DNA from: Cellulosilyticum lentocellum DSM 5427
GTDB taxonomy: Bacteria > Bacillota > Clostridia > Lachnospirales > Cellulosilyticaceae
Assembly (NCBI RefSeq): GCF_000178835.2
Contig: NC_015275.1
Coordinates: forward strand, 3,935,001-3,999,000
Length of the DNA: 64,000 nt
Reading direction: 5' to 3'
The position numbers were made by a program, and so were the translations under genes. This document shows, one piece after another, positions 1 to 64,000 of the stretch (positions within the stretch are counted from its first letter, which is position 1; every line of letters starts with the position of its first letter). The notes under the pieces were generated by a model. That model did no database searches. It was not told the origin of the DNA and saw only the letters and a list, made by a program, of their open reading frames with translations.

Positions 1-2237
1 GTATTTGCCTTCAGATCTGCTACTTTGTAATCCTTCCAAGGTAAACCATCGTTATGGTTAACATCACTTGGTGTGATAGTAGTCCATCCCTCTACTGAAT
101 CACTTTCATTTTCTACAATCCATTTTTCAATTTTAATGGCGCTTGGGGAAGTGGTGTCAGATTTTAAAGCAAGTACCACATCATCATATAAAATAGGTTT
201 TACTTCATATTTAACATCTTCTCCTAGGCTTACTTCCCTATCTTCATAATTAGCACTATAGTCAGGCACAGCTGCCTTAACTGCCTTCAGTTCATTCTCA
301 TTGATAAGACGATGTTCAGTAAGATTTTGACCTGCTTTAAATTTAATCTCTGGTATTCCTCCTGTATAAACCACGCTATTCCACATTTTTGCAAGGAAAT
401 ATTCATCGGCATCAGCGCTATACTGAGAAGGGTCTTTTGCTTTAATTTCATACCATTTTTCTAGCCACTCAATCGTAATGGCATTTTGTTCTATTCCTCC
501 TTCTTGTACACGAAGTGGAGGCTTTGCTAATACTGGTGGTTTTGAAATATCACCTTTTTTATCAATTGTAATCGCTACTACTGTTGGCTGAGATTCCACA
601 TAGGTTCCACTATAGTCTCTTTTAGCTACAATTTTAATATAGTAGGTTTTATTAGAAAGTAGATTTTTAACACTACCAGTTTTATTAGTATACTGCGTTA
701 AAAGGGTCTTAAAACCAACGACTTCCTTACTAGCTTGTGTTTTTATTAAACTATCATCTTGACCTTCTGCTATAGAAAAGTTTTCTAAAATAGGCTTTGT
801 AGCAGTATCATCAAGCTGTTCATTGCTTTCTGTAACCCAAATATCATATAGCATTTCATGTTCAGGAACGGTTTTAGCATTTTCATTTTTCTTCATTGGA
901 GCATCCCAAACAAGTTGTACTTGCAGCGGACTTAAGCTTTTAGTATGGAAAGTATTATCTTTCATTTTATCCACTGTAACATCATCATTTTTAACTAAAT
1001 AATTATTTTTAGTGGTGCTCAACTCCTCTAAAGAAATAGAAGAATTAAAAGGCTCTGGTACTTGTGGCTTTAGAGGCTGTTCTCTTAATTCGTAAGGTAC
1101 ATAAGGTTCTTCATTGGTTTTAATTGTGTTACTTTCACCTTTGATGAAGAATTCAACGTAATACAAGCTAGTCTTTTTCGGTTCGTCATGCTCAAACCTA
1201 CCTGTATCTGTAGCAGTAAGGTCAGCATTATTCATTGTTCCAATAAGTGTGTAGTTACGTTCACCTTCAACTTTTCTCCAGATTTTAACCATTTCTATTT
1301 CACTAGTCATCCAAGAACGTACATTCCAGCTTAACTCTATTCTATTTTTTCCTATGTTAGTAATGTTTAATTTGATACTTCTTGTAGCATGTGCAATTTT
1401 AGGTGTGGTTGTATTAACACCTACATTGCTCCAACTGTCCTTTATAAAAGTACCTGAAATACCTGTTACAATAACATAAGCTGAGTACTTTTGACCCGGA
1501 ATTGTATCATCAATAGTAAATTTAACTTTTCTAATGCCACCTTCTGTAAATACATTCATATCATTGGCTTTAAGCGTTACTGAATTAGAGCCTACTCCTG
1601 CTACGTTATTTTCTACGCCATCTACTTCATTTTTATTATTAGCTTCTTTTGCAATGTAAACTAATTTGTAAGTAGCTCCAGGAATATACTCCCAAACTAC
1701 CTCTATATTATCTTCTGTTTCCCTAGCAATTGTATTTAAGTCTGTAACAAAGTACTTAACTGGGTCTTTAGTAGCTGAGTTAAGTGGTGCTTTTGTCCAT
1801 CTCTCGCCATCATCTGATACATGGTTATGTCCTGGTTGTACTTTTAACTCATATAATCGACCATTTTTAAATTCATTTCTATCCTCAAGATAATCTTCAA
1901 GGTTAATAGTTGCCTTATCACCTGGAGTCTTATTGGCTTCTACTACGCTAATAGAACCTTCAGCTTTTTCACCTAAAGAATCCGTTAATAGAAGGTCATA
2001 AAACTCTGTGGCATGATTATCTCCTGTTACTGGTGGATTATGTTCATTTTTTACTTTTGTAAAACTTACTTGTGCACTTGGTAAAATATTTTCACCATTA
2101 TCATTGGAAGTATGGCTTACCTGCACATAATCTAGTCCACCAACTGGCAGTCTTTCTTGCATATCTGCAAATACATTAACATAGCTAAACATCATTATGA
2201 CGGCTAATAATGCGGCTACTCTTTGTCGTCTCTTCAT
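1..2237 (-). CDS. Large secreted fibronectin type III-like surface protein (3' end outside window)
   Basis: The minus strand is open for 745 codons from the ATG at 2237 to the window edge, so the C-terminus is missing. The N-terminus is a typical signal peptide: MKRRQR, then a hydrophobic stretch, then a likely cut after VNVFA. The mature part is low in Cys and rich in beta-strand and Thr/Asn/Lys-rich segments. At least two stretches look like Fn3 modules, for example around residues 285-375, with the pattern IKLNITNIGKNRIELSWNV and later SLYYVEFFIKG. A strong ribosome site (AGGAGG) lies 7 nt before the ATG, and only 12 nt separate it from the stop of the upstream 1.6-kaa gene, so the two are one operon. 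No catalytic domain is recognised. The likely role is cell-surface scaffold or adhesion; the missing end may hold an anchor. Confidence 0.8.
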   Translation of the reverse strand, partial: MKRRQRVAALLAVIMMFSYVNVFADMQERLPVGGLDYVQVSHTSNDNGENILPSAQVSFTKVKNEHNPPVTGDNHATEFYDLLLTDSLGEKAEGSISVVEANKTPGDKATINLEDYLEDRNEFKNGRLYELKVQPGHNHVSDDGERWTKAPLNSATKDPVKYFVTDLNTIARETEDNIEVVWEYIPGATYKLVYIAKEANNKNEVDGVENNVAGVGSNSVTLKANDMNVFTEGGIRKVKFTIDDTIPGQKYSAYVIVTGISGTFIKDSWSNVGVNTTTPKIAHATRSIKLNITNIGKNRIELSWNVRSWMTSEIEMVKIWRKVEGERNYTLIGTMNNADLTATDTGRFEHDEPKKTSLYYVEFFIKGESNTIKTNEEPYVPYELREQPLKPQVPEPFNSSISLEELSTTKNNYLVKNDDVTVDKMKDNTFHTKSLSPLQVQLVWDAPMKKNENAKTVPEHEMLYDIWVTESNEQLDDTATKPILENFSIAEGQDDSLIKTQASKEVVGFKTLLTQYTNKTGSVKNLLSNKTYYIKIVAKRDYSGTYVESQPTVVAITIDKKGDISKPPVLAKPPLRVQEGGIEQNAITIEWLEKWYEIKAKDPSQYSADADEYFLAKMWNSVVYTGGIPEIKFKAGQNLTEHRLINENELKAVKAAVPDYSANYEDREVSLGEDVKYEVKPILYDDVVLALKSDTTSPSAIKIEKWIVENESDSVEGWTTITPSDVNHNDGLPWKDYKVADLKAN

Positions 2238-2249
2238 GTTATCTTCCTC

Positions 2250-5200
2250 CTATTGTGCCTGCACTTTATAAAGAATCTTGATAATTTCTTCTGCAGTCAT
2301 TTCTTTGCTTGGAAGAACTCTTGAATTAGGATTATCTACAACTTTAAGTTCTACTGCTGCATAAACATATGTACGATAAACGCTTTGGAAAGCACCGATG
2401 TTTTGTACACCTTGTTTATTTTTAATGACTATTGAACTCACTTTTCTATTATGTAATCTTTCATAGGCCTGCATCATAATATAGATGGCTTCATCTTGCC
2501 TAATATTTTTACTTAATCCTATACTAGTTACACCCTTTATACCTGCATTTTTAAGAAATACAATATAATCAGTTCCTTTTTTAGCTCCTAGTACGCGTGC
2601 TGTAGCACCATATACTTGTTCTTTTGTAGCAGCTGTTTTAATCATATAGGTATCTAATTTAAAGAACTCTGTTAGGCCATATTTCCCTATGAAGCTTTGA
2701 TAAGGACCTAAGCTTGGTACCGTATTTGCAAGGTCAGCTTGACCTACAAAGATATAGGTTCCTAGCTTATCTGCTTCAATACCAAAACCTTTTCCTACTT
2801 GATAGCTTTCTACATTACCCCATCCATTACTGTAGTAATAAGCATCTGCTGCAAATGCATCTATTTCGCTTATAATAAACAATGGCTTATCTAATTCAGC
2901 AATCTTCACTGTCCTTTTTATATAACGATCCATTAGCTTATCAACTTGTCTTGCATGATCTTTTTCAATATCTGCCATAGAATCTGTAATAAGTTCATTT
3001 AATACGTCTTCTTCAATCACACCATTATAAACTTCTTTCTCAAGCTTATTAATAAAACTATTGCGTTCCTCTGCAATAATATCATTTAAAGCAATCATAA
3101 TATCATCTTCTGTTAGATAATCACGCTGCTTCATATAAACTAGCTCCATATTAACATTTAGCTTTGGTGACAAAGCTCCCTGCCCATTAATACTTTCTGT
3201 CGTTTTTTGGGTATAGAACTTGATGCCCACATAATAGTCTTCTATTTCATCAGAGGCCATTTTTTCTATGGCTGTTTTAATGGCAGTATTTTCGCTAGTT
3301 AAGGTATATGGTCTAATGTTTAATGTCTGATTACCAATAGTTACATTGAGTACTGTATTCGTATTACTTTCATCTATCATTACAGAAGCTGGCATGTAAT
3401 AATAGAGTGAATTAGCATTCTCTTCTGCTACTAAAGCATATTCTTTTTGTAAGCCTATTTCTGTTTTTAGGTAACTTTCTCTATACTTATAGATTTCACC
3501 TTGTTCCACTACCCAATACGGTCTTCTTCTTAACTTCTCAGCTTCTGAGTCAAACTTTTTGAGATACTCTTCAAATTTATTATCTTTTTCTGCTTCATCT
3601 TCATCATAGTCTGTTCTCGTACTTACCTTATCACAGTATAAAGAAGTTGGATAATTACCACTCTCCAAAAGTGGTTTTGTTTTATCCACTATTCTTACTT
3701 TAATATCATAACGTTTATTAGGTTTTAAACCTGTAATCTTATACACAAAGTGTGTGTAGCCTTCTGGTGTTAGCTTGTCATCTTGAACAGAAGTTAATTT
3801 CACTGCACTGTAATCTAGCTTATAGGTATCATCTAATTCACTTTTTACTGCAATATCAAATGCAAACTCATCTGGCACTTTGGCATCTGCTGGCACGGGC
3901 GCATCAAAACTAATAACAATTTCTCTCTTAGTATCATGTGAATAGGTCTTTGGCGCCTCTACTTTTAAATTAATAGGTGGTTGTACTGGTGCTGTTGTTA
4001 CAGGTACCATAATCCACTTTGACTTAATAGGTTTCCCATCAACCATACACACGGTTCTTACATAGTAATAATAAATGTTATTAGGATTTAAAGAATCATC
4101 ATAAAGCTGGAACTTACTTGAAAGCTGTAGTGGCTCTAAGTTAGTCCATATTTGATTCTTATATGTATACGTACTCATGTAAGCTGGTTCATTTTCTGCT
4201 CTTGCTGTATCTTTGTCTGAACGGAAACCAACATTTAATTCATTGCCTTGTACTAGCTTTTCAACACTTAACTTCTCTTCATCTTTAGTAAGCTGCTTTT
4301 CTGTCCTTATGAATTCATAGTAGGTTAAGTCTATATCTTCATCTTCTTCAAACTTAGCTGGTGCCCAACCTAAAGTGACAGAACTATTGTTAGCTTGCTC
4401 CTCTATCCAGATTTTTTCTGGTGTTGGTGGCACTTTATCTTCTGGTGTTGGTGGCATAGGTTCTGTGGTTGTCGTAAAGGTAAATACCTTAGATAACTCT
4501 GATACTCTAGGTGATACCGGTCCTGTTTCACTTATTGGTAATAATTTCGTTCTAAGTTGCAAATAATATACCGTATTAGAATCTAATCCTTTAATTTTGA
4601 GTTTACCCTGCCCTATTCCTATTAAAGAACTGATGTGGACTTTAAAAGGTATAACGCCTCCTGCTTTTAACACCTCTATAGCTGATTGGCTATTAATAGT
4701 GGTATCAGCTAAATTTAAGATAGCGTCACTTCCTAAACTCATTGCATCCATCTTATCAGGATCATTGTTTTTAAGGGCATCTTTATTTTGATATAAGTAG
4801 AACTCATATTCCCCACTAAAGCGTTCATCTTTATTAGTTCCAGTATATAATTTAAGTTCTGCCGGTTCTAACATCTTCTTAACATATGCTTGTATGTCTA
4901 CATAAGAATATGTAATTTCTTCTATAACTTGTGTTTTATCAATACTTGCATCCTCAGCTACCACTGTTGTAGGTACAGGTACTACTTCCTTTGTGATATC
5001 TAAAGCAACGGATACCAGATTAGATTCATTACTATAAGTGATTCTTTTAGTATCATCTGTTGCAACATATACTGTTCTTAAAGATACATAGTAGTTTCCT
5101 GGTATAACCATATCTTTTAAGCTATCCTTAGCTTCAGCTCCTGATTCTTTTAAAGACTTGGTTGCTGTATTATAGTCATACCCCTCAGGAATTTCTATTT

Positions 5201-7073
5201 GCTCCCAGTCTTTAGTGGTTTCACTAAAGTTCATTAAAGAAACATTCTCCATTTTGAAGGTTCCTTTACTCTCATTATATCTAATAATCTTATTAGCATT
5301 TTCTTCTGTAACATCCTTTTGTCCCGCTGTTCCTAGATCAGTTTCTACTATAATCTGATTTGTTATAGGATCTAGACTTACCTTAAATACCTTGGAGTAT
5401 GCTGCATAACCAGAAGTTCCTGCCAAATGAGGTGACTTTAACGGATCAAGGTCATCCTTGTCTTTACGTATAAGCATCTCATAATATAAAGTACCTCCAT
5501 TTAAAAGAGTCTTTAAGTTAGAAGGTGCAAACCATTCTATATCAAATCCAATAGCTTTAGCACTAGAGGTATTGCTGTTCTCATTAGTTGGAACAACGTA
5601 TACGTTATCTATGTTTTTAATGGAAGGAGTTGTAGGAACAGGGCTAAAGTCCCCTGGATTATACCTAACCACCTGTGATTCATATTCATTATTATCTATC
5701 TTTATTTTCACCTTGAAATAAGTAACGTTAGTAGATGAAATAGAGGTTGTAATTTCTTTATTGTTGGTTTTATTAGGATCATATTCATAAGTAGTTCTTG
5801 CAGTAAACGTACCTTTCTCTGTATTAGAGCTTAAGATAGTATAAGTAGCTGCTGAATTAATATTGTATGGTTTAATAGTAAATTGTACTTGATTATTTGT
5901 TGTTTTATTTAAACTATAATCTAGATAAGTATGTCCTTTATTTTCTGGCTTATAGATATCTGCATCTTTACCATAAGTAAAAAGCGAATCAACTACCATA
6001 CTAGGTTCAAGTACATCCCATTTGATGACGCTTGATTCTAGATTAGTTCCATTAGCCAAATAAATATTAATTTGACCATTAGTATCTACCGCTCCAACTG
6101 TATAACTACTATCCTTAGTATCAATCTTAATTTTTTCACCAGTCATAGGTTTAAAATCCAGACGAATACTATCATCACCATCTTGAACTGAGCTACCAAT
6201 TGAATATTGTGGCTGTAATTTGATTACAACTTCATCAAGCTTAGTGCTACTAGAAGGTATCGTGTATTTTCCCCCTTCTAGAACCTTAATTTGGTCGAAG
6301 CTTAATTTTACTCCTGGCTTTGAACCTGGTGTTTCTTTAGTTAAGTCCTCAATAACTTCAATAGATTCTAAAGTATTATCCTTTAAATGAACTGGTTTAA
6401 TCTCAAAGTTTTTAGGTCCATTAAAAAATGATTGTTTTGCTTGAGTAGTACCATCTACTTTTAGCTCAAATTCATTGATATTTCCCTTACTAATTCCAGT
6501 AGTATATACATATACTAATTTCCCATCTAATTTCAAACGAATATTTAAATTCTTTCCTGCTACATTTACGTTGGTAAGGTTAACATTATATTGTTGATAA
6601 GTACTTGCATAAGTTCCTAGCTTTAAACCCGCAGTAAATTCTGTTTTTCCTATTTCTTTGCTTTTATTTTCCCAGCTATTGGACCCACTATTAAGCACTC
6701 TTTCTACATAATCAATACTTTTGGTACTTCCATCTTGATTATAAACTTTCCCAGAAAGCGTTACATTATCATCTCCGGCATTTTCAAGTGTTAACTCTAC
6801 TTTTTGCGTAGTATTATCCATAGCTTCAATGTAATAGGTTAATACATAATCTGCAGCACTAGAGATATCCCATTTTGCTACAGCTGTCTCAGTATAATCA
6901 GTACCTATTCTGTTGCTTAGTTCCAAACCTTTACTATCTTCTGCAAGTATCTTCTTCTGCATTTCAAATCCATATAAATTAGTATCAGCTGCCATTAATT
7001 CATTTAAATTAATCCCCTGAAGGCTTGCAATCACCATTACAAATACAAGTATTTTAGAAACAACTTTTTTCAT
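2250..7073 (-). CDS. Giant secreted Fn3-type surface protein with degenerate SLH-like C-terminus
   Basis: This is an exported protein of about 1607 residues. The ATG at 7073 is preferred over 7106 because GAGAGGGG sits about 10 nt before it and the protein then begins directly with a signal peptide (MKKVVSKILVFVMVIASLQG, cut near LMAAD). Fn3-like modules are clearest in the second half, for example VTLGWAPAKF and FVYKITGLKPNKRYDIKVRI, separated by a proline-rich linker with PPTPE repeats. The last 160 residues carry two weak S-layer-homology-like units (LKNAGIKG.., QDEAIYIMMQAYERL), suggesting attachment to secondary wall polymers. No enzyme motif was seen. It is the first gene of a two-gene operon with the similar protein downstream. 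A structural or adhesive surface role is inferred from architecture only. Confidence 0.8.
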   Translation of the reverse strand: MKKVVSKILVFVMVIASLQGINLNELMAADTNLYGFEMQKKILAEDSKGLELSNRIGTDYTETAVAKWDISSAADYVLTYYIEAMDNTTQKVELTLENAGDDNVTLSGKVYNQDGSTKSIDYVERVLNSGSNSWENKSKEIGKTEFTAGLKLGTYASTYQQYNVNLTNVNVAGKNLNIRLKLDGKLVYVYTTGISKGNINEFELKVDGTTQAKQSFFNGPKNFEIKPVHLKDNTLESIEVIEDLTKETPGSKPGVKLSFDQIKVLEGGKYTIPSSSTKLDEVVIKLQPQYSIGSSVQDGDDSIRLDFKPMTGEKIKIDTKDSSYTVGAVDTNGQINIYLANGTNLESSVIKWDVLEPSMVVDSLFTYGKDADIYKPENKGHTYLDYSLNKTTNNQVQFTIKPYNINSAATYTILSSNTEKGTFTARTTYEYDPNKTNNKEITTSISSTNVTYFKVKIKIDNNEYESQVVRYNPGDFSPVPTTPSIKNIDNVYVVPTNENSNTSSAKAIGFDIEWFAPSNLKTLLNGGTLYYEMLIRKDKDDLDPLKSPHLAGTSGYAAYSKVFKVSLDPITNQIIVETDLGTAGQKDVTEENANKIIRYNESKGTFKMENVSLMNFSETTKDWEQIEIPEGYDYNTATKSLKESGAEAKDSLKDMVIPGNYYVSLRTVYVATDDTKRITYSNESNLVSVALDITKEVVPVPTTVVAEDASIDKTQVIEEITYSYVDIQAYVKKMLEPAELKLYTGTNKDERFSGEYEFYLYQNKDALKNNDPDKMDAMSLGSDAILNLADTTINSQSAIEVLKAGGVIPFKVHISSLIGIGQGKLKIKGLDSNTVYYLQLRTKLLPISETGPVSPRVSELSKVFTFTTTTEPMPPTPEDKVPPTPEKIWIEEQANNSSVTLGWAPAKFEEDEDIDLTYYEFIRTEKQLTKDEEKLSVEKLVQGNELNVGFRSDKDTARAENEPAYMSTYTYKNQIWTNLEPLQLSSKFQLYDDSLNPNNIYYYYVRTVCMVDGKPIKSKWIMVPVTTAPVQPPINLKVEAPKTYSHDTKREIVISFDAPVPADAKVPDEFAFDIAVKSELDDTYKLDYSAVKLTSVQDDKLTPEGYTHFVYKITGLKPNKRYDIKVRIVDKTKPLLESGNYPTSLYCDKVSTRTDYDEDEAEKDNKFEEYLKKFDSEAEKLRRRPYWVVEQGEIYKYRESYLKTEIGLQKEYALVAEENANSLYYYMPASVMIDESNTNTVLNVTIGNQTLNIRPYTLTSENTAIKTAIEKMASDEIEDYYVGIKFYTQKTTESINGQGALSPKLNVNMELVYMKQRDYLTEDDIMIALNDIIAEERNSFINKLEKEVYNGVIEEDVLNELITDSMADIEKDHARQVDKLMDRYIKRTVKIAELDKPLFIISEIDAFAADAYYYSNGWGNVESYQVGKGFGIEADKLGTYIFVGQADLANTVPSLGPYQSFIGKYGLTEFFKLDTYMIKTAATKEQVYGATARVLGAKKGTDYIVFLKNAGIKGVTSIGLSKNIRQDEAIYIMMQAYERLHNRKVSSIVIKNKQGVQNIGAFQSVYRTYVYAAVELKVVDNPNSRVLPSKEMTAEEIIKILYKVQAQ

Positions 7074-7227
7074 ATCATCCGTTTCCCCTCTCTCTGTCTT
7101 GTTCATCTATGTGAAATTTTAAATAAAATTATAATACTCCATATATTTTATCGACCATTTAAGGGCCATACATAAGTATTTCTTAGGATATATTTATGTA
7201 TAATCATATTACAATTAGTTTACAACT

Positions 7228-7526
7228 AGAAATTTGTCGGTAGCTTTAATAAGCCATTTGGGGCGGAACTGAGAGAGGGTGGCTACCTGCCGTTGTTCCG
7301 CTCCGCATTTTCAGTAGGCACTAAGCTCACTTTTTTGGATGAACGCCCACAAACTCGGTTCCCTCAAACACGTGGGCTAAGTACCATCCAAAACGTTCGC
7401 TAAGTGCCTACTGAAAATACTTCGAAGTCACCCCGTCAGGCAGCCACCCTCTCTCAGTTCTACCAACAATAATGTGTAAAGTCACTCTCCTGAAGTGTTT
7501 TCAAGAAAAAAGAAAAGCCAATTCAT
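7228..7526. repeat. Palindromic dispersed repeat, copy A
   Basis: A perfect 19-bp inverted repeat (7266-7284 with 7442-7460) encloses a second near-perfect one (TTTTCAGTAGGCACT near 7309 with its complement near 7402-7416). The outer edge has AGAAATTTGTCGG (7228-7240). The same words, GGGCGGAA, GGCTACCTG, CGCTCCG and CTCACTTTTTTG-ATGAACG, recur in copies B and C. Homology with copy C continues rightward through GTGTTTTCAAGAAAAAAG. No ORF is present. The element is either a non-autonomous mobile element (MITE-like) or a structured RNA; the data here do not decide. Confidence 0.7.
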
Positions 7527-7551
7527 TTTATTGATAGCAATTAGAGACAAC

Positions 7552-7597
7552 AAAAATAGCTCTTCAAGTAGTATCAATACTTGAAGAGCTATTTTTT
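7552..7597. terminator. Bidirectional intrinsic terminator
   Basis: A 19-bp perfect stem (AAAAATAGCTCTTCAAGTA with its complement) around a 7-nt loop is flanked by T-runs on both strands. On the minus strand it would close the candidate RNA to its right. Confidence 0.75.
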
Positions 7598-7980
7598 GTT
7601 CCAGACTCTTAAAATGAACTTTCGCAGCTAGCTAAGTAGACCTTAAACAAGGCGCAAAATGGCTCCTCAGCACGTATGCGTTATATAGCGTAGTGCCTAC
7701 GAAGACTAGTTATGAAAGTCAAACCAATGAGTGAGGAGCTCCTAAAAGTCTTGGCCGGTGCACCCTATGCTAGGAAGCTAAGACCTTAAGACTCTGGTTT
7801 AAAACTTTATTTGGTAATGCGAGGTATAAAAACATTTAAAACAACTTATAAGTGGCGCCTTCCTTGCAGCGCACAAGTGAACATTTTCCTTAAGTCCAGA
7901 GGTACCTATAACAATAGATTGAGACTTGGCTGACCCGGTCAGTTCCTCAGGTTGAAGCTGTGGTAATTATGCCGTGGGAA
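7552..7980 (-). ncRNA. Candidate structured non-coding RNA of unknown class
   Basis: This stretch has no credible ORF and is less AT-rich than normal intergenic DNA here. On the minus strand it shows nested helices: 7787-7798 pairs with 7601-7612 (11 of 12 bases), inside it GCTCCTCA/TGAGGAGC pairs 7732-7739 with 7662-7669, and inside that is a CGTAG-TGC-CTACG hairpin at 7689-7701. A CTGACC/GGTCAG hairpin lies at 7930-7942. The strong terminator at 7552-7597 fits a minus-strand 3' end. No convincing promoter was found and the 5' end is a guess. Motifs of tmRNA, RNase P and SRP RNA were looked for and not seen. It lies exactly between repeat copies A and B. Confidence 0.4.
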
Positions 7981-8084
7981 GTTATTTATTTGTTTTTACA
8001 CTTATGTATATGTAGTCAAGGAGCCGAATCCCTAATAAAAAATGAAATAAATACTTTTATATTCAATAAAAATTAAAAAAATAA

Positions 8085-8432
8085 CGGTATAAGTCACTCT
8101 TATAAAATATTCTCAAGAGAAATATTTTTTTGTTATGTCTTTTCTGCACTCCTCGTTTAGGGGCTTGAACGTTTATGAGGTTAATAATGCTTGTAAGAAA
8201 TGAGAGGATAAGGGATGCCTGTAGGAATGACTTCGTAGTATTTTTTAGAAGCACTTGGCGAACTTTTTTGATGGGTTTTAGTGCGAGTGTTTGAATGAAA
8301 TGAGTTTTCGCACGTTCATCAAAAAAGTGAGCCTTAGTGCTTCAAAAAATACGGAGCGGAATTCCGAAAGGTAGCCCTTATTCTCTCATTTCCGCCCAGC
8401 AGCATTTCTCATAAACGATCAGACAAATTCCC
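8085..8432. repeat. Palindromic dispersed repeat, copy B
   Basis: This segment is closely similar to copy C at 59.4-59.7 kb: both contain GAATGACTTCGTAGTATTTT, GTGCGAGTGTTTGA, TTTCGCACGTTCATCAAAAA and AATACGGAGCGGAATTCCG. The two halves of the element are near-complementary (AAATGAGAGGATAAGGG at left against CCCTTATTCTCTCATTTCC at right), giving a long hairpin. The right end reads GACAAATTCCC, a variant of the terminal AGAAATTTGTC. The left border is uncertain and appears truncated. The orientation is opposite to copy A. Confidence 0.7.
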
Positions 8433-8442
8433 ATTTATTTAG

Positions 8443-9477
8443 CTAAACAGTTACTTGCTTTTTCTTCATGACTTTTTTAAAAGCAGTGGCTATCGGCAAA
8501 TTCTTAAGATTATTTTTTTCAATATATTGAATTTCACCTTGTTCTTGGAGTAACGGCCCCAATGTTTTTTCTAGTGGCTGCGACCAATTCAAAATAACTG
8601 GTTTCATCTGCCACTTACGATGTGTAAACACATGAGTTACTTGCTCTAAGTAGACAGGCTTTATTGCTTCTAGGTCTATACTTTCCCAATCTTTTTCTTC
8701 AATCATAGGAAATCCCCATAAATTTGCAAGTAGACCTTCTTCCGGCCTTTTGATCATTCCTATCTTGCTTCCTTTTTCAATGAGTAATACTTTATAATTT
8801 AATTCTACTGCCTTAACCTTCTTAAGTTTTACTGGATATTCTTCCTGTACATTCTTTTGATATGCCTCGCAAATAGGTTTCATTGGACATTCTTTGCAGT
8901 TTGGATTTTTAGGTGTACATATTAAAGCACCTAGTTCCATCAAGGCTTGATTGAAACGATTAGGGTCATTTGGCATAAGCTCCATTACTTTATCTTCAAA
9001 AAGCTTCCTATTTTTAGGATTGGCAATATCCTCACCTATACAAAATTGGCGCGCTAATATTCTCATAACATTTCCATCTACTGCTGGTAGTGGCAAATGC
9101 AAAGCAATACTACAAATCGCGCCTAAAGTATATGGTCCTATTCCTGGAATCTCCTTAATAAGCTTAGGATCTCTCGGAAATTCTCCCTGCCACTTATCTA
9201 CGATAAGCTTAGCACCTTTCCAAAGATTTTCACCACGTCTATAGTACCCAAGACCTTGCCAGTAGTTATGTACTTCCTCAAGGCTAGCCTCAGCCAAAGC
9301 ACTCACATTTGGAAAACGTTCTATAAAACGTAAGTAATACGGAATAACTGTCACAACTTGAGTTTGTTGAAGCATTACTTCTGATACCCAAATACAATAA
9401 GGATCAGAAGTTCTCCTCCAAGGCATATCTCTTTTATTTTTATCAAACCATTCTAGTATTAAATCTGCATAAGTCAT
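8443..9477 (-). CDS. mutY: A/G-specific adenine DNA glycosylase MutY
   Basis: MutY removes adenine mispaired with 8-oxoguanine or guanine in base-excision repair. The protein (344 residues) shows the SEVMLQQTQV segment with the catalytic Glu, a helix-hairpin-helix (IPGIGPYTLGAI) and AVDGNVMRI with the conserved Asp. The 4Fe-4S ligands are complete in C-X6-C-X2-C-X5-C spacing (CTPKNPNCKECPMKPIC). The C-terminal third is the NUDIX-like 8-oxoG recognition domain with VTHVFTHRKW. The ATG at 9477 is chosen because GAGAGGG lies 8 nt upstream; an earlier in-frame start at 9501 lacks this. It stands alone between the repeats and the ATP synthase operon terminator. Confidence 0.95.
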   Translation of the reverse strand: MTYADLILEWFDKNKRDMPWRRTSDPYCIWVSEVMLQQTQVVTVIPYYLRFIERFPNVSALAEASLEEVHNYWQGLGYYRRGENLWKGAKLIVDKWQGEFPRDPKLIKEIPGIGPYTLGAICSIALHLPLPAVDGNVMRILARQFCIGEDIANPKNRKLFEDKVMELMPNDPNRFNQALMELGALICTPKNPNCKECPMKPICEAYQKNVQEEYPVKLKKVKAVELNYKVLLIEKGSKIGMIKRPEEGLLANLWGFPMIEEKDWESIDLEAIKPVYLEQVTHVFTHRKWQMKPVILNWSQPLEKTLGPLLQEQGEIQYIEKNNLKNLPIATAFKKVMKKKQVTV

Positions 9478-9687
9478 CTTAAAGCCCTCTCTTATTATCA
9501 ACTTGTTTATACTTTATATTATTTTTAGAAAACCTACTATATTTTATACTGCTAAATCCCACTCGACTTTATTTCCCAGGAAACAGCATTTCTCCTCATA
9601 AAATATTATAAAAAAGTCTATCACTATCTCTCCTGCACGTCCATATAACATTTTTCACCCAAATCCTTATTATTACCCTTATACTTG

Positions 9688-9735
9688 AAAAGGCACCGCG
9701 TACAGACTTTTTAAGTTCTGTATGCGGTGCCTTTT
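9688..9735. terminator. Terminator of the ATP synthase operon
   Basis: AAAAGGCACCGCGTACAG pairs with CTGTATGCGGTGCCTTTT (one T-G pair), leaving a short loop. It starts 4 nt after the atpC stop codon. The A-run and T-run on both sides allow termination in both directions. Confidence 0.85.
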
Positions 9736-9739
9736 CACA

Positions 9740-10141
9740 TTATTTACCTTCTTTTAAATTGATTCTAGCAATAGCCTTCTTGAGCGCAATCTCAGCACGG
9801 AGATGATCCATATTGCTATCTGATAAACGTTTTTCAGCACGTTCCTTTGCCCTTTTAGCTCTTTCCAAATCAATTTCATCCGCAAACTCAGATGCATCTG
9901 TTAAAACTACAATCTTATCTTTAGTGATTTCTGCAAAACCACCTAAAGTTGTTGCATATTTTTTAACCTCATCTTGTGTATAAGACAGCGTCTTATATCC
10001 AAGAAGCACAACAACTGGTTCATGGTCGTATAATATACCCATTTCTCCTTCTGTTGTTGAAAGAATCACTGAGTCTACCTCTTCATCTAAAATTGTTTTC
10101 ATCGGTGTGATGATTTGAAGTCTCATTTTATTTTTTGCCAT
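9740..10141 (-). CDS. atpC: ATP synthase F1 epsilon subunit
   Basis: Epsilon is part of the central stalk and regulates ATP hydrolysis. The protein (133 residues) has the usual N-terminal beta-sandwich (MRLQIITPMKTILDEEVDSV, GEMGILYDHEPVV) and a C-terminal helical hairpin (RAKRAKERAEKRL). Two ATGs in tandem occur; the second (10141) has better spacing from GGGGG and is preferred. It is the last gene of the atp operon, 14 nt after atpD, and is followed directly by a strong terminator. Confidence 0.95.
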   Translation of the reverse strand: MAKNKMRLQIITPMKTILDEEVDSVILSTTEGEMGILYDHEPVVVLLGYKTLSYTQDEVKKYATTLGGFAEITKDKIVVLTDASEFADEIDLERAKRAKERAEKRLSDSNMDHLRAEIALKKAIARINLKEGK

Positions 10142-10155
10142 CATTAACCCCCTAA

Positions 10156-11562
<1,407 letters not shown>

Positions 11563-11569
11563 TTATTAC

Positions 11570-12436
11570 TTATTTGAGTGCGCCTACTCCCGCAACGATT
11601 TCCGTTAATTCTTGTGTAATAGCTGCTTGTCTAGCTCTATTGTACTGAATGCTTAGCTTATCTTGGATCTCCTGCGCATTTTCTGTAGCAGAATCCATAG
11701 CTGTCATTCTCGCACCATTTTCACTAGCGCTTGCTTCACAAAGTGCACCATAAATAACATCCGCTACATATCTTGGAATAATATATCCAAGTACAGCTTC
11801 TGATGATGGTTCATAACTTAAAAGATCGCTTGGTTCGTTTGCTTCACTTTTTGGTTTTTCAACATGATTTATATCTAATGGTAAAATTCTTACCATCGTT
11901 GGTTCTTGTTGGATGGTTGATTTGAAGCTTGTATAAGATAAATAAACTTCTCCAATTTCCCCTTTTAAAAATAGGTTAGTTACATAATCTGCAATCTCTT
12001 TTGCAGAGAAATAAGTAGGTGACTCTGAAATATCAGTTACACCTTTTGCTACTGTAAAACCTTTTGACCTAAATTGATCAATACCTCTTCTCCCTACAAC
12101 TACTAAGTGGGTTTTTTCTTTATCTTCGATAGCACCCATAGTAAGCTTACAAATATTTGAATTGTAACCACCACAAAGTCCTTTATCTCCTGATAAAGTA
12201 ATATATGCTTTCACATCTGAGCCATTTGCTTTAAGAAAAGGTGAACCTTGTCCATTAGCATTAGCAGCAATTGATTGCATAACTAAAAGAATTTTATTGA
12301 AAAAGGGTCTTGTTTTAAGAGCTGCCTCTTTACTTTTATTAAGCTTAGAGGTAGCAACAAGATTCATAGCACTTGTAATTTTCTTAGTGCTATCGATACT
12401 CCTGATTCGCCCTTTAATATCTTGCAAAGACGCCAT
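11570..12436 (-). CDS. atpG: ATP synthase F1 gamma subunit
   Basis: Gamma forms the rotating shaft inside the alpha3beta3 ring. The protein (288 residues) begins with MASLQDIKGRIRSIDSTKKI and ends with NRARQAAITQELTEIVAG, the two coiled-coil halves typical of the family. The middle SGDKGLCGGYN is also characteristic. It is 17 nt from atpA and 22 nt from atpD in the operon. Confidence 0.97.
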   Translation of the reverse strand: MASLQDIKGRIRSIDSTKKITSAMNLVATSKLNKSKEAALKTRPFFNKILLVMQSIAANANGQGSPFLKANGSDVKAYITLSGDKGLCGGYNSNICKLTMGAIEDKEKTHLVVVGRRGIDQFRSKGFTVAKGVTDISESPTYFSAKEIADYVTNLFLKGEIGEVYLSYTSFKSTIQQEPTMVRILPLDINHVEKPKSEANEPSDLLSYEPSSEAVLGYIIPRYVADVIYGALCEASASENGARMTAMDSATENAQEIQDKLSIQYNRARQAAITQELTEIVAGVGALK

Positions 12437-12453
12437 CCTCGTTCACCCCTTTT

Positions 12454-14517
<2,064 letters not shown>

Positions 14518-14530
<13 letters not shown>

Positions 14531-15075
14531 TGTACATCCCCCATCTCTTTAATAATATCGTCAATGATTTCTTGATGTTTGTTTTCATCTATTGAGAGGG
14601 CAACAAATTTACTTGCCATAAGAGTAGAAACATCAATAAGCTGAGTTTTCATCTCATCTTTAACACGTTCTTGTTCAAGAAGAATGTCATTTGCAGCTTT
14701 GGCTTTCATAGCTTCGATTTCTTTCTTAGCTTCTGCAACCATTTGCTCTTCTCTAGCTAAAGCTTTCGCTCTAGTCTCTTTAAGGATTTGTGCTGCTTCT
14801 TCTTCAATACCCGCGATTTTATCTTCATAATCTGCTTTAAGCTTAGCTGCATTTGCATTTGTAGCTTTAGCTTCGTTAATCTCATTCGCAATAGCTTGTT
14901 TTCTCTTATCAAGCATCGCAGTCACTGGTTTGTGAAGAATGAAGTAAAGTGCTACAACAATAACTAAAGTAGAGAATAATTGTAACCCTAAATCAGTTAG
15001 TAACTGAGCATCAAATCCTATGATTCTTCCTGGCAACTCAGTTGCAGCTAATACAGTAATTAATGATGTATTCAA
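14518..15075 (-). CDS. atpF: ATP synthase Fo b subunit
   Basis: Subunit b is the peripheral stalk membrane anchor. The protein (185 residues) has one N-terminal membrane helix (LFSTLVIVVALYFILHKPV), then a long charged coiled coil that starts with MLDKRKQAIANEI. There is a single b gene, so a homodimeric stalk is expected. It lies between the c2 gene (51 nt upstream) and atpH (overlap). Confidence 0.96.
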
Positions 15076-15126
15076 AGGGAAGCTCCCTCCTTTCTCGTCT
15101 ATGTTGCTATTATTTTAATTCGCTTC

Positions 15127-15435
<309 letters not shown>

Positions 15436-15533
15436 TTAAAATTATTTAAATTAACTTAAATCTTTTTATTTATGCCTATCCCATGCTGTCTCTTAAAATA
15501 CTATAATAATCTAGAACTTCGCTAGAAGTAGTC

Positions 15534-16082
<549 letters not shown>

Positions 16083-16088
16083 TCATTC

Positions 16089-16787
16089 CTATTCCATGGC
16101 ACTTGACACGAATGTCATACTAAGCATTACGAAAATAAATGCTTGAAGTGCACCTGCAAAAACGTCAAAGTATCCGTGAAGCACTGCTGGTATACCAAGG
16201 AAAACTACAATTTTAGGGAACATCGCATAAACAAGCCCCATAATAATTGATCCACCAAGGATATTACCAAACAAACGGAAGCTTAATGAAACTGGCGTTG
16301 CAAGTTCACCAATAATGTTGATTGGTAGTAAAAGTGGGAAAGGTTCCAAGAAACCTTTAAAGTACCCAACTCCTTTTGATTTAATACCAAAGCCATGAAT
16401 CATAAAGAATGTAATGAGTGCAAAGGCAAGTGTCGTTGCAAAATCTGCTGTCGGTGGTCTGATGCCAATAAGGCCAGATAAGTTACAAACCGCAATATAA
16501 ATAAGAAGTGGACCGTAATAGCCCGCAAACTTTTTCCCTGCTGGTCCCATACTGGAGATAGTAAAGTTATTGATCATATCTACTATCATTTCAACCGTGG
16601 TTTGTAATTTTGTTTCTGGTACTTCTTTGAATTTTCTCATTTTGACCCTTAAAATAACTGCCACAAGGATAAGTCCAAGCATAATAAGCCATGTACTAAC
16701 AATAGTTTGAGTTAGATAAACAGGCTGACCATTTACTTCAAAGAGCTTAAAATACAATTGTGCACCAAAATCTAGATTGTCACCCAC
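16089..16787 (-). CDS. atpB: ATP synthase Fo a subunit
   Basis: Subunit a is the stator half-channel. The protein (232 residues) has five to six membrane helices. The essential Arg is Arg171 in SLSFRLFGNILGG. The segment MVDMINNF and the C-terminal FVMLSMTFVSSAME are family-typical. It comes first among the core Fo genes, after the two small accessory membrane proteins. Confidence 0.96.
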   Translation of the reverse strand: MGDNLDFGAQLYFKLFEVNGQPVYLTQTIVSTWLIMLGLILVAVILRVKMRKFKEVPETKLQTTVEMIVDMINNFTISSMGPAGKKFAGYYGPLLIYIAVCNLSGLIGIRPPTADFATTLAFALITFFMIHGFGIKSKGVGYFKGFLEPFPLLLPINIIGELATPVSLSFRLFGNILGGSIIMGLVYAMFPKIVVFLGIPAVLHGYFDVFAGALQAFIFVMLSMTFVSSAME

Positions 16788-16851
16788 TTACTCACGCTCC
16801 TTCCATCTAAAATATATATGCAAAGAACCTAAAAGGTTCCATTTGCCAATT

Positions 16852-17226
16852 CTACTGTGCTTTTTTATTGAGGGCTAACTGTGCATAAGCACCTACCTTC
16901 ATGGAAATAAGTCCAAAAAACACACCTAATAAATTAATACTTGGCTCTAGCGCTGCTATAACCAGTACAACACCTGTAAGAATATATCTAATCATATACT
17001 GAACGTTTGCATACTTTTGTGCTTTTCCTTCTGGCATAGCAATAGCTTTTGCAATCGTATTTTGCATAAGCTTTAACTTAAGTAAGGAAAAAACTAAACC
17101 AAAAGTAATCCCTAAGGTCCAGCCTAGCTTATCGGCTACCAATAGTATGCCTATAATATATACAATTAATGAAAACAATATCATGCAAATTAACATGAAA
17201 TTTTTCTTAAACATTTCATTATTCAT
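16852..17226 (-). CDS. atpI: ATP synthase subunit I family membrane protein (AtpI-like)
   Basis: The protein (124 residues) has four predicted membrane helices and lies just before atpB, the usual place of atpI. Family knowledge links AtpI to c-ring assembly and Mg2+/ion handling. Sequence support is moderate: it rests on size, topology, basic loops and location. Its start overlaps the upstream 75-residue gene by 8 nt. Confidence 0.75.
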   Translation of the reverse strand: MNNEMFKKNFMLICMILFSLIVYIIGILLVADKLGWTLGITFGLVFSLLKLKLMQNTIAKAIAMPEGKAQKYANVQYMIRYILTGVVLVIAALEPSINLLGVFFGLISMKVGAYAQLALNKKAQ

Positions 17227-17446
17227 GTTTATCCTCTTTCTTAGCCTGCTTACTAGTATAATAAAATAAATTTCTAAAAGCTGCCCCTACTCCTAAAATA
17301 ATAAAAATGATAGTAAAAATTGGAGCTGTCTTTACTTTTTCATCAATGAATATCCCGATAAAAGTACAAATTAAAATAGGTGTAATCATTGTTATCCCTA
17401 ATTGGGAAATTAAACTTAAACTCTTAGCCCACGAACTAATTTTCAC
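17219..17446 (-). CDS. AtpZ/AtpI-type small membrane protein, first gene of the atp operon
   Basis: This 75-residue protein has two membrane helices. Its layout (charged N-terminus, LSLISQLGITMITPILIC, FIGIFIDE, then a second helix with FIILGVGAAFRNLFYYT) matches the ATPase gene1/AtpZ family, which precedes F-ATPase genes in many Firmicutes and Na+-ATPase operons. It overlaps the next gene by 8 nt. Function is inferred from family and position. Confidence 0.7.
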   Translation of the reverse strand: MKISSWAKSLSLISQLGITMITPILICTFIGIFIDEKVKTAPIFTIIFIILGVGAAFRNLFYYTSKQAKKEDKHE

Positions 17447-17483
17447 GATTTACACCCTACTTTCTACATAATAACCCATATTA

Positions 17484-17489
17484 ATTATA
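17484..17489 (-). promoter_or_regulatory. Possible -10 box of the atp operon
   Basis: TATAAT lies about 40 nt upstream of the first atp gene start. No well-spaced -35 box is clear; TTGAAA at 17517-17512 is 22 nt away. The rest of the 17447-17745 gap shows nothing else recognisable. Confidence 0.3.
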
Positions 17490-17745
17490 CTTTATAGTAA
17501 AATCCATAAAATTTCAAGAGAAACAGCTTCTGGATACTTGTACAATATACATTCCTTTCAAAATGTATATTTGTCATATACTGTTTCTAAATGTCGTTTT
17601 TTCCCTAAAATACAAGAATTTTTTTCTGATTTATTGGTAAAATATAATATTTTTTTTGTTAATTATTACCCTTTCTATGCTTCTGCAAATAAGCCATTTA
17701 ATAATCACAACTTTTGTTTCTTCACCTATTATCTCAATAAATAAT

Positions 17746-17786
17746 AAAAGTAATACATCCACACTTAAAGGATGTATTACTTTTTT
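17746..17786. terminator. Terminator after wecB
   Basis: AAAAGTAATACATCC pairs perfectly with GGATGTATTACTTTT, with a 9-nt loop and T-runs on both sides. It lies 3 nt past the wecB stop codon. Confidence 0.85.
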
Positions 17787-17789
17787 ATT

Positions 17790-18947
17790 CTAGGCTTTAT
17801 AGCAGTAATCTGCTGGTTTAGTCTCCACTTTATTGAATTCATAAAGAATAGCCTCTACAATACGTCTTGAAGCTTCTCCATCACCAAATGGATTCTTAGC
17901 TTGTGCCATTTGGTCATATAATGCTCTATCTGTCAATAATTCTGTAGTAAGAGCATGAATTGTTTCTTGTTCAATTCCTGCAAGCTTTAAAGTACCTGCT
18001 TCAATACCTTCTGGTCTTTCAGTTACATTTCTAAGTACTAAAACAGGTTTCCCAAGAGATGGTACTTCTTCTTGTAACCCACCTGAATCTGTTAGAACTA
18101 AATAAGAACGTTTCATAAGATTGTGCATATCTTTAAGGTCTAATGGTTCTACCAAATGTACTCTAGGTAAATCCCCTAATACCCCAAATGCCACCTCTCT
18201 TACTGCTGGATTTTTGTGCACTGCATAAACAAGTTCAGTATCTTCATTTTCTAATAAAACCTCTTTAATAGCCTCACATATATTATGAAGTGGCTGCCCG
18301 AGATTTTCTCTTCTATGAGCTGTCATAGTAATAACACGTTTATTAGTATAATCAATAGTATTAAGTTCTTCTACGGTAAAATTATATTCTGCTTCAACAG
18401 TTGTTTTTAAAGCATCAATAACTGTATTACCAGTTACATAAATATGCTCATCACTTACCGCCTCACGTAACAGATTCTCTTTTGCCAGAGGGGTAGGAGA
18501 AAAATGAAGATCCGCAAGTGAACCTGTTAATTTACGATTCATTTCTTCTGGAAATGGCTCATATTTGTTATAAGTTCTTAGTCCTGCTTCTACGTGACCT
18601 ACTTTTATTTGTTTATAAAATGCTGCTAATGCTGCTGCGAAAGAAGTCGTTGTGTCCCCATGAACTAAAACAATATCAGGCTTTGCTTCTCCAAAAACCT
18701 TGTCGAGCCCTTCTAATACACGATTAGTTATACCTGTTAAGGTTTGCCTTTGCTTCATAATATCTAGATCATAATCAGGTTTAATATCAAAAAGTTCTAG
18801 TACTTGGTCTAACATTTCCCTATGTTGTGCTGTAACACATACAAGACTTTCAATGTCTTGATGTTTCTCTAGCTCCTTTACAAGCGGTGCCATTTTCACA
18901 GCTTCTGGTCTTGTACCAAATACACTCATTACACGAATTTTATCCAT
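17790..18947 (-). CDS. wecB: UDP-N-acetylglucosamine 2-epimerase (non-hydrolysing)
   Basis: The enzyme interconverts UDP-GlcNAc and UDP-ManNAc for cell-wall polymers such as teichoic acid linkage units. The protein (385 residues) shows GTRPEAVKMAPL at the N-terminus, HGDTTTSFAAALAAFY, HVEAGLRT, PFPEEMNRKL, TAHRREN and TDSGGLQEE. All are diagnostic of the family. It lies next to the atp operon, an arrangement also known in other Firmicutes. It follows the GGDEF gene by 31 nt and is probably the last gene of that transcript. Confidence 0.96.
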   Translation of the reverse strand: MDKIRVMSVFGTRPEAVKMAPLVKELEKHQDIESLVCVTAQHREMLDQVLELFDIKPDYDLDIMKQRQTLTGITNRVLEGLDKVFGEAKPDIVLVHGDTTTSFAAALAAFYKQIKVGHVEAGLRTYNKYEPFPEEMNRKLTGSLADLHFSPTPLAKENLLREAVSDEHIYVTGNTVIDALKTTVEAEYNFTVEELNTIDYTNKRVITMTAHRRENLGQPLHNICEAIKEVLLENEDTELVYAVHKNPAVREVAFGVLGDLPRVHLVEPLDLKDMHNLMKRSYLVLTDSGGLQEEVPSLGKPVLVLRNVTERPEGIEAGTLKLAGIEQETIHALTTELLTDRALYDQMAQAKNPFGDGEASRRIVEAILYEFNKVETKPADYCYKA

Positions 18948-18978
18948 TGTATTTACTCCTTAATTCTTCGGGATTATT

Positions 18979-20055
18979 TTATAACTTATTGACTCGGCAA
19001 GCTTCAATATCCTCATCAGTTGCTAAAACAACCCTATTTTTTCCCTTTACTTTTCCTCTAATCAAGGCATTATCTGCCGCCTCAATAGCTTCCTCTGGTG
19101 TTGCTGCCATAGCAGGATAAGAACATGCTCCAAGTGTTACTGTTATAGGTGTTGCTAATTCATATGTTATACGAATATAGTATACAGCTTGCCTAAATTC
19201 TTCTAATATATGTATAGCTTCATCTAAAGGTCTAGGAATGAGCAGTACAAACTCATCACCTCCATAGCGGATTACTTCTCCTCCATATTCTTTTACACTG
19301 CCTTTAGCTAGCTGGGAAATCGCTTTTAAAACAGCATCTCCCTCTAAATGTCCTAACACATCATTAATAGATTTAAAGTTATCTGTATCCACTACGGCTA
19401 CTGTCATATCCTTATTATCTATACATATTTCTTTTAGCATATGATCTAGATGACGCCTATTGTAAGTTCCTGTTAAGGGATCTGTTATTGATTCCGTCGA
19501 TACACTTTGTAATAACTTGGAATTTTGAGCATTAGTTGCAATAAACACAGTTAGCGTTTCGAAAAAAGCAATCGTATTAGCTGTAAAGAAATTTTCTTCC
19601 TCATGTTCTAAAACTAGAGCTCCAAAAATACTATCATCGTTAAAATTTTTAAGAGGTACTGCAAGCCTTGAACAAGGTGTGTTAATGCAGTCAATTAATG
19701 ATCCATTGATCTCTTCTTTTGAGTAGGAGTGAGATTCTGCTACGCCTTTTATAGAAGCTGGTATGGCAATATGCTTGATTTCTCTAAATTCATTTTTAAG
19801 CTCTATACTTCTAAAATAAACCTTATAATCTTCTACTGCGCTTGTTTCTCTTTTTAACCAAAGATAGCAAGTTGTAACTCCCATTACTCCCATAAGCATA
19901 TCTGTTAAAACAGACATAAGTTGCTTAAAGGAAGTAATGTTCATGGCTGCTTTCATAATTTCTCCCAGTAGCCAGAGCATTCCGCGTTGTTGCTGTAATT
20001 CTATTTGCAAGTATTCAACACTTTCTTCTTGATTTTCTATTAAATCAGTGTTCAT
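18979..20055 (-). CDS. GAF-GGDEF diguanylate cyclase
   Basis: The protein (358 residues) has no membrane helix. An N-terminal GAF-like domain (about 35-185) is followed by a GGDEF domain (about 190-350) with DPLTGTYNRRHLDHML and an intact active-site RYGGDEFVLL. It should make c-di-GMP from two GTP. The RxxD inhibitory site expected five residues before GGDEF is absent (EYGG there), so product inhibition at that site is not expected. It lies between a DegV gene (21 nt) and wecB (31 nt). The signal sensed by GAF is not visible. Confidence 0.9.
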   Translation of the reverse strand: MNTDLIENQEESVEYLQIELQQQRGMLWLLGEIMKAAMNITSFKQLMSVLTDMLMGVMGVTTCYLWLKRETSAVEDYKVYFRSIELKNEFREIKHIAIPASIKGVAESHSYSKEEINGSLIDCINTPCSRLAVPLKNFNDDSIFGALVLEHEEENFFTANTIAFFETLTVFIATNAQNSKLLQSVSTESITDPLTGTYNRRHLDHMLKEICIDNKDMTVAVVDTDNFKSINDVLGHLEGDAVLKAISQLAKGSVKEYGGEVIRYGGDEFVLLIPRPLDEAIHILEEFRQAVYYIRITYELATPITVTLGACSYPAMAATPEEAIEAADNALIRGKVKGKNRVVLATDEDIEACRVNKL

Positions 20056-20076
20056 GCTCTTCCCCCCTACTTTAAA

Positions 20077-20925
20077 TTAAATACGCTGAATAAGCATTCC
20101 CACATAACCAGGCCCACAATGAACACAAGCTACTGGACTAATCCAACATACCCCTTCAATCTTGACATCTGGTTTTACTTCCTTAATTAAAGCAATGATT
20201 TTATCTTTAATTTCTTCTCCTGCTGCATGTGAAAAGTATAGTTTGTATTCTTTTCCATCCTTTAATATTTCTTGGACTTTGTTTACAAAGTAACTAATTG
20301 CTTTAGCTCTGCCTCTTACTTTAGCTACAGTTTCGTACTTACCATCATCCCCAATTGTAATAATTGGTTTAAGATTAAGCAGTTTACCTACTGCTGCAGA
20401 TACATGTCCTATTCTCCCCCCTAATAAAAGATATTTAAGTGTATCTACTATAAATAGAGTATTTTGATTTTCTCTCATCTTATCTAGTTCACTAATAATT
20501 TCTTTCATTTCACAGCCTGCATCTGCCATTTCAGCAGCTTTAATAGCTAAAACAGCTTGAGCTGCTGAAATAGTACGTGAATCATAAACAACTGCATTTA
20601 AGGCCTGATAATCTTCCTTGACCATGTTGATGGCATTGAAACACCCTGATAAACCTGAGGATAATGGAATAACTAAAACTTCTTTATACCCTTCCTTTAC
20701 TAATTCATCAAAGACTTCATGTATTTCATCTAAAGAAGGTAATGAAGTTGTCGGTACTTCTTCCTCTAAGGTATCAATAACTTCTTTTGCTGTAATCTCT
20801 AATTGGTCTTTATAAGTCTTATCTTTATAAACAATTTGATAATGTAATATTTTAATATCATACTTTTTAGCATCATCTATACTAATGTCTGATGCTGTGT
20901 CTGTAACAATAGCTATTTTTCTCAT
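20077..20925 (-). CDS. DegV family fatty-acid-binding protein
   Basis: The protein (282 residues) begins IAIVTDTASDISIDDAKKY and contains TTSLPSLDEI, IPLSSGLSGCFNA and the C-terminal GPGYVG, all typical of DegV proteins. Members bind one fatty acid and some (FakB) deliver it to the kinase FakA; no FakA is in the window, so the partner is unknown. AAGGAG lies 6 nt before the ATG. Confidence 0.93.
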   Translation of the reverse strand: MRKIAIVTDTASDISIDDAKKYDIKILHYQIVYKDKTYKDQLEITAKEVIDTLEEEVPTTSLPSLDEIHEVFDELVKEGYKEVLVIPLSSGLSGCFNAINMVKEDYQALNAVVYDSRTISAAQAVLAIKAAEMADAGCEMKEIISELDKMRENQNTLFIVDTLKYLLLGGRIGHVSAAVGKLLNLKPIITIGDDGKYETVAKVRGRAKAISYFVNKVQEILKDGKEYKLYFSHAAGEEIKDKIIALIKEVKPDVKIEGVCWISPVACVHCGPGYVGMLIQRI

Positions 20926-21006
20926 AATCTTCTCCTTTACCTATATACTAATTTATAACAAATTTCAAGGAAAATCAAATAGTCTACAGGATTTTGTTGG
21001 TTATCT

Positions 21007-23388
21007 TTAAAGGCTACTTGCAATACGTACAGTTTCCATTGCGTCCTTAGCAAAATAGTCAGCTCCTACATACTGTGCTAACTCTGGAGTAAGTACTGCT
21101 CCACCTACTATAACCTTTACTTCTTCACATTCTTTCCTAAGTAAAGTAATCGTATCTTTCATACTATTTACAGTGGTAGTCATAAGTGCACTTAATCCAA
21201 CAATTCTAACCTCATGCTTTTTAACTGCCTCGATTACTCTCTCACTAGGTACATCCTTACCTAAATCAATTACTTCAAAGTTATAGTTTTCCATAATGAC
21301 CTTTACAATGTTCTTGCCAATATCATGGATATCACCATATACGGTGGCTAAAACCACCTTTGTCTTAGTGGTTCTAGCTTCTACATTTTGCTTACTCATT
21401 TCAACTTGCAGAATCTCAAATGCCGCCTTAGCAGCTTCAGCTGATTTGATAAGCTGTGGTAAGAAAATCACACCCGTTTCATAGAGTTTTCCTACTTCAT
21501 TAAGAGCAGGAATAATATCCAACTCAATCATTTCTAGCGGACTTTTTTCTTTCATTAATTCTAAAGTAACCGTTTTAGCTTCTTCTTTCAAGCCCTTTTT
21601 AATAGCTAAATTCATGCTCATAATAGTTTCATTATGAATAACATTACTCATTGCAGCTCCAATGCTACTATTTTCACCAGAATACTTATCTATATATGCC
21701 TTAGAGTCTTGATCCTTTCCCATAAGTACTCTATAAGCTGAAATGGCTTCCATCATTCCTGCATCTCCAGGGTTCATAATCGGTGCATCTAGTCCCTCTA
21801 TAAGTGCCATAGCTAGCATCGTCTTATTAATAATAGGACGCTGTGGCAATCCAAAAGATACATTGCTTACTCCTAAAATCGTCTTAACCCCTAATTCTTC
21901 TTTAACTAATCTCACGGCCTTTAATGTTTCTTTCACAAGGCTCTGCTGGGCCGAGGCAGTTACAACTAAACAGTCAATAAAAATATCTTCTTTAGGTATA
22001 CCCTCTCTCACTGCGGCATCTACAATACGCTTTGCTACGATTAACCTTTCCTCTGCTGTTTCTGGAATTCCCTTTTCATCTAGTGTCAATCCTAAAATAC
22101 ATGCCCCATATCTTTTAGCAATAGGTAAAACAGCCTCCAAGCTTTCCTTCTTACCATTAACAGAGTTAATAAGTGGCTTTCCATTATAAATCCTAACTGC
22201 TGCTTCTAAGGCGTCTACATTAGAGGAGTCAATTTGTAGTGGTAAACCTACAATACTTTGTACTTCTACTACCGCTTGTTTTAGCATTTCTACTTCATCG
22301 ATATCAGGTAATCCCATATTAACATCTAGGATATGAGCTCCTTGTTCTTGCTGTTTAATGGCTTCTCTTAAAACATAATCCATATCATGATTTCTAAGCG
22401 CTTGTTGAAGCATTTTCTTACCTGTAGGATTAAGTCGTTCTCCAATAACTACGACATCATCAAAATAAACAACCTCTGAACTACTACATATACCTGTCAC
22501 CTTTTCTCTTTCAAGTAATTCATAAGGTATGTCTTTAGTTTTATCCACAGTTTTCTCAATATACTCTGGTGTTGTTCCACAACATCCACCTAAAATACTC
22601 ACACCATCCTCAGCAAACTCTTTCATAATCTCTGCAAATTCTTCTGCCGTAATATCATAGTGTACATTTTCTCCCTGCATAACAGGAAGTCCAGCATTAG
22701 GCTGCACCATAACCGGGATATGGCTAAGCTTAGTAATACGTTTTACAATTTCCTTTAATTGCTTAGGTCCTAAAGAGCAATTCACACCAAGAGCTGAAAC
22801 ACCAAGACCTTCCAAAGTTAAAATCATACTCTCGATGCTTGTTCCAAAGAAAGTTCTACCATTCTCTTCAAAGCTCATCGTACAAAATACAGGTAAAGAT
22901 GTATTTTCTTTAGCTGCTAAAACTGCTGCCTTAAGCTCATAAAGATCAGTAAAAGTTTCACATAGAATAACATCACAGCCTGCTTTTTCACCTGCAATAA
23001 CTTGCTCTTTAAAGATTTCGTAGACTTCTTCAAACTCCACATCTCCTACAGGCCTCAATACTTTTCCACTAGGTCCTATATCTAGTGCAATATATGAATC
23101 TGGGAAATCTTCCTTAGCAGCTTTAGCTATCTCCACAGCTTTTGAGATAATCTGTTCTACTGTATAACCCTTTTCCTCTATCTTGTATCTATTTGCACCA
23201 AAAGTATTTGTTGTTACGAAGTTACTTCCTGCTTCTAAATACGCTCTATGAATTTCTTCTATAATTTCTGGATGAGTGATATTAAATAATTCCGGCACCT
23301 CACCTAACTTTAATCCTCTACTTTGAACGGCTGTTCCCATAGCACCATCAAAATATAAACGTCTTTTACCTAAAACATTACAAACCAC
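21007..23388 (-). CDS. metH: Cobalamin-dependent methionine synthase, lacking reactivation domain
   Basis: It transfers a methyl group from methyl-THF to homocysteine via cobalamin. Domains in order: homocysteine/Zn domain (about 1-290; Cys204, Cys269 and Cys270 as ligands), pterin-binding domain (about 310-570; VVIGERLNPTGKK), cobalamin cap (about 590-670) and B12-binding domain with DIHDIG (His688). At 793 residues it ends after the B12 domain; the AdoMet-binding reactivation domain of the 1200-residue enzymes is missing but is supplied by the gene directly upstream, which it overlaps by 11 nt. No riboswitch is visible before the operon. Confidence 0.95.
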   Translation of the reverse strand: MVCNVLGKRRLYFDGAMGTAVQSRGLKLGEVPELFNITHPEIIEEIHRAYLEAGSNFVTTNTFGANRYKIEEKGYTVEQIISKAVEIAKAAKEDFPDSYIALDIGPSGKVLRPVGDVEFEEVYEIFKEQVIAGEKAGCDVILCETFTDLYELKAAVLAAKENTSLPVFCTMSFEENGRTFFGTSIESMILTLEGLGVSALGVNCSLGPKQLKEIVKRITKLSHIPVMVQPNAGLPVMQGENVHYDITAEEFAEIMKEFAEDGVSILGGCCGTTPEYIEKTVDKTKDIPYELLEREKVTGICSSSEVVYFDDVVVIGERLNPTGKKMLQQALRNHDMDYVLREAIKQQEQGAHILDVNMGLPDIDEVEMLKQAVVEVQSIVGLPLQIDSSNVDALEAAVRIYNGKPLINSVNGKKESLEAVLPIAKRYGACILGLTLDEKGIPETAEERLIVAKRIVDAAVREGIPKEDIFIDCLVVTASAQQSLVKETLKAVRLVKEELGVKTILGVSNVSFGLPQRPIINKTMLAMALIEGLDAPIMNPGDAGMMEAISAYRVLMGKDQDSKAYIDKYSGENSSIGAAMSNVIHNETIMSMNLAIKKGLKEEAKTVTLELMKEKSPLEMIELDIIPALNEVGKLYETGVIFLPQLIKSAEAAKAAFEILQVEMSKQNVEARTTKTKVVLATVYGDIHDIGKNIVKVIMENYNFEVIDLGKDVPSERVIEAVKKHEVRIVGLSALMTTTVNSMKDTITLLRKECEEVKVIVGGAVLTPELAQYVGADYFAKDAMETVRIASSL

Positions 23389-24055
23389 AGCGTTCTCCTC
23401 TCTTCCTGTATAAGCACTGTTTTACCAAATTACAATTCATGCAAGATTTTTGCCTATTCTCCTTTTCATTTGAAACACCTATAATAGCTGTTACTGATTT
23501 GCTAGGCAGTAACATATAAGATTTAGTTAGAGTAAGCCCTATCCTTTTAGATGCCTCTAAAAGCTTTAGAATATCTCCTGAAAACTCTAGTGGTACATCT
23601 CCATAGCCTGGACTAAAGCGCATGGTCAAATAAGTATTTTCTTCTAGCTGCTCCATAAGTTCTACCTCTATATCATCACAAACCTTATCAATAAGTACAG
23701 AACTACAGGCATCTAATACGACTGCATCAAGCATATCTAATCTCTGTTTTAAGTGAATCTGCTTATCTACATCTTGTCCCAATGTAGCTGCTAATATATA
23801 GCAACTTTCACAGTTCTTAAATAACTTTACTAAATCTTTGCTTTTTACAATAAGAGACGTATTTTTAAAAAATACGTCTTCCTCTGATAACTCCCTTTTG
23901 CTAAGCATTAGCTTTCTATAAGTAACTCTAGGCAAAGCTACCTCTTCTAAAAAGCTAAAAGTGTCCATTACCTTTTGTTTAATTGTTTCATCTGCCCTAT
24001 CCTTAGGCACCCCTATATATCTAAGCGCATCACTTAGCATCGTATGAGTTATCAT
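23378..24055 (-). CDS. Stand-alone MetH reactivation-domain protein
   Basis: The protein (225 residues) resembles the AdoMet-binding activation domain of MetH, with the signature MRFSPGYGDVPLE near residue 145. That domain reductively methylates oxidised cobalamin. It is encoded as a separate gene that overlaps metH by 11 nt and follows metF by 20 nt, so a trans-acting partner of the truncated MetH is likely. The last 25 residues contain four Cys (SCMNCNLVKQC, then ERC), which could bind a metal or cluster; this is an inference. Confidence 0.85.
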   Translation of the reverse strand: MITHTMLSDALRYIGVPKDRADETIKQKVMDTFSFLEEVALPRVTYRKLMLSKRELSEEDVFFKNTSLIVKSKDLVKLFKNCESCYILAATLGQDVDKQIHLKQRLDMLDAVVLDACSSVLIDKVCDDIEVELMEQLEENTYLTMRFSPGYGDVPLEFSGDILKLLEASKRIGLTLTKSYMLLPSKSVTAIIGVSNEKENRQKSCMNCNLVKQCLYRKRGERCGL

Positions 24056-24075
24056 AAGTCACATCCTCTCTAGTC

Positions 24076-24954
24076 CTAAGCTCTCTTTACTTTAAGAGCA
24101 TATAAAATGCCACGTATATTCTCTACAATCCTCTTAGCTACTTCTGGCTGATTCATTGTATAAAGATGAATGCCATCTACACCATTTGCTAATAAATCAA
24201 TAATTTGACTAGTAGCATATGCTATTCCTGCTTCTTTAATAGCCATACTATTATGACCATAAGCCTTCACAAAATGTTGTACTTCTTCTGGAAGAGTTGC
24301 GCCGCACATAGATACCATACGGTCGATTTGCTTTGCAGAAGTCACAGGCATGATACCTGCTACTACAGGCACTTCAATCCCTATCCCTCTTACTTTATCT
24401 ATAAAACTATAAAAAGCATTATTATCAAAGAACAATTGAGAAATCAGTTCATCTGTACCACATTCTACCTTATGCTTAAGATGCTTTAAATCCTCTCCCA
24501 TGCTATAGGCCTCTATATGCTTTTCTGGATAACATGCGCCAAATACTTTAAAATCATAGTTTTCTTTTATGTATGCTATAAGCTCTGAAGCATGCTTGAA
24601 ATCACCTAATACAGCATTTTCTCCTAAATCGCCCCTCATAGCTAATATATTTTTAACACCCTTGTCTTTTAAATGAGTAAGAATATCATCCATCTCTGCT
24701 TTTGTACTTCCTACGCAAGTCAAATGTGCAAGCGCTGGGATGTCATATTTATTTTGAATAGCAGAAGCAATATCTACTGTATTTTCTCTACTACTGCCAC
24801 CGGCCCCATAAGTAACACTAATAAGATCTGGTGCTAGGCTAGCAAGTCCATCAATAGTTGCATATACACCACTTAAATCCGCAGTCCCCTTAGGCGGAAA
24901 AATTTCAAATGAAAAACTCGGTTTCTTTGCATGTTTAATTGCTTTTTCTATCAT
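24076..24954 (-). CDS. metF: 5,10-methylenetetrahydrofolate reductase
   Basis: It reduces methylene-THF to methyl-THF, the methyl donor for MetH. The protein (292 residues) shows PSFSFEIFPPKG, LISVTYGAGGS, HLTCVGSTKAE, ILAMRGD and VVAGIMPVTS, the flavin-binding barrel motifs. AAGGAGAG precedes the ATG. First of the metF/reactivation protein/metH set. No separate MetV-type partner is present here. Confidence 0.95.
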   Translation of the reverse strand: MIEKAIKHAKKPSFSFEIFPPKGTADLSGVYATIDGLASLAPDLISVTYGAGGSSRENTVDIASAIQNKYDIPALAHLTCVGSTKAEMDDILTHLKDKGVKNILAMRGDLGENAVLGDFKHASELIAYIKENYDFKVFGACYPEKHIEAYSMGEDLKHLKHKVECGTDELISQLFFDNNAFYSFIDKVRGIGIEVPVVAGIMPVTSAKQIDRMVSMCGATLPEEVQHFVKAYGHNSMAIKEAGIAYATSQIIDLLANGVDGIHLYTMNQPEVAKRIVENIRGILYALKVKRA

Positions 24955-24989
24955 GTCATCTCTCCTTTAATTCCTGCTTACTTCTTTAA

Positions 24990-25050
24990 TACTTAATGAA
25001 TAATGAAAAATGAGGAATTGTTAATTATCTCTCATTATTCATTAAGCATT
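24990..25050. repeat. AT-rich palindrome between two genes
   Basis: ACTTAATGAATAATGA pairs with TCATTATTCATTAAG across about 28 nt. It lacks a T-run and so is a poor terminator. The words resemble the low-complexity tract at 26.6 kb, suggesting a small dispersed intergenic element. Confidence 0.45.
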
Positions 25051-25059
25051 ATTATTTTT

Positions 25060-25662
25060 TTATTTAACTGATACGAAAGGATTATCCTTTATATAAAAAC
25101 GCCATAATACATCTTGGTACTCCTCTGCATAAGGGATGTTAATGCGTTTTGCACTGATTATTTTGAAGTTTTCTTCTTCACCTTCTGCTAGCCAAAGAGC
25201 TCCTTGCTCCTTAACAGACTTAGCATTTAAGCTTTTATCGATAGCTAATGCCTTACAAAGCTTTCCTGGTCCATTAGTTAAATCAGCCACCTTACTTGAT
25301 TTAATATTTCTATGCACTTTTGCAAATGAAATAGCAGCTTCATCTAAAGGCTCCACCGCTCTAATAAGAACGCACTGCGGTACTTCTTCTTTGTTCACCA
25401 CAATGTTTAAGCAATGATACATACCATAAATTAAGTAAATATAGGTAATTCCACCTATTTCAAACATAGGCGCTGTGCGATTAGTTCTTTTGCCACCAAA
25501 AGCATGGGCTCCCTTGTCCCCTTCTCCCATATACGCTTCTGTTTCTACTATTTTAAAATAATAATTTTTATCGCCTTTACTTCTTACTAAAAACTTTCCT
25601 AAGAGAGCTTTAGCTGCATGGATAGCATCTTGTAAATAAAAGCTTTGATTTAATGTCTTCAT
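25060..25662 (-). CDS. Alkyladenine (3-methyladenine) DNA glycosylase, AAG/MPG type
   Basis: It excises 3-methyladenine and other alkylated purines. The 200-residue protein has AKALLGKFLVR, the catalytic-Glu segment VETEAYMG, HAFGGKRTNRT, YLIYGMYHCLNIV, RAVEPL and LTNGPGKLCKALAI, all AAG family marks. The ATG at 25662 follows GAGGTGA by 5 nt and is preferred to the GTG at 25671. It follows the BrkB-like gene by 25 nt. Confidence 0.95.
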   Translation of the reverse strand: MKTLNQSFYLQDAIHAAKALLGKFLVRSKGDKNYYFKIVETEAYMGEGDKGAHAFGGKRTNRTAPMFEIGGITYIYLIYGMYHCLNIVVNKEEVPQCVLIRAVEPLDEAAISFAKVHRNIKSSKVADLTNGPGKLCKALAIDKSLNAKSVKEQGALWLAEGEEENFKIISAKRINIPYAEEYQDVLWRFYIKDNPFVSVK

Positions 25663-25687
25663 TTGAATCACCTCATATTGATTGCTA

Positions 25688-26557
25688 TTAAAGATTCGGT
25701 CCTATTCTTCTTATGATTTTTTCGATACGTATTTCTTGAAGCTGAGCATTAATCTCTGCTCCTAACAACAATAAAGTACAGCTCCCATACAACCATATCA
25801 GTAAAATGAATACACTTCCTATACTACCATATAGTTGATTATATTTACTATAATTATCTACGTAAATAGAAAATATCAGAGAAAATAAATACCAGCCTAC
25901 AGAAGTAAACATAACGCCAGGCCATACATTGGTACTTTTCAAGTATTTCCTAGGAATGAACTTATAAATAATGTACAGTACCACAATTAATGCGATAAAA
26001 GGCATCGTGAGTCTGGCCATATTCCAAATAGGCATAAAAATCCCCTTTTGCATATCTAATACACCAAACAAATAATCCCCAAGGCGATTACCAAAAACAA
26101 GTCCTACCATCAGTAAGATAAGAAGTAATGCTAATAGAACAGTATATACTAAAGCAATTAACCTAGCTTGCCAAAATGGCTTAATATATTTTGAATTATA
26201 CGCTATATGAATCCCTCTTGTAAGTGCATTAACAGCTGTTCCTGCAGACCAAAGTGTCACTAATCCTCCTACCGATAGTAATGCTGTACTTCTATATAAA
26301 ATAAATTGCTTTATGGTATTTTCAATAACAGGCACAAGACTGTCAGGTACCATCTCAGATAAATACTGCAATAGAACACTTACAGGAATCTTAGTATAGC
26401 TTAATAAACTAATCAAAAAAATAATAAAAGGAAAGAAAGCTAGTACCCAATAATAGGCCATATAAGCACTTGTGGCTGATACATTATGAGCACTATATCG
26501 CCTAATCATTTTTCTCAAAAACTGTACTATTCTATTCTCTTTAGCTCTATTCCACAT
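25688..26557 (-). CDS. YihY/BrkB family integral membrane protein
   Basis: The protein (289 residues) has six membrane helices and the family words SATSAYMAYYWVLAFFPFII, LWSAGTAVNALTRGI, YIIYKFIPR, PGVMFTSVGWYLFS and GSIGSVFILLIWLYGS. The molecular function of the family is not established. The start at 26557 is chosen because AGGAGG lies 7 nt upstream; an earlier in-frame ATG at 26611 has no comparable site. Confidence 0.88.
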   Translation of the reverse strand: MWNRAKENRIVQFLRKMIRRYSAHNVSATSAYMAYYWVLAFFPFIIFLISLLSYTKIPVSVLLQYLSEMVPDSLVPVIENTIKQFILYRSTALLSVGGLVTLWSAGTAVNALTRGIHIAYNSKYIKPFWQARLIALVYTVLLALLLILLMVGLVFGNRLGDYLFGVLDMQKGIFMPIWNMARLTMPFIALIVVLYIIYKFIPRKYLKSTNVWPGVMFTSVGWYLFSLIFSIYVDNYSKYNQLYGSIGSVFILLIWLYGSCTLLLLGAEINAQLQEIRIEKIIRRIGPNL

Positions 26558-26589
26558 TTTTTTCCTCCTACTCAGCTTATTAATTAGCT

Positions 26590-26762
26590 CTTCTTCGTTT
26601 CTCATCTTCATTCTTAATTCTTAGCTACCTATTCTCTATCTTTCATTTTTAATCATTATTTCTTATTCTTTATTCTTTTATTATTAATTATTTGTTCTTT
26701 ATTCTTCACTCTTCATTTTCCATTTTAATTTTTCATTCTTAACTCTTAATTCTTCATTCTTA
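26590..26762. repeat. Low-complexity ATTCTT/TTCATT tract
   Basis: This intergenic stretch is a run of imperfect ATTCTT, TTCATT and TTAATT units on the plus strand. No ORF or regulatory site is visible. It most likely reflects slippage or decayed copies of a small element. Confidence 0.5.
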
Positions 26763-26825
26763 TATATATGCCACCTTTATGTATTAATATCTCATGATCT
26801 TGAATTTATATCCAGTAAAATAATA

Positions 26826-26868
26826 ATAGCCCTCCCAAAGTCTAATATCCTTGGTGAGAGCTACTTCA
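26826..26868 (-). terminator. Imperfect hairpin after the 152-residue gene
   Basis: TAGCCCTCCCAAAG can pair with CTTGGTGAGAGCTA with three mismatches. A T-rich stretch follows on the minus strand (TATTATTATTTT). It is a weak terminator candidate just after the stop at 26875. Confidence 0.4.
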
Positions 26869-26874
26869 TTGCAC

Positions 26875-27330
26875 CTATTTTTTAGCTGCCTTAATTTCTT
26901 CCTTCTTTTTATCTTTTTTCTTAGAGAAGAAACCTTTTTTCTTAGTGTCTGGTAATTTACCAGATACTACATTTACAATAAGGATTCCAGCTAATTCAAC
27001 TTTAATTTGTTTCTTAGTAGGAATACTATCAAATACCTTTTGATCACATAAAAGGGTTTGAATTTGTGGTCCGATCTTAGCAATAACAACAGGCATTTTA
27101 CGTTTTTTATAAATCCATGGAAGTTGTTCTTTCATTTGCTTTGGTAGTTTAAGATTACTTAAATGATCCTTCTTTTTATCAATAACAAATATAGATAAAG
27201 ATTGTTTGTTTTCTGTTATGAGTTGTTGTTGTTCATCATATTTCTTTTGCATCTTTCTTCCCCAGAAATAGAGACCAACTAGTATAGCAGCAAGTACCGC
27301 CATTACAATCCAAAAGATTGTCCAGTTCAT
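26875..27330 (-). CDS. Membrane-anchored protein of unknown function
   Basis: The protein (about 151 residues from the ATG at 27330) has one N-terminal membrane helix (WTIFWIVMAVLAAILVGLYF), then a basic linker, a compact domain with PKQMKEQLPWIYKKRKMPVV and a very Lys-rich tail (KKKGFFSKKKDKKKEEIK). GAGGAGG 8 nt upstream decides the start over 27354. The helix is followed by positive charge, so the body should face the cytoplasm. I do not recognise the family. Confidence 0.75.
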   Translation of the reverse strand: MNWTIFWIVMAVLAAILVGLYFWGRKMQKKYDEQQQLITENKQSLSIFVIDKKKDHLSNLKLPKQMKEQLPWIYKKRKMPVVIAKIGPQIQTLLCDQKVFDSIPTKKQIKVELAGILIVNVVSGKLPDTKKKGFFSKKKDKKKEEIKAAKK

Positions 27331-27497
27331 TACAAATACCTCCTCGTTGTGCATTTCCTTCAGGCTTTTATAGATTTAGCCAAGCTTAGATAAGTATATC
27401 ATATCAACTGTTAGAACACAATGTAGCAAAGTAAAAACCGTTCGTGATTTATTTTCTAATTTTTCTATTTTTTCATCTTATTTTTATTTTAACTGCG

Positions 27498-27503
27498 TAT
27501 AAT
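27498..27503 (+). promoter_or_regulatory. Possible -10 box of cls
   Basis: TATAAT lies 30 nt before the cls ATG. A matching -35 box is not obvious, so this is tentative. Confidence 0.35.
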
Positions 27504-27533
27504 AGAAAATATATTGATTAAGGCGGTGCAAAA

Positions 27534-28988
27534 ATGTCATTTTTACTTTCCGGTTTCGGCTGGTTTGATATTTTCCTTTTTATTAATATTTTACTTGTTT
27601 TATCTGTTGTATTTCTTGAGCACAAAAATGCCAGCGCAACTTGGGCTTGGATCATGATTATGCTTTTTGTACCTATTGTCGGATTCATTCTTTATCTACT
27701 TATAGGGCAAGATTTACGAAAGCGAAAAACCTTTAGTAAAAAGGAGGAAGAAGATAATTTCCTAGCTCTCATTCATCGTCAACAAGCTGTTTTTGACTTT
27801 AATTTAGGGGCTTACTCTAACCCCCTTATTACTTCTTACAAGGATTTGATTCATTTACATTTAAGCGGACATGAAGCTCTTTATACAGAAGATAATGAAA
27901 TAGAACTATTTACTGATGGCTGCAGCTTATTTAAAAACCTTTTTAAAGCTATTAATAATGCCAAGAGCTATGTACATATTGAATCCTACATTATTAGAGA
28001 TGATGGACTAGGTAACCTTTTTAAAGACTTACTTATAAAAAAAGCTAATGAAGGTATTAAAGTCTTTGTTTTATACGATGAAATGGGATGCTTCGGTAAT
28101 TCGCGCAAATTCTTTGGTGAAATGCGAAAAGTTGGTATAAAGGTAAGTTGTTTCTTTCGTTCTTATATTCCTTTTATAAAAAAACGTGCTAATTACCGTA
28201 ACCACAGAAAACTTTGTATTATTGATGGTGAGGTTGCTTACTTAGGTGGCTTTAATATTGGGAACGAATATATCGGACTTAATAAGAAATTTGGTTATTG
28301 GCGAGATACTCATATGAAATTAACGGGTAGCAGTGTACATCTTATTAATTTACAATTTCTATTAGACCGTAGATTTGCAACAGGTGAAAATCTATCCTTA
28401 GAAGCTTATATTCCTTCTGAAGTTGTCACTTCTTCAGGCCATGTAGGTATGCAAATTGTATCTAGTGGTCCTGACTCAAAATACGCTAGTATTCATAATG
28501 GCTACATCAAAATGATTCATTCTGCTAAACAATCTGTTTACATTCAAACGCCCTACTTTATTCCTGATGATGGTATTATGACTGCCTTGAAATTAGCTGC
28601 TTTATCTGGTAAGGATGTTCGTATCATGATTCCTAATAAACCAGACCATATGTGCGTTTATTGGGCTACTTATTCACATATAGGAGAACTTTTAGAAAGC
28701 GGTGTACGTTGTTTCACCTATGAAAATGGTTTTCTTCATGCTAAAACCATAGTAGTCGATGAAGAAATTTGTTCTGTTGGTACAGCTAATTTTGATATCC
28801 GTAGCTTTAAACTTAATTTTGAAATTAATGGTTTTATTTATAATAAAGGAATCTCACAAAAACTCGCAGAAATTTTCAAGCAGGACTTAAAACTTTGTGA
28901 GGAACTCACACTTGAAAAGTACAAAAATCGTTCCTTAGTCATTAAATTTAAAGAGTCTATCTCTAGACTCATTTCTCCAATTTTATAA
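27534..28988 (+). CDS. cls: Cardiolipin synthase
   Basis: It joins phosphatidylglycerol molecules to cardiolipin at the membrane. The protein (484 residues) has two N-terminal membrane helices and two phospholipase D motifs: HRKLCIIDG with FNIGNEYIG, and HAKTIVVDE with GTANFDIRS. The length is usual for the family. AAGGCGG precedes the ATG. It is a single gene, convergent with the FapA-like gene through a shared terminator. Confidence 0.95.
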   Translation: MSFLLSGFGWFDIFLFINILLVLSVVFLEHKNASATWAWIMIMLFVPIVGFILYLLIGQDLRKRKTFSKKEEEDNFLALIHRQQAVFDFNLGAYSNPLITSYKDLIHLHLSGHEALYTEDNEIELFTDGCSLFKNLFKAINNAKSYVHIESYIIRDDGLGNLFKDLLIKKANEGIKVFVLYDEMGCFGNSRKFFGEMRKVGIKVSCFFRSYIPFIKKRANYRNHRKLCIIDGEVAYLGGFNIGNEYIGLNKKFGYWRDTHMKLTGSSVHLINLQFLLDRRFATGENLSLEAYIPSEVVTSSGHVGMQIVSSGPDSKYASIHNGYIKMIHSAKQSVYIQTPYFIPDDGIMTALKLAALSGKDVRIMIPNKPDHMCVYWATYSHIGELLESGVRCFTYENGFLHAKTIVVDEEICSVGTANFDIRSFKLNFEINGFIYNKGISQKLAEIFKQDLKLCEELTLEKYKNRSLVIKFKESISRLISPIL

Positions 28989-29023
28989 ACTAATTACACC
29001 TGTTTCTTTATAATAAATCAAAT

Positions 29024-29068
29024 AAAAGAGTAGCTATGACAGCCTCCTTATGTCATAGCTACTCTTTT
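29024..29068. terminator. Shared bidirectional terminator of cls and fapA-like gene
   Basis: AAAAGAGTAGCTATGACA pairs perfectly with its complement across a 9-nt loop. A- and T-runs flank it, and it lies between convergent genes. Confidence 0.9.
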
Positions 29069-29077
29069 AAACGCTAT

Positions 29078-30484
29078 TTATATCCCTATGTATATTTCGC
29101 CTTCCACTCGTCTTATAACACATCTTACATAACGATCATCAATATACTTAATGAGGCTTCCTATCTCAACCTTTACTCCTGGGTAAACGGAATCAGTTGC
29201 TTTGATAAGCCCTTCTTTAACTTCACTTAATCTAATGCCTAGTTTGGTATACTTGGCTTTTAGTTCTTCATATTCTTCTACTAAAGGTTGCCTAGAACTT
29301 GTAAGCTTTTGAAGCATGGCTTGTTTTTGTACGTCAAGTTTTGTTACCTTATTTTTCTCTAATAAGAATTTAATGCTTTGATCTATCTTATTAAGGTTCT
29401 CTGTTTTACGTTTTAATTCTTCACCAATTTCTTTATGTTCCTTGTAAATAGTGGGTGAAACGCCTATTTGTATAGCAGTAACTGTACCCATAGGTGAACC
29501 AATACTCCTTGCAATAATCATATTTGTTGCAGAAACACTGCCTCCAACGATAGTGCCTTTTCCTGTTTCTACTTTAATACTATCTCCTGCATTGACTTTA
29601 GAGTGTAGTATAGCCTCTGTAATAACATTTCCATCAGCTTCTACTTGTACATTTTGTAAGAACTTAGCTACGACATTGCCTCCTGCTATAATCTTACTAC
29701 GTTCTGTTCCTTGCATGCCATAGCTTAAGAATACATTACCACCTGCTATAATAGTTGCATCATCTACAGAGCCTCTTATTTCTACAGAGCCTCCTGCTTT
29801 AATTCTAAAGCCGCTATGTACATTTCCATTAATAACAACACTACCTACAAAGTCAACATTACCAATACCACTATCTAAATCCCCATTTAAAGTATATACC
29901 GTGTTTATATAAACATTATGATCATCATACTCTAATTTTCCATCTACATCAGCCACCAAAGTAAGTCCATCTTCTAATATGGCTGTATTTCTTCCTTTTG
30001 GTATTCTAGCTTCCTTACCTTTCTTAGCTTTAATATTCTGCCCTATAATATTAAAACCATCTTCTCCTTGAGTAGCAGGAATTTTAACAGCTAGTATATC
30101 ACCTTTTTTGACATTCCTTACTACATCTAAATTTCTAAAGTCTACTGTTCCATCATCATTTAAACGAGGTTTAAACTCCTTTAAGCTTGCTGTGTCAAAT
30201 TTAAACTCAATGCTACCATCACTACCATCCACAGCCGCTTTTCCCTTTGCAATAATGTACTTGTAATTATACTGCCTTTCTTTACAAATAGTATTAATCA
30301 GTTCTTCATCAAGTCCTGCCGCTATTCCCTTTGTAGAAATAGCCCCTCTTATATCATTTTCACTCAGTCTATTCCCACCATTTTTAGGTTCTTCAAACCA
30401 CATAACACCTAACATCTTATCCTTAGACATTTCTACATTAACTACTTCACGTACTGCTTGGTTCATTTCATTGTTCTCTGTCAT
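29078..30484 (-). CDS. FapA family (DUF342) polymer-forming-like protein
   Basis: The protein (about 468 residues) has an N-terminal domain (about 1-170; NRLSENDIRGAISTKGIAAG), then a glycine-rich right-handed beta-helix (about 180-330) with repeats such as GNVDFVGSVVINGNV and ATIIAGGNVFLSYG, then a coiled coil (about 350-420) and a short beta tail. This is the FapA/DUF342 layout. Members are linked to flagellar assembly in some species, but no flagellar genes are here, so the role is open. The second of two ATGs fits AAGG spacing better. It follows plsC by about 40 nt. Confidence 0.85.
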   Translation of the reverse strand: MTENNEMNQAVREVVNVEMSKDKMLGVMWFEEPKNGGNRLSENDIRGAISTKGIAAGLDEELINTICKERQYNYKYIIAKGKAAVDGSDGSIEFKFDTASLKEFKPRLNDDGTVDFRNLDVVRNVKKGDILAVKIPATQGEDGFNIIGQNIKAKKGKEARIPKGRNTAILEDGLTLVADVDGKLEYDDHNVYINTVYTLNGDLDSGIGNVDFVGSVVINGNVHSGFRIKAGGSVEIRGSVDDATIIAGGNVFLSYGMQGTERSKIIAGGNVVAKFLQNVQVEADGNVITEAILHSKVNAGDSIKVETGKGTIVGGSVSATNMIIARSIGSPMGTVTAIQIGVSPTIYKEHKEIGEELKRKTENLNKIDQSIKFLLEKNKVTKLDVQKQAMLQKLTSSRQPLVEEYEELKAKYTKLGIRLSEVKEGLIKATDSVYPGVKVEIGSLIKYIDDRYVRCVIRRVEGEIYIGI

Positions 30485-30527
30485 CATAAACCTTCCCCCT
30501 CACCCGCTATGCCTTTATCAAAAAAAA

Positions 30528-31262
30528 TCACTTTTCTTGCTCTATTAATTCTTGTAACAGGCCTTTAACGCATTCCTCAACTTGCTTCGGTAGTTTTTGC
30601 TGTCCTTCTTTGTCTAAATGTTTAGTCTCTATAATAGGTCCAATGTTCATCTGTACTTTCGTTTTCTTTACTCTCTTATATTCTTCAAACACCTTGTCCG
30701 TATGACGAAATGCAATTGGTACTATAGGTACTCCTGTCTTTGTTGCTAACCTAAAACTGCCTTCTTTAAAAGGTTTCATCTCATCTCCCATGGTTCTTGT
30801 CCCTTCTGGGAAAAGAATAATAGACTGACCAGACTTTAATTCACTGATTCCTTTTAATATACATTCTAAGGACTGTCTTTTATCTTCCCTATCAATATAA
30901 ATACAACCCAAGGCATCAAACCATTTATTAATAAGGGGCATTTTAGCTACTTCTTTCTTACCTATAAAAATACAAGGTTCTTTTATCGTATTAACAAGCA
31001 GCACCGTATCAAAAATACTACTATGATTGGCAACGTACAAGGCTGGACCTTGCTTAGGTAAGTTCTCTTCACCTTTAATGCTTATCTCCATACTAGCTCC
31101 TTTAATCATATCTCTAGTAAGTTGCTTCATCAAATGATAAATTTTTTCTCTGCTGGTTTTAACGTCATGCTTTTTATTACCATAGCCATACTCTTTACGC
31201 GCTTTTCTACCGATAATATCCATCTTTACCATAGCGCCTAAAACTCTTGTACTTTCTAGCAT
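30528..31262 (-). CDS. plsC: 1-acyl-sn-glycerol-3-phosphate acyltransferase
   Basis: It makes phosphatidic acid from lysophosphatidic acid. The protein (244 residues) shows the catalytic NHSSIFD (HX4D), the FPEGTRT motif and VPIVPIAFRHT. It has a short N-terminal amphipathic stretch and no clear membrane helix. AGGGGGGAG precedes the ATG. It lies 12 nt after pncB and before the FapA-like gene. Confidence 0.93.
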   Translation of the reverse strand: MLESTRVLGAMVKMDIIGRKARKEYGYGNKKHDVKTSREKIYHLMKQLTRDMIKGASMEISIKGEENLPKQGPALYVANHSSIFDTVLLVNTIKEPCIFIGKKEVAKMPLINKWFDALGCIYIDREDKRQSLECILKGISELKSGQSIILFPEGTRTMGDEMKPFKEGSFRLATKTGVPIVPIAFRHTDKVFEEYKRVKKTKVQMNIGPIIETKHLDKEGQQKLPKQVEECVKGLLQELIEQEK

Positions 31263-31274
31263 CTCACTCCCCCC

Positions 31275-32729
31275 TTAATCCCTTTTGTAATTTTCTAGCA
31301 TTTTTTCTCTTAAGGCATAAAGTTTATCTGATAATACTACTTGCATAATTTGAGGATTAACAAGACGCTTATATTCCTCCCATAAGGTATCCAGTTCCTC
31401 TTTAGCATAAGCTTTAATACTCATGGTATTTGGACTTTCATATACTTTTTGACCAGCTTTAAAAACAGGTACTAAAAGTTCTCTTAAAGTATAGCTATTA
31501 GCTCTTAGCTTAATCTTTTTCCATCTAGCATTAGCAGCATACAAAATCAGTTCTTCTTCTTCATTAAATTGTTCATGTTCTAAAGCTATAATATCAGCTG
31601 TAACCTTCTTAGTTGCCTTGTCATAAACTCTAACGACCTTTTTCACACCTGGATTGGTTACTTTTTCTGGGTTATCTGAAATTTTAATTTTAGGAATCTC
31701 CTCACCATCCTTATGAAGCTCAGCTGCTAATTTATAAATGCCTCCAAAAGATGGGCAATCTGAAGAAGTAATCATATTAGTTCCTACACCCCATAAGGTA
31801 ATTTGTGCGCCTTGTCTCTTAAGATCTGCAATAAGCATCTCGTCTAAGTCACAAGATGCACTAATAATGGCATCTTTATATCCCGCTGCGTCTAGCATCG
31901 CCCTAGCTTTCTTAGAGAGGTAAGCAAGGTCACCACTATCTAATCTAATACCATAGAAAGTCATTGGTAGTCCTTCTTTTTTCATTTCATCAAACACCTT
32001 AATAGCATTAGGTACTCCTGATTCTAATGTATCATACGTGTCTACTAGTAAAATGCACTTTTCAGGAAAAAGCTTTGCATAAGCTCTAAAAGCTTCTATC
32101 TCTTCATCAAAGCTCATTACCCAGCTATGAGCATGTGTCCCTGAAACAGGTACATCAAACATTTGTCCTGTAAGAACATTAGAAGTACCAGCACATCCTC
32201 CAATAATAGCCGCCCTAGCTCCATAAATACCAGCATCAGGTCCCTGAGCACGACGAAGGCCAAACTCTAAGACAGGGTCACCTTCTGCTGCTTTCACTAC
32301 TCTGGCGGCTTTAGTTGCAATCAGACTTTGATGGTTAATAATATTTAAAAGTGCTGTTTCCACAAATTGAGCTTCAAAGATAGGTGCTTTTACTCTAAGA
32401 AGTGGTTCCATAGGGAAAACAACTGTTCCTTCTGGAATAGCATATATATCACCTGTAAATCTAAAGCCTCTTAAATACTCTAAAAAATCCTTTTGAAATA
32501 AATTAAGGCTATCTAAATATTTAATATCAGCATCATTAAAGTTTAGATTTTGGATATAATCAATAGCTTGTTCTAGTCCTGCACAAATAGCATAGCCATT
32601 CTTAGATGGATTACTTCTATAAAAGAGGTCGAATACTACCTCATGATTATTCGTATCATTTTTATAATAACCTTGCATCATTGTGAGCTGATATAAATCC
32701 GTTAATAAGGTTAAATTTCTCTTTTCCAT
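31275..32729 (-). CDS. pncB: Nicotinate phosphoribosyltransferase
   Basis: It converts nicotinate and PRPP to nicotinate mononucleotide in NAD salvage. The protein (484 residues) begins NLTLLTDLYQLTMMQGYY and contains FGLRRAQGPDAG, the phosphorylated-His segment GTHAHSWVMSF, LVDTYDTLESGVPNAI and GIRLDSGDLAYLSK. AGGAG before the ATG at 32729 decides the start over 32759. It is the first gene of pncB-plsC-fapA-like and is divergent from the EamA gene. Confidence 0.96.
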   Translation of the reverse strand: MEKRNLTLLTDLYQLTMMQGYYKNDTNNHEVVFDLFYRSNPSKNGYAICAGLEQAIDYIQNLNFNDADIKYLDSLNLFQKDFLEYLRGFRFTGDIYAIPEGTVVFPMEPLLRVKAPIFEAQFVETALLNIINHQSLIATKAARVVKAAEGDPVLEFGLRRAQGPDAGIYGARAAIIGGCAGTSNVLTGQMFDVPVSGTHAHSWVMSFDEEIEAFRAYAKLFPEKCILLVDTYDTLESGVPNAIKVFDEMKKEGLPMTFYGIRLDSGDLAYLSKKARAMLDAAGYKDAIISASCDLDEMLIADLKRQGAQITLWGVGTNMITSSDCPSFGGIYKLAAELHKDGEEIPKIKISDNPEKVTNPGVKKVVRVYDKATKKVTADIIALEHEQFNEEEELILYAANARWKKIKLRANSYTLRELLVPVFKAGQKVYESPNTMSIKAYAKEELDTLWEEYKRLVNPQIMQVVLSDKLYALREKMLENYKRD

Positions 32730-32862
32730 TTTGCAATCTCCTATCTTTGACTTTCTCATACTGTTTAACTATAATGTTATCTTATACATCTATTATAACA
32801 TAATTTCTGAATCATATAATTTATTATAAATAAATTTTAACATTTATCCAAAGGAGTTCTAT

Positions 32863-33813
32863 ATGCTAAAAAATAAAACTAAATCACAGCTTATTTTAAT
32901 AACTTCATTAATAGCTGTATTTTGTAATCTATTATGGGGAAGTGCTTTCCCTGCTCTTAAAATTGTATATGCTCAGATGGGCATTGCGAGTAGTGACTTA
33001 GGTGGTACGATTACTTTTATTAGCCTACGTTTCTTCTTAGCTGGCCTTATCCTATTTGTATTCGGCCTTCTAACCCATGCTCCACTTTTTAAAATAAACA
33101 AAAAGCAGCTCTTACTTATTACTATTTTAGGGGTATTTAACACCACTTTGCAATATTTTTTCTTTAATATAGGCGTAAATAATACCCCAGGGATAAAAGC
33201 TTCTATTTTGGGACAAGTAGGAATATTCTTTTCTGTAATATTAGCTCATTTCATTTATAAAGATGATAAGCTCAATTTAAGAAAAATACTAGGTCTTACT
33301 TTAGGTTTTCTAGGATTAATTCTCATTAACTTAAATAAAAGTAGCGAAGGCTTTTTACAGTTTAGATTATTAGGTGAAGGTTTTATGATTTTTTCTGGCC
33401 TTGTAAGTACTCTAGCCATGTTCTTAGCTAAGCGAATTGGCAAAGAACTTCCGTCCATTGTCTATACCTCGTGGCAAATGCTTATAGGCGCCAGTTTGCT
33501 CTTTATAGTAGGTCATTTCATGGGTGGTAATGTACGTAGTCTTCATTTTACTTCAACAGGCATTATACTCCTCTTCTACCTAGCATTGCTCTCAAGTGTT
33601 GCCTTCTGCCTCTGGTACTATATTTTGCAATTTAGAAAAATCGGTGAAATTTCACTTTATAAATTTGTAGTACCTGTGTCGGGAACTGTTCTCACTGCCT
33701 TATTTATTCCAACAGAAAAGCTTCTACCTGTCCACATTATAGCCCTCCTACTTGTTGCCCTAGGCATTATTATTGTCAATAAGAAGTCACAAAAAACAGC
33801 CTCATCTAAGTAA
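32863..33813 (+). CDS. EamA/DMT-family transporter
   Basis: The protein (316 residues) has ten membrane helices in two EamA repeats (about 12-145 and 165-305), with the N-terminal NLLWGSAFPALKI typical of the drug/metabolite superfamily. The substrate is not predictable. AAAGGAG precedes the ATG. The 3' end of the coding region (KTASSK-stop) forms the left arm of the terminator. Confidence 0.9.
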   Translation: MLKNKTKSQLILITSLIAVFCNLLWGSAFPALKIVYAQMGIASSDLGGTITFISLRFFLAGLILFVFGLLTHAPLFKINKKQLLLITILGVFNTTLQYFFFNIGVNNTPGIKASILGQVGIFFSVILAHFIYKDDKLNLRKILGLTLGFLGLILINLNKSSEGFLQFRLLGEGFMIFSGLVSTLAMFLAKRIGKELPSIVYTSWQMLIGASLLFIVGHFMGGNVRSLHFTSTGIILLFYLALLSSVAFCLWYYILQFRKIGEISLYKFVVPVSGTVLTALFIPTEKLLPVHIIALLLVALGIIIVNKKSQKTASSK

Positions 33814-33838
33814 TCCATCTTAGATGAGGCTGTTTTTT
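33791..33838 (+). terminator. Terminator overlapping the end of the EamA gene
   Basis: The arm at 33791-33810 pairs perfectly over 20 bp with 33819-33838, with an 8-nt loop that holds the stop codon TAA, and ends in TTTTTT. The last seven sense codons are part of the stem. Confidence 0.9.
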
Positions 33839-33973
33839 GTGCTTTAGGTTTGGGGGGTTCTAAAACACTTGCTCTGTAGATATAGTTCGACAATCCCTTT
33901 ACTTAACAAATAGGTAATGTCTCCTTATCCGTAGTTAAATTGTAAAATTATTCTTTGTTTTTCACAAGTTTTT

Positions 33974-34008
33974 TTGCACAAACGGTCAAAATATTACTTA
34001 AACGGTAG
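33974..34008 (+). promoter_or_regulatory. Operator-like 35-bp block, copy 1 (tandem AACGGT)
   Basis: Two AACGGT half-sites (33981-33986 and 34001-34006) are spaced 20 bp apart, about two helical turns, the geometry typical of LytTR regulators. The whole block from TTGC to GGTAG matches copy 2 at 36573-36607 in 30 of 35 positions. It ends 21 bp before the TATAAT that serves the LytTR regulator gene, so autoregulation is a natural reading. Confidence 0.65.
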
Positions 34009-34029
34009 AAAAGTCAAAAAATAAGGTGC

Positions 34030-34035
34030 TATAAT
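34030..34035 (+). promoter_or_regulatory. -10 box of the LytTR two-component operon
   Basis: TATAAT lies 38 nt before the TTG start. The expected -35 position has no good consensus but lies next to the second operator half-site, as is usual for activator-dependent promoters. Confidence 0.5.
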
Positions 34036-34073
34036 AATTTCAAAATAATATTCAATGATAGGGGGAATTTATT

Positions 34074-34802
34074 TTGCATTTTGCTATTATAGATGATTTA
34101 GAAGCTGACCGTTTAAAGCTTTCTAATGCTTTGAACCGTTATCTAACAGAACAAGCTATATTACTAGACAATCCTATTGTAGAATATGAAAATGGCGAAA
34201 GTTTTTTAGCTGACTTTGCTCAAGTCTCCTTTGATATTATCTTTATTGATATGTATATGAACGGTATAACTGGACTTGAAGTAGCTAAAAAAATTCGCGA
34301 GACGGATGAGGAATGTCATATTATTTTCACCACCACAAGTCGTGATTTTGCTATTGATAGTTACACAGTTAGTGCTTCCTATTACCTTTTAAAACCCTAT
34401 TCTTATGAAATGTTAGCCAAAGCTCTTTCGACCTGCAAGATAGCTCAAATCTTAGCTAACCGCTATATCACATTAAATGATACACCAATTTTACTAAGAG
34501 ATATTGTTTATACTGACTTTCACAACCGACATTTATATATTTATTTAAAAAACCAACAAGTATTAACCTTTCGCATCACTTTAGAGGAATTCTTTCCTAA
34601 ACTCCTGAACTATCCTAACTTTAGATGCTGCAATCGTGGTTCTGTTGTGAATTTAGATGAAGTTGCAAGGCTAGAGGACTGTGATTTTGTTATGCAAACG
34701 GGTGCACGTATTCCTATTAGTCGTCGTCATTTTGCTGAATTAAGAACTTATTACTTCAATTACTTATTTTATAAGGTTCGAGAACAGGATGTGATGAGAT
34801 GA
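34074..34802 (+). CDS. LytTR-type response regulator
   Basis: The protein (242 residues) has an N-terminal receiver (about 1-120) with acidic Asp7/Asp8, phosphoacceptor Asp59 (IIFIDMYMNG) and Lys in LLKPYS. A C-terminal LytTR DNA-binding domain (about 140-235) shows NFRCCNRGSVVNLDEV. The start is TTG, supported by GGGGGAA 6 nt upstream; no ATG or GTG fits. The stop overlaps the kinase start (ATGA). It probably binds the tandem AACGGT sites upstream. Confidence 0.93.
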   Translation: MHFAIIDDLEADRLKLSNALNRYLTEQAILLDNPIVEYENGESFLADFAQVSFDIIFIDMYMNGITGLEVAKKIRETDEECHIIFTTTSRDFAIDSYTVSASYYLLKPYSYEMLAKALSTCKIAQILANRYITLNDTPILLRDIVYTDFHNRHLYIYLKNQQVLTFRITLEEFFPKLLNYPNFRCCNRGSVVNLDEVARLEDCDFVMQTGARIPISRRHFAELRTYYFNYLFYKVREQDVMR

Positions 34803-36133
34803 TAATAACTAACTTCAGTACTTGGGAGATCATTGTTTATTCTCTTATTAATTTTTTACCTTATTTATTTCTAGTTTTATTGCCCTTTAAAGATAGTTTT
34901 CGTTATTCTACAATAATTACGGTTATACTTGCTATCTTGCTATCTTTTATTCAAATAGGCATGGGAATTTGGGCTACTCTGTTTAGGCCTTCAAATATAG
35001 GAATCATCTCCATGAGCTGCGTAATCATTTATGCTACCTTTTTCTTAGTTGCTGTAAAAACTTCTTTTGGTAAAATGGCATTTGTTCTTTTTATCATTTG
35101 TAATTACGCTCATTTTGTAGTTATTAGCTCTAAGTATTTTGAAAGATTATTTTTCCCCAATTTAGCTATGCAAACTTATCGTTGGTCGTTTTCCTTAACT
35201 ATGCTTCTTGTTCAGATGATTACCTTACCATGGCTAAGTTGGTTTTTTAATTCTAAAATTCGCCCAGTAGTTAACCATCATAGCATTAGAAATATCTGGT
35301 GGTATTTATGGCTTATTCCTGCCACCTTTTATATGACAGGATATTATGGTATTTATATGGCAGATCAAGCAACTCCTAATGTACAACTTGCAATGCGCTT
35401 AGACAATGTACTATTTCTACTTTTTATTAATTTAGGTGCCTTACTTGTTTACTATATGGTAGTCCTACTTATTAATGAAACTGAAGATAATTTACGATTA
35501 AAAATAGAAAATCATCATCTTACTATGCAAAGCTTACAATATGAAAGTCTTAAAGACCGTATGGAGGAAACGCGTAGAGCAAAACACGATTTACGTCAGC
35601 ATCTTGCTTTTATAGGTATATGCATCGAAGAACAAAATTGGAATAAATTGCGAGATTACTTAAGCGACTATATGCGTATACTCCCATCTGATACTCCTGT
35701 ATCTTTTTGTTCTCACTATGCTGTAAACTCAGTTATTTCCTACTATGCTCAGCTAGCAGAAGAAAAACAAATTAAATTCTCAGCACAACTTAACATTCCT
35801 TCAGAAATAAATATTGCTGACCCTGATTTAATAGTAGTATTTGGTAATCTTCTAGAAAATGCTTATGATGCTTGTAAAACACAAGAAAGAAATCATAATT
35901 TTATTGTCATTAAAGGCGGTTTACAAAACGTTAATACCTTTGTCCTTACTATTGATAATTCCTGTGAAACAGAATTATCAATAGCAGAAGATATTGGTAT
36001 TTATTCTACTAAGCATCCTGGTATAGGAACTGGTACTTTGTCTGTAAAAAATATTGCTCAGCGTTATAAAGGTATTGCCACCTTTGATGTCAAGGAAGGT
36101 GTTTTCCATGCATCAGTATTACTTCATTTATGA
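34799..36133 (+). CDS. AgrC/ComD-like sensor histidine kinase
   Basis: The protein (444 residues) has six or seven membrane helices (about 8-225), a dimerisation helix with the phospho-His263 (RRAKHDLRQHLA) and a GHKL ATPase domain with the N box (VVFGNLLENAYDAC) and G box (GIGTGTLSVKNIAQRY). This is the type of kinase that often senses peptides. No peptide precursor or AgrB-like protease was found nearby. It overlaps the regulator gene by 4 nt and its 3' end overlaps the convergent receiver gene by 6 nt. Confidence 0.92.
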   Translation: MIITNFSTWEIIVYSLINFLPYLFLVLLPFKDSFRYSTIITVILAILLSFIQIGMGIWATLFRPSNIGIISMSCVIIYATFFLVAVKTSFGKMAFVLFIICNYAHFVVISSKYFERLFFPNLAMQTYRWSFSLTMLLVQMITLPWLSWFFNSKIRPVVNHHSIRNIWWYLWLIPATFYMTGYYGIYMADQATPNVQLAMRLDNVLFLLFINLGALLVYYMVVLLINETEDNLRLKIENHHLTMQSLQYESLKDRMEETRRAKHDLRQHLAFIGICIEEQNWNKLRDYLSDYMRILPSDTPVSFCSHYAVNSVISYYAQLAEEKQIKFSAQLNIPSEINIADPDLIVVFGNLLENAYDACKTQERNHNFIVIKGGLQNVNTFVLTIDNSCETELSIAEDIGIYSTKHPGIGTGTLSVKNIAQRYKGIATFDVKEGVFHASVLLHL

Positions 36134-36493
36134 AGTAAGCTCACACTTTTTCAGTGCTTGTGCCAGAGTTTCTTCACTAATAGGCTTTTTCAAAAAATAT
36201 TTAGCTTGTACATCATAGGAACGAATAGCAAAATCTAAATCACTACACCAAAGTAGCTTTATATCTGGCTTCATATGACGTACTCTATCTACTACTTCTA
36301 GGCTAAAGGTTCCATCTTGTGCTATCACCACAAGCTCAAAATTTTCTTTTTTCAAAGCATCTAAAACTGATACATAATCTTCAAACTCACTTATCTGAAC
36401 AACTAACTTATATGCTTCATAATATTTTAGTATTTGCTTGCAAAGTTGTCTGCGTTCCTCAATCTCTTCGTCATATAACAAAATTCTTATCAT
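36128..36493 (-). CDS. Stand-alone degenerate receiver protein (no phosphoacceptor Asp)
   Basis: The protein (121 residues) is a receiver fold without output domain. The acidic pocket (Asp8, Glu9) and the conserved Lys (FLKKPIS) are present, but the beta3 end reads ELVVIAQDG, with Ala58 where the neighbour regulator has Asp59. The C-terminal half is close to that regulator (FAIRSYDVQAKYFLKKP against FAIDSYTVSASYYLLKP), which suggests duplication of its receiver. AAGGAGG precedes the ATG. It may sequester or modulate the kinase or regulator without being phosphorylated; this is an inference. Asp60, two residues on, could be an alternative acceptor. Confidence 0.85.
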   Translation of the reverse strand: MIRILLYDEEIEERRQLCKQILKYYEAYKLVVQISEFEDYVSVLDALKKENFELVVIAQDGTFSLEVVDRVRHMKPDIKLLWCSDLDFAIRSYDVQAKYFLKKPISEETLAQALKKCELTS

Positions 36494-36572
36494 GAGCTCC
36501 TCCTTATTCCTAATAATCTCTATTGTATATAACGTAGATTGTAAAACCCCCCTACTTCTTTTACAATAATTC

Positions 36573-36607
36573 TTGCTTAAACGGTTAAAATGTTACTTAA
36601 ATGGTAG
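36573..36607 (+). promoter_or_regulatory. Operator-like 35-bp block, copy 2
   Basis: Half-sites AACGGT (36580-36585) and AATGGT (36600-36605) have the same 20-bp period and nearly the same spacer as copy 1. It lies about 80 bp upstream of the receiver gene, in the opposite orientation relative to that gene. Shared control of both units by the LytTR regulator is likely. Confidence 0.6.
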
Positions 36608-36612
36608 CTTTT

Positions 36613-36659
36613 AATAGAAAAGCTATACCCCTGTTTAGATTAAGTGTAGCTTTTCTATT
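36613..36659. terminator. Hairpin after the Cys/Arg-rich protein gene
   Basis: AATAGAAAAGCTA pairs with TAGCTTTTCTATT across 21 nt, 4 bp past the stop of the minus-strand gene. The T-rich tail is better on the plus strand, so function is uncertain. Confidence 0.5.
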
Positions 36660-36662
36660 TTA

Positions 36663-37166
36663 TTAACGGCAACAGAATGCATTTTCACAGAATAAAATTT
36701 CGCCTCTAACTACTTCTCCTCCTATATTAATGCCTGCTGTATTAATAGGGGCTGAATAAGCAAAGAACATGGCTGCTGTGCCTCTTGCACATACTATAGG
36801 ACTTGCCTCTACAACCATTTCAAAACGGCAGCAGCCATCATCTGAAGTCACGCAAAAGACACATAAAAACCCATTTTCATCTCCTGTAAAAAACATCAGG
36901 TCATTGGAATTAAATTTTCTCCTTCTATCAAAATTAACTATGTTAACTTCTCCCTCAAATCTATCTTCTCTTCTAAATATACGAATTTTAAAATCTACTT
37001 GTTCAGTATCAGTTACATTACATCCAACACTAGGTACACCAATACTATCCACGGTGCCAAAACCTCTTACAACTTCTACTCTCCTTACAGATCGGCTACT
37101 TTCTCTGCAATCTGTACTTCTGCTTCTCCTTCTACCAGATGAGCAATCACTACTCTCACAACTCAT
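36663..37166 (-). CDS. Cys/Ser/Arg-rich protein of unknown function
   Basis: The protein (167 residues) starts with a Ser/Arg/Cys-rich, low-complexity segment (CESSDCSSGRRRSRSTDCR), followed by a beta-rich body with hydrophobic strands and scattered Cys (about ten in total, ending NAFCCR). AGGAG lies 8 nt before the ATG, and this strand has better coding character than the overlapping plus-strand frame. The composition recalls spore-coat or exosporium proteins, but no family is recognised. It is a single gene with its own leader. Confidence 0.7.
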   Translation of the reverse strand: MSCESSDCSSGRRRSRSTDCRESSRSVRRVEVVRGFGTVDSIGVPSVGCNVTDTEQVDFKIRIFRREDRFEGEVNIVNFDRRRKFNSNDLMFFTGDENGFLCVFCVTSDDGCCRFEMVVEASPIVCARGTAAMFFAYSAPINTAGINIGGEVVRGEILFCENAFCCR

Positions 37167-37365
37167 GTTAGCTTCTCCTTTTCAGATTTACTCCTTATAT
37201 TATATGTTAACTTTTCTAATATGTTTACTTTATAAGCTTCTATATACTTATTTAACGCTCTTTTTCAACTTATTTCTTAACTACAAATTTTGTGTTTTGC
37301 CTTTACAAACTCTATTTTTAAATTTATAATATTACTATTAATTTTTATATGTTACCAAACACAAT

Positions 37366-37621
37366 GAAAAGGACTAGTACTATTTTTGATGCGTCAAAGC
37401 GAGTGGGGTTGGTGAAAGCCCATACGATAGAAAATACGAAAAATCACCTTGGAGTGGCAGACCGAACCTAAATCTTTGATTGAAGTAGGCTCTGACGGTT
37501 TCCTACCGTTACCGTAAGGAAAGGTATAACGAGCGGCCTTTATAGAAGGCAAATCAGGTGGTACCGCGGAAGATGACTTATAGTGCTCTTTCGTCCTGTT
37601 GATGGATGAAGGAGCTTTTTT
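37366..37621 (+). promoter_or_regulatory. T-box leader of ileS
   Basis: The leader shows the stem I words AAAGGACTAGTAC, GCGAGTGGGG and GGTGAAAGCC, and the GGAGTGGCAGACCGAAC segment. It also has the conserved T-box AGGTGGTACCGCGG (37556-37569) that binds the uncharged tRNA acceptor end. The intrinsic terminator (GCTCTTTCGTCC with GGATGAAGGAGC, then T-run) ends at 37621. An ATC codon in the stretch after CCGAAC is a possible isoleucine specifier, but its placement in the loop was not proven. Shortage of charged tRNA-Ile should allow read-through into ileS. Confidence 0.92.
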
Positions 37622-37675
37622 GATGCTCTAAAATCCAAAACCTTTATTTTATACAATTTATTTAGGAGGATGACT

Positions 37676-40600
37676 ATGTATAAGAAAGTCGACACTGCCC
37701 TTAACTTTGTAGACAGAGAGCTTGAAGTCTTAGAGTTTTGGAAGAAAAATAACGTATTTGAAGAATCAATTAAATCCAGAGAAGGCGGTCCTATATTCAC
37801 ATTTTATGATGGACCACCTACAGCTAATGGTAAACCTCACATTGGACATATCTTAACTCGTACAATGAAAGATATTATGCCACGTTATAAAACCATGAAA
37901 GGCTATAAAGTACTTCGTAAAGCTGGTTGGGATACTCATGGTCTTCCAGTAGAACTTGAAGTAGAAAAACTCCTTGGTATCAGTGGCAAACCACAAATTG
38001 AAGAATATGGTATTGAACCTTTCATCTCTAAATGCAAAGAAAGTGTTTGGAAATATCAAAGTGAATGGGAAAAGATGTCTGACCGTGTAGGCTATTGGGT
38101 AGATATGGAGCATCCATATGTGACTTATGATAACAACTACATCGAATCCGTATGGTGGTCACTTCGTCAAATTTGGGACAAAGACCTTATTTACAAAGGT
38201 CACAAAATCGTACCTTACTGCCCACGTTGTGGAACATCTCTTTCTTCCCACGAAGTAGCACAAGGTTATAAAGATATTAAGGATCAAACAGCTACATGTA
38301 AATTTAAAGTGGTAGGTGAAGATAACACTTACCTTTTAGCTTGGACAACAACACCTTGGACACTTCCATCAAACGTTGCTCTTTGTGTGAACCCAGAACA
38401 CACTTACGTAAGAGCTAACTTTGAAGGTGCTACTTACATTTTAGCTGAAGCTTTAGTGGAAGCAGTTCTTGGCACAGAAGGCGTAGAAATCACAGAAAAA
38501 TTTGCAGGTAAAGAATTATGTGGCACAGAATATGAACCACTCTTTACATGTGCTAAAGTAGATAAAAAAGCATTCTACGTAGTAGCTGATAACTACGTAA
38601 CCCTTACAGATGGTACAGGTATCGTACACACTGCTCCAGCATTTGGTGAAGATGATGCTAGAGTAGGACGTGCAAATGGCCTCCCATTTGTACAACTTGT
38701 TAACGAACAAGGTTACTTTACAGAAGAATTCATAGCTCAGTTCCCTCAGCTTAAAGATGTATTCGTTAAAAATGCAGATCCAGAAATTCTTAAATATTTA
38801 AAGGAACAAGGCACTTTATTTAAAGCCATGCCTCATACACATAGCTACCCACACTGCTGGAGATGTGATACACCACTTCTTTACTATGCACGTGACACAT
38901 GGTTCATTGAAATGACTAAAGTACGTGATCGTTTAGTAGCTAACAACAAAACAGTAAACTGGATGCCTGAATCAATTGGTGAAGGTCGTTTTGGCAACTT
39001 CCTTGAAGGTGTTATTGACTGGGGTCTTTCTCGTTCAAGATACTGGGGTACTCCACTTCCAATTTGGGAATGCAAATGTGGTCACAAACACTTAATCGGA
39101 AGCATCGAAGAACTTAAATCAATGAGCTCTGACTGCCCAGACAATATCGAACTTCACAAACCATATATTGACAACGTTCACCTTAACTGTCCAGAGTGTG
39201 GCAGCACTATGACAAGAGTATCTGATGTTATCGACTGCTGGTATGATAGTGGTTCAATGCCATTTGCACAACTTCACTATCCATTTGAAAACAAAGAAGT
39301 ATTTGAAGAAAACTTCCCAGCTGACTTCATCTCAGAAGCTGTTGACCAAACTCGTGGATGGTTCTATACCCTAATGGCTATCTCTACACTTATCTTTGAT
39401 AAAGCACCATACAAAAATGTTATCATTCTTGGTCACGTAGGTGATAAAGATGGGGTTAAAATGAGTAAGCACAAAGGTAATGTAGTAGACCCTTGGTCAG
39501 TTCTTGATGTGCAAGGTGCTGATGCTGTTCGTTGGTACTTCTACTCTGCTTCTGCTCCATGGCTTCCAAGCAGATTTGCTGGTGAAAACGTAAGTGAATC
39601 TCAACGTAAATTCATGGGTACTTTCTGGAACACTTATGCGTTCTATGTACTTTACGCAAACATTGATGAGTTTGATCCAACTAAGTACGAACTTAAATAT
39701 GATACATTAAACATGATGGATAAATGGGTACTTTCTAAACTTCATACACTTGTAAAATCAGTAGATGAAGACCTTGAAAACTACCGCATCTTTGAAGCTG
39801 CTCGTGATATGCAAGACTTCATTGATGAAGTATCTAACTGGTATGTACGTCGCTCTCGTGAGAGATTCTGGCAAAGTGACATGCCACAAGACAAGATTAA
39901 CGCTTACAAGACACTTCATACTGTACTTGTAACACTTGCAAAACTTGCGGCACCATTTACACCATTTATGGCAGAGCAAATTTATCAAAACCTTGTAAAA
40001 TCAGTAGATGCTAATGCTCCAGCTAGTGTTCACTTATGTGACTTCCCAGTATATAATGAAGCTATGATTAACAAGGAACTTGAAAAATATATGAATGAAG
40101 TTCTTGAAATCGTAGTTCTTGGACGTAGCTGCCGTAATGAAAGTGGTATCAAAAACCGTCAACCAATTGGTACACTTTATGTAGGTGCTACAGAAGTTCT
40201 TCCTCAGGAGTTCATCGATATCGTAGCTGAAGAATTGAATGTGAAACACGTAGAATTCACTACAGAAGCTGCTGAATATATTTCTTATAGCTTCAAACCA
40301 CAAATGCGTACGCTAGGGCCAAAATACGGTAAAATGCTAAATAGCATTAGAACTGCTCTTGCAGAACTTGATGGAACAGCTGCTATGGCTGAGCTTAATG
40401 AAACAGGCATTCTTAAACTTACAATTGAAGGTTCTGAAATCGAACTTACTAAAGAAGACCTCTTAATTAGTACAGCTCAAAAAGAAGGTTATGTAGCTGC
40501 TGCAGATAAAGGTTATACTGTAGTAATCGATACAAACCTCACAGAAGAACTCCTTGAGGAAGGTTTCGTACGTGAAATCATCTCTAAGATTCAAACAATG

Positions 40601-40807
40601 AGAAAAGAAGCTGACTTTGAAGTTCAAGATCACATCCAAGTTGCTTACACAGGTAACGACAAAGTAGCTTCTATCATGGCTAAAAATGCTGACTACATTG
40701 CCTCTGAGGTACTTGCTAACAGCGTAATAGCAGGCTCAGTAGAAGGCTACACTAAAGATTGGAAAATCAATGGTGAAGAAGTTAATTTCTCTGTAAAGAA
40801 AGCATAA
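37676..40807 (+). CDS. ileS: Isoleucyl-tRNA synthetase
   Basis: The class I enzyme (1043 residues) has the HIGH motif in GKPHIGHI, the editing domain with TTTPWTLPSN and GIVHTAPAFGEDD, and KMSKHKGN. The long C-terminus and the PPTANGKPHIGH / KMSKH forms look like the eukaryote-like (type 2) IleRS, which in known cases is insensitive to mupirocin; this is inferred from motif form and length. The ATG at 37676 has AGGAGG six bases upstream, while the in-frame ATG at 37670 directly abuts it. It is controlled by the T-box leader. Confidence 0.97.
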   Translation: MYKKVDTALNFVDRELEVLEFWKKNNVFEESIKSREGGPIFTFYDGPPTANGKPHIGHILTRTMKDIMPRYKTMKGYKVLRKAGWDTHGLPVELEVEKLLGISGKPQIEEYGIEPFISKCKESVWKYQSEWEKMSDRVGYWVDMEHPYVTYDNNYIESVWWSLRQIWDKDLIYKGHKIVPYCPRCGTSLSSHEVAQGYKDIKDQTATCKFKVVGEDNTYLLAWTTTPWTLPSNVALCVNPEHTYVRANFEGATYILAEALVEAVLGTEGVEITEKFAGKELCGTEYEPLFTCAKVDKKAFYVVADNYVTLTDGTGIVHTAPAFGEDDARVGRANGLPFVQLVNEQGYFTEEFIAQFPQLKDVFVKNADPEILKYLKEQGTLFKAMPHTHSYPHCWRCDTPLLYYARDTWFIEMTKVRDRLVANNKTVNWMPESIGEGRFGNFLEGVIDWGLSRSRYWGTPLPIWECKCGHKHLIGSIEELKSMSSDCPDNIELHKPYIDNVHLNCPECGSTMTRVSDVIDCWYDSGSMPFAQLHYPFENKEVFEENFPADFISEAVDQTRGWFYTLMAISTLIFDKAPYKNVIILGHVGDKDGVKMSKHKGNVVDPWSVLDVQGADAVRWYFYSASAPWLPSRFAGENVSESQRKFMGTFWNTYAFYVLYANIDEFDPTKYELKYDTLNMMDKWVLSKLHTLVKSVDEDLENYRIFEAARDMQDFIDEVSNWYVRRSRERFWQSDMPQDKINAYKTLHTVLVTLAKLAAPFTPFMAEQIYQNLVKSVDANAPASVHLCDFPVYNEAMINKELEKYMNEVLEIVVLGRSCRNESGIKNRQPIGTLYVGATEVLPQEFIDIVAEELNVKHVEFTTEAAEYISYSFKPQMRTLGPKYGKMLNSIRTALAELDGTAAMAELNETGILKLTIEGSEIELTKEDLLISTAQKEGYVAAADKGYTVVIDTNLTEELLEEGFVREIISKIQTMRKEADFEVQDHIQVAYTGNDKVASIMAKNADYIASEVLANSVIAGSVEGYTKDWKINGEEVNFSVKKA

Positions 40808-40826
40808 TTAATACTATTTTGAGTAT

Positions 40827-40866
40827 AAAAAAGAGTGTTTCATTCGATTAATGAAACACTCTTTTT
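40827..40866. terminator. Bidirectional terminator after ileS
   Basis: AAAAAGAGTGTTTCATT pairs with AATGAAACACTCTTTTT across a short loop. It lies between convergent genes. Confidence 0.88.
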
Positions 40867-41370
40867 CTATAAGCTCAGCCCTTTTGCCTGTACTTTAATA
40901 TTGGTCATTTTCTTATCGTACGCTTTACTCTTTGTGCTAAATAATATATATGACATGCATATTATTTGATATGCCATACCGAAGACAAAACTCCATGCAT
41001 AAATCTTAATATATAATATTTCATGATTTAGAAGAAGAACTATAGAACCTATTGGTAGGATTATAAAACTAAATATACCGCCCACAATAGGTAAAATGGC
41101 TATTCTTCTGTTTCCATTCTTTAATGCCATCGCAAATATTACAACCATAACAGTAGCACCAATTCCTTCAAATGCTTCTTTTGTTTCATTTGCTAGCTCT
41201 AATAATACCATAATTTCTATGCCACAAAGAATAACTCTACTAGCTATCCATATATACATTAATATAGAAATTACTTTTCTAATCTGTGAAAACTCTACAT
41301 CTGCTAAAACTTCTTGCTCTACTATCTTCTTAATATTATATTGTATCGCTTTTTCTTTTTGCTTTCTCAT
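40867..41370 (-). CDS. Four-helix membrane protein of unknown function
   Basis: The protein (167 residues) has a charged N-terminal helix (about 1-30) and four predicted membrane helices (about 35-60, 70-85, 92-118, 125-148). The tail is basic and Lys-rich. No known family is recognised. It is a single gene, convergent with ileS and divergent from the chemoreceptor gene. Confidence 0.7.
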   Translation of the reverse strand: MRKQKEKAIQYNIKKIVEQEVLADVEFSQIRKVISILMYIWIASRVILCGIEIMVLLELANETKEAFEGIGATVMVVIFAMALKNGNRRIAILPIVGGIFSFIILPIGSIVLLLNHEILYIKIYAWSFVFGMAYQIICMSYILFSTKSKAYDKKMTNIKVQAKGLSL

Positions 41371-41630
41371 AAATCCCCCCTATTATTAATAAAATATTAT
41401 TTATTTACAGAATATTATAACACATGTTCCACTAATAAATAGATTATCTAAACGAATAAGTGTAATATTATTCTTGTTCTAACATTAAATTCTATAAAAT
41501 TTTGATATAATTTACTATTCACTTTGATATTTAATTAACATTTTTATGATTTTTTCATCTATATATTTCCTAATTTATATTGTAGTATATTTTTAGTGAC
41601 TTAAATTTAGAATTTAGAAAGGATCTACAT

Positions 41631-43322
41631 ATGAAACTCAAGATACGTGGAAAAATTTATAGAGTTGTATTACCTGCATTTATTTTGCTAGCTTTTATTT
41701 TAACAGGTATGGTAATTATTGTATCTACTAATCATATCAACGATAAAATGGAGCATAGTATGACTACTAATATTAGCTACTACACAGATATGATGAACCT
41801 ACAACACGATGGGGATTATCATACTGATGGGCAAACCTTATATAAAGGTGATGATAATTTACAAGAAACCTCTCTTTTAAACAAACTTAAAGCTAGTACA
41901 GATTTTGAGTATACATTATTTTTGGGTGATACTCGCTTAATTACGACTATTCAAAGCGATACACCTTTAGTGGGTACAAAAGCCGAAGATAAAATTATTG
42001 AAGCTGTGCTTAATAAAGGAGAAATAACCTACTCTGATGTCACAATTAATGAACGCCCTTTTGCAGCTTACTATGAACCTATCAAAGATAGTAACGGCCA
42101 AAATATTGGTATGCTTTTTATAGGACAGGACACGACACCTTATACTGAAGAAATGGCAAGTCTCAGCATTAAGTGCATCACCATCAGTATAGTGGTATGT
42201 ATAATTGCCTTAATAGCCATTGCTATTGTTATCAATTCTATTAGTACGGCTATTGATAAAACTGTAAAGCAACTTTACCGTCTAAGTGAAAAAGATTTTT
42301 CCTTTTCTATTGATCCTAAGCTTCTAGCTCGTGGTGATGAGGTTGGTATGCTTTCTCAAGGTATGAAGGCCATGCAAGAAAATATTATTGCCATCTTAAC
42401 AGAAGTTAGTCATTTGGCTCATACAGTTAGTGAATCTTCAAGAGTACTTTCTAGTAACTCACATCATATAGCTACTCACTCTGAAAAGGTTGTAGCTTCC
42501 TCTCAAGAAATTACTGTTAGCACTACCACTCAAGCTGAAGACTTAGTCCAAATCGATCAAGCTGTAGGTACTTTATCTAATAGTTTAGAATCTATGACTA
42601 CTTCTATGATTAATATTAATGATAGTTCAAGAGAAATTGGGCATATTTCTAATTCTAGTAAAGCTGAAATGGAAGAAGTAACAGCTTCTATTCACAACTT
42701 TAATGAGGATTTCAAAATTTATGCACACGAAATCCAAGGATTCAAGCAGCGTGTGAATACAATCAACCAAATTACTGATGCTATTGAAAGCATTGCAAAA
42801 CAAACTAATCTCTTAGCTCTAAACGCTGCTATTGAAGCCGCTCGTGCAGGTGAAGCCGGTAAAGGTTTTTCTGTAGTTGCAGAAGAAATTCGCACTCTAG
42901 CAGAGCAAAGCCAAACTTCTGCGCAAAACATTACATCTATTATTGCCTCTTTATCAGAAGATACGACTAAATTAGTGGAAGGTACCATAACTATTAATGC
43001 TTCTCTTAATGAACAAACCCAAAATATTGAACATAGTATAGATGTATTCCAAAATATTGTAGCCGCTGTTAATCATATTATTCCTCAGATTCAGGCAGTG
43101 AAAGAAGATACATCTACCGTTAATGAACAAAATACTACTATCCGTAGTAAAATTAACAATTCCTCTTGTATTGCTCAAAACATCTCTGCTGCTTGTGAAG
43201 AAGTTACTTCTTCTACAGAAGAAATTAATGTGGTCATTGAAGAATTAGAACAAACTGCAGAAGAGCTAGAGCAAATGACACATCAACTTTCAAAGCAGAT
43301 TCACTCCTTTAAACTTTCCTAA
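41631..43322 (+). CDS. Methyl-accepting chemotaxis protein with extracytoplasmic Cache domain
   Basis: The protein (563 residues) has a first membrane helix (about 13-32), an extracellular single-Cache sensor (about 35-180; [24 protein letters not shown]), a second helix (about 185-205), HAMP (about 205-255) and a signalling coiled coil with the hairpin tip [26 protein letters not shown] precedes the ATG. No CheA/CheW is in the window. It is a single gene followed by a long terminator hairpin. Confidence 0.95.
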
Positions 43323-43347
43323 AGTAGAATAGTTAGGACTTTCACCT

Positions 43348-43406
43348 AAAAATAAAGGGATGCTACATCATTAATTAAATTAATGATGTAGCATCCCTTT
43401 ATTTTT
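43348..43406. terminator. Long bidirectional terminator hairpin
   Basis: An almost uninterrupted 28-bp stem (AAAAATAAAGGGATGCTACA... with its complement) lies between the two convergent chemoreceptor-type genes, with T-runs on both strands. Confidence 0.9.
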
Positions 43407-43409
43407 ACA

Positions 43410-44939
43410 CTATTCTTCTAAAACGCTATTAATCTCCCTAACCACTTCATCAAGATCATCTATCTGAATACCAATTTGTTCAATAGCTTTTCTATTTTCC
43501 TCTATTAAGTCTGCAATATTTTGTACTCTACCCACCTGCTCTTCAATGCTACTAATAACATCATTATTATATTCAACTACTTGATTTGTATGAGTAACTT
43601 GCTCTTTGGTAAGTTCATCTATATGATCTACCCTCTCGTCTGAATCTTGTAATTTTAATACCATAGAACTAAGCATCTCTGCTGTTTCACAAGTTAGCTT
43701 GTTTTGTTCTTGTATTTGTTCTACATTTTTTGCCATTAGACTTTCTACTAATGTAGTGTCCTTTTTAATCTCCTTAACTACTTCATTCACATTTTGAAGT
43801 GATTGTGCCGTATTCTCAGATAATTTCTTGACTTGCTCTGCTACAACTGCAAAGCCACGTCCCTCTTCTCCTGCCCTTGCCGCTTCTATCGAAGCATTTA
43901 GTGCTAAAAGATTTGTTTCTTCTGCTATATTTTCTATAAGCCTTAGAAGCTCATCTATTTTCTTCACCTTATCATCTAAAATTTGTATAACCTCTAATGT
44001 ATGGGTTGTCGCTTTCTCTATAGTTACACTAATATTAAGTACATGATTAAGTGCTTTCCCATTTTTATCTGAAATCTCTACAATTTCTTTTGATATGCTT
44101 CTAGTCTCTTTCATCCTATCCGAAATATTTTCAACCTTATCTTTTAAGATTGAGAGATTCTGGTTACTACCCTTAGATTTTTCTAGCATTTGATCATTAT
44201 CACCAACAATATGTTCACTAACACTACTCATTTCTTCCATAGAAGCATTTTCTTCCTGTACGATACATATTAAAGTATTAGAGGCATCTTGGAGCTTCGT
44301 CATAAGTACATTCACCTTACTAATAATTAATGTAAGTCGTTCTGTATTCTGATTCATCAATTCTTGTCCTACATTAGCCAGTATGTGACCTGAGAAATAA
44401 TTACTTATTACAGCCCCTGAAGCGCCTAATGCTAATACCAGTATCCTGGCAATCCATTCATCCACACTTGATGCTGCTTGTAGAGCTTCTAATGAATGAG
44501 TAAAAAAGAATATTAGAATAATAACTACATATAAAATTGTACACTTCAAAGTAAGTTTATAATCTTGAAATACGCCAATAACCATTAAGAAAAATACAAA
44601 AATCACCCACATTAACTGACAAGGCATCACATTAATAATAAAAGCATAATTAATTATACAAATGGCAGAAACAGAATATTTTAAAATATTGTAATTTCTT
44701 ATCAAAATTTCATCAGTGACAAATATTTTTTTATACACCCACATGAACCCTATAATTTCAAAGATGCAAACTATAATAAATGCTCCAAATGCCCATCTAG
44801 GTACTGAATGATATAGTCCAAATATCATACACATAGCACATGCTAACATAGCTGAAAAAATAGCTATAATTGATATAAAGTAAATCTCTTTTGCTACCTT
44901 CTTTTTATAAAATTCTAAAGTATTAAATTGATTGTTCAT
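43410..44939 (-). CDS. Chemoreceptor-like protein with six-helix membrane sensor
   Basis: The protein (509 residues) has six membrane helices (about 15-190) with very short loops, so no extracellular ligand domain, and no clear HAMP. It is followed by an MCP signalling coiled coil (about 225-509) with [20 protein letters not shown] at the tip. Such a membrane sensor would suit lipophilic or membrane-derived signals. It lies 26 nt downstream of an acyl-CoA ligase gene and is the third gene of a KAS III-like/ligase/receptor operon. Confidence 0.9.
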
Positions 44940-44965
44940 TCTTCTCCTCCCATTCTTCTTTGACT

Positions 44966-46531
44966 TTAAATTGTTTGTACTAACTTAAATTTTTGTATCT
45001 TACCACTTCCTGTAGCAGGAAATGCTTCTACAACCCTAATATATTTAGGTCTTTTACCTTTTGATAGATGTTTGTCTATAAATTTCTCTATTTCTTCTAT
45101 AAGTTCTCCTTGCTTCAATGCTTGACCTATTTCATCTAAAACAATAAATGCAGCTATTTCTTGCCCCATAATATCATCAGGAATCCCCACCACTACAACA
45201 TCTTTAATTCTTGAATATTGCCTAAGACTCCTTTCTATATCAGCAGGAGAAATATTTTCTCCTCCCCTAATAATAATGTCCTTCTTTCTTCCAGTAATCT
45301 TTAAATAACCTTCTTCGTCTAATGACCCTAAATCTCCTGTATGCATCCAGTCATTTATAATGACTTGGTTAGTCGCTTCTTGATTTTTATAGTACCCATG
45401 CATAAAATATTTTGACTTTATTAATATTTCTCCTTGTGTATGTATCGGTACCTCTTGAAGTTGATCATCAACAATCTTTATTTCTACTCCTTCTATTGAT
45501 CTTCCTACTGTTGTCTTAACTTTTTCAATAGGGTCCCCTATTCTTATTTGAGTATAGCCACAAGCTTCCGATTGTCCATATAAAGGCATAATATTTCGCA
45601 TATTCATCTTGGTTATAATATCTTCCATTGTTTCTTCATCACAATAAGATCCTGCTATCATTCCCTTATCTAGATATTTAAATTTTCTATCCCCCATTTT
45701 ATTTAAAATCAATTTAAACATAGTAGGTACCCCATGAAAACATGTACATTTCTCCTCTTCTAATGCAGTTATTGCATTCTCTGTACTAAATTTGTTCATA
45801 ATCACTAGGCTCCCACCTATCATGAAGGTTAATAGGCAGGAAAAGAAGCACCCCATTACGTGATACATGGGTAGAGATGAAAATAGTTTGTCCTCACTTG
45901 TATAATTAAATAGTTCCCCTACTTTTTTGATATTATTAAGTACCTTATAATGTACTGACATGACTGCTTTTGGCCTTCCTGTTGTCCCTGAAGTATATTG
46001 TATGGCTAGAATATCATCATATTTCACTTTTTTCCTAGCCTCATCTAATTCTTTCTCACTAATTAGCTTACCATTTTTTATAAATGTCTTGAAACTTATA
46101 TGTATTCCTTGTGAGCACTGACCTTGTCTATCAACTAAAACCACTAAATCTAAGCCCATTTCTACTTCGTTGCATCTTATCTTGGTATAAGTGGCTTCAT
46201 CAGTAATGACAACCCTTGCATCTGCATATTTTATTTCATACAAAATTTCTTCCTCAATATTCTCGTTATTTAAACAAACAGGAACTGCTCCTATATTAAT
46301 AAGTGCCATAAATATAGCTATCCAAGTAGCACTATTGGGAAACACTAAAGCAACATGAGTTCCCCTCGTGATATTACTACCTATTAAGGCTTTTTCTATC
46401 ATCTTTGATTTATACAGTAAATCTCTATAGGTATATCTAGTATGCTCGCTTATATCTATAACAGCTATCTTATCTTCATTTTTAATAAGCCTTTCTTGTA
46501 AATAATGGCCCCAAGTTTCTTTTATTAACAT
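44966..46531 (-). CDS. AMP-forming acyl-CoA synthetase/ligase
   Basis: The protein (521 residues) belongs to the ANL superfamily: it activates a carboxylic acid as acyl-AMP and then as a thioester. The P-loop-like motif [46 protein letters not shown] and the catalytic Lys in [10 protein letters not shown] are intact. The residues do not tell chain length. The ATG at 46531 is preferred because AGAAGG lies 9 nt upstream and abuts the alternative GTG. It lies 56 nt after the KAS III-like gene and before the chemoreceptor-like gene. Confidence 0.92.
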
Positions 46532-46587
46532 CAATCTCACCCTTCTAATCTAGTTCTATTTTAGTTCATTGCCTGTTAGTTCATCAC

Positions 46588-47550
46588 TTAATACTTCATT
46601 TCTAATACAACATGTTGGGTACCTGCTCCATAAGTCCATAAAAGAAAAGTATCTCCTCTATTAAGCTTTCCTTGCTCAATACCTGCTTTTAATGCAAGTA
46701 TTGGACTACTTGCTCCTGTGTAACCATACTGATCCCCTATATAAGGTACCTTTTCAGCATCAATCTGACTCATCTCTATATATTTTTGGCAATTAACATA
46801 TGCAAATTGAGACATACAAATAAGCTTCATATGATCTATCTTTTCTTTATCATATTTCTCCGCAATTAGATTTGCACCCATATCAACTCTCGCATCCAAA
46901 TTAGGATCTGTATATAAAACTGGATTCGGTTTTGAATATCCATCTTTTGGATAAACAATATTCATTCCCATGGTTTTATCCATGAGAAAATATCTTGATT
47001 GTATGCCACTTTCATCATCTCTTTCTAGAACAACCGCACAACCAATATCCCCTAGACATCCAAAGAATGGTGACCCCTTTTCTATATTAAAATTTGAATT
47101 GCTATCTCCCTGTACAACTAAAATCTTACTTAAGTTTTCATCTGTCTTAAAATATCTATCTGCCATGTCAAGGGCTACTAACATTCCCGTACAATTCACA
47201 TTCATATCTAAACAATTAACGGTATCCTTTCCGCCGCCTAAAGCATCAAGAATCATTCTTGCCATCGTAGGAGATACATATTCTGGTGTATGAGATATAC
47301 AAATAACCATATCAATCTCTTCAATATCTACCTTGTTTTCTTCTATAACTTTTTTAGATGCCTCAATAGCTAATGACAAACTTGTTTGTGTTTCATCAGC
47401 TATATATCTTATATCTCTCCCCATAATATCTCTTAAAAAATGTCTGCTTTGTTCTCTATTAGCCTCATCTAATTGATTAAGATAATAATCATTACCTAAC
47501 TTTATATTTCCTAATGCAATTCCTATGTTCGATGCAATTCTATATCCCAC
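46588..47550 (-). CDS. KAS III (FabH)-like enzyme with altered catalytic triad
   Basis: The protein (320 residues) has the thiolase fold of beta-ketoacyl-ACP synthase III. The acyl-accepting Cys is present (Cys120, NVNCTGMLVALD). Aligning with E. coli FabH (Cys112, His244, Asn274), the HQAN His is replaced by Ser247 (MSQFAYVN) and the GNTSAAS Asn by Tyr277 (YGYTGASS). Normal decarboxylative condensation needs His and Asn, so this enzyme probably does something else, such as acyl transfer or thioester hydrolysis, or a condensation with another mechanism. First gene of a three-gene operon. Confidence 0.85.
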   Translation of the reverse strand: MGYRIASNIGIALGNIKLGNDYYLNQLDEANREQSRHFLRDIMGRDIRYIADETQTSLSLAIEASKKVIEENKVDIEEIDMVICISHTPEYVSPTMARMILDALGGGKDTVNCLDMNVNCTGMLVALDMADRYFKTDENLSKILVVQGDSNSNFNIEKGSPFFGCLGDIGCAVVLERDDESGIQSRYFLMDKTMGMNIVYPKDGYSKPNPVLYTDPNLDARVDMGANLIAEKYDKEKIDHMKLICMSQFAYVNCQKYIEMSQIDAEKVPYIGDQYGYTGASSPILALKAGIEQGKLNRGDTFLLWTYGAGTQHVVLEMKY

Positions 47551-47679
47551 AAATTTTCCTCCAAGTTTCTCTTAATTACTTCTATAATAATACATTTATT
47601 TTTAAAAAAGTATAATAATTATCATTTTTGTTTATAGTTATTTATTTAATTATTATCCTTATATTTTAAATATTATATA

Positions 47680-47742
47680 AAATAACTTAATCTAAAAGAG
47701 ACTAGTGCTTCTCCACTAGTCCCTTTTAGATTAAGTTATTTT
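47680..47742. terminator. Terminator after hemL
   Basis: AAATAACTTAATCTAAAAG pairs with CTTTTAGATTAAGTTATTT; an inner GACTAGTG/CACTAGTC closes the loop. It is strong and symmetric and lies 100 bp past the hemL stop. The rest of 47551-47841 is AT-rich with nothing else seen. Confidence 0.8.
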
Positions 47743-47841
47743 AATGTACTGTATAGTAATAGCATTATTATAAAAAAATCATTACTTTAATCAAAATGAA
47801 ATTAACAGCTTAATCAACATTGCCCATTGATTAATGGCTTC

Positions 47842-49149
47842 TCATATTCTTTCCAAATAAATTTTAACCATTTCTAGAGCTTCGTAATTTGCTTTAATGG
47901 TTGCTTCTATATCTTCATCAGAATGAGCTGCGGATAAGAACATTCCTTCAAACTGTGCAGGAGGTAATAAAATACCTTTTTCCATCATTTTTTTATAATA
48001 AATGGTGAAAAGCTCCGTATCACAGCGCTTTACATCATCATAGTTTTCAATACGACCATTTGCAAAAAACAAACAAACTAGAGAGCCCACACAATTTACT
48101 GTGAATTCCAAACCTAGCTTCTCAAGATTCGCTTTAAATCCTTCAGTTAACTTTGTTGCTTTTGTAGCTAATACCTTATATACCTCTTGATTTGTTTTTA
48201 GAAGTTCAAGATTCTTTTTCCCCATATACATAGCAAGTGGATTACCTGATAAGGTTCCTGCTTGATAAACGGTCCCAATAGGTGAAACCATGTCCATAAT
48301 CTCTGACTTACCACCATATGCCCCCACCGGCAAACCAGCTCCAATGATTTTACCAAAGCAAACCATATCTGGTGCAACACCGAAGTATTCTGATGCTCCA
48401 CCATAGGCGATTCTAAAGCCTGTGATCACTTCATCAAAGATTAGAACCGTCCCCTCCTTACTGCAAAGTTCTCTCAGTCCTTGGAGGAATGCTTTTTTCC
48501 CTTCAATTACGCCCATATTGCCTGCTATAGGTTCTACAATTACTGCAGCAATCTCACCCTTATTGGCTTCAAATAATGCATGTACACTTGCTAAATCGTT
48601 ATAACGTGCAACTAACGTATGTTTGACAACATCCTCTGGTACCCCTGGACTTGTAGGTACGCCATACGTTAATGTACCTGAGCCTGATTGAACTAAAAGT
48701 GCATCACTATGTCCATGGTAACATCCTTCAAATTTAAGGATCTTATTACGACCTGTATAACCTCTTGCTACTCTTAGGGCACTCATCGTTGCTTCTGTTC
48801 CAGAGTTGACCATACGCACCTTATCTATAGCTGAATAAGCTTCTACCAAAAGCTTTGCCATCTCTACCTCAATAGCTGTTGCCACCCCATAACTGGTTCC
48901 TTTAGCTACTACTTCTTCAATACCTTCAACAATTGCTTTAGGGCTATGCCCAAGTAATAATGGTCCCCATGAACAAATATAGTCAATATACGTATTCCCA
49001 TCTACATCCGTTAGTCTGCTTCCCTCTGCATAATCTGCAAAAATAGGTTCAAGTCCTACTGCTTTAAATGCTCTAACAGGACTATTGACGCCTCCTGGAA
49101 TATATTTGACCGCCTCTTCATAAAGGATACTGGATTTACTGTGATTCAT
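47842..49149 (-). CDS. hemL: Glutamate-1-semialdehyde 2,1-aminomutase
   Basis: This PLP enzyme makes 5-aminolevulinate in the C5 route. The protein (435 residues) shows PGGVNSPVRAF, the PLP-Lys segment CFGKIIGAGLPVGAYGG and CSWGPLLLGHSP. Last gene of the tetrapyrrole operon, 17 nt after hemB. Confidence 0.96.
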   Translation of the reverse strand: MNHSKSSILYEEAVKYIPGGVNSPVRAFKAVGLEPIFADYAEGSRLTDVDGNTYIDYICSWGPLLLGHSPKAIVEGIEEVVAKGTSYGVATAIEVEMAKLLVEAYSAIDKVRMVNSGTEATMSALRVARGYTGRNKILKFEGCYHGHSDALLVQSGSGTLTYGVPTSPGVPEDVVKHTLVARYNDLASVHALFEANKGEIAAVIVEPIAGNMGVIEGKKAFLQGLRELCSKEGTVLIFDEVITGFRIAYGGASEYFGVAPDMVCFGKIIGAGLPVGAYGGKSEIMDMVSPIGTVYQAGTLSGNPLAMYMGKKNLELLKTNQEVYKVLATKATKLTEGFKANLEKLGLEFTVNCVGSLVCLFFANGRIENYDDVKRCDTELFTIYYKKMMEKGILLPPAQFEGMFLSAAHSDEDIEATIKANYEALEMVKIYLERI

Positions 49150-49166
49150 GGTTTATTCCTCCTGTA

Positions 49167-50135
49167 TTATTTAACTCTTAGTTGGCGCGCTATGTCCTTT
49201 GCAAAATAAGTAATAATGATATCAGCACCTGCACGCTTAATAGAAAGAACACTTTCATATATTGCTTCCTCACTAAGTAAGCCATTTTTAACAGCTAATT
49301 TAAGCATAGAATACTCCCCACTTACGTTATATGCCGCAATAGGCTTATTAAGATTGGCTTTAAAGCGATAAATAATATCTAAATAAGAAAGTGCTGGCTT
49401 GACCATAATAATATCCGCTCCCTCTTGGCAATCTAGCTGACCTTCACGTAATGCTTCATTCGTATTGGCGGGGTCCATCTGATAAGTCTTACGGTTCCCA
49501 AAGCTAGGGGCTGAATGTGCTGCTTCTCTGAAAGGTCCATAGAAACTAGAAGCATACTTAGCACTATAAGCCATAATACTTACATTTATATAGCCTGCCT
49601 CATCTAACCCTTCTCTAATAGCTACAATACGTCCATCCATCATATCTGAAGGTGCTACCATATCCGCCCCTGCCTCTGCATGACTTATTGCAATCTTAGT
49701 TAAGAAATCTAATGTTTTATCATTATCTACATAACCACTTTCTGTTAAAATGCCACAATGCCCATGGCTTGTGTATTCGCACATACAAACATCTGTAATC
49801 ACTATGATCTCTGGGGCTATAGACTTAATAAGGCGAACTGCTTTTTGTACAATACCATCTTTGGCAAAGGCTTCACTACCACATGTATCCTTTTCCTTTG
49901 GAATACCAAATAGTAATACAGCACAAATACCCAATGCTTTAATTTCCTCTATCTCCTCTTTAAGCTTATCTATAGAAAAATGATAAACCTCTGGCATAGA
50001 GGCAATCTCACTTTTTATATTTTCACCTTCTACTATAAAAAGTGGATAAATGAGTTCTTCCACATGAAGCTTTGTTTCTCTTACTAAACTTCTTATTGAA
50101 TCACTTACTCTTAATCTTCTTGGTCTTTCTAACAT
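49167..50135 (-). CDS. hemB: Porphobilinogen synthase (5-aminolevulinate dehydratase)
   Basis: It condenses two 5-aminolevulinate molecules. The protein (322 residues) has Cys metal ligands in [14 protein letters not shown], the two active-site Lys in [18 protein letters not shown] and [12 protein letters not shown], and the N-terminal RPRRLR. A Zn-type enzyme is indicated by the Cys set. It lies 68 nt downstream of the cobA/hemD fusion. Confidence 0.96.
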
Positions 50136-50203
50136 ACTACCTTTCCCTTCTTTTCCTATTGTTCTCTTGTCTCAGCTGTATTTTTATATTTCATTTTTAC
50201 GTT

Positions 50204-51721
50204 CTACTTTTCCTCCATGCAATCTACTAAATCCGTCATGGTCGCTTTCTTAGCTTCTTTGTATACCTCTAGGCCATACGTCTTAAGTGTATGAGTGGTT
50301 ATTTCCCCTATAGAAATAAGCTTTGCATGGGCTAGGGCTGCTATATGTTCTTGCCCTATACGACCAATCAAATGATGTACTGTAGACGAACTAGTAAAAG
50401 TCATATAATCTATTTCATCTGCTATCAGCCTTTCTACTAGCTCTTTGCTACTCATTTCACCCTTTGCTACATTTCTTACTGGAACTGTGGTATAGAGTGG
50501 AATTTCATCTACCTTGCAGACTGCTTCCAAACTACTCACTAAACCTTCTCGTGCAATAGCTGAGTCAGGAAGCAGTATATAATCCTTATTTGTAAGTTCT
50601 TTTTTTAAACAATCTGCTAAACTTTCTGCAACAGCTTTAGTTGGCATCCTATCAGCAACTATTCCTTTTTGCTTTAAAGCTTTTTTCGTTGCTTCACCTA
50701 TAACAGCTATTTTCAAATGAGCAAGTACCCTTGCATCTTTGCCACTTGCTTCTAATGCCTCGAAGAAAACCTCTACTGCATTAGGACTTGTAAATACCAA
50801 ATATGTATACTGTTTAAGGTGCTCAATAGCTACTTTAAGCCTAGTATTCTCTTTAATAGGTGTAATCTCTATAGTAGGAAATTCTATAGCTCTTCCACCT
50901 AAATCATTAATCATCTCCATCAGCTGACTGCTTTGTTTTCTCGTTCTTGTCACTACAATTTGCTTGCCAAAGAGTGGTTTTTCTTCGAAAAAATTTAACT
51001 TTTCTCTTAGATTCACGACTTCACCAATAACAATCATCGTAGGAGGCTTTATACCTTTTTCTAGTGCCTTTTCATAAATATTCTCTAGAGTTCCTATTAC
51101 AACGCTCTGATTATACCTCGTGGCCCAGCTCACTAGCCCTACTGGTGTCTCTTTTACCTTACCTGCTCCTAAAAGATTTTCAGTAATCTTCTTTAAATTA
51201 CTAATACCCATTAAAAATACTAAGGTCCCCTTTAAACTTGCTAAAGCTTCCCAATTTATTTCATCCTTCGAACCATCTTTTAAGTGACCTGTAATAACGT
51301 GAAAAGAAGATGCACATTCTCTGTGAGTAATAGGAATGCCCGCATAGCACAATCCACCTATAGCAGAAGTAACACCTGGTATGACTTCAAAAGGAATCCC
51401 TCTATCAAAGAGATATTCACCTTCCTCACCACCTCTTCCAAAAACATAAGGGTCTCCTCCCTTAAGTCTAACTACCACTTTGCCTTCTTTAGCTTTTGCT
51501 GCAAGCAGCTCATTAATTTTATCTTGAGGCATGGTGTGGTTACTAGAGGCTTTCCCAACATTAATACATTCACACGTAGAGCTGCTTATCCTCAAGTAAT
51601 CTTCATTTGCTAAGCGGTCATAAATAATGACATCCGCTTCTTCTAAACATTCTTTTCCCTTTAGTGTTAGGAGTTTGTAATCACCTGGACCTGCACCTAT
51701 TAAATATACTTTACCAGTCAT
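50204..51721 (-). CDS. cobA-hemD: Fused uroporphyrinogen-III methyltransferase and uroporphyrinogen-III synthase
   Basis: The N-terminal half (about 1-245) is a SAM-dependent methyltransferase making precorrin-2 (VYLIGAGPGDYKLLTLKG, VVRLKGGDPYVFGRGGEE). The C-terminal half (about 250-505) is HemD (VVTRTRKQSSQLM, YLVFTSPNAVEVF, DYMTFTSSSTVHHL). Fusion of the two is common in clostridia and channels uroporphyrinogen III to corrinoids or siroheme. The ATG at 51721 lies inside the 3' end of hemC (11-nt overlap) and is preferred to the TTG at 51730. Confidence 0.95.
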   Translation of the reverse strand: MTGKVYLIGAGPGDYKLLTLKGKECLEEADVIIYDRLANEDYLRISSSTCECINVGKASSNHTMPQDKINELLAAKAKEGKVVVRLKGGDPYVFGRGGEEGEYLFDRGIPFEVIPGVTSAIGGLCYAGIPITHRECASSFHVITGHLKDGSKDEINWEALASLKGTLVFLMGISNLKKITENLLGAGKVKETPVGLVSWATRYNQSVVIGTLENIYEKALEKGIKPPTMIVIGEVVNLREKLNFFEEKPLFGKQIVVTRTRKQSSQLMEMINDLGGRAIEFPTIEITPIKENTRLKVAIEHLKQYTYLVFTSPNAVEVFFEALEASGKDARVLAHLKIAVIGEATKKALKQKGIVADRMPTKAVAESLADCLKKELTNKDYILLPDSAIAREGLVSSLEAVCKVDEIPLYTTVPVRNVAKGEMSSKELVERLIADEIDYMTFTSSSTVHHLIGRIGQEHIAALAHAKLISIGEITTHTLKTYGLEVYKEAKKATMTDLVDCMEEK

Positions 51722-52616
51722 TTTTCTCAAATTCCTTTCTTAATACACTCGCTAACTCTTCTCCTAACTGCTTTTCACTTCCTATTGGCGCACAAAGTTC
51801 CTTAATCACAAGTTTCTTACCTAACTCATCCCCTAACAAGCCTCTCATTCGAAGTTTTGTACCTATAACTTCACAATACGCACCTATAGGCATATGACAT
51901 CCTCCATTAATAGCATCCATAAAAGCCCGTTCTGCCTCAACCTGTATGCTACTAACAGGGTCTTCTAAAACCTTGACTAAGTCATACGCCTTTGTATCCT
52001 CTTGTCTTATTTCTATAGCCAATGCGCCTTGTGCAGGTGCAGGAAGCATGATTTCCATAGGCAAATAGCAGGTGATTTTATCGGCAAGACCTAATCGGTG
52101 AAGCCCAGCCGCTGCCAGAACAATACCTTCTAACTTCTCTTCCTCTAATTTACAAAGACGCGTATCTACATTTCCTCTAATTGGTACTATATTTAAATCT
52201 GATCTATAAGCAAGTAGTTGATACTTTCTCCTTTTGCTGCCTGTTGCAATGGTTGCACCTATAGGCAAATCTTCTATACTAGCGTATCCCTCTTTTAAGA
52301 TGAGTACATCTCTTGCATCTTCTCTTTTTAGTGTTCTAGTGAATCTTAATCCTAAAGGTAATTCCGATGGCATATCTTTCATACTATGCACAGCCATATC
52401 AATATTCCCTTTTAATAGCTCAGCTTCGATTTCCTTAGTAAAAATACCTTTATCTCCTATTTTGTCTAGTGGTTTATCTTGAATAAGGTCACCCTTTGTT
52501 TTAATAATCTTCATTTCACAAGCAAGCTCTGGGTAATGCTTTTCTAATTCATCAATGACCCACTTTGTTTGAGTAAGTGCTAGTCTACTTCCCCTTGTTC
52601 CTATAACTACTTTCAT
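51711..52616 (-). CDS. hemC: Hydroxymethylbilane synthase
   Basis: It polymerises four porphobilinogens. The protein (301 residues) begins VVIGTRGSRLALTQTKWV, has DMAVHSMKDMP, PIRGNVDTRL and the Cys that carries the dipyrromethane cofactor in NGGCHMPIGAYCE. The ATG at 52616 has AAGGTG 9 nt upstream; an upstream GTG is less likely. It lies 16 nt after hemA. Confidence 0.96.
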   Translation of the reverse strand: MKVVIGTRGSRLALTQTKWVIDELEKHYPELACEMKIIKTKGDLIQDKPLDKIGDKGIFTKEIEAELLKGNIDMAVHSMKDMPSELPLGLRFTRTLKREDARDVLILKEGYASIEDLPIGATIATGSKRRKYQLLAYRSDLNIVPIRGNVDTRLCKLEEEKLEGIVLAAAGLHRLGLADKITCYLPMEIMLPAPAQGALAIEIRQEDTKAYDLVKVLEDPVSSIQVEAERAFMDAINGGCHMPIGAYCEVIGTKLRMRGLLGDELGKKLVIKELCAPIGSEKQLGEELASVLRKEFEKNDW

Positions 52617-52632
52617 CTTGTCTCTCACCTTC

Positions 52633-53874
52633 TTAGTTTAGTTCAAATAACTCTGATAGCGTCTTTGCATACTGTGCTCTTAGCTCTAGGTTTTCAGTAG
52701 TCATCAGCTTCGCAATTGGCGTACGTATGCATCTTTTTAAGACCTCTTCCATAATCATATGCATAGCTTCTTCATCTATTTCCTCGCTTATTATTTTCTT
52801 ACCAAGGAGCCTTGTTGTATGTGCTTTAATGTCTTCACAATAAGCATCTAGGCCATGAATCACCTCTTCTATACTGAGTGCTTCTAACCATCTCATGAGC
52901 TTTTGAATTGCTTTTTCTATTTCTTTCTGGGCAGCTATAACAAGTTCCAAGCGACGTTCATTGTTAGCCTCAGCAATCATTTTTAGTGCATCAATGTCAT
53001 AGACATTTACAAGTTCCATTTCATTAATAGCCGGGTCAATATCTCTCGGCATGGCTATGTCCATAATATCCAGCTTTTTTGTTAAACTTGGCATTTGCTT
53101 TGCTTGTAAAATAATATGAGGTGATGCCGTAGCAGAAATCACCATATCCACTTGAGGTAGCACTTCATAACGCTCCTCATAAGCTATCGGAATCAGTCCC
53201 TCATATACTTCTGTTAGTTCTACTGCTTTAGTATGTGTACGATTAGTCACATAAATTTCTCCTATATTCTCCTCTAATAAATATTTAATGGCCAGTTCAT
53301 TCATTTCGCCTGTCCCAATAACGAGTACTTTTTTTCCTCTAAGCGTTTCTTGCTTTTCTTTTAAAAACTTGACGGCAATATGACTAATAGATAAGGAATG
53401 CTCAGATATCTTGACTTCACTTTTAATGAGCTTAGCTGTAGAAATTGCTTCACGGAAAATTTTATTAAGTACCTTTCCACTAGTATGCTCACTCATGGCT
53501 TCCTCATGTGCTTTTTTTACTTGCCCTAATATCTGGTCTTCACCAACAACAATAGAATCAAGCCCCGCTGCCACTTCAAATAAATGTCTAACAGCCTCTT
53601 CACCTTGCCTTATGTATAAATAAGGAGTGATGTCTCCCTTTACAAAATAGCTTTGATAAAACGCTATGCCCTTTAAAATAGCACTTTCTATATTCTCTTC
53701 ATAGATATAAATCTCACTTCTATTACAAGTCGAGAGAATGACTACTTCTTGTAAGCTCTTTTCTACCCTAAGCTCATGTAGGCAATCTACTAGCTTAGTA
53801 CGGGTAAAGCTTACCTTCTCTCGTATTTCTATGGGACAATTTCTATGGTTGACCCCAACAACTGCAAAACACAT
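52633..53874 (-). CDS. hemA: Glutamyl-tRNA reductase
   Basis: It reduces glutamyl-tRNA to glutamate-1-semialdehyde, the entry of the C5 route. The protein (413 residues) has the catalytic Cys in LSTCNRSEIY, VVGVNHRNCP, AAGLDSIVVGEDQILGQVK and the NADPH site VLVIGTGEM. The C-terminal dimerisation helix is complete. GGAAGGGGG 6 nt before the ATG at 53874 decides the start. It follows cbiK by 77 nt. Confidence 0.96.
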   Translation of the reverse strand: MCFAVVGVNHRNCPIEIREKVSFTRTKLVDCLHELRVEKSLQEVVILSTCNRSEIYIYEENIESAILKGIAFYQSYFVKGDITPYLYIRQGEEAVRHLFEVAAGLDSIVVGEDQILGQVKKAHEEAMSEHTSGKVLNKIFREAISTAKLIKSEVKISEHSLSISHIAVKFLKEKQETLRGKKVLVIGTGEMNELAIKYLLEENIGEIYVTNRTHTKAVELTEVYEGLIPIAYEERYEVLPQVDMVISATASPHIILQAKQMPSLTKKLDIMDIAMPRDIDPAINEMELVNVYDIDALKMIAEANNERRLELVIAAQKEIEKAIQKLMRWLEALSIEEVIHGLDAYCEDIKAHTTRLLGKKIISEEIDEEAMHMIMEEVLKRCIRTPIAKLMTTENLELRAQYAKTLSELFELN

Positions 53875-53951
53875 AGTGTGCCCCCTTCCTTTTATCATTT
53901 CGTATTTTTATCCTTATTAATAAGTATGGTGGAGAAATATGAATTTTTTTC

Positions 53952-54749
53952 TTAGTCTCCTGTATATATCGTTATAGCCTTCTCTGCTTCTTGCGCATGG
54001 GCTAAAAAGCATTTTCTAATATTAGGATTTTCTCCTAAACCTCTTAAAATACATTCTACCTCAAATCCCTCTGCTTCTAAAATTGATTTCCACGAATCCT
54101 CTTCATCTCCTGCCATATCATTAATTGCATGACCGCCTGCTACTAACATAAACGGAATGAGATAAGCTTTTCTTACTTCTGCTTTTCTAAGACGATTAAT
54201 AATCTCTCTAATTTCTGGATATCCTTCTACTGTTCCCATATAAACTGGTAATTCTTCCTGGTCAAACATGTAATCCAGTGCACAATAAGCTGAATGTGCT
54301 TCATATTCCGTCCCATGCCCCATCAAAACTACTCCTTCTCCCTCTTTCAATGTTGGAAGCTCTGTTTTCACAGCTTCAACTGTTGCTTTATAATCCTCAA
54401 TTTGTGTAAGTAAGGGGCTACCTAATACAATCTTCTTAAACTGATTTTTATAGCACTCTACTTGCCCTTTAAGCTTGCCATATTCCTCACCGCAAATCAC
54501 AAGAAGCGTTTGTACAACAACTTCCTCATAGCCTGCTGCAACTAACTCATCTAGTACTTCTATAGGATTATTAATTTTTATATTTTCTACCCTAGCAATT
54601 TTTCTAATAATTATGTTAGACGTGAAAGCTCTATAGAAGTCATATCCTTCAAAGGCTGAAGCAATAAGCTCCTCACATGGTTTAATCGTCTTTTCTCTCG
54701 TCTCTTTATAACTTGATCCAAAACTCACTACTAGTATCGCTCTTTTCAT
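53952..54749 (-). CDS. cbiK: Sirohydrochlorin cobaltochelatase CbiK (anaerobic)
   Basis: It inserts Co2+ into sirohydrochlorin in the anaerobic B12 route. The protein (265 residues) begins RAILVVSFGSSYKETREKTI and carries the metal/catalytic His in MGHGTEYEAH and VAGGHAINDMAGDEEDSW. It has no signal peptide, so it is cytoplasmic. First gene of the operon; no cobalamin riboswitch was recognised upstream. Siroheme iron insertion is an alternative use. Confidence 0.93.
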   Translation of the reverse strand: MKRAILVVSFGSSYKETREKTIKPCEELIASAFEGYDFYRAFTSNIIIRKIARVENIKINNPIEVLDELVAAGYEEVVVQTLLVICGEEYGKLKGQVECYKNQFKKIVLGSPLLTQIEDYKATVEAVKTELPTLKEGEGVVLMGHGTEYEAHSAYCALDYMFDQEELPVYMGTVEGYPEIREIINRLRKAEVRKAYLIPFMLVAGGHAINDMAGDEEDSWKSILEAEGFEVECILRGLGENPNIRKCFLAHAQEAEKAITIYTGD

Positions 54750-54776
54750 CCCTTATCCCTCTTTTTTTACTATCTG

Positions 54777-55074
54777 CTAGCTTTGGTTTTGCCTACCTAT
54801 TACGCTTAATGGATTTACCTTTTTAGTCACTAGCGCTTTACCATGGTTTGTCACTACAGAAATCAAGTAATCATATCCTGCTGTTTCTGGAACTGTAGCT
54901 ATATGCAGACTATATGAAGTTTCACCCAAAATTAGAATCCTAACACATATCCTCTAGGTGTAATCATATATTCTTTATTCATAAAAGTAAACTTCTTTCC
55001 AGTAACCTCTATATTACTCCCACCTTTTCTTCCTACTGAAAGAATACAAAAACTTTCTTTCCCCAAAAAAATAG
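54777..55074 (-). pseudogene. Remnant of a secreted-protein gene, frameshifted
   Basis: Between the GH74 gene and cbiK the minus strand holds two protein-like stretches in different frames. One runs to a stop at 54932 and contains NIEVTGKKFTFMNKEY followed by MITPRGYVLGF. The other runs from about 54940 to a stop at 54777 and contains YDYLISVVTNHGKALVTKK. Together they look like the C-terminus of one extracellular protein broken by one frameshift. No start codon or ribosome site serves them. The parent family is not recognised. The rest of the 54750-55128 gap is the GH74 terminator and the cbiK leader. Confidence 0.45.
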
Positions 55075-55077
55075 AAA

Positions 55078-55112
55078 AAGGAATCACTAAGCCTAAACCT
55101 AGTGATTCCTTC
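55078..55112 (-). terminator. Terminator after the GH74 gene
   Basis: AAGGAATCACTA pairs with TAGTGATTCCTT across a 10-nt loop and is followed on the minus strand by TTTTCTATTTTTTT. It lies 17 nt past the stop. Confidence 0.85.
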
Positions 55113-55128
55113 TAAAAATTATTATTAC

Positions 55129-58100
55129 TTACTGAGGCGCCACTCCACTTACTAATACGCCATCATAGAAAACAGCTACATGATTTGCATCATTATAAGA
55201 AAAGTCGTTACTTTGGTCAAAGTTTGACCAATTAGTATTGGCTAATCTTGTAGCTACTTCCACTTTAGCTGTTGTATCTAAAGAATAATCTCCACTAAAG
55301 CTTAACTCTAAATAGTGTGATGCCGTAGATGTCGTTTCACTCATCTTAACAATCTTCCAAGCACTATTACTATTGATATTAACATACCATGGTGATTTAC
55401 TATATTGAATAGCTGCATTATCTATCCATGTGCTTTGACCTACACTACTATCTTCTGCTGTAAAGTAGTAACGGATTGTCACTTTAGATAAATCATATGT
55501 ATTTCCATCTGTTACTTGAACTTTAAATGTGCTACAAATCGTGTTAGTTGTTGTTCCTCCTGTTGAAGTTAAAGCAAGGCTAAGCCCACCTGTAGGTACA
55601 ACAACCTCTGTTGTATCCACTACCTTCAATTTCACTTTTTGTACTGCTCCTGCACTAAAGTTAAAAATTAAATTACTCTCTCCTAAAGGACAAGCCTCTA
55701 AATAACTAGATAAAATAGTTATTTGATCTCCATCCACTATATAGTCTTTACCTTCTACTAAAACAACCTCACCATTTTTAATGGTTACTAAACTATTTCC
55801 ATTAAAGGCTACCTCTAAGTTAATATCTGCCCTAGCTTCTACCTTTTTATCAAAACTTACTTCTGTTGGAGTAACAACAGCATCTTTTTCTGCAGTATTA
55901 ACTACTTTTACTACAAAATCAGCTGAAGAACCCTCACTAAATACAAAGCTCAAGGTATGTTCACCTTTTTCAAGTGTGGTTAAAAATACTTTATTTAAAG
56001 TAACAGTTTCACCTTCCACTACATAATCTGTACCTTTAGCTAAGACTTTACCATCTACATTAATGTTTTCTAGTGCGTTACCCTTTAGATTCATAACAAC
56101 TTGAACATCCTTTGGAACTGCTTTGTCAAACTCAGCTCTTGTTGTCTCTAAGCTGGCATTATTTACTGTTTTTGATATTGTAACATTTAGTACTGGATCA
56201 TTTCCTTTATTGAAGTCAAAGGTCAACACAGCTACTCCTTCAGCTAATGTTGATAGGTATGCCTTTGAAATAATTACTTTATTTCCTTCTACTACATAAT
56301 CACTACCTAAAGCTAATGTCTTTTCACCATTTTTAATAGCAACTAATGTATTACCATTTGCTTCAAAGTCAACAGTAATATCAGCTTGTAATCCTTCTTT
56401 TTTATCAAAAACTGCTTCATTAGTACTTAAACTTGCACTATTAACTGTTTCCTTAACGGTAATAGTTAATGCTGGGTCTATACCATTATCAAAATCAAAG
56501 CTTAGTTGAGCTGTGCCATTAGCTAATGTAACTAGATAACTTTTTAGAACAGTAACCTTGTTACCCTCTACTACATAATCTGTTCCAACTGTTAAAACTG
56601 TGGTTCCATTTTTAATAGCCACTAGTTTATTGCCATTATCTACAACCTCTACACTGACATCAGCTTGTAATTCCTCTTTTTTATCAAAGGTGGCTGATTT
56701 AGGGGTAATGCTACTACTTACTATAGGCGTGTCATTACCAGTATCAGCATAAACAATACCACGTCCATTAGTTCCTATGTATACTCTACCATAAACATCT
56801 GGGTCTCCTGTAACATCACAGCCTGGATCAACTAAACCATATTGATGGTTATCATCATTAATTCTTACCCAGCTTTCTCCCTTATCATCAGATCTAAAGA
56901 AGCCATGTTGACCCTCTATCTTGGCAACAATATAAATAGCTTCATAGCTAGAACCTTCCTTGCCTTTTCCAAAGCCAAATGAATTTACTTCCTCCACATC
57001 AGAAATCTTGGTATAAGTTTTACCATAATCTTCAGAGAACCAAAAACCATTTTCTTCTTTAGCGGTAGCCTTGCTAGTTCCCATCCATACATTACCTTCG
57101 TGTCCTCTTACTGCCTTGATGTTCATATCTGTTACACTAGGTAATCCATCAACTGTTACAGCTTTAAAAGTTTTAGCTCCATCTGTACTTACATAAGCTT
57201 TTCCATCTTTATAACCATAGAATACCTTTGGATTTACACGATCAGAAGCAATTCTAGCACCTACAGGAATACCTATAGAAGCAGTCCAGTTATATCCTCC
57301 ATTAGCCCAGCTTACAGCTTCATCTGGCGTTGCCCAAACCACCGTATTACCATCAGCTGATAATGCAACTTTTCCTCCACCTATACTACTACCGATTCTA
57401 CTACTAATAGGAGAGAATGTTTTTCCTCCATCTTTTGACCACATCATACCATTTAAATAATTACCGTAGCCATCTATTTCTTTTCTTTCCCCTACACGTA
57501 CAACAATATTAGGATTTAGCTCTGCATAATCCACATCTACTGAACTGTTTAAGCTAGAATATTTATCTCCAGCCTTTACATTGGCCAAAATACTAGGTAC
57601 CTTTGTGACATCACTATGATAGAAACCATTAACATCATATAAGCTACTAATGAGTCCATCATCTTCACCTGGTACTACTACTAAAGCATTAGATACAACT
57701 TCTTCTATACCATCTGCCATAACGGTAATATCCATCTGTCCACCTTGATCCCAGTTGGTTAAGTTATTAGTACCATATAAAGTAGCACCTGTACCGTACA
57801 TTAAACGATCTGAGTTAAATGGGTCAATATCTATAGCCCCTACACACCAACCCAACTTAGGGAAAATTTCAGCACTTCCACCTGCTTGACTTTTATTCCC
57901 CCAATCTAACCATGGTGCATCTGAAATATCCATCTTATAGTAGAGCTTACGATCTGGATAACTTGTCCATTCCCAAACATTCTTCCAAGTTTCTCCACCA
58001 TCTGTACTTCTATACATGAAGATATCTGGCCACCAGGATTGGCAAATAACCACAATATTATCTTCATTTTGTGGGTCTACAGCAATACCATTATAAGGAT

Positions 58101-59145
58101 AGTAAGGATCATCAGGTGCTGTTTTACTTGATTTAGGACTAATAAGTGTCCACGTATCTGTATTCGTATCAAATTTCCATACATCACCATAACCTGTTTC
58201 ATAAGGTCCTGCCGTAGTTGAGTAAGTTACATAAAGAATGCCATCTTTAGTAAGATAAGATTGATAAGGTAAGTAAGTTACCCCCTCCTCTATTTTCCAT
58301 TCACCTGTTGTTTCATTGGTTACTTTTCCTCTAGGTTCATTAGGGAGTGCTTCCCATGTCTTACCGCCATCTTTGCTTCTATAAATAGAATGTGCCTGAT
58401 CTCCTACACCTACATAAATAGTTTGAGAACCTGAGCCTACTTTATTTGAATTCTCATCACAAATTACCCAGGTTAAACCTAGATTACCTTCATACTGCGT
58501 TCCTTTGTCGTACTTAAAAGTTCCCTTGGTGGGAAATGAAGTCACTTCTTTCCAAGTGTGCCCATAATCTTCACTCTTCCATAAACCATTATTACGTGAT
58601 GCAAGATACAAGTTAGAATTTTTATTAGGATCAACTATCAACCTATCTCCCATTAGTCTTCCTTGCATATTACTACCACAGAAAAATGGTAATTCTACTA
58701 CGTCCCAAGTCTCTCCTTTATCATTAGAACAAAATACTGCTCCGGGTACATCTGTCCAACCATTATCATATTCTCCCATCAGTGCATAAACACGGTTAGG
58801 GTCTGTTGGATCTGTAGCAATACCATCACAACCTAGATTACTCCATGTTTCTGGTCCTACCCAGTCAGTAAGAGGTTTCCAGCTCCCAGTATCTTCCTGC
58901 CAGCGGTAAATACCACCCATATCCGTTCTAGCATAGATAAGATTTTCTTCTGCTTCACTAAAAGTAATACCTGTAATCATTCCCCCACCATAAATTTGTA
59001 CATTCTTCCACTCATTGGTTTCAGCACTATAGGCATATACACAATTAGGCGCAATACACATCATTGCTAGTCCAATAGGTAAAACAAACTTTCTTGCATA
59101 ACAGCTAATAGCTTGTCTTAACTTACTCAATATTCTCTTACTCAT
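55129..59145 (-). CDS. Secreted GH74 xyloglucanase with four X2 modules and CBM3
   Basis: An exported endo-acting xyloglucan hydrolase is predicted (about 1338 residues). The order is: signal peptide with a long basic N-region (1-40), GH74 double beta-propeller (about 45-800), four X2 modules (about 811-902, 903-995, 996-1088, 1089-1178, each with FDKK or FDKA and DYVVEG-type words) and a C-terminal CBM3 (about 1188-1339) for cellulose binding. Catalytic Asp candidates are Asp76 (YARTDMGGIYRW) and Asp540 (DVDYAELNPN). Many ASP-box-like SxDxGxTW repeats mark the propeller blades. No dockerin or SLH is present, so it is a free, not cellulosomal, enzyme. Two tandem ATGs occur; 59145 fits the AGGAGG spacing. 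Confidence 0.95.
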   Translation of the reverse strand: MSKRILSKLRQAISCYARKFVLPIGLAMMCIAPNCVYAYSAETNEWKNVQIYGGGMITGITFSEAEENLIYARTDMGGIYRWQEDTGSWKPLTDWVGPETWSNLGCDGIATDPTDPNRVYALMGEYDNGWTDVPGAVFCSNDKGETWDVVELPFFCGSNMQGRLMGDRLIVDPNKNSNLYLASRNNGLWKSEDYGHTWKEVTSFPTKGTFKYDKGTQYEGNLGLTWVICDENSNKVGSGSQTIYVGVGDQAHSIYRSKDGGKTWEALPNEPRGKVTNETTGEWKIEEGVTYLPYQSYLTKDGILYVTYSTTAGPYETGYGDVWKFDTNTDTWTLISPKSSKTAPDDPYYPYNGIAVDPQNEDNIVVICQSWWPDIFMYRSTDGGETWKNVWEWTSYPDRKLYYKMDISDAPWLDWGNKSQAGGSAEIFPKLGWCVGAIDIDPFNSDRLMYGTGATLYGTNNLTNWDQGGQMDITVMADGIEEVVSNALVVVPGEDDGLISSLYDVNGFYHSDVTKVPSILANVKAGDKYSSLNSSVDVDYAELNPNIVVRVGERKEIDGYGNYLNGMMWSKDGGKTFSPISSRIGSSIGGGKVALSADGNTVVWATPDEAVSWANGGYNWTASIGIPVGARIASDRVNPKVFYGYKDGKAYVSTDGAKTFKAVTVDGLPSVTDMNIKAVRGHEGNVWMGTSKATAKEENGFWFSEDYGKTYTKISDVEEVNSFGFGKGKEGSSYEAIYIVAKIEGQHGFFRSDDKGESWVRINDDNHQYGLVDPGCDVTGDPDVYGRVYIGTNGRGIVYADTGNDTPIVSSSITPKSATFDKKEELQADVSVEVVDNGNKLVAIKNGTTVLTVGTDYVVEGNKVTVLKSYLVTLANGTAQLSFDFDNGIDPALTITVKETVNSASLSTNEAVFDKKEGLQADITVDFEANGNTLVAIKNGEKTLALGSDYVVEGNKVIISKAYLSTLAEGVAVLTFDFNKGNDPVLNVTISKTVNNASLETTRAEFDKAVPKDVQVVMNLKGNALENINVDGKVLAKGTDYVVEGETVTLNKVFLTTLEKGEHTLSFVFSEGSSADFVVKVVNTAEKDAVVTPTEVSFDKKVEARADINLEVAFNGNSLVTIKNGEVVLVEGKDYIVDGDQITILSSYLEACPLGESNLIFNFSAGAVQKVKLKVVDTTEVVVPTGGLSLALTSTGGTTTNTICSTFKVQVTDGNTYDLSKVTIRYYFTAEDSSVGQSTWIDNAAIQYSKSPWYVNINSNSAWKIVKMSETTSTASHYLELSFSGDYSLDTTAKVEVATRLANTNWSNFDQSNDFSYNDANHVAVFYDGVLVSGVAPQ

Positions 59146-59210
59146 CATACCCCTCCTAGATTAATAAAACACTTTTATAAAGCATCTTTATTAATTTCAT
59201 TTATGCCTCT

Positions 59211-59238
59211 ATTATATTACGCTCCTTATGTAGTCCAA
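59211..59238 (-). promoter_or_regulatory. Sigma-A-type promoter of the GH74 gene
   Basis: TTGGAC (59238-59233) and TATAAT (59216-59211) are separated by 16 bp and lie 66 nt upstream of the start codon. No clear catabolite operator was found. Confidence 0.65.
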
Positions 59239-59317
59239 TATGGTTCTCCCAAGATGCATTATTTTTATACATAATATGCCTTTTATAAAAAAGTTGTAAC
59301 TATTCAGCTATACAAAC

Positions 59318-59720
59318 AGAAATTTGTCGGGGGTGTTTATGAGAATTACGTCTGGAGGAAAATGAGGGGGCTTTTCTTTTTTGAAAACACTTCAAGAGAG
59401 TGGCTTTACGCATTATTGTTGATATCTATTTTCTGCACTTCTCGTTTAGGGGCCCCAGCGTTTATGAGATTAATAACGCTTGTAAGAAATGATAGGATAA
59501 GGGCTGCCTGAAGGAATGACTTCGTAGTATTTTTTAGAAGCACTTGGTGAACTTTTTTGATGGGTTTTAGTGCGAGTGTTTGACTGAAAGGAGTTTTCGC
59601 ACGTTCATCAAAAAAATGAGCCTTAGTGCTTCAAAAAATACGGAGCGGAATTCCGGAAGGTAGCCCTTATCCTATCATTTCCGCCCAACAGTATCCTCAT
59701 CAACGACACGACACATTTCT
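59318..59720. repeat. Palindromic dispersed repeat, copy C (most complete)
   Basis: This 403-bp element has imperfect terminal inverted repeats: AGAAATTTGTCG at 59318 and CGACACATTTCT ending at 59720 (11 of 12 match), with weaker similarity continuing inward for about 45 bp. The interior from about 59490 to 59690 is a long imperfect hairpin nearly identical to copy B. No ORF and no clear target-site duplication. The remaining parts of the 59149-59812 gap hold the GH74 promoter and the corA terminator. Confidence 0.75.
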
Positions 59721-59753
59721 AAATAGTTATGACATAAAGCTTAACCCGCACGC

Positions 59754-59807
59754 AAAAATAGCTATACTTCTAACAAGTTTAAACTTATTAGGAGTATAGC
59801 TATTTTA
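59754..59807. terminator. Terminator after corA
   Basis: AAAATAGCTATACTTCTAA pairs with TTAGGAGTATAGCTATTTT (near-perfect) across a short loop, 6 nt past the corA stop. Confidence 0.85.
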
Positions 59808-59812
59808 TCTAT

Positions 59813-60748
59813 TTAAAATAATTTTTTTCTAATCATAAATAATGCTAGTAATACTGTCAAAGCAATTGAGAAAGCTACTATTCCCACAAAAGCATATGGG
59901 CTGCCATCTTGGAATGGTACTATAACGTTCATTCCCCAGAAACTAGCAATCATTGTTGGCACAGACATAACAATAGTAATCGAAGTAAGAGTCTTCATCA
60001 CAATATTTAAGTTGTTAGAAATAACAGATGCAAATGCATCCATGGTTCCACTTAAAATGTTACTGTAAATGTTGGCCATCTCAATAGCCTGTTTATTTTC
60101 AATAATAACATCTTCTAGCAAATCTTCATCCTCTGGATATTGCTTTACATTTTCCATTCTCATCATCTTCTCAAGTACAATTTCATTAGAACGAAGTGAT
60201 GTTGTAAAGTATACTAAACTCTTTTCCAAATCAAGAAGCTGAATAAGCTCTTTATTCTTCATAGATTTATGAAGCTCTTGTTCAATCTTATGACTCATAC
60301 GATCGATGTGTCTTAAGTATTGTAAGTAGTAAGACGCATTTTTATAAAGAAGCTGTAATATAAATCTTGTTTTCTTATAGGTAAAGAAACCTCTAATTTT
60401 ACCAGAACTAAAATCCTCTAGTAACTGAATATTTTTTAAGCAAGTTGTAATAATGAACTTATCGCCTAAAATAATAGTCATTGGAATGGTAGCATAATCA
60501 CCCATACCTTCTTCTGTTTCTTTAATAGGTACGTCTACGATAATAACTGTACAGTTATCATCTACTTCAATACGAGCTCTTTCCTCTTCATCCAGTGCGG
60601 ATAAAATATGATTAACTTCAATATTGAAAGCCTCAGAAATTTCGTTAATCTCTTGTGGTGTAGGATTAATTAAATTAATCCATGCGCCTTCTTCGAAGGA
60701 TTCAATAGCTTTTAGCCCTGCATCAAATGTTTTATAAATTTGTTTCAT
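59813..60748 (-). CDS. corA: CorA-family divalent metal ion transporter
   Basis: This is a Mg2+ (or Co2+/Ni2+) channel. The protein (311 residues) has a large cytoplasmic domain, a long stalk helix, two C-terminal membrane helices and the pore signature FWGMNV. The sequence NVIVPFQDGSPYAF forms the loop between helices. The ATG at 60748 is preceded by GGAGG at 10 nt and by a 214-nt leader; an open frame upstream to 60808 lacks a start site of this quality. The leader can form alternative helices around the ribosome site, so translation control by metal is plausible. Confidence 0.93.
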   Translation of the reverse strand: MKQIYKTFDAGLKAIESFEEGAWINLINPTPQEINEISEAFNIEVNHILSALDEEERARIEVDDNCTVIIVDVPIKETEEGMGDYATIPMTIILGDKFIITTCLKNIQLLEDFSSGKIRGFFTYKKTRFILQLLYKNASYYLQYLRHIDRMSHKIEQELHKSMKNKELIQLLDLEKSLVYFTTSLRSNEIVLEKMMRMENVKQYPEDEDLLEDVIIENKQAIEMANIYSNILSGTMDAFASVISNNLNIVMKTLTSITIVMSVPTMIASFWGMNVIVPFQDGSPYAFVGIVAFSIALTVLLALFMIRKKLF

Positions 60749-60962
60749 CTTTTCACATCCTCCACCCCTCACCTTTTTAGTGCAAGTGGTGATTTTGTGA
60801 CAGCACAAAAAGCTACCTTTGCATTAAAACAAGGTGAGTATTCTCATTATTTAATTGATTTTTTAAACGCCTATAACTCGGTCCGACGTCCACGGATACT
60901 CACACTCCCTTTAGTATTTATCATTTTTTATTTTTAATACAAAGACTTTCTTAATTTAAGCC
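60749..60962 (-). promoter_or_regulatory. Candidate switching leader (riboswitch-like) of corA
   Basis: In the minus-strand transcript the segment 60841-60831 (AUACUCACCUU) can pair with the upstream GUGAGUAU (60903-60896, 8 bp) or with the downstream AAGGUGAG (60775-60768, 8 bp). The two helices exclude each other. The downstream partner lies 3-4 nt before the GGAGG of corA, so the second helix would occlude translation start. A TTTTGTG/CACAAAA hairpin lies between. The aptamer side contains GGACGUCGGACCGAG. M-box hallmarks were not recognised, so the class is unknown. Confidence 0.5.
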
Positions 60963-60968
60963 TCTTCT

Positions 60969-60997
60969 ATACTATTTTATTATAAATCACCTGTCAA
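60969..60997 (-). promoter_or_regulatory. Sigma-A promoter of corA
   Basis: TTGACA (60997-60992), a 17-bp spacer and TAGTAT (60974-60969) form a near-ideal promoter. Start of transcription near 60962 gives a leader of about 214 nt. Confidence 0.8.
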
Positions 60998-61002
60998 GCA
61001 AA

Positions 61003-61045
61003 TTTACTTGTAGGAAGCAAAAAAATCTTCGTTCCTACAAGTAAA
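61003..61045. terminator. Hairpin after the HlyD-like gene
   Basis: TTTACTTGTAGGAA pairs perfectly with TTCCTACAAGTAAA over 14 bp, 10 nt past the HlyD-like stop. T-runs are weak on both strands, so it may act as an RNA 3' end stabiliser as well as a terminator. Confidence 0.55.
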
Positions 61046-61054
61046 CCTGAATCA

Positions 61055-62584
61055 TTATTCTTTTAAATTGATTTTTTCTAAAACATAGTACAATATTTTC
61101 TTTTGTTCTGTGATAATGTATGCATTACAGCTCATACCAATTTTTAAATCAGCGGGCTCATTTTTGTAACTGTAAAGATTTACATCTTCTAGACTACCAG
61201 TTATCCAATAACCACTCATTCCTCCTAATTCTGTTTGACTAGCATCTGTAGAAATATTAGTAATATGACCCTTGATCTTGCCATACTCGCGGTAGGAAAG
61301 TGCATCAAATTGATATTCGATTTCCTGTCCAACCTTAAGACCTGCTATATCATTATTGGGAACAAAGATCTCAACCTTATAAATACTATCACTAACGGGA
61401 ATTATTTTCCCAAGTTCTGTTCCCTCCGTTAATAAATCACCTTTATTAATTTCTTGTACTACATTTAAGGTTCCATCTATGGAAGCACGTATAGTACAAT
61501 CATCTATAGCTATCTGTATACCTTCTAGATTCCTCTTATCCGATTGATATTGAACTTCTAGTTCTTGGATTTGATTATCTAACTTGACTAGTTCACCTGT
61601 CTTAAACTGCTCAAGTGCTAATTTTCTTTTGGCTACTTTATTTTTCAGGAGTTCCTCACTAATAATTAGTTTATTATTCTCTATAGTAGATGTGTCTATT
61701 ATAGTTTGATTGGCTTCAATTTTTTCTTCCACTTCTTTAAGTAGTGTTAGCTTTTGTGTATCTAATTGATTTTTGAGTTCCCCTACTTTTTGTTTAGAAG
61801 CTTTTAATTCTTCTTTGGCTACCAAATTCTGTTCATCTAACTCTACATTTAGGTTATAAAGTGTTTTTGCCTCTTCTAATTTACTCTTTAAAGCATCCCT
61901 ATCATACAGATATGTCTCAAACTCTATTGCATAGATACTATCTATATCTTTAAAAATAGACTTTTCCTCATTAACAGATTGTTTAAGCGTTTCTAAGCCT
62001 GCTATATCTTTCTCTGCTTTTTTTATTTTTTCTGTATAGCTTGCCTTATTCAAATTCACCTGTTTTAGGTCTATCTCCTCGTTTTGACTATCGATTATCT
62101 GGCTCCTTTTTAGAGTCTCAAAATCTTGTTCATACTGGATGTACTTTTGTACATAAGCTTCATCATGCTCACTATTAAAGCTATTTACGCTACTTTCAAT
62201 ACTTTTCTTCAAGGTTCTTAGATTGTCTAATATCTTCTCTTGTTCGCTTATCACTTCTTGTAACTGTAATTTCTTTACTTCCTGCTCTGCACAGTCAATT
62301 GTTACTAAGACATCTCCAGCTTTTACTCGTTTTCCCTCTTGCAAACTGCTACTATTAACAACTCCACCTGATTTATTTCTTATAATACTTAATTGTTCAT
62401 TGGGTCTAATCATGCCCCTACCCTTAGATACAATATCAATCTCCCCATAATACATCCATATAATAGCTGCCACAACTATTCCTATCAATAGTCCGATAAA
62501 AATGGCAAAGAAGGGATTAGGTTTGGTCTCATAGAGTTCTTTACTATCTGATAACTCATTTATATTTTTAATAATGGCTTTCAT
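61055..62584 (-). CDS. HlyD/bacteriocin-secretion accessory protein (membrane fusion type)
   Basis: The protein (509 residues) has one N-terminal membrane helix (about 24-45; FFAIFIGLLIGIVVAAIIWM), a first lipoyl half with SGGVVNSSSLQEGKRVKAGD, a very long coiled coil (about 95-350) and a second beta half with GTLNVVQEINKGDLLTEGTE. This is the periplasm-adaptor layout used in Gram-positive peptide exporters. The ATG at 62584 overlaps the ABC gene stop by 1 nt and follows GGGGGAGG, which decides the start over 62629. The partner is the ABC exporter upstream. Confidence 0.9.
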   Translation of the reverse strand: MKAIIKNINELSDSKELYETKPNPFFAIFIGLLIGIVVAAIIWMYYGEIDIVSKGRGMIRPNEQLSIIRNKSGGVVNSSSLQEGKRVKAGDVLVTIDCAEQEVKKLQLQEVISEQEKILDNLRTLKKSIESSVNSFNSEHDEAYVQKYIQYEQDFETLKRSQIIDSQNEEIDLKQVNLNKASYTEKIKKAEKDIAGLETLKQSVNEEKSIFKDIDSIYAIEFETYLYDRDALKSKLEEAKTLYNLNVELDEQNLVAKEELKASKQKVGELKNQLDTQKLTLLKEVEEKIEANQTIIDTSTIENNKLIISEELLKNKVAKRKLALEQFKTGELVKLDNQIQELEVQYQSDKRNLEGIQIAIDDCTIRASIDGTLNVVQEINKGDLLTEGTELGKIIPVSDSIYKVEIFVPNNDIAGLKVGQEIEYQFDALSYREYGKIKGHITNISTDASQTELGGMSGYWITGSLEDVNLYSYKNEPADLKIGMSCNAYIITEQKKILYYVLEKINLKE

Positions 62585-64000
62585 TAGTTTACCTCCCCCA
62601 CTTCTAATCCTGATATTTGTTCTCTCCATAAGGATGCATATCTACCACCTATACTTACTAGTTCCTTATGTGTCCCTGTTTCTACGATTCTTCCTTTATC
62701 TAATACGTAGATGCGATCACATAATTTAATAGTACTTAATCGATGTGCAATAATAATGGTGCTCATGGACCGACTTAGCTGTCTAATAGTAGATTCTATA
62801 GCTGCTTCGGTAATTGAGTCTAAATTACTAGTAGCTTCATCTAAAATTAAAATATTAGGCTTCTTTAATATAGCCCTTGCTATAGCTAGCCTCTGCCTCT
62901 GACCACCTGATAAGTTGGCACCATTCTCATCTAGAAGTGTTTCATATCTTAGTGGAAGTTCATTGATAAAATCATGTGCTTTAGCCATCTTGGATGCTTC
63001 TACTATTTCTTCCATACTGATACGCTCTAAACCTAGGGCTAGATTTTCCATAATTGTCCCACTGAATAAAAAGGTTTCTTGTGGGACATAAGCAATCTTG
63101 GTTCTAAGGACCTCTTTTTTAATATCTAGGATATTATTGTTGTCTATTAATATTTCACCTTCTTCTAACGGGTATAAATTAAGTAATAGTTTGGCTAAAG
63201 TCGTTTTACCCGAACCACTTTCTCCTACTAATGCAATTCTTTCTCCTGGCTTAATCTCTAAATTAATCTCTTCTAACACGTTCTGCCTTTGGCCATATTT
63301 AAAAGTGACATTTTTATAAGAAATTTCTCCCTCTAAATGCTTTGGCTCCATCTTTCTAGATTCTTCTTCTCCATTTTCTATCTCTAAATCTAAGATTTCA
63401 CCTAATCGCTCTGCTGCAACCATAGCTGTTTGAAGCTGAGGTTGTAAATTAATTAAATTTTTAATAGGATTTAAAAAATAAATGAGTAATGAATTATATG
63501 TAATTAAATTACCTACGGACATATCTCCTTGAAGGACTTGATTGGCACCAATCCATAATATGACAACGCCTCCAAGTAATTCTATTAAGCCTTTAAAAAA
63601 GCCTTGCAAGTTCGTCGTAAAACTTAGTTTGAAGATACTTCTTAGTAGCTTAATGAATTTTGTTTCTGTTTCTATCCCTACTTTTTTCTCTGCATTAAAG
63701 ACCTTAACGGTTTGAATACCATTTAGTGACTCCACCATGTACGAAGTAAGTTGTGCGTTATTTTCCATGGTAGCTTTATTGCCCTTCTTCAAGGTTTTAT
63801 TAAAACTCACTACTACCACGCCATAGAGCAGAGCGACCACTAAGGTGATTCCAAACAGTAGCGCATTTTGCATATATAAAATAATGCCTCCTACTATTAC
63901 CATAATCGTGTCGATCATTATGGTTAGCGTTGCTCCTGATATAGCATCTCTTACATGCCCTGCATCTTGAAACCTAGAAATAATCTCACCTACTCTTCTT
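62584..64000 (-). CDS. Peptide/bacteriocin exporting ABC transporter (5' part outside window)
   Basis: The frame is open through the window edge, so at least 472 residues are present and the N-terminus is missing. The first visible words, RRVGEIISRFQDAGHVRDAI, are typical of peptidase (C39)-containing bacteriocin exporters, where a protease domain cuts double-glycine leaders; that domain itself would lie beyond the edge. The rest of the membrane domain is followed by an ATPase with Walker A (GESGSGKTT), LSGGQRQRLAIARA and ILILDEATSNLD. It is translationally coupled to the HlyD-like partner. No precursor peptide gene is visible in the window. Confidence 0.9.
   Translation of the reverse strand, partial: RRVGEIISRFQDAGHVRDAISGATLTIMIDTIMVIVGGIILYMQNALLFGITLVVALLYGVVVVSFNKTLKKGNKATMENNAQLTSYMVESLNGIQTVKVFNAEKKVGIETETKFIKLLRSIFKLSFTTNLQGFFKGLIELLGGVVILWIGANQVLQGDMSVGNLITYNSLLIYFLNPIKNLINLQPQLQTAMVAAERLGEILDLEIENGEEESRKMEPKHLEGEISYKNVTFKYGQRQNVLEEINLEIKPGERIALVGESGSGKTTLAKLLLNLYPLEEGEILIDNNNILDIKKEVLRTKIAYVPQETFLFSGTIMENLALGLERISMEEIVEASKMAKAHDFINELPLRYETLLDENGANLSGGQRQRLAIARAILKKPNILILDEATSNLDSITEAAIESTIRQLSRSMSTIIIAHRLSTIKLCDRIYVLDKGRIVETGTHKELVSIGGRYASLWREQISGLEVGEVN

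Follow-up and report, generated by a model that had tools for sequence, protein, structure and literature searches.

A conserved leader-peptide ORF and a three-arm RNA switch upstream of corA in Cellulosilyticum lentocellum suggest ribosome-based magnesium sensing in clostridia

Introduction

Mg2+ sensing by unstable translation of a leader peptide is already known from enterobacteria. In E. coli and Salmonella, the EPDP motif of MgtL causes ribosomes to drop off at low Mg2+ (PMC11282234). MgtQ contains Asp2 and Glu5 and acts by way of alternative stem-loops to raise the translation of mgtB; bL31 counters this effect (PMC8092293). Translation of corL is inversely related to corA expression (PMC11552253). 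The cases of Mg2+ leader peptides in the literature we searched are enterobacterial and mycobacterial. We found no report of such peptides from Firmicutes in that literature, the coverage of which excluded most subscription journals.

Here we describe the leader of a corA gene from Cellulosilyticum lentocellum DSM 5427, which contains a short upstream ORF (uORF). We analyzed a stretch of 64,000 nucleotides, referred to as the window (contig NC_015275.1, positions 3,935,001 to 3,999,000), from a genome of 4,714,237 bases. The leader resembles that of mgtA in Salmonella and E. coli, where the short uORF mgtL lies in the leader of a Mg2+ importer gene and alternative folds are tied to uORF translation. 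Both peptides have an acidic residue at position 2 and Pro at position 5 (M-E-P-D-P in MgtL, M-D-V-G-P in the window), and several clostridial peptides continue, as MgtL does, with basic residues (L007 MDSSPLPNSKRRKLN, L020 MEAGPSCEYRRLK). The two systems differ in phylum and in transporter family (clostridial CorA and MgtE versus the P-type ATPase MgtA). The clostridial peptides are also poorer in acidic residues and Pro, usually with one acidic residue, and they apparently control how well the transporter gene is translated, through its ribosome site, rather than a demonstrated Rho-dependent termination.

The similarity extends to other leader systems. mgtQ from the Salmonella mgtCBRU operon is a short ORF with Asp2 whose translation is aborted, as we presume for the clostridial uORF, and control is at the level of translation; its alternative stem-loops likewise take in the uORF and the ribosome site of the next gene (PMC8092293). 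In contrast to the clostridial uORF, mgtQ is intergenic, encodes Pro4 and Glu5 in an ORF of 8 codons, and works through four arms that occlude the ribosome site directly, whereas the window leader has three arms, of which arm 3 adjoins the site. corL from E. coli and Salmonella is likewise a uORF that precedes corA; its leader can adopt two competing folds, and the conserved N-terminus of its peptide contains one Pro (PMC11552253). It is described as acting via Rho, and we draw this likeness from its description and claim no homology. Transporter genes are also placed under Mg2+ control by the M-box (RF00380). An M-box and then a uORF are stacked in ten clostridial leaders, whereas the window leader has no M-box. 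The M-box leader of pe20 in M. tuberculosis contains uORFs and can form alternative anti-Shine-Dalgarno pairings. An early Pro is conserved there too, but it occupies position 7, and the mycobacterial peptide is reported to be mycobacteria-specific (PMC12810186). The likeness between the clostridial and enterobacterial peptides is too short to speak for ancestry and may be convergent. By analogy, the clostridial leader peptide probably works like mgtL and mgtQ.

Results

The corA locus and its leader

The gene and the signals that define its leader are as follows.

59813..60748, minus strand: corA, CorA-family Mg2+ transporter, 311 aa (PF01544, E 9.5e-58)
60969..60997, minus strand: sigma-70-type promoter TTGACA-17-TAGTAT, also found in L002, L003, L004 and L083
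60759..60763, minus strand: corA Shine-Dalgarno GGAGG, with 10-nt spacing to the ATG at 60748

The corA product scores under the cut-off of TIGR00383, and the corA relatives at 84-87% identity are from Cellulosilyticum. The initial annotation of this DNA, which was made by reading the sequence, described a near-ideal promoter and a 214-nt leader, and our analysis bears this out. The promoter (60997-60969) matches the consensus at 10/12 positions, and four relatives have an identical promoter at the identical place. A promoter scan performed no better than chance (2 found versus 2.1 expected). The predicted transcription start gives a leader of ~214 nt, running from ~60962 to 60749 on the minus strand, and the conserved promoter position in these four relatives also supports this length. 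Nothing resembling an intrinsic terminator was found in 60600-61200.

We searched positions 60650-61060 with the Rfam 15 covariance models, which include the M-box, NiCo, yybP-ykoY, Na+, Li+ and other classes. No class reached its gathering threshold, and the hits below it were chance-level matches to unrelated families. The same search detects M-boxes in relatives of this leader. The lack of any credible Rfam match agrees with the initial annotation, in which the leader could not be assigned by eye to the M-box or another metal-sensing class.

The leader contains a conserved short ORF

A uORF with its own Shine-Dalgarno region occupies the middle of the leader.

60813..60893, minus strand: leader-peptide uORF, GTG to TAG, 26 codons, MDVGPSYRRLKNQLNNENTHLVLMQR; start, frame and N-terminus are kept in relatives
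60905..60912, minus strand: uORF Shine-Dalgarno region AAAGGGAG; a Shine-Dalgarno-like sequence is kept in homologous leaders
60879..60893, minus strand: N-terminal motif M-[D/E]-x-x-P (MDVGP), conserved

The stretch most conserved between the window leader and those of congeners is GTGGACGTCGGACCGAGTTATAGGCG, which is the uORF start and not one of the switch arms described below. Apart from this coding block and the arms, nothing is conserved among the congener leaders. The uORFs of relatives encode peptides such as MDVGPSYRRCHLELNKKILTLI, MDVGPSYRRSNNQSNKIYLHSFII, MDVGPSYRYTKNQFNKKILILICC and MEAEPSCRWKQTKGIKNTHLILWLK. More distant clostridial corA leaders encode peptides that start MDSGPEHS, MDSDPENR, MDCDPDSS, MDEGPGLY, MESGPSPR or MEGGPSPR, or that read MDSSPLPNSKRRKLN. 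The consensus is M-[D/E]-x-[G>D]-P, often with Ser and basic residues next. M-[D/E]-x-x-P is present in every peptide of the set by selection; position 4 is G in 24/43 and D in 7/43. D2 is the single acidic residue near the start of the window peptide, and the L113 peptide begins MEAEP.

Several features indicate that the conserved block codes for a peptide. Codon 4, which lay outside the selected motif, carries 1.16, 0.72 and 0.04 bits of information at its three positions, and this codon periodicity implies that selection acts on the peptide. GTG and ATG starts are interchangeable among the leaders, and Gly4 and Pro5 are encoded by varied codons. Conservation is limited to the first 5-9 residues; peptide lengths range from 11 to 50 aa and the C-termini are free. 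Pfam and NCBIfam models gave no match to four of the leader peptides, and similarity searches of plasmids and phages with the leader or the peptide matched nothing.

A separate observation concerns codon usage in uORF codons 6-11 of 46 corA leaders (window 60878-60861). Ser codons right after the Pro are AGU in 36/48 cases, compared to 160/928 in corA genes (Fisher p 4e-17). We read this bias as a nucleotide- or codon-level constraint.

The uORF is linked to two families of Mg2+ transporters

A Shine-Dalgarno-preceded M[D/E]xxP uORF occurs in 39/74 clostridial corA leaders, versus a mean of 0.2 in shuffled leaders. Eight of nine control motifs occurred near expectation; the ninth, M[D/E]xxxxP, showed a smaller excess (8). 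Among the genes in the loci we examined, the uORF precedes 45/90 CorA genes and 0/171 other genes, and it was found in 13/28 corA relatives from an independent sample of the order. About half of the corA relatives have no M[D/E]xxP motif. Some of these have near versions (MESDADSSN, MDNDSGGS, MDSGSSYH).

We scanned 196 Clostridia genomes with a pattern for the uORF start, GGNNGTGN5ATGGAYNNNGRNCC. The scan returned 9 sites, while the reversed pattern returned 0 and a base-swapped pattern 3. Six of the 9 sites lie before mgtE; Pfam identified four of these mgtE genes, and similarity to the L166 sequence identified the other two. One site lies before corA and one at a contig edge; the last is a chance intragenic match. 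MDxGP uORFs also precede 3/29 further mgtE genes that we sampled. The mgtE loci with MDxGP leader ORFs are L142, L143, L146, L166, L168, L169, L170, L171 and L174. An M-box is located directly upstream of the uORF at 7/40 loci tested, nearly all of them corA, and at 3/9 pattern loci (mgtE). The only M-box in the C. lentocellum genome is in front of mgtE. This distribution gives good support to the view that the peptide occurs specifically with genes for Mg2+ transporters, from the two unrelated families corA and mgtE.

CorA proteins from Methanosarcina (L008, L009, L010, L012, L033) are 60-62% identical to the clostridial CorA of the window, which suggests horizontal transfer. The M[D/E]xxP uORF is absent from these five loci.

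Two mutually exclusive helices frame the uORF

Three arms of the leader can form two alternative helices.

60896..60903, minus strand: switch arm 1, GTGAGTAT, between the uORF Shine-Dalgarno and the start codon
60831..60841, minus strand: switch arm 2, ATACTCACCTT, within uORF codons 18-21
60768..60775, minus strand: switch arm 3, AAGGTGAG, immediately 5' of the corA Shine-Dalgarno

In helix 1:2, GTGAGTAT (60903-60896) pairs exactly with ATACTCAC (60841-60834). In helix 2:3, CTCACCTT (60838-60831), which overlaps the partner used in helix 1:2, pairs exactly with AAGGTGAG (60775-60768). The two mutually exclusive 8-bp helices noted in the initial annotation are thus genuine, and any 8/8 Watson-Crick switch of this type arose in 2/500 dinucleotide shuffles of the window leader. 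When the ribosome-site regions were held fixed and the middle region was shuffled with the arms left free, the window switch had p ~0.007. As had also been noted, the third segment abuts the corA ribosome site: the end of arm 3 lies 20 nt upstream of the corA AUG, and the arm adjoins GGAGG without covering it. Arms 1 and 2 frame the short ORF, a point that the annotation did not contain.

Both helices are kept in eight related corA leaders, with compensatory changes in helix 2:3, so the proposed switch layout before a metal transporter gene stands as a conserved switch. Of the two outcomes that the annotation named as refuting, neither a clean Rfam match nor a loss of the helices in homologous leaders was observed. 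We evaluated the switch in individual leaders with every register free and a shuffled middle region as the null, a procedure less biased than a hand-registered alignment. It was significant in 7/8 family members (the window, p 0.007; L003, L004, L083, L108, L110 and L113) and borderline in L002 (p 0.06). Significant switches with arms of different sequence were also found in corA leaders from Peptococcaceae (L014, L021, L026). The leaders are interrelated, so a p value combined over them is unfit as a formal probability. The geometry is constant: arm 1 falls within ~-17 to -1 relative to the uORF start, arm 2 lies in the second half of the uORF, and arm 3 ends 16-21 nt before the corA AUG across the switch-bearing leaders. 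Most leaders outside the eight-member family and the Peptococcaceae group are missing the same three-arm layout.

The covariation expected of both helices was found in one of them. Helix 2:3 is 92% paired across the eight family leaders, and 8 cells are changed on both sides. Its covariation score, from an alignment that was registered by hand and leans towards structure, is 0.527 versus 0.297 in shuffles and was reached by 0/500 of them; slid registers gave at most 0.18. Helix 1:2 is 90% paired in the family and is conserved rather than covarying. Its covariation does not rise above shuffles, and RNAalifold found the helix in the family leaders without compensatory pairs. In folding predictions, the free leader adopts helix 1:2 in the congeners tested, and removing the uORF start region yields helix 2:3 in these leaders, the window included.

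The switch in L014, L021 and L026 is a separate one, AGTGAGTCAG / CTGACTCACT / GGTGAGTCA, arranged around an MDLGP uORF in the geometry seen in Cellulosilyticum. Another layout was read by eye from the sequences of the L062, L067 and L077 corA leaders. There, the uORF end carries an arm that competes for a GGTAATAG-type sequence that is otherwise paired with CTATTATTAAATTGAGG over the corA Shine-Dalgarno. This layout also suits a model in which full translation closes the site; the predicted folds do not show clean switching.

A model for translation-coupled control of corA

The evidence is good for the leader peptide, for its association with Mg2+ transport and for the three-arm switch. We consider it reasonably probable that the corA leader acts as a translation-coupled attenuator based on this peptide, with the ribosome that translates it as the likely sensor. 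For ribosome drop-off in response to Mg2+ and for the ON/OFF direction, our model follows the enterobacterial systems. The early acidic-x-x-proline motif would destabilize ribosomes when Mg2+ is low, as with MgtL and MgtQ. Drop-off within the first uORF codons would then leave arm 1 free to pair with arm 2, and the resulting helix 1:2 would keep arm 3 open and allow high translation of corA. When Mg2+ is ample, ribosomes would translate the uORF to its end and continue to load on arm 1, and arm 2 would pair with arm 3. Helix 2:3 would lie inside the 30S landing area next to the corA ribosome site and reduce corA translation. The positions of the arms suggest this coupling of the alternative folds to uORF translation.

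Equilibrium folding with simulated ribosome footprints gave no consistent change in accessibility of the corA ribosome site between leaders, and for this reason the ON/OFF direction rests on analogy. A single acidic residue is a weak destabilizing signal in E. coli. The window peptide has D2 only, compared to E2-P3-D4-P5 in MgtL, which argues against a drop-off like that of MgtL. A bL31 gene is present in the genome.

These results suggest that clostridia use the translating ribosome as a magnesium gauge. More broadly, we lean towards the view that Mg2+-sensing leader peptides of the form M-[D/E]-x-[G/D]-P are widespread in Clostridia, with ribosome stability as the sensor, in front of both corA and mgtE and sometimes together with an M-box. 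Such peptides would be the Gram-positive equivalent of the mgtL system in enterobacteria, whether by convergence or by ancient origin. The sequence evidence extends the idea of sensing by unstable translation across Clostridia, to two unrelated transporter families and to some leaders behind an M-box. If this view is right, the ribosome would be a general bacterial Mg2+ gauge, aptamer and ribosome sensors would be stacked within one leader, and a short diagnostic motif would make the idea testable in many genomes, including those of gut commensals. It would also account for the possible regulation of corA leaders that have no M-box.

Alternative explanations

We weighed four other readings of the leader. 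The initial annotation proposed a new metal-binding riboswitch, and a pair of competing helices upstream of a metal transporter gene is in keeping with it. We regard this as highly improbable and do not uphold the proposal: no Rfam class was found at the gathering threshold, the conserved core is a coding sequence with codon periodicity and free third positions rather than an aptamer, and the leader is otherwise unconserved beyond the arms. It is just as improbable that the uORF encodes a small protein with a role in trans, for instance at the transporter, and that the helices are incidental. MgtR and MgtU are known from Mg2+ operons, but conservation restricted to the first 5-9 residues, variable lengths (11-50 aa) and C-termini, and the covariation of helix 2:3 all argue against such a role here.

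The remaining readings retain a regulatory uORF. Its translation might open the corA ribosome site, by coupling or by melting helix 2:3, and thereby raise corA expression. Arm 2 lies within the uORF, so a late ribosome would melt helix 2:3, and in folding predictions for L048, L050, L066, L069 and L073, the corA Shine-Dalgarno becomes much more accessible once the uORF end is blocked. We find this opposite sign rather unlikely, since efficient leader translation goes with lower transporter expression in mgtL, mgtQ and corL, and an importer whose expression rises with Mg2+ would be illogical. The attenuator might instead report another translation variable that merely correlates with Mg2+, such as charging of Pro or Ser tRNAs, EF-P or elongation rate. 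Pro5 is invariant in the set, the AGU preference after it (36/48) hints at a codon-level signal, and mgtP from the Salmonella mgt operon senses charged tRNA-Pro (PMC8092293). This reading is unlikely given that position 2 is always D or E and position 4 often G or D, that most peptides contain a single Pro encoded by freely variable codons, and that the uORF is associated with two families of Mg2+ transporters as well as with M-boxes.

Other elements in the window

Just downstream of corA (59480-59690) lies a near-palindromic element of ~200 nt with 32-nt arms that are 88% complementary. The genome contains ~38 full or partial copies, including eight full-length copies at 93-100% identity. Judged from these copies, the element belongs to a large MITE-like repeat family. 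A T-box leader (RF00230, 123 bits) is located at window positions 37355-37601. Finally, a perfect-looking hairpin at 61000-61050, between an HlyD-like gene (61055-62629) and the corA promoter, is probably the terminator of the HlyD-like gene.
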